A stretch of 27,620 nt of DNA from a virus, in the IMG/VR virus record IMGVR_UViG_3300027733_000174, positions 1 to 27,620 of that record; one strand, 5' to 3'. Below the pieces are notes generated by a model. It saw only the letters and a list, made by a program, of their open reading frames with translations, was not told the DNA's origin and ran no database searches. A program made the position numbers and the translations under genes. This document shows, one piece after another, positions 1 to 27,620 of this stretch; the stretch's first letter is position 1, and each line of letters begins with the position of its first letter.

Positions 1-1176
1 GTATATATTTGTTTTTAATTCATTAATATCTTTTGCAAATTCTTTTGATGGTAAATATTTATTTTCTACTAAATTACCTTTATAACTATTAACTCTTTCA
101 TTTAAACTACCTAAGTATTTATCATGAACTTTTATTTTAGCTGCCATAACATCTGGACTATCTGTTACTGATAAAAGAACTGGTCCTAATTCTTTAACCT
201 CTGCTGGTCCCACTTGTGCACCTCTAGTAGCTTTAATAAAGTTTTTATTATAAAGTTCTACATTAGCTTCAAATCCAGCAAATTCTTTAGCACCTAATCC
301 TGTTTGTTTCCAATAACTTTGAATAGTACCAACTATTGGTCCTGTAGGTTTTCCTAATTTGTTAAATGTTATACTAATATCTTTTAATTGATCTAAAGCT
401 TGATCTTTATCTGCTTGTTTTTGTAGTTCGTCTGCTGAAGGTTTTTCTTTAATAGTAATATCATTAGTTCTAACTACTTTACCATCTCCCAATACTTTAA
501 TTTTTTCTTGGGCAAAAGTTCCTTGAGGTAAACGTTTAGCTGCTAATTCTTGAGGAGTTAATGTATGAAAATATTCATAAGAATTTTCATTTGTTGCTTT
601 TTGTAGTTTAGCTAATTCAGATAATCTTTCATTTTCTAATTTTTTAATTTGCATAGATGTTTCTGCAACTTTGGGTAAAGCCATACCCACATTAGAAGCA
701 ACTGCTCCTAGTTGAGATTGCCCAGGCATTCTAGTTCCAGTTAATAAACTAGATGCTATAGGAGCAAGTAAAAGAGCTCTTCTTTCCCCTTCAGAATAAA
801 CACTACCTAATTCTGGAGATTCTTTAATAGCTGTTTTTACTGGACTAGTTGGAGCTGGAATTATAGAAGGACTTTCCTTTGTTATTTTAGGTGTAATTAC
901 ATTAGGTTCTTGTTTATTAGTTGAGGATGTAGTTTTATTTAAATCTAAAGTATCTTTTGTATAATCTTCTTTAGAGATGTATATAGGTTTATTATAATTA
1001 AAGTCCATTGCTAAAGATGTTCCAGCATAAGGATCTTCTATATCTACACCTCCGCCTTCATAAAAACGTTTAGCTCTTAAAGAAGCAAGTCCACCATCTT
1101 TAAAACGTGCTATGTTTTTACTTACTGATTGTAAGTATATGTTTTTAAATAATGTTCTAGTTAATACTTTATCCAT
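1..1176 (-). CDS. Internal virion (ejection-type) protein, C-terminus beyond the window
   Basis: The frame opens at ATG 1176-1174 and stays open to base 1, giving 392 codons without a stop, so the C-terminus is missing. The ATG shares its A with the TAA of the upstream gene (TAATG), which fixes the start. The N-terminus holds a KDGGLASL motif (about residues 26-33) and a Gly-Gly-Gly stretch near 41-43. A hydrophobic, Ala/Leu-rich patch and a charged helical region of coiled-coil character follow. A TRGAQVGPAEVKELG segment lies near residues 316-330. It is the last of four consecutive genes whose composition and order match the internal-protein block of marine podoviruses, whose products leave the head with the DNA. 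The role is inferred from position and motif; no enzymatic domain is visible. Confidence 0.7.
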   Translation of the reverse strand, partial: MDKVLTRTLFKNIYLQSVSKNIARFKDGGLASLRAKRFYEGGGVDIEDPYAGTSLAMDFNYNKPIYISKEDYTKDTLDLNKTTSSTNKQEPNVITPKITKESPSIIPAPTSPVKTAIKESPELGSVYSEGERRALLLAPIASSLLTGTRMPGQSQLGAVASNVGMALPKVAETSMQIKKLENERLSELAKLQKATNENSYEYFHTLTPQELAAKRLPQGTFAQEKIKVLGDGKVVRTNDITIKEKPSADELQKQADKDQALDQLKDISITFNKLGKPTGPIVGTIQSYWKQTGLGAKEFAGFEANVELYNKNFIKATRGAQVGPAEVKELGPVLLSVTDSPDVMAAKIKVHDKYLGSLNERVNSYKGNLVENKYLPSKEFAKDINELKTNIY

Positions 1177-2210
1177 TATGCAGTAGCCTTAGGTTGTAAT
1201 GCTTGATACGTAGCATACGCTCCTAAACCACTACCTAAAGATTGAGCTAAAGGACTTGTTGTTGGAGCCGTTGCAGCTGTAATTCCTGAAGTTGATTTAG
1301 GACCTGCAGCATATACGTTTGATAAAAATTCTACTCTTTGTAAAGGTTCAGTAGCTTTTTGTAATGCAGACTGTCTTTCAGCATCTAATGCTTGTTGTGT
1401 AAGTTGTCTTTGTAGTCCACCACCAGCCATTAATTGATTAATATCAGCTTGTGACATAGCTTGTTGTTGAACACCAAGTTGTCCTAATTGTTGTCCAGCT
1501 TGTAAACCAATTTGTTGTTGTTGAGTAGCTGCTCCTAGTGCAGTATTAAATCCAGTTTGTTGAGCTTGTCCAATAGAGGCTAATCTTCCTCTTTCCATCT
1601 CAGCTCTTTGAACTCCTTCTCTGCCACCACCGAATGCACCAGCTTGAACAGCTTGTCCAGCCAATTGATTTTGTGCCATTGCAGCTTGTCTATTAATTTC
1701 ATCTAATACATATGATTGATATGGATTATAAAATTGAGAAATATTTGGTCCTTGTTGTGCTTGTAGTATAGATCCAATACCAGCTTGAGTAGTTGGAGCA
1801 CCTACACCAGTTGTTCCAGCTTGTCCGATTCCTTGTTGTTCTAATCCTGAAAGACCAGCAATTCTAACGTCTGGTACATTTGCATATAATGGTTTTTCAG
1901 CAGCACTACGTGCTATATCCATTAATTCAATTTTACGTTCTTCAATACCTGGAGCTTCTCTAACAAATTGAGTAGTTGTATCTGGTGCAGCTTGTTGTGA
2001 TCCGCCTCCACCGCCTCCAAGATATTGTCTTAATCCTGTTTCTTCATTAATTGTTCCTGCACCACCGTGCATTTTAAGAAGCCTAGCTTCAAATTCATTA
2101 ATATGAGCAAGTTCAGTATCTCCTTCAATACCTTTACCAGAAATTTCTTTGTAAAGTATTTTAAATAAATCTATCTTTTCTTTTAATGTAATATTTTTTA
2201 AATCAATCAT
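1176..2210 (-). CDS. Internal virion protein, Gln/Ala-rich
   Basis: A 344-aa protein that I recognise as a marine-phage internal or ejection-type virion protein. It has a charged N-terminal helix (residues 1-50), a Gly-only linker of six residues (65-70), then long Gln/Ala/Gly-rich helices. The segment around 159-205 (FYNPYQSYVLDEI, then QAVQAGAFGGGREGVQRAE) is the family's characteristic core. The composition suits a partly unfolded, helical protein that could pass a narrow tail channel. Its start overlaps the end of the GNAT-like gene by four bases (ATGA), and its stop overlaps the next ATG, so the block is translationally coupled. Assignment to the ejection apparatus rests on family resemblance and context; the exact layer (T7 gp14-, gp15- or gp16-like) cannot be decided from sequence alone. 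Confidence 0.75.
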   Translation of the reverse strand: MIDLKNITLKEKIDLFKILYKEISGKGIEGDTELAHINEFEARLLKMHGGAGTINEETGLRQYLGGGGGGSQQAAPDTTTQFVREAPGIEERKIELMDIARSAAEKPLYANVPDVRIAGLSGLEQQGIGQAGTTGVGAPTTQAGIGSILQAQQGPNISQFYNPYQSYVLDEINRQAAMAQNQLAGQAVQAGAFGGGREGVQRAEMERGRLASIGQAQQTGFNTALGAATQQQQIGLQAGQQLGQLGVQQQAMSQADINQLMAGGGLQRQLTQQALDAERQSALQKATEPLQRVEFLSNVYAAGPKSTSGITAATAPTTSPLAQSLGSGLGAYATYQALQPKATA

Positions 2211-2695
2211 AGTGCTTTTTCTAACTGTACATGTGTTTTTACAAATCCTTTATGTTTAAGAATTTTTTCCCAACCTGGTCTTGTAAATATCTCCATCTTT
2301 TTACATCCTAATGATCTTGCCCAGTTAACTACATTATCCATAAAATCTACCCAACTTCTATAATCTGTTCCTGTTGTTATTTTACAGTCACAGACTTTGT
2401 ATTTAGGATACTGTCTTATTTCAGTAACACAAACACATTTAATCTTTTTATCTTTACCATCAAATGCTACCCATAATTGCATAGTTCCTTTTTCTAACCA
2501 TACTTTTACGTCTTCAGCATCTGCAAAAGACCCTGCTCTATCACAAGCTTTTTGTATTAGATCTTTAACTAAGACCCATACACCAGCAACTTCGTCTTGT
2601 TTAAATACTATTAAGTCTAATTTACTTTTAGTATTTTTGGTATTAATAGGTAATACCGACACATTATCAATGTGCTGTTGCTTTTCTGCTTGCAT
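2207..2695 (-). CDS. GNAT-fold-like internal virion protein (T7 gp13-like position)
   Basis: A 162-aa protein whose C-terminal half looks like an N-acetyltransferase fold. A strand-rich middle (LWVAFDG ... CVCVTEI) is followed by a helix (WVDFMDNVVNWARSLGC), a strand (KMEIFTR) and the closing PGWEKILKHKGF segment at about 140-151, which resembles the end of GNAT domains. In T7-like marine phages a protein of this type sits in the place of internal virion protein A (gp13). Here it is second of four ejection-type genes and overlaps its upstream neighbour by 29 bases and its downstream neighbour by four. I see no clear acetyl-CoA pyrophosphate-binding loop (Q/RxxGxG/A), so a purely structural role is at least as likely as catalysis. 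Confidence 0.65.
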   Translation of the reverse strand: MQAEKQQHIDNVSVLPINTKNTKSKLDLIVFKQDEVAGVWVLVKDLIQKACDRAGSFADAEDVKVWLEKGTMQLWVAFDGKDKKIKCVCVTEIRQYPKYKVCDCKITTGTDYRSWVDFMDNVVNWARSLGCKKMEIFTRPGWEKILKHKGFVKTHVQLEKAL

Positions 2696-3872
2696 CTAAT
2701 AAATCATAAATTCTTTTAAAACGTTTTTGTTGTTCGTAAAAGAATTCTGCTCCTAGTTTTCTCATTTCTTTAGCATTCTTAGGACTAGCTCCTGCTAATA
2801 TACCAGCTCCTAAAACACCATCAGTTCTTGTAACAAATTCTCCGTCTGCTAATTGAGCTAACATTGTATCTTCTTCTTTATCTCCATTACCAGCACCATC
2901 TTCTACATAACCATTAACTCTCATATAATTATCTTCATTGTCTTCATCAGTTATTGTTTTTGATGGTAAATAATTAACTCCGCCATCTTTAAAATGATTT
3001 AAAGTAGCAAGTCCACCTTGTTGTAAAGTAATTGTTTCTCTTCTGTAAGGACCAAATTTACTTCCACTTTGTACATCTGCTCTTTCTTCTGGTATATAGC
3101 CTTGTTGTGGTAATTCTACTGTTTGTCCTGTTTTAGGATCTTGTGTATAAAATTTTCTTGCTCTATATAAATCTGGATAGTTTGCATTATATGTAAACAT
3201 ACTTCTTTCATACGGTTCTCTTTCAAAAGCACCTGATAAATAACTTAATGCAGGTAATCCAAATAAAGCCGCCTTACCAATATCTAATTCTTTTTCTCCT
3301 GGAACTCCGCCTTTAACTTGTTTTTCAAATGCATAACTATATGCATCTTTCGCTTTTTGTGTGGCTGTATCCAAAAAAGATTTTTCTTGTGGGGGTGTTT
3401 CTAAAGTTATAGGAGTTTTTCCTAAAGTTGTTCCTGAAAGATCTTGCATTGATACTGATGGTGTTGCTGATAATGTTTGTAATTGATTAAATCCTAAACC
3501 ACCTTCGGTACCTGTAGGCATTCCAGCGTATGGATTAAATGCTCCTAGACCAGCTTGTGTTCCACCTTCTAGTGCTGCTTGTGTTGCAGCTTGTGTTGCT
3601 GCGTCTGTAACAGCGTTAGTTCCTAAATTTTGTAATGCTGCGATTCCACCTTGATTAGTAAGAGCTGATAATCCAGCTTGAGTTCCACCTTCTATTGCAG
3701 CCGCAGGTGCTGCACTCATTAAACTTCCAATACCTGTTCCTAAATTGTATCCACCGTATGCTCCAATAGCTGTGCCTAATATTCTACCTAATCCGCTAGC
3801 ACCAGCTTTCTTAGAACTTTTATAACCTTGATATCCCCCATATATGGCGAGGGCAATTGTTAATGGATCCAT
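2667..3872 (-). CDS. Internal virion protein with glycine-zipper N-terminus
   Basis: A 401-aa protein. Residues 1-65 are Gly/Ala-rich and moderately hydrophobic (IALAIYGGYQGYK ... GTAIGAYGGYNLGTGIG), like glycine-zipper membrane-active segments of phage ejection proteins. A short internal repeat, EGGTQAGL, occurs at 61-68 and 102-109. Two motifs shared with other proteins of this phage follow: QQGGLATL (285-292) and FKDGGVNY (294-301). The C-terminus carries a conserved marine-phage module with LADGEFVTRTDGVLGAG at about 341-357 and a basic helix to the end. It is the first of four internal-protein genes, placed just after two glycosyltransferases. A role in the ejected channel or the head interior is inferred from family and context; the precise function is unknown. 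Confidence 0.7.
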   Translation of the reverse strand: MDPLTIALAIYGGYQGYKSSKKAGASGLGRILGTAIGAYGGYNLGTGIGSLMSAAPAAAIEGGTQAGLSALTNQGGIAALQNLGTNAVTDAATQAATQAALEGGTQAGLGAFNPYAGMPTGTEGGLGFNQLQTLSATPSVSMQDLSGTTLGKTPITLETPPQEKSFLDTATQKAKDAYSYAFEKQVKGGVPGEKELDIGKAALFGLPALSYLSGAFEREPYERSMFTYNANYPDLYRARKFYTQDPKTGQTVELPQQGYIPEERADVQSGSKFGPYRRETITLQQGGLATLNHFKDGGVNYLPSKTITDEDNEDNYMRVNGYVEDGAGNGDKEEDTMLAQLADGEFVTRTDGVLGAGILAGASPKNAKEMRKLGAEFFYEQQKRFKRIYDLLDASRKATAH

Positions 3873-3915
3873 ATATAATAAAATAGTTAACTAATTAACC
3901 ATTTTAACGAATTTA

Positions 3916-4743
3916 TTAGCTCTTAGCAATATCAGAGCTGTTAGGATCTATATCACTATTGATTGTTTTTCCTTCTATTTCAGTAGAAGTTTCTGTTCTT
4001 TTAAATTCATCTAAAAGTCTACCTGTATAACTGTATTCTCCATGATGGGATATGTATTCATCTACTAATGCATACATCTTAATACCTACATGTTTACATA
4101 GTTTACAGAAATAAAAATCTTCACCTGTATAAGTTTTATCGTCTTTATTCCAATAAGTATCAAAAAAGTTATACATATGATTTCTTTTAACTAATTTACC
4201 ATCAATTAAAGTATGTTGATTAATAGTAAATTCTGGATATTCTTTTATAAGTTTTTCAATTACTTCTTTCTTAATTAACATACATCCAGCGGGACCTCTT
4301 TCTACTTCTATAAAGCCATTTACAACTTTAACATTAGTAGGATCTGGAACAGACATTGTATATTGATTACCTAATAAATGTGGACTTAAAGTTTCCCCAG
4401 CTAATATTCTTGCTTTAACTTTATCATGATCTGTTCCTTTAATAGGATATGGGACAAGACAAATTTCTTTGTCATAATTAATCATCCTTTCAATCATTTT
4501 AAAATTAAAAGATATATCAGAATCTATAAATAACATATGTGTACAGTCCGATTCCATAAACCCCGATACACATAATTGTCTTCCTTGTGTTACTAAACTA
4601 CTTTTCATAACTTGAAACATTACAGCTATCTTTCTAACAAAACATTCCTTTTGAAATTCTAGACAAGCTTTAAAATAATGAATTGATACATCTGAATGAA
4701 CAGGTGTTGCTACAAATATACGATACGGTTGTTTATATCCCAT
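3916..4743 (-). CDS. GT-A type (family 2-like) glycosyltransferase
   Basis: A 275-aa protein with the hallmarks of a GT-A nucleotide-sugar transferase. An N-terminal strand (YRIFVATPVHS) is followed by a helical region, then a DSD metal/nucleotide-binding motif at residues 74-76 within HMLFIDSDI. An acceptor-side GED motif (207-209) lies in TYTGEDFYFC, and a His (about 234) is suitably placed downstream. It should transfer a sugar from a nucleotide-activated donor to an unknown acceptor. Its start overlaps the stop of the adjacent GT4 gene by 11 bases, so the two are probably co-translated and act in one pathway. Donor and acceptor cannot be read from sequence. Candidate acceptors are hydroxylated virion proteins, phage DNA or the host envelope, all speculative. 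Confidence 0.75.
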   Translation of the reverse strand: MGYKQPYRIFVATPVHSDVSIHYFKACLEFQKECFVRKIAVMFQVMKSSLVTQGRQLCVSGFMESDCTHMLFIDSDISFNFKMIERMINYDKEICLVPYPIKGTDHDKVKARILAGETLSPHLLGNQYTMSVPDPTNVKVVNGFIEVERGPAGCMLIKKEVIEKLIKEYPEFTINQHTLIDGKLVKRNHMYNFFDTYWNKDDKTYTGEDFYFCKLCKHVGIKMYALVDEYISHHGEYSYTGRLLDEFKRTETSTEIEGKTINSDIDPNSSDIAKS

Positions 4744-5647
4744 TTAAAAAATTCTCCCAATAAGTCTTTATTACATTCCAATGATAAAATTGTCTATAGT
4801 ACTGTTGTTGAAATTTCATTTTATTTTCATCTGGATTACTTAATATAGAAGGTAATTGATCTATAACTGAAGTAAATTGAGTAGCTAATAACTTTTTACT
4901 ATTTTGATGAGGAATGTATATTGGAAATTCAGCACATGTTTCGTATAAAGCACCGAGGTCCGTGGTCACTACAACAAGACCCGCTGCTAACGATTCCATA
5001 GCCGCTACACAAAAAGTTTCTTCAAATGTAGATGGATGAACATAAGCATCATAGGTATGAAGTATCTTCATTAATTCTTTATGATTTAAATATCCTTTAT
5101 AATTTACATTCTTCATTGATTTTGCTTTATCATATAGAGCAGTAAATTTATCATCATTATATTTTTTAAAATTATCTCCATAGATCTCAGTACTTGAATA
5201 AACATCTAATTCTATTTTATCTGTTTTAAGCTGTTCCATAGCATCTAGGAGCACGTCTAATCCTCTCCATGGTGTTGAGGTATATATTAACTTTATTTTA
5301 TCTTTAGGTTTAAAATCTGTTCTAATAATTAAATCATCATCAAATCCATTTTTAATAACAGAACATAACTCCGTTGGTATACTAAAAAAGTATCTATATT
5401 TTTCATAAGTCCAGTGAGAGTTAAATACATAGTAATCATATTTTCCATGATTTAATTTGTTTTGAAACCAAGGCATTAAGTTTGCTTGATCATAACTATT
5501 ATGTACCCAAAGTATATTAGGTTTATCAATTACTAATTTATCTTTTTCTGGAATAGAGGTTGTTATTTGAACTTTATTAAGAAGGTTTTTAGATACGTAC
5601 TTATTTAGATACTCTAATTGGATTTCAGTTCCGCCGTATGGATTCAT
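4733..5647 (-). CDS. Family 4-like glycosyltransferase (GT-B fold)
   Basis: A 304-aa protein matching group 1 (GT4-like) transferases. The C-terminal Rossmann domain starts near residue 117 (KIKLIYTSTPWRGLDVLLDA), has the family's HPSTFEETFCVAAMES segment with the E-x7-E pair at 210 and 218, and continues with LAAGLVVVTTDLGAL. The N-terminal domain is short, and NPYGGTEIQ at the very start resembles the donor-side Gly loop, so the protein is small for GT4 enzymes (usually 350-400 aa). It starts on a TAATG overlap with the upstream 73-aa gene and overlaps the downstream GT-A gene by 11 bases. The substrate is unknown; the enzyme class is well supported. Confidence 0.85.
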   Translation of the reverse strand: MNPYGGTEIQLEYLNKYVSKNLLNKVQITTSIPEKDKLVIDKPNILWVHNSYDQANLMPWFQNKLNHGKYDYYVFNSHWTYEKYRYFFSIPTELCSVIKNGFDDDLIIRTDFKPKDKIKLIYTSTPWRGLDVLLDAMEQLKTDKIELDVYSSTEIYGDNFKKYNDDKFTALYDKAKSMKNVNYKGYLNHKELMKILHTYDAYVHPSTFEETFCVAAMESLAAGLVVVTTDLGALYETCAEFPIYIPHQNSKKLLATQFTSVIDQLPSILSNPDENKMKFQQQYYRQFYHWNVIKTYWENFLNGI

Positions 5648-5868
5648 TACTTGGTTTTACCAAATACTGTCAAAGATGCAACTGTTATTTTAAGATCTTG
5701 TTGTAAATCTTCTGCTTTTGTAGGTGTATTAGGATTTGCTACATCAGCATGGAACTCTTCTAAATTAGAATAAATTTGACCAGTAGATTTATTTTTAATT
5801 ATTTCTTCAGCTGTTGCTGGTAGTACTGGAACTTCTTCTCCGTCTATGATTACTGTTTTTTGTGTCAT
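5647..5868 (-). CDS. Conserved small marine-phage protein, 73 aa
   Basis: A 73-aa acidic protein that begins VIIDGEEVPVLPATAEE, has an STGQIYSNLEEFHADV core and ends in SLTVFGKTK. I recognise the pattern from small hypothetical proteins of marine T7-like phages but know no function. I chose ATG 5868-5866 because its A is the last base of the TGA of the upstream membrane-peptide gene (TGATG), a clear coupling junction; a TTG one codon earlier is less likely. It lies upstream of the two glycosyltransferases and its TAA overlaps the GT4 start. Confidence 0.65.
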   Translation of the reverse strand: MTQKTVIIDGEEVPVLPATAEEIIKNKSTGQIYSNLEEFHADVANPNTPTKAEDLQQDLKITVASLTVFGKTK

Positions 5869-6005
5869 CAATTAAATCCCATTGGGCATTTTGCTTTAAC
5901 TTCTTGTTTACTTTCTACAGGTTTATTTCTACCAAGTCTATAACCCATAAAAAAAGCAAAAACTATAAATAGTAATACAAGTAATGTATGCCAAATATAA
6001 AACAT
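5868..6005 (-). CDS. Small single-pass membrane protein, 45 aa
   Basis: A 45-codon gene from ATG 6005 to TGA 5868. Residues 3-22 are strongly hydrophobic (YIWHTLLVLLFIVFAFFMGY) and are followed by a basic, polar tail (RLGRNKPVESK ...) ending CPMGFN. This predicts one membrane segment with the C-terminal tail on the cytoplasmic side. The stop overlaps the next gene's ATG (TGATG) and the gene fills an otherwise empty interval, both of which support it. No clear ribosome-binding site precedes it. The function is unknown; holin-like, envelope-modifying or superinfection roles are possible but not shown. Confidence 0.55.
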   Translation of the reverse strand: MFYIWHTLLVLLFIVFAFFMGYRLGRNKPVESKQEVKAKCPMGFN

Positions 6006-6023
6006 AAAATTTAATATATACTA

Positions 6024-6155
6024 TTAACGTCTACCTTGTCCACGATATTCTTTTCTATCATTTCTTTTATTTGGACTTTTTGAATGTCTTCCTGGTCTTT
6101 TTTTATTAGTATGTTTAATAAAAGCACCAGACCCATTACTTACTTTTCTAGCCAT
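6024..6155 (-). CDS. Small basic protein, 43 aa
   Basis: A 43-codon gene with ATG at 6155 overlapping the TAA of the upstream gene (TAATG). The product is extremely basic: MARKVSNGSGAF, then KKRPGRHSKSPNKR and a YRGQGRR end. This GRHSK/YRGQGR pattern is familiar from tiny conserved proteins of marine T7-like phages. The charge suggests nucleic-acid binding or a packaged basic protein, but no function is established. Its tight junction and characteristic composition make it very likely real despite its size. Confidence 0.65.
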   Translation of the reverse strand: MARKVSNGSGAFIKHTNKKRPGRHSKSPNKRNDRKEYRGQGRR

Positions 6156-6493
6156 TAACCGTTTTGATCGTTTCTATTCATTTCTAATATAGATAATACG
6201 GCAGATATAGCATTCGTATCATTAGTTTGCAATAGTATAACATCACTTTCTTCTAATATAATAGGACCATTTGCAAGATTACAAATAGTAGGGCCAGATA
6301 TACTAGCGTAAGCGATTTGATAAGTAGTAGATGCTGAAGAATCAGTAACAGATGCTTTTAATATTTTAGATCCAGATTCATTTGTAACTTGAATGTTTTG
6401 TATAATTGCTCTTGAGTTAGCAGGACAAGTATATACTGTAACAGTATTAGTACTTGTTGGATCATAGAATGCGTTTTTATAATAATTAGCCAT
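6155..6493 (-). CDS. Small virion-type beta-rich protein, 112 aa
   Basis: A 112-aa protein with short alternating strands rich in Thr, Ser, Ile and Val (TVTVYTCPANSRAIIQNIQVTN, later ILEESDVILLQTN), consistent with a beta-sandwich structural protein. The opening YKNAFYDPTSTNTVTVYTCPA resembles small accessory virion proteins of marine phages. A similar build is seen in the 112-aa protein at 22534-22872 (strand-rich, mentions of a low-complexity SxTST core), although I see no clear sequence match. It lies between a large virion protein and tiny conserved genes. A structural role is inferred. Confidence 0.5.
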   Translation of the reverse strand: MANYYKNAFYDPTSTNTVTVYTCPANSRAIIQNIQVTNESGSKILKASVTDSSASTTYQIAYASISGPTICNLANGPIILEESDVILLQTNDTNAISAVLSILEMNRNDQNG

Positions 6494-6497
6494 AGTA

Positions 6498-7760
6498 TTA
6501 TTGTGTTAAATCATAAAAAGTTAAAAGTCCAATTCCACCACCATTACCAGAAAGTGTTTTAACACAAAGTGAATAAACGTCACTAGTTAATGTAAGAGAT
6601 GCACCTAATTGTAAATCCCAATTAAAAGAAGCATTAACTCCAGATAAAGCAGATCTTCCTGATTTAGAAGTTACAAACTCACTATATACTAAAGTACCAC
6701 TTGTTGTAGCAGTTGCGTTTATATCAAATTCAACATTAGCGTCGGATGCTGTAGCTGAATAAGAAGCTCCTGATAAAGTAGGATTTTTAAATAAAGATAC
6801 TTGATAGTTATCAGTAGTTGTTGGTAAAAAATTTACATTATAAGGAATAACTACAGCTCCTAATGCTGTAGACGTAAGTCTAATAGACACTAAAGGTTTA
6901 TAAGTCGTTGTTAAATAAGAAGCCGTCGTTGTAGTTGTCATCGCTGCAACATGTTCTATTGAAGTTTGTTCATAACCACCCTCTAATATAACTGAAGAAC
7001 AAATTTGTTTTAAAGTAGAAGTTGTTGTAGTTGCCCCTGTATTTGTTATTTCATATCTTACAGGTAATATTGCAGTTGTCATATAAACAGAATTTCCATA
7101 AAAGTTTGAATTTTGATAAGTGTGACAAACTATGTATTGCCCATTAATAATAAATCCACATCTAATATTACCAACACCTAACCATTCAAAATCCATCCAT
7201 AGTATTTGAGGATAACTTAAATTTAATGTTAAACCACTTGCTCCAGTTCCATCTAATTTATCACCATTCCAAGCAGATTGTTCAACTCTTCTTGTTGTAT
7301 TATCTACAGAACCACCAACATAAGTTCTAAGTACAAAAGCTTTAAGAGCAGAGGTAGTTGTTCCAGCTCCTGATGTTTCAAAATATACTCCATTTTGAGT
7401 TCCAAAATATCCAATACGTTGTCTTAAATTTGCAGTAGGAGTTGCAGCTTTAAATGTCGCAAGAACTAATAATCCTTTACCAGGCTGATAAGGAAATGAT
7501 CTAAAAGTTTGTCTAACTACCTCAGCTCCAGAAGTTGTATCATTTATCATTGCAACAGAGGCTTCATTAACTAAAAGACTGGTACTTCCACCTGTTATAG
7601 TTGCAGTATCAAATTGATTATCTATTGCGTATCTATTTTGTGAATCAAATATAGTATAAGGCTGAGATACTCTTAATCTCCCGAATGCATCAGTATTAGT
7701 TCCACCTATTGCAACATAGGACGGATTACTTGGACCTGAATTTACATTATCACAGCTCAT
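6498..7760 (-). CDS. Conserved virion structural protein with DAFGRLRVS motif
   Basis: A 420-aa protein with the family opening TDAFGRLRVSQPYTIFDSQ near residues 25-43. It then has PYQPGKG, RQRIGYFGTQNGVYFE and ILWMDFEWLGVGNIRCGFIINGQ, a pattern I recognise from structural proteins of marine and other environmental phages. The strand-rich, Thr-rich body, including runs such as TTTTTASYLTTT, suggests a beta-sandwich (lectin-like) fibre or appendage. I chose ATG 7760 because its A is the last base of the upstream TAA (TAATG); a TTG two codons earlier is the alternative. It follows the nozzle-like gene and a 58-codon gene, so tail-tip or fibre attachment is plausible. No catalytic motif is visible. 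Confidence 0.65.
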   Translation of the reverse strand: MSCDNVNSGPSNPSYVAIGGTNTDAFGRLRVSQPYTIFDSQNRYAIDNQFDTATITGGSTSLLVNEASVAMINDTTSGAEVVRQTFRSFPYQPGKGLLVLATFKAATPTANLRQRIGYFGTQNGVYFETSGAGTTTSALKAFVLRTYVGGSVDNTTRRVEQSAWNGDKLDGTGASGLTLNLSYPQILWMDFEWLGVGNIRCGFIINGQYIVCHTYQNSNFYGNSVYMTTAILPVRYEITNTGATTTTSTLKQICSSVILEGGYEQTSIEHVAAMTTTTTASYLTTTYKPLVSIRLTSTALGAVVIPYNVNFLPTTTDNYQVSLFKNPTLSGASYSATASDANVEFDINATATTSGTLVYSEFVTSKSGRSALSGVNASFNWDLQLGASLTLTSDVYSLCVKTLSGNGGGIGLLTFYDLTQ

Positions 7761-7936
7761 TAACAACCATACCTTACATTATACCAAGTAAATCTTTCTT
7801 GAGCTTGTAATTGTTCTTCTAAAAAAGAAGTATTAAGTTGTGCTCTAAGTGTAGCAAGAGCCTGTAGAATTTGTCTCTGATTATCTGGAGAAAACTCATC
7901 TGTAGGTTCTGGTATAAAATAATCTATTTTTGCCAT
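7760..7936 (-). CDS. Small helical protein, 58 aa, between nozzle-like and virion genes
   Basis: A 58-codon gene from ATG 7936 to TAA 7762-7760. It begins one base after the nozzle-gene stop (TAAtATG) and its stop forms a TAATG junction with the next gene, so it is held in place by coupling on both sides. The product starts MAKIDYFIPEPTDEFSPDN and continues with an amphipathic helix (RQILQALATLRAQL, FLEEQLQAQERF) before a WYNVRYGC end. A small helical assembly factor or minor tail component is plausible. The function is unknown. Confidence 0.6.
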   Translation of the reverse strand: MAKIDYFIPEPTDEFSPDNQRQILQALATLRAQLNTSFLEEQLQAQERFTWYNVRYGC

Positions 7937-7937
7937 A

Positions 7938-9893
7938 TTAACTTTGTGGTGTACTTCCTGCTCTTCCGTCTGGTTGTATATCTACTCTAAATATTCCGTA
8001 TCTCCAGTTATCGTCTATTGCGTCGTTTTCTATTTTAATACTTGCTAATCTTGCTCTAGCACGAGTATCTACCTTATCAGTAGATGTAGTAATAGTAAAT
8101 GGACCAATATAAGTTTCTCCTTTAGCAACCGTAGTATCAGCTGGATAGGATCTTAAATACAATGTTACATCAACTGTTCCTTCTAAATTTTTAAAGTCAG
8201 GTATAAATCTTCTAACTGACAAGAAGTATTCTCCATCTCCTTCCACATCTAAATCAAAGTCTCCTGATCTAACATAAGCAGATACTGCTAAACTAGTCGT
8301 ATTATTAGTTGTTAAATTTAACACTTCATTTTTACCTTTATCCTGTGCAAAATAATATGAAGCTCCTAAACTTACTCCATTAATTGTAGGAACTGTTGGA
8401 GTTGCTGCTGCATCATATTCAGTTGCATATGGAAACTTAAATACTTTAGAATCTTCCCAAGTAGTTCTAGCTAATGAACCTGTTGTCCAAACCATATCTG
8501 CATAATTAACAGTAGTTACTCTATCAATTTGAGTTGATCCAGCTTTAGGATAGAACCAACTTATTTCAGTAAACAGTGTATTTAATCCAGCATAAATAAT
8601 ATCTCCAGCTGAATAATTAATTCCTAAATTATCAGTACCTTTAGTAGTAAATACAAAATCTTCAACTAAAGAATCTACATCTTTAACTGTACCATCATAC
8701 ATATTAAATCCACCAGAATCCCCCATCCACCAAACAGCTCCGTTAACGAATGCTATAGCGTGCTGACCAATACATCCACAATTAGATCCTACTTTTCTAA
8801 TACTAAATGTATAAGGAGATCCAACAAATTGAATACTATACGCTGCAGTATCTGTTAAAACTAAAATATAATCTTTTGCTCTTACAGCACCAACAATAGT
8901 CGTACCATCATCTAATCTAAATGTACCTGCCGTATTTGTAGATGTTGGTTCATATACTTCAATATCTTCTTGATCTGAAAATCTTATAAACATTGGATCT
9001 TGAGTTGAAGGACTTCCAATAGTAGTCTCTGTTCCTAAATGTAATAAATGTCTATCTCTATCAGAAACTATTGTCAAAATAGAAGCTGTTGGATTATTTG
9101 GAACTAATGTAGCTCTAGTATTAACTCCAGTTCCAGCACTAGGATTCCATTTAAAAGTATTATTATTTTTTATAGTGGCTATTAAATCTTCACCAAAATT
9201 ATCTAATGACCAATTTCCTGCTGCTATATCTGTATTAGATATTGTTCTAGGAGTTCCCCACGTAGATAAACTCCATGTTCCAGCTCCCCAACCATATGCT
9301 AATGTTGTAGTAATAGGTCCAACAAGATAATAAGGTGTTAAACCTAATGTTCCTCCAGTAGTTACTCCAGTTCCAGTTTCTGAAGTTGCCATAGTAATAG
9401 TAAAAGTATTTAAATTAGGTACAGTAACAACTTCAAATGTATTTGTTGTAAAACTTGCTGATGTATATCCAGTTGTAGTAGGTCCTGGAGTCGTGGCACT
9501 TGTAAATTTAATTAACTCTCCAACTAATAACCCATGTGAGTTTTTATTAACTGTAACTGTTGCTGATCCCGTTATAGAAGTATATGTACAAGAAGCTAAC
9601 GCTCTTGTTGAATCAAGTGGCGTAATGTCATAAATATCATCACCATCATATACATAAAGACATTTATTAGTTCCAAGAGCTGCGTATCGTCTACCAGTTA
9701 AATCGGTCCACGACCATTGAGCTCTAACTGCTCCTACCATTAGTTTAGATGTAATCTGTTCCCAACCACCTATTTTTTCAGGAGATCCATAACGGAAACG
9801 TACATTATCCCCATCAATCCACTCTCCTTCTGCTTGTGAAGCGGTGGCTTGTTTATTAAATCCTGATTTTAATGCTATCTTTTTTAATGGCAT
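7938..9893 (-). CDS. Tail nozzle / tail-tube-B-like structural protein
   Basis: A 651-aa protein with repeated beta-rich blades: GKCLYVYDG-type turns, SATVTVNKNSHGL, YGWGAGTWSLSTWG, SDRDRHLLHLG, MFIRFSDQEDIEVYEPT, VLTDTAAYSIQFVG, AIAFVNGAVWWMGDSGGFNMYDG and ISWFYP. These strands, recurring about every 50-60 residues, fit a beta-propeller-like body as in podovirus nozzle and P22 gp10/T7 gp12-type proteins. The N-terminus (GFNKQATASQAEGEWIDGDNVRFRYGSPEKIGGW) is typical of this family in environmental phages. In the virion it would extend the adaptor ring and close the DNA channel. No Shine-Dalgarno precedes the ATG, while a perfect extended -10 element lies only 10 bases upstream. A 63-base offset, in-frame copy of the start region lies just ahead of it. 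Confidence 0.75.
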   Translation of the reverse strand: MPLKKIALKSGFNKQATASQAEGEWIDGDNVRFRYGSPEKIGGWEQITSKLMVGAVRAQWSWTDLTGRRYAALGTNKCLYVYDGDDIYDITPLDSTRALASCTYTSITGSATVTVNKNSHGLLVGELIKFTSATTPGPTTTGYTSASFTTNTFEVVTVPNLNTFTITMATSETGTGVTTGGTLGLTPYYLVGPITTTLAYGWGAGTWSLSTWGTPRTISNTDIAAGNWSLDNFGEDLIATIKNNNTFKWNPSAGTGVNTRATLVPNNPTASILTIVSDRDRHLLHLGTETTIGSPSTQDPMFIRFSDQEDIEVYEPTSTNTAGTFRLDDGTTIVGAVRAKDYILVLTDTAAYSIQFVGSPYTFSIRKVGSNCGCIGQHAIAFVNGAVWWMGDSGGFNMYDGTVKDVDSLVEDFVFTTKGTDNLGINYSAGDIIYAGLNTLFTEISWFYPKAGSTQIDRVTTVNYADMVWTTGSLARTTWEDSKVFKFPYATEYDAAATPTVPTINGVSLGASYYFAQDKGKNEVLNLTTNNTTSLAVSAYVRSGDFDLDVEGDGEYFLSVRRFIPDFKNLEGTVDVTLYLRSYPADTTVAKGETYIGPFTITTSTDKVDTRARARLASIKIENDAIDDNWRYGIFRVDIQPDGRAGSTPQS

Positions 9894-9973
9894 ATTTATG
9901 GTTATTATACCACCAATTGAATATATCTAAAAGATTATAGATATTTTTAATGGCATAAAGGTTCTTATACCCC
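9880..9973 (-). repeat. Imperfect duplication of the nozzle gene's promoter and start region
   Basis: Two copies of a roughly 33-base segment lie 60-63 bases apart. The gene-proximal copy reads GTGGTATAATAACC, a short spacer, then ATGCCATTAAAAA. The upstream copy (9973 to about 9944) reads GGGGTATAAGAACC, a spacer shorter by three bases, then ATGCCATTAAAAA. The two ATGs (9893 and 9956) are in the same frame. The upstream copy encodes MPLKISIIF and stops at TAG (9929-9927). This looks like a decayed tandem duplication, or a leader mini-ORF, immediately downstream of the oxygenase chain. Confidence 0.6.
9904..9912 (-). promoter_or_regulatory. Extended -10 promoter element ahead of the nozzle-like gene
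   Basis: On the minus strand TGGTATAAT matches the extended -10 consensus (TGnTATAAT) exactly. Only 10 bases separate it from the ATG at 9893, so a start about 7 bases downstream would give an almost leaderless mRNA, in keeping with the missing Shine-Dalgarno. No good -35 is present (about TTTTAG at 17-bp spacing), which extended -10 promoters can tolerate. Chance matches are common in such AT-rich DNA. Confidence 0.4.
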
Positions 9974-9999
9974 ATATCTATATAATTAACAATAAAGAG

Positions 10000-10632
10000 T
10001 TATTTGCTGTGGTTTAAAATTTGTTTAGGAAAAGCTTGTATATTAAAATGTATAAATCTAAAAGGTTCAATTCCATGATCTACTACAAATTCATGTTGTA
10101 GATATGAATTAAAAAAAACAAAAGCACCTGGTTTTGGTTTAAAATTAATTGAAGAAGAAGCTAGTGTAATTTGAGATTGATTTTTCTCAGGAAGTAGATT
10201 CATCATTCGTCCTGATCTTGGATCATGAAAAACAGGGTAAGAAGTTTTATCTGAACATTTTAAAAAATAAAAACCCGATATATGACCATTCCAATGAATA
10301 TGTGGAGAATGATTTCCACCTCCTAAACTTGGAAATTCTTGAACCCATAGTTCAGTAGTAGCTAAAGAATAATCTGTTAGATCAAATCCCTGGTTATTTA
10401 ATATATCAAAAGCATTACTATTTATGTAATTTAAAAATTCCTCAAAATTAATATCTTTAATTAAAGATTCTGAATGATGAACTGTTACAAAATCTTTTTC
10501 ATTTAATAATTTATTTTTTTCTTTTGCTTTTAATATGTGAATATTAGATGCTGCATTTAATTTTTCTACCCATTCTTTTTTTTCACTAAAGTAAATAGGT
10601 GTATTAAAAATATAATTTTCAGTTAAACTCAT
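10000..10632 (-). CDS. 2OG-Fe(II) oxygenase-like protein (TIGR02466-like)
   Basis: A 210-aa protein whose core ELWVQEF ... HIHWNGHISGFYFLKC matches the TIGR02466-type 2OG-Fe(II) oxygenase signature. Candidate metal ligands are H111 and H113 (an HxH pair where classical enzymes have HxD) and H180 in YLQHEF. R192 in FRFIHFN is positioned to bind the 2-oxoglutarate carboxylate. KPGAFVFFNSYLQHEF is the typical last strand pair of the jelly-roll. It would hydroxylate an unknown substrate using O2 and 2-oxoglutarate. It is the last gene of the overlapping oxygenase chain and shares an ATGA junction with the 72-aa gene. The fold call is firm; activity is uncertain because the metal site is non-canonical. 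Confidence 0.75.
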   Translation of the reverse strand: MSLTENYIFNTPIYFSEKKEWVEKLNAASNIHILKAKEKNKLLNEKDFVTVHHSESLIKDINFEEFLNYINSNAFDILNNQGFDLTDYSLATTELWVQEFPSLGGGNHSPHIHWNGHISGFYFLKCSDKTSYPVFHDPRSGRMMNLLPEKNQSQITLASSSINFKPKPGAFVFFNSYLQHEFVVDHGIEPFRFIHFNIQAFPKQILNHSK

Positions 10633-10847
10633 TCTCCATTAATTTTTGTTTCATTAAAAGTTAATTTATTTTGCACATCTTCATTAAATTTTAATTGCCA
10701 ATCCATAACCATTTTAACTAAATTATTACCAAAATGTTTTAAATTTTCATCAGATAAATGTATTTTTCCTTTTTTTAAAATAATCCATCTTTCTCTTATA
10801 GAAAATTCTATATCACAAGACCCGTTTTCATATTGTTTAAATTTCAT
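10629..10847 (-). CDS. Small protein inside the oxygenase chain, 72 aa
   Basis: A 72-aa protein with a two- to three-strand N-terminus (MKFKQYENGSCDIEF, then RERWIILKKGKIHL) and a helical C-terminus (NLKHFGNNLVKMVMDWQLKF). I recognise the pattern from small hypothetical proteins that accompany oxygenase genes in marine phages but cannot name a function. It overlaps the upstream oxygenase gene by 11 bases and the downstream one by four (ATGA), so it is translated with both. An accessory or partner role is a guess from this position. Confidence 0.55.
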   Translation of the reverse strand: MKFKQYENGSCDIEFSIRERWIILKKGKIHLSDENLKHFGNNLVKMVMDWQLKFNEDVQNKLTFNETKINGE

Positions 10848-11397
10848 TTTTATTAATCCATTTAATGTTAGAAAAATCAGACCATTTTTTTACTTCATTC
10901 ATATTAAATGCTATTGTAATTCTTTCTATTTCTTTTGTTATTTTTTTAACACTATGATTTAACATAGGATGAAATAAAATATATTTTCCTATTTCTTCTT
11001 CAATTAATAAATCATATTCTTTAAAATATGTTCCAGGTCCACCCTCAGTTAAATATAATATACCACAAAAAGCAGAAGTACTTGCATGATCATGTTCTGT
11101 AACTTCTTCTCCTATTTTGCATAAATTTCCCCATGCTTCTTGAATTAAAAAATCATTATTATATATAATTTTTATATTTGGTTGAATAATTTTTAAAAAA
11201 TTTAAAAAATCATTATTTTGCACTAAACTAAAAAAACCAGTAAAATGTCCTTTAACATTTGTTTTATAACTTAATTCGTTATCTTTATTATTTTTTACAA
11301 AATATGTTAAATTATCAATAATATCCTTATCCTTTATTTTACCTGTTAAAATAAAAGTTTCTTTTAATACTTCTTTAACTTGTAATTCAAAATTCAT
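10837..11397 (-). CDS. 2OG-Fe(II) oxygenase-like protein, HxH variant
   Basis: A 186-aa protein with a jelly-roll core: AWGNLCKIGEEVTEHDH, then SAFCGILYLTEGGPGTYF, IGKYILFHPMLNHSV and ERITIAFNMNEV. Candidate metal ligands are H102 and H104 and then H148; R159 sits where the 2-oxoglutarate-binding Arg is expected. The first motif is again HxH, not HxD. About 80 N-terminal residues have no recognised motif. The gene overlaps the upstream oxygenase by four bases (ATGA) and the 72-aa gene by 11. Substrate unknown; membership in the oxygenase superfamily is likely from the order and spacing of motifs, but weaker than for the 189-aa member. Confidence 0.65.
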   Translation of the reverse strand: MNFELQVKEVLKETFILTGKIKDKDIIDNLTYFVKNNKDNELSYKTNVKGHFTGFFSLVQNNDFLNFLKIIQPNIKIIYNNDFLIQEAWGNLCKIGEEVTEHDHASTSAFCGILYLTEGGPGTYFKEYDLLIEEEIGKYILFHPMLNHSVKKITKEIERITIAFNMNEVKKWSDFSNIKWINKNEI

Positions 11398-11837
11398 ATA
11401 AGAGCACCCACCATTATTTTTTTATTTAAAAAAGAAGGCATAGCATAATGAAATATTTTAGCATCAAAAAATACTATTTTTCCTTTTTCAGGATTAATTT
11501 TAATTTCTTTATTATCTAATTTAAATACAGTGTCTCCATCCGAATCATTTAAATATAATATAAAAGAATCGTTTTCTGTTTTTTCATGATTATGTTCTTT
11601 TTGAAAACCACCATTAAAATATTCAATAAAATGAATATGTTTTATTATTTTTAATAAGTTATAATTATTAATTATTTTTAATTTAATTTCTTCTGTAAAA
11701 AAACTAACAACATTGTCTGTTTGAAAACCATTAACTGTTGCAGTTTTATTTAATGCTTTTATGTTTTGTTTTTTTAAAAAATTAAATAAATCAATGCAAT
11801 ATGATAAAACCTCTGTTTGTATATTTTTTGTTATCAT
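11394..11837 (-). CDS. Short 2OG-Fe(II) oxygenase-like protein lacking the usual Arg
   Basis: A 147-aa protein, short for the family but with the full strand order: HFIEYFNGGFQKEHNHE, SFILYLNDSDGDTVF, IKINPEKGKIVFFDAKIFHYAMP and KKIMVGALI. Candidate ligands are H82 and H84 (E85 adjacent) and H130. The position of the usual 2-oxoglutarate-binding Arg is occupied by Lys (K139/K140). It may bind another co-substrate, use Lys, or be inactive. Both ends are ATGA overlaps with neighbouring oxygenase genes. The DNA is among the most AT-rich of the window, with many AAA, AAT and ATT codons. Confidence 0.6.
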   Translation of the reverse strand: MITKNIQTEVLSYCIDLFNFLKKQNIKALNKTATVNGFQTDNVVSFFTEEIKLKIINNYNLLKIIKHIHFIEYFNGGFQKEHNHEKTENDSFILYLNDSDGDTVFKLDNKEIKINPEKGKIVFFDAKIFHYAMPSFLNKKIMVGALI

Positions 11838-12379
11838 TTTGGTGTACCGTATAATATTCTTTTATCTTTTTTCCATTCTATATGTGGACCATTTGCATCT
11901 ACATAATGTAAAAATGTCTGTGCATGCCAATCTCCTTTAAATTCTTCTCTCCAATGTTCTATATCACATCCTAAATATACTGCAGCATCACCTGGCTTTA
12001 TATTAATTTCTGTACCATCCATATAAATTGGCCATGATGTTCCATCAGAACCTATCATTACTGTAACACTTACCTCACATGCAGGTCTATCTTTATGTTT
12101 TTTTAAATCTGCATTTATTGTATACATTCTCCAAAAAGCATAAGTTGGTATTAATTTTAATCCTGTTTCTTTTTGCATTAATTCTAATTTATTAACCATT
12201 AAAGACTCCATTAATGGATCTCCATAAAAAAAAGTATCCCCATTATTATTTTGGGTAAAATCAAAAGAATCAAAATTTATTCTATGTTTTATTCTACAAT
12301 AATCTGTTAATAATTTAATTTCTTCAGTCGTTAAGAAATTTTTAATTAATTTATATTTAAAATTTTTTATATTATTCAT
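11834..12379 (-). CDS. Prolyl-4-hydroxylase-like 2OG-Fe(II) oxygenase
   Basis: A 181-aa protein with AFWRMYTINADLKKHKDRPACEVSVTVMI, followed by WPIYMDGTEINIKPGDAAVYLGCDIEHWREEF. The HxD pair is H95/D97 and the distal ligand is H142. This is a pattern I know from phage-encoded prolyl-hydroxylase-like proteins. In the strand after H142 I see Gln (Q154, WHAQTFLHYV) where many relatives have Arg; R144 in HWREEF could substitute. It overlaps the upstream oxygenase by eight bases and the downstream one by four. It is one of three members of the chain with a canonical HxD motif and so a good candidate for activity. Confidence 0.75.
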   Translation of the reverse strand: MNNIKNFKYKLIKNFLTTEEIKLLTDYCRIKHRINFDSFDFTQNNNGDTFFYGDPLMESLMVNKLELMQKETGLKLIPTYAFWRMYTINADLKKHKDRPACEVSVTVMIGSDGTSWPIYMDGTEINIKPGDAAVYLGCDIEHWREEFKGDWHAQTFLHYVDANGPHIEWKKDKRILYGTPK

Positions 12380-12851
12380 GTACGCTTTCTGTTTTAAAAA
12401 CCAATGTAATTCTTGGTGTATTTTTTTCTAAAGGAGCTAATCCTCTATGTTTTAATTTTGCTGGGAAAGATATTAATCTATTTTGTATAAAACTAAAAGA
12501 TTTAATTTCATTATTTTTGTCTATTATTTGAAATTCTCCAGATTTTTCACTTAATGTTTTTGAAATCATAATTAAATAAGTGTTATCTCCATCATCTTCA
12601 TGAAACTCACCATTCATTCCCATATGTTGTACATTTATATATGACCTTAAAATTTTAATATTTTTTTTAAAAATTTTTTTACATAAAAAATTAATAACAG
12701 GTTCATTAAAATTAACATTTGTCATATAAAAATAATTATCATTATTATTTGAAGAATGACCATAATAATGTGGCATACTTAAAAAATACTCATTTAAAAA
12801 AATAATAAAATCTTTTTCTAAAAAATTATCTGTTATTTTTACAATGCCCAT
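12372..12851 (-). CDS. 2OG-Fe(II) oxygenase, HxD type
   Basis: A 159-aa protein with the jelly-roll core from about residue 68: SYINVQHMGMNGEFHEDDGDNTYLIMI, SGEFQII, then FIQNRLISFPAKLKHRGLAP and TPRITLVFKT. The complete triad H84-x-D86 ... H135 and the 2-oxoglutarate Arg R147 are present. GEFHEDDGDNTYL is typical of small phage oxygenases. It probably hydroxylates a protein or small-molecule substrate in the cytoplasm. It overlaps the upstream 189-aa oxygenase by 13 bases and the downstream one by eight. Superfamily assignment is good; the substrate is unknown. Confidence 0.75.
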   Translation of the reverse strand: MGIVKITDNFLEKDFIIFLNEYFLSMPHYYGHSSNNNDNYFYMTNVNFNEPVINFLCKKIFKKNIKILRSYINVQHMGMNGEFHEDDGDNTYLIMISKTLSEKSGEFQIIDKNNEIKSFSFIQNRLISFPAKLKHRGLAPLEKNTPRITLVFKTESVHE

Positions 12852-13408
12852 GCAACAACTGAATACCTTTTTCCTTTCGTTACTGGTTTTACTGTATGTG
12901 GATATAAAAAATTACTTGGCCAAATTATCATCCTATTTGGTTTAACTTCCACTTCCCATTCTCCAGATCCATCTGGGTTTCTAAAGCATAAATTGCCACC
13001 TTCGTAATCATTATTTAATAACAATATGCAGCTCATTGTTCTTGGAATTTCTGCAAAATGATCTACATGCCAAGTATAGAAACCTGTATTTTCGTATTTT
13101 AAAATTTCTATATCAAAAATATTTTTATAACCATAATCTAAAATATTTGCATCAAGTCTATATTGTTTTAAATTTTTATTAAAATAAAACTGAAGTAAAT
13201 TAAACCAATGAACATTTGAAATAGAGTTATTTAAATTAGATAATGGTAAAGTGTAGGTTCTTCTAATATTAAAATCTTTTTTACTTTCAGATTCACTACC
13301 TATTAAAGCATCATTAAAATTAGAAGAATTAGCAAAACGTATTAAATTAGAGAGAACTGCCCAGGGAAGCACCTCATCATATATCTTAATAAAATTTTTT
13401 ATTTCCAT
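12839..13408 (-). CDS. Prolyl-4-hydroxylase-like 2OG-Fe(II) oxygenase
   Basis: The most canonical of the six oxygenases: 189 aa with IEILKYENTGFYTWHVDHF (H114-x-D116), RTMSCILLLNNDYEGGNLCF, a VKPNRMIIWPSNFLYPHTVKPV strand (H171) and KGKRYSVVAWAL with the 2-oxoglutarate-binding R181. This is the P4Hc pattern seen in phage and bacterial prolyl/lysyl-hydroxylase-like proteins. It is the first oxygenase translated in the chain, overlapping the DUF6065-like gene by 10 bases and the next oxygenase by 13. It should catalyse Fe(II)- and 2-oxoglutarate-dependent hydroxylation. The substrate cannot be deduced; nearby tail proteins are candidates. Confidence 0.85.
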   Translation of the reverse strand: MEIKNFIKIYDEVLPWAVLSNLIRFANSSNFNDALIGSESESKKDFNIRRTYTLPLSNLNNSISNVHWFNLLQFYFNKNLKQYRLDANILDYGYKNIFDIEILKYENTGFYTWHVDHFAEIPRTMSCILLLNNDYEGGNLCFRNPDGSGEWEVEVKPNRMIIWPSNFLYPHTVKPVTKGKRYSVVAWAL

Positions 13409-14154
13409 GATTTTTTATTCCAATATTTATCTTTATATACATTTAATATACATAAACTATAAAACAACTTTGTACGTTGCATTTCTTTTTGTTTTTTTGA
13501 TTTAGTTTTCATTTTCCAAGAATCTCTCTTAAAAGGTATTATTTGAACATATGGGGTTCCTTTTTTTATAGTTGTTTCTAAAACAGGATACTTATCTCCA
13601 TTTATAACAATTGGAAAATTTATTTCTATGGGATGATTATCTGTATCAACTATTCCAGGTATAATTGAAAATCGATCGTCCGTATTATTTAATGGGGGCA
13701 CAAATAAACATGAATATCCTTTCGGTGTTTTAATTTTCCAAGGATTTACTATTTTATAAAAAGGAAAATTTTTATTTTTTTCAATAAGAGAGGATCCTTC
13801 TAATTGTTTTATTGGATGAATATCAATTCCAGAATTTAAATTTATTTTTTTTGCATTTAATAATTGATTTTCACCATGTAATCCAAAAGTTTGAAAAGAA
13901 TCTTTAAATATTTCTCCTTTTTCATTTTTATTATCTACATTATGTCTAACATGAAAATCTTGTGGCATTTTTAATAAATAACCAGCAGTCAAAGAATCTA
14001 AAAAAGGCATACAACCTTTTGCAGTTTTATTCAAAACTGTATGTTCTAATTTTTTATACCATTCAGGTATATTTAATTTTGCAGGAATTGGATAATCTTC
14101 CTTAAGTGCAAAATAATCTTCATGTGCACTAAACTCTATTTCTTTATCAAACAT
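13399..14154 (-). CDS. DUF6065-like protein
   Basis: A 251-aa protein that I recognise as resembling DUF6065. The signature is IPAKLNIPEWYKKL near residues 22-36, then GCMPFLDSLTAGYLL, NPWKIKTPKGYSCLFVPPLN, a GIVDTDNHPIEINFP segment and a KGTPYVQIIPFKRDSWKM end, followed by a basic tail. The family function is unknown. The invariant Pro, Trp and Asp-Thr-Asp residues could form a ligand- or sugar-binding face, which is inference only. It heads the overlapping chain that runs to 10000, overlapping the first oxygenase by 10 bases, so it probably works in the same process. Confidence 0.65.
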   Translation of the reverse strand: MFDKEIEFSAHEDYFALKEDYPIPAKLNIPEWYKKLEHTVLNKTAKGCMPFLDSLTAGYLLKMPQDFHVRHNVDNKNEKGEIFKDSFQTFGLHGENQLLNAKKINLNSGIDIHPIKQLEGSSLIEKNKNFPFYKIVNPWKIKTPKGYSCLFVPPLNNTDDRFSIIPGIVDTDNHPIEINFPIVINGDKYPVLETTIKKGTPYVQIIPFKRDSWKMKTKSKKQKEMQRTKLFYSLCILNVYKDKYWNKKSWK

Positions 14155-14173
14155 GCTAATTAAATAGCAATTT

Positions 14174-14623
14174 TTATGGTAGTTGTAAAGGATTTAATGA
14201 AGTTTGTCCCAAATCATTAAAATATTGTTCTAAAGATTTATTTAAAGGAAAAACAAATTGATTTTCTGTTAATGTGTTTAATTGAATATAATAACTATTC
14301 CATCTACTGTAGAGTGGATGATTTATATTATTATCTAAAAAACCTTTAATTTGATTTTTTACTATTGAGATATAATTATTTAAATCTGTCCAATTTAAAA
14401 AACTAATTGGTTTACTGTTGATGTATGTAATAGTATTTTCATTATATTTAATACAATCTTTTGTTCCATATTTTACAGCGTTAAAATTATCTTGACTATC
14501 TTCTATAACTTTATAAAGCGATTGTGAAATATTTAAATTATTTAAATCAGATAAATTTTCTGCAATACGATATAATGTACCTTCCGCATTATTTAAATTT
14601 TGATTAAAAATAAAATAGCTCAT
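14174..14623 (-). CDS. Conserved fibre-adjacent protein, 149 aa
   Basis: A 149-aa Asn-rich protein opening MSYFIFNQNLNNAEGTLYRIAENLSDLNNLN, with a WTDLNNYISIVKNQIKGFLD helix and a C-terminal NPLYSRW-like turn (HPLYSRWNSYYIQL). It sits two bases downstream of the tail-fibre gene, as similar proteins do in related marine phages. It is therefore likely a fibre-associated structural protein or fibre chaperone. No known domain is visible and the function is not established. Confidence 0.55.
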   Translation of the reverse strand: MSYFIFNQNLNNAEGTLYRIAENLSDLNNLNISQSLYKVIEDSQDNFNAVKYGTKDCIKYNENTITYINSKPISFLNWTDLNNYISIVKNQIKGFLDNNINHPLYSRWNSYYIQLNTLTENQFVFPLNKSLEQYFNDLGQTSLNPLQLP

Positions 14624-14625
14624 TT

Positions 14626-15891
14626 TTATGTCCCTGTATTTTCAAATACAACTAAAACACCAGGCTGACCACTGTAAACCATAGGTCCCCCACCACCAGC
14701 TCCACCTGCTCCAAAATTACCACTTGTTGTAAAATTTCTACCTGCATTTGGATAAGTAAGAGCAGCACCAGGTGCATTACCACTTGCTCCAGATCCAGAA
14801 GGGCCTACAGCAGGACCACCTGAACCAGCATTTACTGTACCTACATTTGTAAAATTTGTTATTCCACCAGCATTACCAGCTGCTCCCTGAGCATTTGGTG
14901 CATTTCCTGCAAGCCCTACAGAATACGGTTGAGAAAAAGGTTGTGTTATTGGTTTGTTATAAAAACCAAAACCACCAATACCACCTGGACCACCTGTAGG
15001 ACCACCACATTGGTTATTTTGTCCACCTCCTCCACCTCCAGCAATCATAAAAACTCCAAGTCTATTTGCAGTAGGTGTAGCTGTATAAGTTCCACTTGCT
15101 GGTCCTACAGAATATAATGTAGGTATACCCATTCCAGCACCTGCTGATCCAGAAGATGCGGAAGTAATTCTACCATCAGCAGCTACTGTAATTGTTGCTG
15201 CTGTGTAAGTTGCTGCTGTGACACCTGTTGCTATTAATTGAGTTGTTCCTACAGCAGCTGATGCAATCTTAACTGATGTAACTGATGCTGTATCTAATGC
15301 TCCAGATGTAATTGCAAAAGAAGCTACTTTAACTGAAGTTACAGATGAAGTATCTAATTTTGCAGATGTAACTGCAAATGATGCAATCTTAACTGATGTA
15401 ACTGCTGATGTATCTAATTCATTAGGACCAATAACAAAATCTCCGATAGAGGCACTTGTACTAATTACTCCACCTAATGTGCTAAGATCAATTGTATTTG
15501 CATTTGTTCCATCTAAATAAACACCTTTAATATTTTTTTCAGTTGCTCCCCAAATAACAGAAGCTCCAGCAACTTGGTTTAATGCTAATGTAAATGCACC
15601 TGTTGTACTATTTTTAATTGTATATGTTTTTTCAATTCCACTTGCTACATAAACGGTTGAGTTAGCTGCAATCGTTCCTGTAAATTCTATAACAGCATTT
15701 CTAGCTGTTGATATTGTAGCATCTGTCATCGCTAAAGTTGTATTAGTAGATGTAAGTGCTATTGCTTGATAACCAACAACTGCTTGTTGTAATAAATTTA
15801 AATTTGTATTTGTCTTATCGCCCCAGGTTCCAGAGTTTTCCCCTGTTACCATCAGCTCAAGTTTTAAATCTGTAGAATAACTAGATGCCAT
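14626..15891 (-). CDS. Tail fibre with 20-aa repeats and glycine-rich tip
   Basis: A 421-aa protein. Residues 1-150 (STDLKLELMVTGENSGTWGDKTNTNLNLL ... NIKGVYLDGTNANTIDL) are a common N-terminal module of marine-phage tail fibres, which probably attaches to the tail. Residues 159-218 are three 20-aa repeats of the form LDTSxVTSVKIASFAVTSxx, likely a triple-stranded shaft. From about 285 to 410 the protein is Gly-rich with poly-Gly blocks (GGGGGG; GGPTGGPGGIGGFG; AGGAGGGG), like adhesin tips that bind receptors. A Shine-Dalgarno (AAGGA) precedes the ATG by about five bases. Host binding is the expected role. Gly-Pro pairs in the tip are possible substrates for the adjacent prolyl-hydroxylase-like enzymes, which is speculative. 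Confidence 0.8.
   Translation of the reverse strand: MASSYSTDLKLELMVTGENSGTWGDKTNTNLNLLQQAVVGYQAIALTSTNTTLAMTDATISTARNAVIEFTGTIAANSTVYVASGIEKTYTIKNSTTGAFTLALNQVAGASVIWGATEKNIKGVYLDGTNANTIDLSTLGGVISTSASIGDFVIGPNELDTSAVTSVKIASFAVTSAKLDTSSVTSVKVASFAITSGALDTASVTSVKIASAAVGTTQLIATGVTAATYTAATITVAADGRITSASSGSAGAGMGIPTLYSVGPASGTYTATPTANRLGVFMIAGGGGGGQNNQCGGPTGGPGGIGGFGFYNKPITQPFSQPYSVGLAGNAPNAQGAAGNAGGITNFTNVGTVNAGSGGPAVGPSGSGASGNAPGAALTYPNAGRNFTTSGNFGAGGAGGGGPMVYSGQPGVLVVFENTGT
15238..15417 (-). repeat. Three 60-base tandem repeats in the tail fibre gene
   Basis: Codons 159-218 of the fibre form three consecutive 60-base units encoding LDTSAVTSVKIASFAVTSAK, LDTSSVTSVKVASFAITSGA and LDTASVTSVKIASAAVGTTQ. 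Unit 3 is most diverged at its end. The DNA copies share long identical blocks, such as the complement of GCAATCTTAACTGATGTAAC in units 1 and 3, so shaft length could vary by recombination. Confidence 0.85.
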
Positions 15892-15937
15892 AAAAATTCC
15901 TTTTAAATATTATGTATAATACCCAATTTTAGTTTGA

Positions 15938-16849
15938 TTAGGCCGCTATGTCAACAACAGCCCAATTGTTAGTTATGCCTATATCTACTACTGCCCAGGC
16001 ACTTATAAATACAGTTCCTGTATAAGTAGTCATTTGTATACCTGTAATTTCTGGTGCTACATCTATAGTTATAGACACTGAATTTATAGTAGTTGTTGCA
16101 GATACAGAGGTTACATCTACTAAGGTATTTGCATCTAATTCAGCTGTTCCTAAACTTACAGAAATTGTATCTCCAGTTAAAAATACAGAAACTGCAATAT
16201 CAATTTCTTCATCTCCTAAAGATACGGTTAATAAACTTCCGTTTACATCTATATTAGCATCCGCTGTAATAGAAACCGTTGCTACAGTAGTTGCTATAGA
16301 TTGTCCTGTAACAGCTGCGTCAAAATCTATTTGAGCACTTATTGTTCCAGTAGTTGTAGCAGAATCTATTCCAGTTAAATCAAGACTAGCATCTCCTGTA
16401 ATTGAAAAAGTTCCAGTAGTAGTATTTAATTGATTTCCTATTACATCAACTTCTACTGAAGGAACAAGAATAGTATCTTGTCCAATGGAAATATCCATTC
16501 CACCGATATTGCCCCACGAACCATAGCCCCACGATTCAGTACCCCAAGGTAAATCACCAGGAGAGGTAACTTCTACTTCTATATTATTTTGTCCTTCGGC
16601 TGTACCTGTTGTTGTGTTTAATAAATTTGTAGATAGATCTACACTTCCAGTAATTGTAAAAGATACTGCATCAGTTGTTGTGTTTAATAAATTTGTAGAT
16701 AGATCTATGGATGAATCTATTGTAACATCAGCACTAGCTTGATCAGCACTTAGTCCTGAAATTTGTCCCCACGCTGCAGATCCCCAATTAGAAATTCCCC
16801 ATGTGGTAAGAGTACCAGGCGACGTTACTTCTATTGTAATATCTGCCAC
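15938..16849 (-). CDS. Repeat-rich beta virion protein with Trp-Gly triplets
   Basis: A 303-aa protein made of short Thr/Ser/Val strands. Two copies of EVTSPGxL followed by three Trp-Gly pairs occur at 7-29 (TWGISNWGSAAWGQI) and 93-115 (PWGTESWGYGSWGNI). The LSTNLLNTTT motif occurs at 50-59 and 72-81, with weaker copies later (GNQLNTTTGTFSITGDASLDL). The start is GTG at 16849, supported by a perfect AGGAGG five bases upstream. It lies between a small virion gene and the tail fibre, so it is probably a fibre or tail-surface protein. The repeats make a beta-solenoid or stacked-strand fold likely. Function is inferred from context only. Confidence 0.6.
   Translation of the reverse strand: MADITIEVTSPGTLTTWGISNWGSAAWGQISGLSADQASADVTIDSSIDLSTNLLNTTTDAVSFTITGSVDLSTNLLNTTTGTAEGQNNIEVEVTSPGDLPWGTESWGYGSWGNIGGMDISIGQDTILVPSVEVDVIGNQLNTTTGTFSITGDASLDLTGIDSATTTGTISAQIDFDAAVTGQSIATTVATVSITADANIDVNGSLLTVSLGDEEIDIAVSVFLTGDTISVSLGTAELDANTLVDVTSVSATTTINSVSITIDVAPEITGIQMTTYTGTVFISAWAVVDIGITNNWAVVDIAA
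16608..16707 (-). repeat. Exact 34-base direct repeat inside the Trp-Gly-rich gene
   Basis: The 34 bases at 16608-16641 are identical to those at 16674-16707 (offset 66 bases, or 22 codons) and encode the two STNLLNTTT units. Perfect identity indicates a recent duplication or ongoing homogenisation. Confidence 0.85.
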
Positions 16850-16864
16850 CTGGCCCTCCTAAAA

Positions 16865-17302
16865 TTATGCGATTCTTAATATAGCTGCTGCTGCTGTAAA
16901 TGCTGGAAATACTATTGTAAAAGTTCCTGATGTTGCTGTTTTGTCAGCACCAAAACTTAAAGCACAAACTGCTCTTTTAGTTGCAGTAGTTGTATTATTA
17001 TAAATTAATGCTCCAGCTGCTGTTAATGTAACACCAGTAAAAGATAAATCTGCAAAATCTACTATAGCTGTAGCACTATCAAGTGATACTTGTTGAGATT
17101 GTAATACTCCACCACCTGCTGCGTACTGTCCTGAATCTGGACATTCACCAGTTACTGTGTAAATTGTTGTAGCTGCGGATAAGTTAGCCGCTGACGTATA
17201 TAATGCTAATTTAAAAGCTTGTCCTGAACCTGAATCGAAATCGTGTACTGCACCTAAAAGTTCTGACTTAAACGTGTTGCACACTGCTTGTGTTATTGCC
17301 AT
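16865..17302 (-). CDS. Conserved small virion protein, 145 aa
   Basis: A 145-aa protein with the pattern CNTFKSELLGAVHDF ... FKLALYTSAANLSAATTIYTVTGE ... GGGVLQSQQVSLD. I recognise this from conserved structural proteins of cyanophages and other marine phages. The rest consists of Ala/Thr-rich strands ending in FPAFTAAAAILRIA. An AAGGAG ribosome-binding site lies eight bases ahead of the ATG. It sits between the adaptor-like genes and the repeat-rich tail proteins, which suggests a tail or fibre-base role. No motif reveals its exact function. Confidence 0.6.
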   Translation of the reverse strand: MAITQAVCNTFKSELLGAVHDFDSGSGQAFKLALYTSAANLSAATTIYTVTGECPDSGQYAAGGGVLQSQQVSLDSATAIVDFADLSFTGVTLTAAGALIYNNTTTATKRAVCALSFGADKTATSGTFTIVFPAFTAAAAILRIA

Positions 17303-17323
17303 ATGTTGTACTCCTTATAGTTA

Positions 17324-18007
17324 TTATGGTGATGGTGAATTAATTTTAATTCGTAACACACCATCTTGAAACTCGTCTCTGCGTCTTCTACCTGTTTGTT
17401 CTAACGCAAATCCTTGTAATGATGTATTATACTTGTCTTGATATAGTTTGTACATATCTATCGGTCCTTTTAGATAAGCAAAAGCCTCTACTAAACAAGC
17501 ATATAATAATAGTTCTGGTGCATTTTGACTAATATAAGTAGTTGTATTTGTTGAGCTTAAATTATCAGGTGTGTATACATAATCTAGAGTAACAGCATAG
17601 CTACTATTTGGTATAGGGGCTACTTGAATAGCATTTTCTTTATACATTGAATAATACTTAGGAAAACCACTTGTTCCAGAGCTATTATATTCAGTAATAA
17701 ATGTATCATCTCTAGGTTCTAATGATATTTGAGCTGATGAAGTATTAGTTACTACTACAGATCTTACTATAAAAGCTCTTCTAACAGTAGTTGATCCTTC
17801 ATCTGTATTATCATCTGGTAATAATAAATATTTGTTTCCAGAATTAAAACTTGATGTTGCATATTCTCTTGAATAATCAGCATCAGCTTCTCTAAATATT
17901 CTATATTCAGAATTTTTAATAAATGTATCACAAACACCATCAGTTAAAACTGATGAGTCTACTTCTGTATAGTTTCTTATACTTGATAATAATTCTGCGT
18001 ATGTCAT
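17324..18007 (-). CDS. Head-tail adaptor-like protein (SU10-type adaptor family)
   Basis: A 227-aa protein opening MTYAELLSSIRNYTEVDSSVLTD, followed by FIKNSEYRIFREADADY, a strand-rich middle with FPKYYSMYKENAIQVAPIP and a helical end (NAPELLLYACLVEAFAYLKGPIDMYKLYQDKY). This order (N-terminal helices, beta core, C-terminal helix carrying the LLLYACLVEA motif) resembles SU10-like podovirus adaptors and related phage adaptor proteins that form the ring below the portal. It starts on an ATGA overlap with the preceding 116-aa gene. The family name is from memory of the pattern; placement among tail genes supports it. Confidence 0.65.
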   Translation of the reverse strand: MTYAELLSSIRNYTEVDSSVLTDGVCDTFIKNSEYRIFREADADYSREYATSSFNSGNKYLLLPDDNTDEGSTTVRRAFIVRSVVVTNTSSAQISLEPRDDTFITEYNSSGTSGFPKYYSMYKENAIQVAPIPNSSYAVTLDYVYTPDNLSSTNTTTYISQNAPELLLYACLVEAFAYLKGPIDMYKLYQDKYNTSLQGFALEQTGRRRRDEFQDGVLRIKINSPSP

Positions 18008-18354
18008 GTTATATCTATAGTTACATCTCCAACACTAGAGTATGCTTGTCTAGCTGCATTAATTATATCTCCACTTATTCCAGGTTGCATACCAATTGAA
18101 AGATATTGTCCTGGCCAAAATTGTAAATCTAATTGTACTAAACATCCACCACCTGGAACAGTATCTGATCTAGCATTTTTTAATCCTTGTGGATCTGCTT
18201 TATGGTGTCTTGGATCTAATTGAGGTTGTTTTGGTTCGTATTCACTAAAATGTACAAAAGAACCATTCCATTCTCTTTTCATTTCCACATATGGAAATTG
18301 CATTCCTGATCTATCAGAAATAGCCAATGATCTTTTACCTCTTGAAAATGCCAT
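18004..18354 (-). CDS. Conserved neck/tail-region protein, 116 aa
   Basis: A 116-aa protein with the well-conserved marine-phage stretch GKRSLAISDRSGMQFPYVEM, KREWNGSFVHFSEYEPKQPQL and ADPQGLKNARSDTV. I have seen this pattern in podo- and myovirus-type marine phages without a defined function. It lies between two adaptor-like proteins, joined by TAATG at its start and ATGA at its end, which points to a neck or tail-completion role. The C-terminus (GDIINAARQAYSSVGDVTIDIT) is helical then extended. Confidence 0.6.
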   Translation of the reverse strand: MAFSRGKRSLAISDRSGMQFPYVEMKREWNGSFVHFSEYEPKQPQLDPRHHKADPQGLKNARSDTVPGGGCLVQLDLQFWPGQYLSIGMQPGISGDIINAARQAYSSVGDVTIDIT

Positions 18355-19043
18355 TAAATTCCATCTCCAAAGTAAGAATAAGGTGAAATATAAGAGCTTG
18401 TTCTTTGAGAATCTTCTTCTAAAGCTCTTTGTAATTCATCTTCGTATACTAATTTTAAACCTTGAACTCTATCTGGAGCAACTTTCTGTCCTAGATAATA
18501 TGCAAGACCTGAAATCATGCATGGTAAAAATCTATAAGGTACATTTGCTTGATTAGAATATGCACCTGCATCTTGAATTCTACTAATGTAATAATATTTT
18601 AAATAAATATATTGAGCACAGTCTGGTGTTAAATATAAACTGATAGTAGGATTAATTTGACGATTCACATAGTATTGTGAAGGTTGTCCTTGTTGTCCTT
18701 TATTAGGAAGAGCTGCATAAGCAGATCTATCAATTTTATCTAAAGAAATATCGTTAGTTGTTTGAGTTATAGTTTGAGCAGTTGAAACATAAGCTTCTAA
18801 TACATCACTACAATCTTCTGGTGTAGCATAAGTTGCTGTGCCAGCAGTTAAAGCTTGTTCTTTAAGTACAACTTTCCAAAGATGAACTCCTCTATTTCCC
18901 CATTCAGAAAATAAAATGTTTAAACTTCGTCTTGCTGATTTTATATTGTATCCGCTGTTAGTTCTTACGCCACAACGTTCATAGGCTTCTTCAATAATAT
19001 CATCTATGTCTAAATCGAATGTTGTAGTTCCTGAAGTAGCCAT
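18354..19043 (-). CDS. Adaptor / tail-tube-A-like head-tail connector protein
   Basis: A 229-aa protein with FDLDIDDIIEEAYERCG, SARRSLNILFSEWGNRGVHLWKVVL and DVLEAYVS in the N-terminal half. It ends with a helical bundle (FLPCMISGLAYYLGQKVAPDRVQGLKLVYEDELQRALEED). The pattern is that of podovirus adaptor (tail tubular A-type) proteins, which form the ring between portal and nozzle. It starts just after the 39-codon gene with no Shine-Dalgarno, so translation is probably coupled. With the 227-aa protein it makes two adaptor-like genes, as in phages where two rings extend the portal. Confidence 0.7.
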   Translation of the reverse strand: MATSGTTTFDLDIDDIIEEAYERCGVRTNSGYNIKSARRSLNILFSEWGNRGVHLWKVVLKEQALTAGTATYATPEDCSDVLEAYVSTAQTITQTTNDISLDKIDRSAYAALPNKGQQGQPSQYYVNRQINPTISLYLTPDCAQYIYLKYYYISRIQDAGAYSNQANVPYRFLPCMISGLAYYLGQKVAPDRVQGLKLVYEDELQRALEEDSQRTSSYISPYSYFGDGI

Positions 19044-19049
19044 TAGACA

Positions 19050-19169
19050 TTATTTTTTCTTAACGTTTTTAGAAACTTTCTTAGCACTAAATCCTTTTAA
19101 CATACTAGCAACTTGTGCTGGTGTATTTTTTGGAATTATTCCTGCTTTTAAATATGTTTTCATTCCCAT
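19050..19169 (-). CDS. Small basic protein, 39 aa
   Basis: A 39-codon gene that starts one base after the previous stop (TAAaATG) with a GGAG site eight bases upstream. It ends six bases before the adaptor ATG. The product is MGMKTYLKAGIIPKNTPAQV, then SMLKGFSAKKVSKNVKKK; 10 of 39 residues are Lys. It resembles the other small Lys-rich products of this stretch and could be a packaged or nucleic-acid-binding protein. The fit between neighbours and the good ribosome-binding site support it. No known family. Confidence 0.55.
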   Translation of the reverse strand: MGMKTYLKAGIIPKNTPAQVASMLKGFSAKKVSKNVKKK

Positions 19170-19170
19170 T

Positions 19171-19383
19171 TTAGTATTCTCCAAAGTATTGTTTGTTAAC
19201 TTGTATTGCTTTTTGGCCTTTAACCATCATTTTACCTTTTTGTGCTTTGATAGGTTTCATTTCTCCACTCATGGTCTCTTCATATCCCTTTTTTTCAAGC
19301 ATAGTTTCTCTACCTTCCATAGATTTTGATTCCATACCTTCATGTTTAGCAGACATGTCTTTATATTTTTTAGATTTTTTCAT
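19171..19383 (-). CDS. Small Lys/Met/Glu-rich protein, 70 aa
   Basis: A 70-aa highly charged protein (MKKSKKYKDMSAKHEGMES ... EMKPIKAQKGKMMVKGQKAIQVNKQYFGEY), with 16 Lys and nine Met. No hydrophobic core or known domain is visible and it is probably extended or disordered. It lies between two other basic small genes, ending one base before the 39-codon gene. It may be a minor virion component. Function unknown. Confidence 0.5.
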   Translation of the reverse strand: MKKSKKYKDMSAKHEGMESKSMEGRETMLEKKGYEETMSGEMKPIKAQKGKMMVKGQKAIQVNKQYFGEY

Positions 19384-19388
19384 AATAT

Positions 19389-19820
19389 CTAAATATACCT
19401 CATTTTTGTCATGTTATATATACCACCATCTTTCATTTTTTTAGGTTTTTTGGCCATTCCACCTTTATTTAAGTCAAAAAAGTATTGTCCTGTCTTCTCA
19501 AACTTCTTTTGATTAACATTTTTAGCTCTTTCATCAACTAGTTGTCTAACATATTCTTTTGTATCCATTTGTTTTGCAACATCAAACTCATTTTTAGGAG
19601 TTTTTACATCTCCACCATCATTCATTTTTTTCTTTTTCTTTGGAAAACCAGCTTTCATATTTGCATATGCTTTTGGTGATATAGTAGATTCAGATTTTGG
19701 TCTTGAAATTCCTAATTTTTTTCTTCTATTTATATTTGCCCACAAACCAGTTTTAGCTGTTCTTGCTCCTCTAAGCTTTCCGTCCATTTCTTTAGGTAAT
19801 GATGATCTTGATATTGGCAT
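19389..19820 (-). CDS. Basic virion-associated-type protein with DGG motifs, 143 aa
   Basis: A 143-aa basic protein. The first part has SLPKEMDGKLRG, GLWANINRRKKLGISRPKSE and STISPKAYANMKAGFPKKKKK, a pattern common in marine-phage small proteins. Two copies of a KKxKKMxDGG motif occur at about 63-70 (KKKKMNDGGDV) and 127-134 (KKPKKMKDGGIY). The same DGG tag appears in two ejection proteins and related forms in other virion proteins. It follows the M15 peptidase gene by two bases. A minor virion protein or a protein with a sorting tag is plausible; no function is known. Confidence 0.55.
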   Translation of the reverse strand: MPISRSSLPKEMDGKLRGARTAKTGLWANINRRKKLGISRPKSESTISPKAYANMKAGFPKKKKKMNDGGDVKTPKNEFDVAKQMDTKEYVRQLVDERAKNVNQKKFEKTGQYFFDLNKGGMAKKPKKMKDGGIYNMTKMRYI

Positions 19821-19822
19821 AA

Positions 19823-20281
19823 TTAAACCATTGGTGAATATACAATTTTACCACTTACCTTCTGTGCCTTCAAGTACTGCTTTCTATTACTTTCTTTTGA
19901 ATAACTACAGTGAACCCATCCACTATTAGGCTCATTTTCATTCCAAAACTCAAGTATACATTGATCATATTCAAAGTTCTGTACAATAAAATCTGCAACA
20001 TCTTTATTGGCTACTCCAAATATTTCAAAGTCTGCGGCTTGTCCTTTAGTATGCTGGCTTTTGGCTGAAGATCCTACAGCTTCACAAAGTGCAACTGATC
20101 TATAACCAGAAGATATAGATACAGGCATTCCATAATAATCTCTTAGTGGTTGTAGTATTTTTTCACAAAGTATTTTAAGATTTTGTATTTGATCTTCATT
20201 TGGAGTATTAGCTATTCCAAGTCTTGTTGCTTCTTGAGACTTTGTTAATTCATTTAATGTAAAACTTTTACTTAATTCCAT
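19823..20281 (-). CDS. M15-type peptidoglycan peptidase (D-Ala-D-Ala carboxypeptidase-like)
   Basis: A 152-aa protein with the peptidase M15_3 layout: PVSISSGYRSVALCEAVG (about 53-70), the zinc motif SQHTKGQAADFE (H77 and D84), a central acidic region (YDQCILEF, E111 a possible catalytic residue) and GWVHCSY with the third ligand H124. It should cleave peptide cross-links or stem peptides of peptidoglycan, either as endolysin or as virion-associated lysin. No signal peptide is present. The ATG lies one base after the stop of the 20-codon membrane micro-ORF with no Shine-Dalgarno of its own, so translation is probably by re-initiation from that micro-ORF. Confidence 0.85.
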   Translation of the reverse strand: MELSKSFTLNELTKSQEATRLGIANTPNEDQIQNLKILCEKILQPLRDYYGMPVSISSGYRSVALCEAVGSSAKSQHTKGQAADFEIFGVANKDVADFIVQNFEYDQCILEFWNENEPNSGWVHCSYSKESNRKQYLKAQKVSGKIVYSPMV

Positions 20282-20282
20282 T

Positions 20283-20345
20283 TTAATAAAAATATGTATA
20301 GTATGTCCAAACAGCTATATTAAAAAGTAGTATTGCTTCTATCAT
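20283..20345 (-). CDS. 20-aa membrane micro-ORF between the two lysis enzymes
   Basis: ATG 20345 overlaps the glucosaminidase stop (ATGA) and TAA 20285-20283 lies one base before the M15 peptidase ATG. A strong Shine-Dalgarno (AAGGA) sits eight bases upstream. The product MIEAILLFNIAVWTYYTYFY is almost wholly hydrophobic and could span a membrane once. It may be a holin-like peptide, or it may exist to bring ribosomes to the peptidase start. Short size makes it uncertain, but signals at both ends agree. Confidence 0.55.
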   Translation of the reverse strand: MIEAILLFNIAVWTYYTYFY

Positions 20346-20944
20346 TTATTATTCCTTAATCTATTTATAACCTCAATAACATGTTTTTCATATTCTTTAT
20401 TTGTAGAAAAACTATCCAATGCTTTTGCCATTCTTATAGGATCTCTATTAAATGACATATCTCTGGCTTTTCTAAATTCTGCATATACTTGTTTTGTATT
20501 TAGAATTTCAATGTAATATCTAACAGATTCACATTTGTTTTTAAATACCCTTACTCGCCATTCTATATGATCTGGTTGTTTATAAGGTAACATTCCCTCT
20601 TTAGACCAGACTCTTATGCCAAACAAGTTATTCCCTTCAATTGCAAATCTAGATGTTCCATAATTAGATTCAACAATAGCTTGGGCTACTATAAGTTCTG
20701 TATTTATATGTTTATTTGTAGGGATGTCAAAATTGAGGTAGGAGATACACTTTTTAAGAGAGGTGATGAATTCTTCATTGTTATGATATTCAAACCTTGG
20801 TGGACCAAACCCTAGGCTCTTAGCCCAGGCGATTGTGGCGTTCTCAGTTTTCTTCTTGGCGACGGGATTTGGGAAAAATGTACCTAATACAAACGCTAGA
20901 AGAGCTACTATCAAATATTTTACTATTATACTCTTTATTGTCAT
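20342..20944 (-). CDS. Membrane-anchored glucosaminidase-like lysin (GH73/Bax-like)
   Basis: A 200-aa protein from ATG 20944; a TTG 11 codons earlier has no ribosome-binding site and is less likely. Residues 5-23 form a hydrophobic signal-anchor (IIVKYLIVALLAFVLGTFF). The enzyme domain has LIVAQAIVESNYGTSRFAIEGNNLFGIRVW with the probable catalytic Glu at 92, then YYIEILNTKQVYAEFR, typical of Bax/flagellar FlgJ-type beta-N-acetylglucosaminidases that cut the glycan strand. The N-terminal anchor suggests periplasmic action after Sec export, like a signal-anchor endolysin. It is followed by the micro-ORF and the M15 peptidase, giving two complementary wall hydrolases. Confidence 0.8.
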   Translation of the reverse strand: MTIKSIIVKYLIVALLAFVLGTFFPNPVAKKKTENATIAWAKSLGFGPPRFEYHNNEEFITSLKKCISYLNFDIPTNKHINTELIVAQAIVESNYGTSRFAIEGNNLFGIRVWSKEGMLPYKQPDHIEWRVRVFKNKCESVRYYIEILNTKQVYAEFRKARDMSFNRDPIRMAKALDSFSTNKEYEKHVIEVINRLRNNK

Positions 20945-20997
20945 AACATTTACATTGATTTGAGAGACAGCATCCAACTGTCAGGTTGTTAATACAA

Positions 20998-21213
20998 TTA
21001 ATCTTGCTTAACTTCTTTGATTCTTTTGATACCATGTTTATCTACTTCCACAATGGCTTTTACTTCTTTACAACTCCATGAAGTAACATTTGGGTTACCA
21101 TCACGTTCTACTTTTCTTTTTTGTTCTAAACAATCTGCAACATTTGCTTTAGGAGAATATCCTTCTAGTTTACCATTCATATACATTAATAATGCAAACA
21201 CAACTTCTATCAT
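20998..21213 (-). CDS. Small putative exported protein with two cysteines, 71 aa
   Basis: A 71-aa protein with a short hydrophobic N-terminus (IEVVFALLMYM) and a polar body containing C28 and C48 (ANVADCLEQKRKVERDG, NVTSWSCKEVKAIVEVD), possibly a disulfide if exported. I recognise similar small proteins near lysis genes of marine phages, but the function is not known. It starts on a TAATG junction with the upstream membrane/coiled-coil gene and precedes the glucosaminidase. Spanin-like or periplasmic helper roles are possible but unproven. Confidence 0.55.
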   Translation of the reverse strand: MIEVVFALLMYMNGKLEGYSPKANVADCLEQKRKVERDGNPNVTSWSCKEVKAIVEVDKHGIKRIKEVKQD

Positions 21214-21563
21214 TATTTACCTCTTAGGGTATCTAATTCTTTTTCTAATTTATCTACTTTTTTTTCTAATTGAGCTATTAATACTTTAGTATGCACATTT
21301 TCTTCTAATTGTTTTGAATGTTTATCAATTGATTTAGCTTGATATTCAATTAACATATACATTTCTTGATTCTTAGGAGTCTGTTCTGCTTTTTTAAGTA
21401 AATCTTGGGCCATTAATTTTTCATTAGTCTCAAGTTTATTTAATCTTTCAACAATACCAAAATATGTCCAAACTGCTACAACAATAGCAGATACAATCGC
21501 TACTATATTTTTAATAGGTAAAGATACGTTTGTTTGGTCATTTAATTTAAATTCACTACTCAT
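21213..21563 (-). CDS. Membrane protein with coiled-coil tail, 116 aa
   Basis: A 116-aa protein with one transmembrane segment (residues 18-37, KNIVAIVSAIVVAVWTYFGI) and a charged helix; the end (about 86-114, TKVLIAQLEKKVDKLEKELDTL) has clear coiled-coil heptads. A GAGGAG site lies eight bases ahead of the ATG. The build (single membrane segment plus long periplasmic or cytoplasmic coil) and position two genes before the glucosaminidase fit a lysis helper such as an i-spanin-like protein or a pinholin partner. There is no sequence motif that settles this. Confidence 0.6.
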   Translation of the reverse strand: MSSEFKLNDQTNVSLPIKNIVAIVSAIVVAVWTYFGIVERLNKLETNEKLMAQDLLKKAEQTPKNQEMYMLIEYQAKSIDKHSKQLEENVHTKVLIAQLEKKVDKLEKELDTLRGK

Positions 21564-22226
21564 TTATTTGTTCTCCTCTTTTATTATATCATAAAAAAAA
21601 TTGTCTGTGTCATCTGTAATTAATCCTTTATTTTCAACATTCCAAATTGTAGTTTGGACTTTATAATCAGGTACAGATGGTTTAGTAGTAAAGCTAGGGA
21701 TACTCCACAGAATACGATTATTAGGCATAATTGCATAATTACCGTTATCAAGAGCCAACACATGCCCACACTTATGTTGATCAGGAATTTCGGAATGTTC
21801 AGTATCAATAATATTACTTTCTGGATGTGCCCAATCAATCGTAAATAAATATTCACCATGATAAAGTTTATTTTTATTTTTACTAAAATATTTACAGCGT
21901 TGACCTTTTAAAAAATCAAAAACAGTAACACTAGGATAATAACTGAATGAATTCCATAGCTGAAGATCTTCGAGATCTTGATGTTCCATCTGTGTGCTAT
22001 GCACATCACTGCCGACTCTTCTTTGAACAAAAGCAGAGATAGGAAGTCTCCAATATATTGCACCGTTGCTAAGTAAACAGTGAAACAACGTTGCACGCCC
22101 GCTAATACTCCCCAGGCCAAATACCACGCAGTCTTCAGTTTCTCCTTGATGCTCTCGTAAGTCATATAAATATTCCTTTCTTATTTTACAATAAATTGTA
22201 GGTATGTTAGCATTTAGATAAGACAT
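21564..22226 (-). CDS. Conserved uncharacterised phage protein, 220 aa
   Basis: A 220-aa globular-looking protein with strands and aromatic residues: IYCKIRKEYLYDLREHQGE, CVVFGLGSISGRATLFHCLLSNGAIYWRLPISAFV, LQLWNSFSYYPSVTVFDFL and HGEYLFTIDWAHP, plus ALDNGNYAIMPNNRILW. I recall similar proteins in other marine phages without known function. GC content looks higher than that of its neighbours, and no Shine-Dalgarno precedes the ATG. It ends one base before the membrane/coiled-coil gene. Structural or regulatory roles cannot be told apart. Confidence 0.5.
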   Translation of the reverse strand: MSYLNANIPTIYCKIRKEYLYDLREHQGETEDCVVFGLGSISGRATLFHCLLSNGAIYWRLPISAFVQRRVGSDVHSTQMEHQDLEDLQLWNSFSYYPSVTVFDFLKGQRCKYFSKNKNKLYHGEYLFTIDWAHPESNIIDTEHSEIPDQHKCGHVLALDNGNYAIMPNNRILWSIPSFTTKPSVPDYKVQTTIWNVENKGLITDDTDNFFYDIIKEENK

Positions 22227-22235
22227 TACAAGAAA

Positions 22236-22529
22236 TTAAATTTTCTTATTTTGCCTTACTTTTTTCTTGTTTTTTGGATCAACTGGCTTAACTGCTCCGC
22301 CTTTAGCCATTCCTTCTTCTTTTTTATCTTCTTTTTTCTTTTCAGTAGAAGGAGGTGGAACATATCCAGCTTGTGTAGCTTGTGGAAATAAAGCTTGTGT
22401 ATAATAACTTTGTTCGTAAGTTCCTGGTTTACCTTGATATATATTAGATTTAGTTGCTAAGGCTCCTCCTATAGACATTTTTGCAACAGCTTTACCAGTT
22501 CCTCTTAATTGGATACCAAATTTAGCCAT
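22236..22529 (-). CDS. Small protein with charged tail, 97 aa
   Basis: A 97-aa protein with a Gly/Ala-rich first third (IQLRGTGKAVAKMSIGGALATKS), a QALFPQATQAGYVPPP middle and a very charged Lys/Glu C-terminus (EKKKEDKKEEG, MAKGGAVKPVDPKNKKK). The MAKGGAV tag resembles the KDGG-type motifs of other virion proteins in this phage. It lies four bases after the 112-aa gene. A minor virion protein is likely from position; function unknown. Confidence 0.5.
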   Translation of the reverse strand: MAKFGIQLRGTGKAVAKMSIGGALATKSNIYQGKPGTYEQSYYTQALFPQATQAGYVPPPSTEKKKEDKKEEGMAKGGAVKPVDPKNKKKVRQNKKI

Positions 22530-22533
22530 TTTA

Positions 22534-22872
22534 TTATTTATCTATAAATAATGTAACTACTACTCCAGAATTATTAACAACACCAATTCCATCTACACAA
22601 CCAACAGCATTATTAATACTATATAAAACTCCATCTTCTGGAAGATTTAATGTAGAAGTTTGTCCAGCTCCAACATAACCTAATAAATAAACTTGTGTAT
22701 TTGTAGAAGTACTAACAGTTGTAGCATTTGCTAAACCATTAATAACAACAGTACCTGATGTAGATACACCTTGTAAGCTGTATGCTCTTAATCTTGTTCT
22801 TCCAGTAAAAGCTACTGCACTTGTTTGTGAAGCTGCTATTACGATTGGTTTTACGTCGCTTTTAAAACTCAT
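22534..22872 (-). CDS. Small beta-rich virion-type protein, 112 aa
   Basis: A 112-aa protein of alternating short strands (KPIVIAASQTSAVAF, TRLRAYSLQGVSTSGTVVINGLANATT, GVVNNSGVVVTLFIDK), likely a single beta-sandwich domain. An AAGGAG ribosome-binding site is placed five bases ahead of the ATG, just after the UUCG-loop terminator of the upstream gene. Such proteins often decorate capsids or form small fibre or collar parts. Which one applies here is unknown. Confidence 0.5.
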   Translation of the reverse strand: MSFKSDVKPIVIAASQTSAVAFTGRTRLRAYSLQGVSTSGTVVINGLANATTVSTSTNTQVYLLGYVGAGQTSTLNLPEDGVLYSINNAVGCVDGIGVVNNSGVVVTLFIDK

Positions 22873-22887
22873 TTTTACTCCTTAATA

Positions 22888-22915
22888 TTTAAGGAGCCCC
22901 GAAGAGCTCCTTAAA
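22888..22915 (-). terminator. Terminator hairpin with UUCG loop after the 171-aa gene
   Basis: On the minus strand TTTAAGGAGCTC, loop TTCG, then GGGCTCCTTAAA form a stem of up to 12 pairs including one T-G wobble. The C(UUCG)G tetraloop is unusually stable. It lies nine bases past the stop of the 171-aa gene. The U-tract downstream is weak (TAAATATT) and the next ribosome-binding site begins at once, so read-through is likely. Confidence 0.7.
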
Positions 22916-22924
22916 ATAAATTAA

Positions 22925-23440
22925 TTATACTGCAGCACTAAATGGTGTTGCTACTGCTCCTGTAGCTCCAGATACTACATTAACTTTGTATCTGTTAGCT
23001 CCTACTACTGTAGCAGTAATAGTTGCTCCGCCTACTCCACCTGTAGTTGTACCACTTAAAGTAATAGTATCTGATGCAGTTGCTGTGCTAAATACTAATG
23101 CAGTAGTTCCAGAACCAAGAATGGCTGTTCCTACCATAGTATCAGAAGCATTTGCTACTTGTACTACAAAATTTCCTGTTACTGTTGTTGAAAGTACAAA
23201 ATTATAAGTTGCACCATAATTATTAGACTGATTTGGATCAGTTGGATCATTTGGTGAAGTTGTATTTACTGCAGGTAACGTAAAAGTTGCTGCAGCTGTA
23301 CTTGTGTAATAGATTTGTTTTCCAGCATAGTTAGCAACATCTAATGTTGCACTTACTGCTGTTGTTACTGAGTTTGATACTCCAGCACTAATAAAACCTG
23401 CTAAAGATTTTACTGGTCCTGAAAACGTTGATTGTCCCAT
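22925..23440 (-). CDS. Virion-surface-type protein, 171 aa
   Basis: A 171-aa protein opening MGQSTFSGPVKSLAGFISAG with a body of Thr/Ala/Gly/Val strands (AAATFTLPAVNTTSP, YNFVLSTTVTGNFVVQVAN, SDTITLSGTTTGGVGG, ATITATVVGANRYKVNV). There are no Lys- or Glu-rich stretches and no enzyme motif, consistent with a beta-sandwich capsid decoration or surface protein. A GGAG site lies seven bases before the ATG. It stands alone between two terminators with its own candidate promoter, just after the major capsid gene, as expected for a protein made in many copies. The role is inferred. Confidence 0.6.
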   Translation of the reverse strand: MGQSTFSGPVKSLAGFISAGVSNSVTTAVSATLDVANYAGKQIYYTSTAAATFTLPAVNTTSPNDPTDPNQSNNYGATYNFVLSTTVTGNFVVQVANASDTMVGTAILGSGTTALVFSTATASDTITLSGTTTGGVGGATITATVVGANRYKVNVVSGATGAVATPFSAAV

Positions 23441-23468
23441 ATTATTCTCCCGTATAGTGGTTAAGCTC

Positions 23469-23503
23469 TGTAGTCTCTATACCGTCTGTCTAGCCAGTCT
23501 ACA
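23469..23503 (-). promoter_or_regulatory. Possible structured 5' leader of the 171-aa gene
   Basis: This 35-base, less AT-rich segment is bounded by TGTAG and CTACA, which can pair, and holds the internal repeat AGACtggctAGACAGAC on the minus strand. It lies between the candidate promoter and the ribosome-binding site. A regulatory RNA element is possible; no known family is recognised. Confidence 0.2.
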
Positions 23504-23509
23504 AAACTA

Positions 23510-23538
23510 ATTATATCTAGATTATTTATTATTATAAA
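23510..23538 (-). promoter_or_regulatory. Candidate promoter for the 171-aa gene
   Basis: On the minus strand TTTATA (four of six matches to TTGACA), a 17-base spacer and a perfect TATAAT lie just after the capsid-gene terminator and about 70 bases ahead of the next gene. Position directly after a strong terminator supports it. Chance matches are frequent in such AT-rich sequence. Confidence 0.45.
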
Positions 23539-23541
23539 AGA

Positions 23542-23573
23542 AAAAGGGGCCAAAGTAAACCTTGGCCCCTTTT
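23542..23573 (-). terminator. Strong intrinsic terminator after the major capsid gene
   Basis: A perfect 12-pair stem (AAAAGGGGCCAA with TTGGCCCCTTTT) around an eight-base loop, followed on the minus strand by a T-rich tail (TTTTTCTTTTATAAT). It lies about 18 bases past the capsid stop codon and has all the features of a Rho-independent terminator. It is nearly symmetrical, but no plus-strand gene ends here. Confidence 0.9.
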
Positions 23574-23590
23574 GTGGAAAGACTTAATTA

Positions 23591-24502
23591 TTAAGCCGCT
23601 CCTGGTGTTCCGAAGATTCCTCTAGGGTCAGACCAACCGAAGCTGTATCTTTCTCTAGCTTTAAATCTAACGTTACCAGTGTCAAAATCGCCTTCAATAG
23701 CTGTTTTGATTGGACTTCTAACGAAATTTTTCAATCCGTTAGGAGCATCTGTAAGTACGAAAAACGCATCTGTATCAGTTAAGAAGTGGTTCACTCTGTA
23801 ACCTTCTGGAACCATTCCCATATTCAACATTGCATTAATGTCGTTATCAGATGTAGACGTTCTAAGTGGAGATCTTAAAACTCTCTCAGCAGTAAATTGT
23901 AATTCTTTTGGAATAATCAATTTCTTACCTTGAAGAGCAATTTTCAATCCTCTTTCATCTACAAATCCTGCAATATCAATTAACGATTGTTCTAAAGAAG
24001 TTTCGTTAAGATCCGCTGCAGTAGCTAAAATGTTTGAAAATGTTGATCCGTTAGCAAGAGGATGGTTGCTAGCTAAAAGCTGAACTCCATCGCCTCCTGT
24101 GTATGCAGAATCAAAACCATTATTCAAAATGTTTGCTGCTATTGTTTGTTTAGTTTGTGACATTGAACGAGCTAAAGCTCTAGTATATCTAGAAGCTAAT
24201 CTATCGTACAAGTTATCTTCAATAGCTTCCTCAGTAATAGCAAATGCTAAAGCAATTGTATTATGAGTGTATCTTGAAGTGTAGGCTTCAGAAGCTTGAT
24301 CGAACTGCACTCCTGCACCTTCTTGTTTGATAGCTGCACCCGCAAAACCTGTTAACATTACTTCTTCTTCAAAAGCTCTGTCTGAAGATTCAGATGTAAA
24401 GATTTCTGCGTGTTCGTTGTCGTATCTGTTGTATTCCAGGCCGAATAGGGCATTCAATCCTGGCTCTAGTTCTTTAACTAGTTGTGATCGTGATATAGCC
24501 AT
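23591..24502 (-). CDS. Major capsid protein (HK97 fold, Mu gpT-like pattern)
   Basis: A 303-aa protein with the layout of HK97-fold capsid subunits: an N-terminal helical arm (MAISRSQLVKELEPGLNALFG), the ALAFAITEEAIEDNLYDRLASRYTRALARSMSQTKQTIAANILNNGF spine-helix region and GVQLLASNHPLANG. These are followed by GLKIALQGKKLIIPKELQFTAERVLRS and GYRVNHFLTDTDAFFVLTDAPNG, ending in YSFGWSDPRGIFGTPG. The EEAIEDNLY ... LLASNHP pattern is shared with Mu gpT-type head proteins and marine-phage capsids. An AGGAG site lies 10 bases upstream. Scaffold and decoration genes precede it and a strong terminator follows. No protease domain or cleavage signal is evident in the window. Confidence 0.9.
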   Translation of the reverse strand: MAISRSQLVKELEPGLNALFGLEYNRYDNEHAEIFTSESSDRAFEEEVMLTGFAGAAIKQEGAGVQFDQASEAYTSRYTHNTIALAFAITEEAIEDNLYDRLASRYTRALARSMSQTKQTIAANILNNGFDSAYTGGDGVQLLASNHPLANGSTFSNILATAADLNETSLEQSLIDIAGFVDERGLKIALQGKKLIIPKELQFTAERVLRSPLRTSTSDNDINAMLNMGMVPEGYRVNHFLTDTDAFFVLTDAPNGLKNFVRSPIKTAIEGDFDTGNVRFKARERYSFGWSDPRGIFGTPGAA

Positions 24503-24518
24503 AGTTTATATTCTCCTA

Positions 24519-25097
24519 TTATAGTCCTGAAGTAGCTGCTTTATAGAAATGGTTGTTAATTCTAACAAGAACATTTGCATTAGAGACAGTTACGTCACTG
24601 TTAAGTACGTCACCTGATATATCAATTGCTTGAACTAAATATGTAGAATCAGTTCCTGAATTCGACACATCTAATTGTACATAAGATATACCTGTTTGTA
24701 TATTTCCAGTTACATTATTAACTGAAAAGTTTTTAAAGATGTCGGCAACTCCAAATACACCATTAGCATTCACTTCGAATACTGTGTCTGGTGCATCAAT
24801 TACGAAAGCAACTATATCAGTTGCAGTAACTGAACTTGGAAGATAATTCTTCCATGTTGGTTTTTGAGTTGTCGGATCTGTATAAAAACAGCCATTAAAA
24901 ACACCTACAGCAGCTGTAGAAGTATTTGCAACTGCTCTACCAATCGTACCAGAAGCGAATGGTATAACCACATCACCTTGGTAAATGTTAGTAGAGTTAT
25001 TAGTTGCTACTCTATATCTGTTTTGGGCGTTGATAAATGGACTGCCATTAAGTTGTCGACTTGGTCTTAGACCAAATTTTTCTGTTACGTTTGCCAT
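24519..25097 (-). CDS. Capsid decoration-like protein, 192 aa
   Basis: A 192-aa strand-rich protein with KFGLRPSRQLNGSPFINAQNRYRVA, IYQGDVVIPFASG, VGVFNGCFYTDPTTQKPTWKNYLP and TVFEVNANGVFGVADI, a pattern I recognise from conserved marine-phage proteins encoded beside the major capsid gene. It probably forms a beta-tulip or barrel domain that decorates the shell. A GGAG site precedes the ATG by nine bases and the capsid gene follows by 16 bases. The decoration role is inferred from neighbourhood and composition. Confidence 0.65.
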   Translation of the reverse strand: MANVTEKFGLRPSRQLNGSPFINAQNRYRVATNNSTNIYQGDVVIPFASGTIGRAVANTSTAAVGVFNGCFYTDPTTQKPTWKNYLPSSVTATDIVAFVIDAPDTVFEVNANGVFGVADIFKNFSVNNVTGNIQTGISYVQLDVSNSGTDSTYLVQAIDISGDVLNSDVTVSNANVLVRINNHFYKAATSGL

Positions 25098-25154
25098 TTA
25101 TTTATACTCCGTTTGTTTTAATTTAATTTACAGTAGTTGACTTTTGCCAAACAA

Positions 25155-25631
25155 TTATGACTTACGTCCACCACCAAAAGTTACACGGGATTGTCTATCA
25201 ATATTGATAGGCATTCCAGGTCGTTGTTCCTTCATTAAATCAGCATCAATCGACTTTATTCTATCCTGAGTAATTTTTTTAAAATACTCGGAACGACTTT
25301 TGACAATTTCTTCAGGTATCCTTGCCAACACAAGGCCGCCAACCCCGACTAACCCAGCATATTTTCCCTCGGAGATTATTGGATAATCATGATCACCTGT
25401 AGAATTTTTAATTTCTTCAGATCTCACAAATTCCCAACCTTCTCTGAGTTTTTTAGATACGTTTGCCGTATCCTGAAAACCCTGCGATTCTGTTCTAATC
25501 CATCTGTGAACAAAACCCGCTGGTGCTTTAGGTGCATCCAGACTTGACGGTGGAGTCCAAGGCTTCTTACGAAGATCCTTGTTTCTTACTTCTGACTCGC
25601 GTGAAGTTCTATTTTTTATTTTATCGCTCAT
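25155..25631 (-). CDS. Conserved head-region protein, 158 aa
   Basis: A 158-aa charged protein with APAGFVHRWIRTESQGFQDTANVSKKLREGWEFVRSEEI, DYPIISEGKYAGLVGVGGLVLARIPEEIVKSRSEYF and an NIDRQSRVTFGGGRKS end. Similar proteins occur between scaffold and capsid genes in marine phages; function is not established. A perfect AAGGAGG site is four to five bases before the ATG, which shares its A with the scaffold stop (TAATG), so strong and coupled expression is expected. The Trp-rich, well conserved centre and basic end suggest an assembly or DNA-contacting role. Confidence 0.6.
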   Translation of the reverse strand: MSDKIKNRTSRESEVRNKDLRKKPWTPPSSLDAPKAPAGFVHRWIRTESQGFQDTANVSKKLREGWEFVRSEEIKNSTGDHDYPIISEGKYAGLVGVGGLVLARIPEEIVKSRSEYFKKITQDRIKSIDADLMKEQRPGMPINIDRQSRVTFGGGRKS

Positions 25632-26635
25632 TATACCTCCTTCACGTATTTAGCGTACTCTTCTAGTGGCACCCCTAATTTTTTAGCAATAGCCACCTGT
25701 GACTTGGTGAGTTTCACGGTTCTGCGTCCTGATTGTTTTCTTCCAGCAGAAGCAACAGTTTGGACGGGTTTCCTGTTCTCCTCTGTAACCTCAGATTCCT
25801 GAGATTTAGCAAACTTATGAGGATATAAATCCTTCATACGTTTATCTACCTCATTATAGTACTCATCACTCTCTGCGTCAAACCCCTGACTTACCAAGTC
25901 TTCATGAAGCATAAATGCTGAGTTTGTCATGTATTTATCATTACCAAACCACTCATTTTTTTCAGCCCATGACTTAGCTTTTGTACTTGGAGTAATTGGT
26001 TGTTGAGGTGCTTTTTGCACGGGTTGAACTTTTTGTTGTTCATCAAAAGATTTTCTAGCTGCCTCACGTTCGCTCATAACGATTCGTGCCTTCTCTTTTT
26101 CAACGGACAATCTTGTTAGTTCATCTTGTGCAGTAGCAATTTGTTCCGCATCTTGAGACTCAATGGCAAGCTTTAACTTAGATTTAGCTTGAGCACGTTG
26201 AGCATCAACTCTTGCGTCAAATTCCTTAATATAGTTTGTGTCTACATCCATATACTTAGATTCAGCATCTGAGTATTTTTTCTGTAAACCTTTAGCATAT
26301 TCCAAAGCAGCTTGTTCTCTTCTTTCTGCTTCACGTATTTTATAAGTTAATTTATCAATACGTTTTTTTACGCTTTCTGTGTGTTGTTCTAGATTATCAA
26401 CAGGTTTCTTTTCTTCTGTTTTAACTTCAACTTTAGGTTGATCATCTATTTCTTCAATGGCAATTTTATCTTTTTCAGATTTATTGTCATGATTTGTATA
26501 TCCTAAATCAACTTCCCCAACATTTAAGTTAGGTGCTTTTTTAGGTTCTTCTTTTTCTTTTAATTCAACAGAAGTTTCCTTAGCATCATCTAGATCTAAT
26601 TCTACCTCTGGTTGTTTTTTTGTTTGTTCATCCAT
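25631..26635 (-). CDS. Scaffold-like head assembly protein
   Basis: A 334-aa highly charged protein. The first 80 residues are acidic and look disordered. Residues about 85-215 form a long coiled coil (VKKRIDKLTYKIREAERREQAALEYAKGLQKKYSDAE ...). The C-terminus is a small basic helix-turn-helix-like domain (KLTKSQVAIAKKLGVPLEEYAKYV). Acidic, helical and ending in a basic capsid-binding domain, just upstream of the capsid gene, it fits a scaffolding protein. A perfect AGGAGG lies about six bases before the ATG. The call is by architecture and position, not by sequence identity to a named family. Confidence 0.75.
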   Translation of the reverse strand: MDEQTKKQPEVELDLDDAKETSVELKEKEEPKKAPNLNVGEVDLGYTNHDNKSEKDKIAIEEIDDQPKVEVKTEEKKPVDNLEQHTESVKKRIDKLTYKIREAERREQAALEYAKGLQKKYSDAESKYMDVDTNYIKEFDARVDAQRAQAKSKLKLAIESQDAEQIATAQDELTRLSVEKEKARIVMSEREAARKSFDEQQKVQPVQKAPQQPITPSTKAKSWAEKNEWFGNDKYMTNSAFMLHEDLVSQGFDAESDEYYNEVDKRMKDLYPHKFAKSQESEVTEENRKPVQTVASAGRKQSGRRTVKLTKSQVAIAKKLGVPLEEYAKYVKEV

Positions 26636-26647
26636 GTTGTCCTCCTA

Positions 26648-27106
26648 TTAGTACATGTGCAAAATATCGGAAGGGTTATCTATCTTAGCAATGATTTCAT
26701 CATCGTTAAGAAGTCTAACTTCACCACCTTCTATTTTGAATCTGCTACCTGCATATCTTCCAAAAATAACCCAATCACCTTCTTTACACCAAGGTCCTAA
26801 TGGAAATTTTTCTTTGTCTCTGTAACAAAGATTTCCCATTTTAAGAACATAGGCACAAACAGTTGTCATTTGAATTGTATCTTTAGAATTGTCAGATAGA
26901 ATAATTCCACCTTTAGTTTGAGCTGGCCCAGCATATGGTAGAACCAAAATTCTCCAGCCTGTTGGCTGAGGCATTCTATCTAAAGTAGATTTATCTATTG
27001 AGTTTGGGTTGAGCACTTTCTCAACCACTTCTTTTTCTTGGTAAACGTCTTTTAAACCTTCATGTATAGAAGGAATATCAGTTGTTACTGTCGTCGTCAT
27101 CTTCAC
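26648..27106 (-). CDS. GroES-like co-chaperonin
   Basis: A 152-aa protein with a Cpn10 core after residue 45: TGWRILVLPYAGPAQTKGGIILSDN (first strand plus the region of the GroEL-binding mobile loop), VLKMGNLCYRDKEKFP, WCKEGDWVIFGRYAGSRFKIEGGEVRLLNDDEIIAKID. It would cap the host GroEL chamber and assist folding of phage proteins, as T4 gp31 does for its capsid protein. The start is GTG at 27106, or ATG two codons later (27100); GGGAG lies four or ten bases upstream respectively. It overlaps the 69-aa gene by 29 bases. About 40 extra N-terminal residues precede the Cpn10 fold. No GroEL gene is present. Confidence 0.8.
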   Translation of the reverse strand: MKMTTTVTTDIPSIHEGLKDVYQEKEVVEKVLNPNSIDKSTLDRMPQPTGWRILVLPYAGPAQTKGGIILSDNSKDTIQMTTVCAYVLKMGNLCYRDKEKFPLGPWCKEGDWVIFGRYAGSRFKIEGGEVRLLNDDEIIAKIDNPSDILHMY

Positions 27107-27287
27107 TATTCTCCCGTTTCAGCAGGTCATTAAGATCCTGAAGCAGAGTTTCTAAGGCTCTGAGTTGACCCCTAGAATAATGAAGTTTATCAAGCGTGTC
27201 TATACCATAGCAAAGTTCATCCTTTATCAAGGTTAAACGCTTGTTTATTAGTTTTTTAATATCTTGAACTGTATCAATACTTAGCAT
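27078..27287 (-). CDS. Small coiled-coil protein, 69 aa
   Basis: A 69-aa protein of two predicted helices (VQDIKKLINKRLTLIKDELCYG and LRALETLLQDLNDLLKRE) with an acidic tail ending in EDDDDSNN. No family is recognised. It overlaps the glycosyltransferase stop by seven bases and the co-chaperonin gene by 29, so it is translated in the same operon. No Shine-Dalgarno is apparent. A small head-assembly or regulatory factor is a guess. Confidence 0.5.
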   Translation of the reverse strand: MLSIDTVQDIKKLINKRLTLIKDELCYGIDTLDKLHYSRGQLRALETLLQDLNDLLKRENSEDDDDSNN

Positions 27288-27620
27288 TTTTTCAATATAC
27301 GTATAATATTATATTGTTCATTGTTGTCAAATTCTTTTCCTAAACCTATTTTATGAGCATGTTCTTTAGCATCAGTTCCTTTAATAAATATCTCTGTTAA
27401 ATCTTCTCCCCATTTCTCTACACCTTTTTTTAAGTACTGATCTCTTCTAACTCTTTCTTGTTCTGTAGATTCAGCACCATCCCAAGAAGACTTACCGTGA
27501 AAATGTAATATGAATGGATGTTTAGCTAACATAGTTTTATAACCTTTAATTGCAGCTCTAATTCTATAGTCCATATCTTCTCCTCCACAATTAGAAAATG
27601 TATGATCAAAATAACCTACT
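27281..27620 (-). CDS. GT-A glycosyltransferase, C-terminal part (N-terminus beyond the window)
   Basis: The frame continues unbroken past the apparent ATG at 27574 to the window edge. The residues before it read VGYFDHTFSNCGGED and run directly into MDYRIRAAIKGYK. Together these give the GGEDxDYRxR motif typical of the acceptor side of GT-A glycosyltransferases, so the ATG is an internal Met. About 112 residues are visible, including HPFILHFHGKSSWDG, with a His-Gly pair often seen in this region. The donor-binding DxD must lie outside the window. It overlaps the 69-aa gene by seven bases. Substrate unknown; it may act with the two glycosyltransferases at 3916-5647. Confidence 0.7.
   Translation of the reverse strand, partial: VGYFDHTFSNCGGEDMDYRIRAAIKGYKTMLAKHPFILHFHGKSSWDGAESTEQERVRRDQYLKKGVEKWGEDLTEIFIKGTDAKEHAHKIGLGKEFDNNEQYNIIRILKKC

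Follow-up and report, generated by a model that had tools for sequence, protein, structure and literature searches.

What does a marine phage do with six different 2OG-Fe(II) oxygenase-like genes joined end to end among its tail genes? The question is raised by a 27,620-nt stretch of DNA, hereafter the window (IMG/VR record IMGVR_UViG_3300027733_000174, positions 1 to 27,620), from a marine phage that is kin to the viruses infecting Pelagibacter, an abundant bacterium of the ocean. Positions 10000-14154 hold a cassette of eight minus-strand genes, g8 to g1, all with ATG starts and none with an internal stop. Each of the seven successive junctions is an overlap (10, 13, 8, 4, 4, 11 and 4 bases from g8 to g1), and the chain is delimited by a 19-base gap between g8 and the preceding gene and by a 106-base gap after g1. 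The initial annotation had the eight reading frames and their junctions exact to the base, and its claim of a single coupled unit with six different oxygenase-like members is borne out by family matches, the predicted fold of g5 and the overlaps. Pairwise identity among the six is 15-31%; they are therefore not recent duplicates, in agreement with the initial annotation, and recent tandem duplication was ruled out.

Membership of the oxygenase superfamily was assessed gene by gene, with the curated Pfam cut-offs set at 27 bits for PF13640 and PF13759. Three genes exceed them, namely g7 (12839..13408; PF13640, E 2e-18, 67 bits), g1 (10000..10632; TIGR02466-like; PF13759, 1e-14, 55 bits) and g3 (10837..11397; PF13759, 2e-7, 32 bits; PHROG 81, 5e-18). 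When compared with PDB sequences, the g7 profile matched prolyl 3-hydroxylase 1 (2e-6) and EGLN1, and the g1 profile matched 3bvc (6e-8) and 2rg4. The fourth gene, g4 (11394..11837), reaches PF13640 at 6e-5 and 24.3 bits, under the cut-off, and matches PHROG 274 (6e-11) and PHROG 61 (2e-9); it forms a singleton cluster among 72 cassettes. No Pfam match was obtained for g6 (12372..12851), which belongs to PHROG 274 (E 7e-22) and weakly matches a FlmC-type 2OG model (E 2.5e-4), and its profile found no meaningful match among PDB sequences. PHROG 274 carries the label 'DNA endonuclease V'. Residues H114, D116, H171 and R181 are invariant in the g7 family, as are H84, D86, H135 and R147 in the g6 family. 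The iron motif reads HxD...H in g5, g6 and g7, and HxH...H in g1, g3 and g4 (residues 82-84 in g4). Profile comparisons of g5 with g7, g5 with g6 and g6 with g7 were uninformative, the alignments being too shallow. 2OG/Fe(II)-dependent catalysis by the six proteins is putative.

Among Pfam, PHROG and NCBIfam models, g5 (11834..12379) matched PHROG 2954/3531 'ferrochelatase' only. Its predicted structure is a prolyl-hydroxylase-type double-stranded beta-helix (pLDDT 95.3, pTM 0.90), and the structure prediction proposed in the initial annotation thus recovered the expected fold with high confidence in a member that Pfam does not match. The best PDB matches of the model are the Pseudomonas putida prolyl-4-hydroxylase (P. 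putida P4H) and PHD2 (EGLN1), with E 9e-9 to 1e-6; the identity of 16-18% places this likeness at the level of the fold. SnoN, a small-molecule enzyme, is also among the fold matches. H95, D97 and H142 are invariant in the g5 family, whereas at about the position of the 2OG-binding Arg of the prolyl hydroxylases g5 has Gln154. A ferrochelatase identity for g5 was ruled out, as the best fold matches are 2OG oxygenases and none of 57 PHROG 2954 members matched the Pfam ferrochelatase model. Because PHROG 2954 has a confidently predicted prolyl-hydroxylase fold, the published 'ferrochelatase partner' of phage oxygenases is itself oxygenase-like.

A comparison with 71 related contigs revealed a fixed core of four genes: g8, g7 and g5, each present in 71/71, and g2 (10629..10847; 72 aa), present in 70/71. 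Some 30 divergent contigs also retain this core between tail-fibre-like and virion-structural genes. In the window, these flanks are a tail-fibre-like protein with a Gly-rich C-terminus (14626..15891, minus strand; weak PHROG tail-fibre matches) and a virion structural protein (7938..9893, minus strand; PHROG 3287, E 2e-83), the putative nozzle of the initial annotation. Median dN/dS of g8, g7 and g5 is 0.10-0.17, by which the core genes are judged to be under purifying selection. Conservation of g8, g7 and g5 in all related spans, together with this low dN/dS, argues that the cassette is more than a chance assembly.

Two of the six oxygenases (g7 and g5) are fixed, and g6, g4, g3 and g1 are accessory. 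The accessory genes occupy three insertion slots, slot A between g7 and g5 (g6 in the window), slot B between g5 and g2 (g4 and g3) and slot C between g2 and the structural gene (g1). Approximately 25 oxygenase clusters were found in the slots across relatives, along with carbamoyltransferase, DXD glycosyltransferase, CmcI/rhamnosyl-type methyltransferase, sulfotransferase, APS-kinase-like and QueC-like genes; 32/72 cassettes carry a carbamoyltransferase, a glycosyltransferase, a QueC-like gene or another non-oxygenase gene. Accessory families are faithful to their slots, with 148/163 in their own slot against 87 expected by chance, and homologues of g3 and g1 lie without exception in slot B (38/38) and slot C (26/26), respectively. 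Random placement was ruled out on these counts, though content varies. The random assortment that the initial annotation had set as the alternative therefore holds in part, for the four accessory oxygenases vary, while g7 and g5 never do and each accessory family tends to its own slot. Its proposal of a modification pathway fares similarly: a conserved coupled unit is present, but the number of oxygenase genes in relatives ranges from 2 to 6, in many different arrangements, which makes a linear pathway needing all six unlikely.

The two non-oxygenase core genes, which the initial annotation had suggested as possible partners, are indeed conserved neighbours of the oxygenases, also in the divergent loci. 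The 251-aa protein g8 (13399..14154; PHROG 7084, E 2e-46) matches DUF6065 (PF19541) weakly on its own, at E 0.025 and 14.5 bits against a cut-off of 26.6 bits, and 10/30 aligned members of its family match at E <= 0.01 (best 8.6e-9). Its predicted structure, from an alignment of low diversity, is of low confidence (pLDDT 38), and no meaningful match was found for the g8 profile among PDB sequences. A search for DUF6065 in cellular genomes yielded one distant match, on a Dehalococcoidia MAG contig, where the Pfam model gave no confirmation, and no mention of DUF6065 was found in the literature search. Upstream of the core is g9 (14174..14623, minus strand; 69/71 loci), a variable gene of 149 aa. 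Divergence of g9 correlates weakly with cassette content, and g2 is also weakly linked to it; both are leads only, given that about 12 tests were run and that g2 lies physically near the slots.

Is such a stack of oxygenase genes unusual? The initial annotation had thought so, which proved too strong, as Mosig, syn9, S-SCSM1 and HTVC023P-type phages have similar stacks. In the Pelagibacter phage Mosig EXVC030M, six annotated oxygenase-type genes follow one another between tail-fibre and neck genes, cyanophage syn9 has several oxygenase genes, and 24 such oxygenases have been reported in cyanophage S-SCSM1 (PMC9602691). As in the window, their runs consist of distinct oxygenases that include PHROG 2954 and 274 types; unlike the window phage, these three are T4-like myoviruses. 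Searches of annotated phages found no g8 homologue in Mosig or syn9 and no match to g2. The available text of the S-SCSM1 paper does not mention oxygenases in the virion proteome. The stacks of Mosig, syn9 and the HTVC023P-type phages are often mislabelled.

Closer to the window are the HTVC023P-type pelagiphages, for which eight non-orthologous oxygenases have been described (PMC9599517). HTVC023P, HTVC033P and 023Pt_psg01 have homologues of g5 and g1 as well as a gene resembling g7, in the same region near tail-structural genes, but no match to g8 or g2 was found in their gene groups. In that account, relatives of g5 are given as ferrochelatase and a fixed core with slots is not described. 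The protein encoded at 7938-9893 matches HTVC023P gp72 (E 4e-223), and the window phage is putatively HTVC023P-like with Pelagibacter as its putative host. PolA and other marker genes used for trees are absent from the 27.6-kb fragment. Oxygenase stacks as such were already known; the fixed core, the slot rules and the fold of g5 are new.

We tentatively favor the reading that this is a modular cassette in the tail-gene region of HTVC023P-like marine phages that is expressed with the tail genes and hydroxylates or decorates tail proteins of the virion. The cassette genes would be translated in a coupled manner together with late tail genes. Side chains, with proline as a first guess, would then be hydroxylated by g7 and g5 on a co-produced protein, most likely a tail component, with g8 and g2 possibly as partners that recognize the substrate or provide a scaffold. 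More positions may be hydroxylated by the accessory oxygenases, and in cassettes with transferases the hydroxyls so made could go on to be carbamoylated, glycosylated or methylated. Exchange of accessory genes would diversify virion-surface chemistry. This reading is supported by the position of the core between tail-fibre-like and structural genes (the Mosig stack is likewise tail-sited), by the overlapping starts and stops and the low core dN/dS, by the g5 fold and g7 profile, whose relatives both act on proteins, and by the non-oxygenase genes, transferases among them, in 32/72 cassettes and a glycosyltransferase in the same gene block of the window (4733-5647). Proposed virion glycosylation in mycobacteriophages (PMC11256854) offers an analogy only, of phage tailoring enzymes acting on virion proteins, and involves glycosyltransferases rather than oxygenases. 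Several observations weigh against virion decoration. Cassette content is not linked to alleles of the tail fibre or the structural protein (Mantel r 0.01 and 0.04, not significant), HxH replaces HxD in half of the window oxygenases and g5 has Gln154, so that their activity is putative, and kinship to prolyl hydroxylases leaves the substrate unfixed, given the match to SnoN with its small-molecule substrate. The narrower version, in which the DUF6065-like protein, two oxygenases and the 72-aa protein form a complex dedicated to virion-protein hydroxylation with interchangeable accessory oxygenases and transferases, is doubtful.

The same transferase, sulfotransferase and APS-kinase-like genes would suit tailoring of host or phage surface glycans, or of a small molecule, in which oxygenases make the groups that transferases decorate, thereby altering the envelope or blocking superinfection. 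Two slot clusters akin to sugar and antibiotic tailoring families, the window glycosyltransferase and the SnoN match of g5 point this way; with g7 and g5 closest to protein prolyl hydroxylases and 40/72 cassettes devoid of a transferase, we consider it unlikely, if worth pursuing. Hydroxylation of a host protein by the core during takeover, for example a translation factor, is suggested by the best fold match of g5, since the P. putida enzyme has also been solved with EF-Tu, but the match is one of fold and the cassette lies among virion genes rather than early genes, which makes this quite unlikely.

Nucleic-acid modification, with bases hydroxylated and then carbamoylated or otherwise extended, has a precedent in the 5-hydroxymethylcytosine carbamoyltransferase (PMC8670742), a route in which the hydroxyl comes first and the carbamoyl second. 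Carbamoyltransferases occupy slots in some relatives, QueC-like genes occur in 8 cassettes, HTVC023P-type phages have DNA hypermodification genes (PMC9599517), and a DUF6065-like gene adjoins thymidylate synthase in HSTV-2. That route acts on nucleic acid, however, and the window itself lacks such a carbamoyltransferase; Pfam and NCBIfam searches gave no match to a nucleic-acid oxygenase family for any of its six oxygenases, relatives can do without the carbamoyltransferase and QueC-like genes, and the cassette sits in the tail module, leaving this explanation improbable. No better placed are auxiliary metabolic genes that would alter how the host handles 2-oxoglutarate, nitrogen or iron, a role suggested for cyanophages (PMC3037559) and discussed for an HTVC027P oxygenase gene in connection with iron-uptake induction (PMC12753301): the 'ferrochelatase' partner that hinted at haem or iron metabolism is oxygenase-like, and 2OG consumption alone needs neither a fixed four-gene core nor many slot-specific families. 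A recombination hot spot collecting interchangeable moron genes of unrelated function with no joint role would account for the varied number and arrangement of oxygenases, but is very improbable in view of the invariant core and order, the slot fidelity and the purifying selection.

Marine phages commonly carry 2OG-oxygenase genes, and no tested substrate was found for them in the literature searched. With a fixed core, the problem comes down to four proteins and the optional oxygenases can be told apart, and candidate substrates can be shortlisted as proteins of the same operon. Once PHROG 2954 is recognized as oxygenase-like, the 'ferrochelatase' counted as a separate partner of these enzymes in recent ecological papers disappears. 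If a dedicated hydroxylation complex of virion proteins does exist, the tails of close phage relatives would differ in their chemistry, and their particles would bear a combinatorial post-translational code.

The source record is a 27.6-kb virus fragment identical in extent to the window. Eight genes run along its minus strand from position 14154 down to 10000, beginning with g8 (13399-14154) and ending with g1 (10000-10632). All eight ORFs are open with ATG starts, and both their coordinates and their successive overlaps (10, 13, 8, 4, 4, 11 and 4 bases) agree with the initial annotation. Six of the eight are 2OG oxygenase-like, with pairwise identities of 15-31%. The products of g7, g1 and g3 exceed Pfam cut-offs (PF13640 or PF13759), that of g4 falls slightly under, and the notable matches of g6 and g5 are to PHROGs only, labelled ‘DNA endonuclease V’ and ‘ferrochelatase’, respectively. 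An HxD...H motif is found in g7, g6 and g5, and an HxH...H motif in g1, g3 and g4.

The other two genes are g2, which encodes a conserved 72-aa protein unmatched among annotated phages, and g8, whose product is predicted to be DUF6065-like. A DUF6065 Pfam match was obtained for 10 of 30 g8-family members (best 8.6e-9), and the window’s own g8 has a weak Pfam match. Relatives of g8 (~30% identical) occur in haloarchaeal tailed viruses. Those of HSTV-2 and HF2 (L167:8902-9771 and L168:6911-7795) adjoin thymidylate synthase and lie near ribonucleotide reductase, respectively, and neither has annotated oxygenases nearby.

A g8 search of IMG/VR identified 80 loci that were 76-87% identical. Among the 71 spanning g8 to the structural gene (7938-9893), a set that includes several near-duplicates, g8, g7 and g5 are always present and g2 is present in 70. 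Median dN/dS is 0.10-0.17 for g8, g7 and g5 and 0.27 for g2; g1 and g3 are under looser constraint (0.37-0.45). Accessory genes occupy three slots in this four-gene core: slot A between g7 and g5, slot B between g5 and g2, and slot C between g2 and the structural gene. Accessory families keep to one slot, with g3 homologues in slot B in 38 of 38 cases, g1 homologues in slot C in 26 of 26, and overall fidelity of 148/163, where 2000 shuffles averaged 87 and reached at most 100. The 72 cassettes carry two to six oxygenase genes in approximately 52 distinct arrangements; this total is approximate, and the oxygenase counts of L063, L068, L083 and L086 are one too low, because an ATG-only gene caller missed g5 in these four loci. 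The window’s six oxygenases equal the maximum, which three other cassettes also reach.

The sequences form 36 clusters. PHROG or Pfam matches identified 22 of these as oxygenase-like, and inspection alone added four more (29, 30, 33 and 34), giving 26. Another two clusters are cupin-like, and the remainder comprise carbamoyltransferase, carbamoyltransferase-like, DXD glycosyltransferase, QueC-like, CmcI-type methyltransferase, sulfotransferase, APS-kinase-like and cytidylyltransferase-like proteins. All eight QueC-like ATP-pyrophosphatase genes (L053:6363-7019 and seven more, all in slot B) directly follow a g3-type oxygenase gene, and the two possibly form a two-gene pathway. In slot C of another locus (L045:2679-3566), a DUF6817 (HD-like) domain is fused to a 2OG oxygenase domain.

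Residues H95, D97 and H142 are invariant across 57 aligned g5-family sequences. The AlphaFold2 model of g5 (mean pLDDT 95.3, pTM 0.90) best matched, by Foldseek against the PDB, P. putida prolyl-4-hydroxylase (4j25, 4iw3), Dictyostelium PHD and human PHD2, with E-values as low as 9e-9 and a query TM-score of ~0.67. Gln154 lies approximately where the distal 2OG-binding Arg usually sits, so g5 is a putative enzyme. None of the 57 members matched Pfam ferrochelatase models; together with the prolyl-hydroxylase-type fold, this rules out a ferrochelatase identity. The ‘ferrochelatase’ reported to co-occur with 2OG oxygenases in pelagiphages (PMC11561400, after PMC9599517) is PHROG 2954, the family to which g5 belongs. 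Three other PHROG labels, ‘DNA endonuclease V’ (274), ‘DNA endonuclease’ (2297) and ‘minor coat protein’ (1644), sit on oxygenase-like cassette proteins and look like propagated misannotations. Elsewhere in the window, the 220-aa product of 21564-22226 matches PHROG 3704 ‘ferredoxin’ (E 4e-73) and has no Pfam match; this label may be another error. The phage also encodes a GroES-like co-chaperonin (26648-27106; Cpn10 PF00166, E 1e-10) and, in neighboring genes, two unlike cell-wall enzymes, a peptidase M15 and a glucosaminidase (19823-20281 and 20342-20977).

A g5 profile search recovered 73 additional, more divergent loci, 30 with a g8 homologue and 30 with a g2 homologue, usually ordered tail-fibre-like gene, g9 (the 149-aa gene before g8), g8, g7, g5, g2, structural gene. 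In more distant loci, two or three oxygenases adjoin the structural gene without g8. Relatives of g5 occur in 156 annotated-phage records, chiefly cyanophages and pelagiphages. Mosig EXVC030M carries six consecutive genes annotated as 2OG, ‘ferrochelatase’ or ‘DNA endonuclease V’ between tail-fibre and neck genes, syn9 has several of these types within one region, and 24 such genes were reported in cyanophage S-SCSM1 (PMC9602691); stacks of oxygenase-type genes are therefore already known, as are several 2OG genes per marine phage (PMC3037559, PMC9602691, PMC9599517). Among the open-licence papers searched, we found none that describes the four-gene core or its slots, reports the DUF6065-like partner or reassigns PHROG 2954.

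Tuning of the accessory oxygenases to particular tail-fibre alleles would predict that cassette content follows those alleles. Cassette content was not significantly correlated with the tail fibre (Mantel r 0.01) or the structural protein (r 0.04), although these two genes co-vary with each other given the core (r 0.65). The correlation of content with g9 was weak (r 0.16; conditioned on the core, p 0.008), as was that with g2 (r 0.20, p 0.0015). We take the Mantel results to count against tailoring matched to individual fibre alleles; they do not count against virion-protein modification generally. Tailoring of surface glycans or small molecules is a less probable function, and hydroxylation of a host protein is more doubtful again; nucleic-acid modification and metabolic roles are both quite improbable. 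Hydroxyl-using transferases occur in 32 of 72 cassettes. Further along the chain’s strand, a glycosyltransferase group 1 gene (4733-5647) overlaps a gene (3916-4743, PHROG 1574) whose product is glycosyltransferase-like by eye, and these could supply decoration sugars. The tail-region location, the prolyl-hydroxylase kinship of g7 and g5, and the transferases point to a chain that hydroxylates and decorates a protein or surface, for which we tentatively infer a virion tail protein as the substrate.
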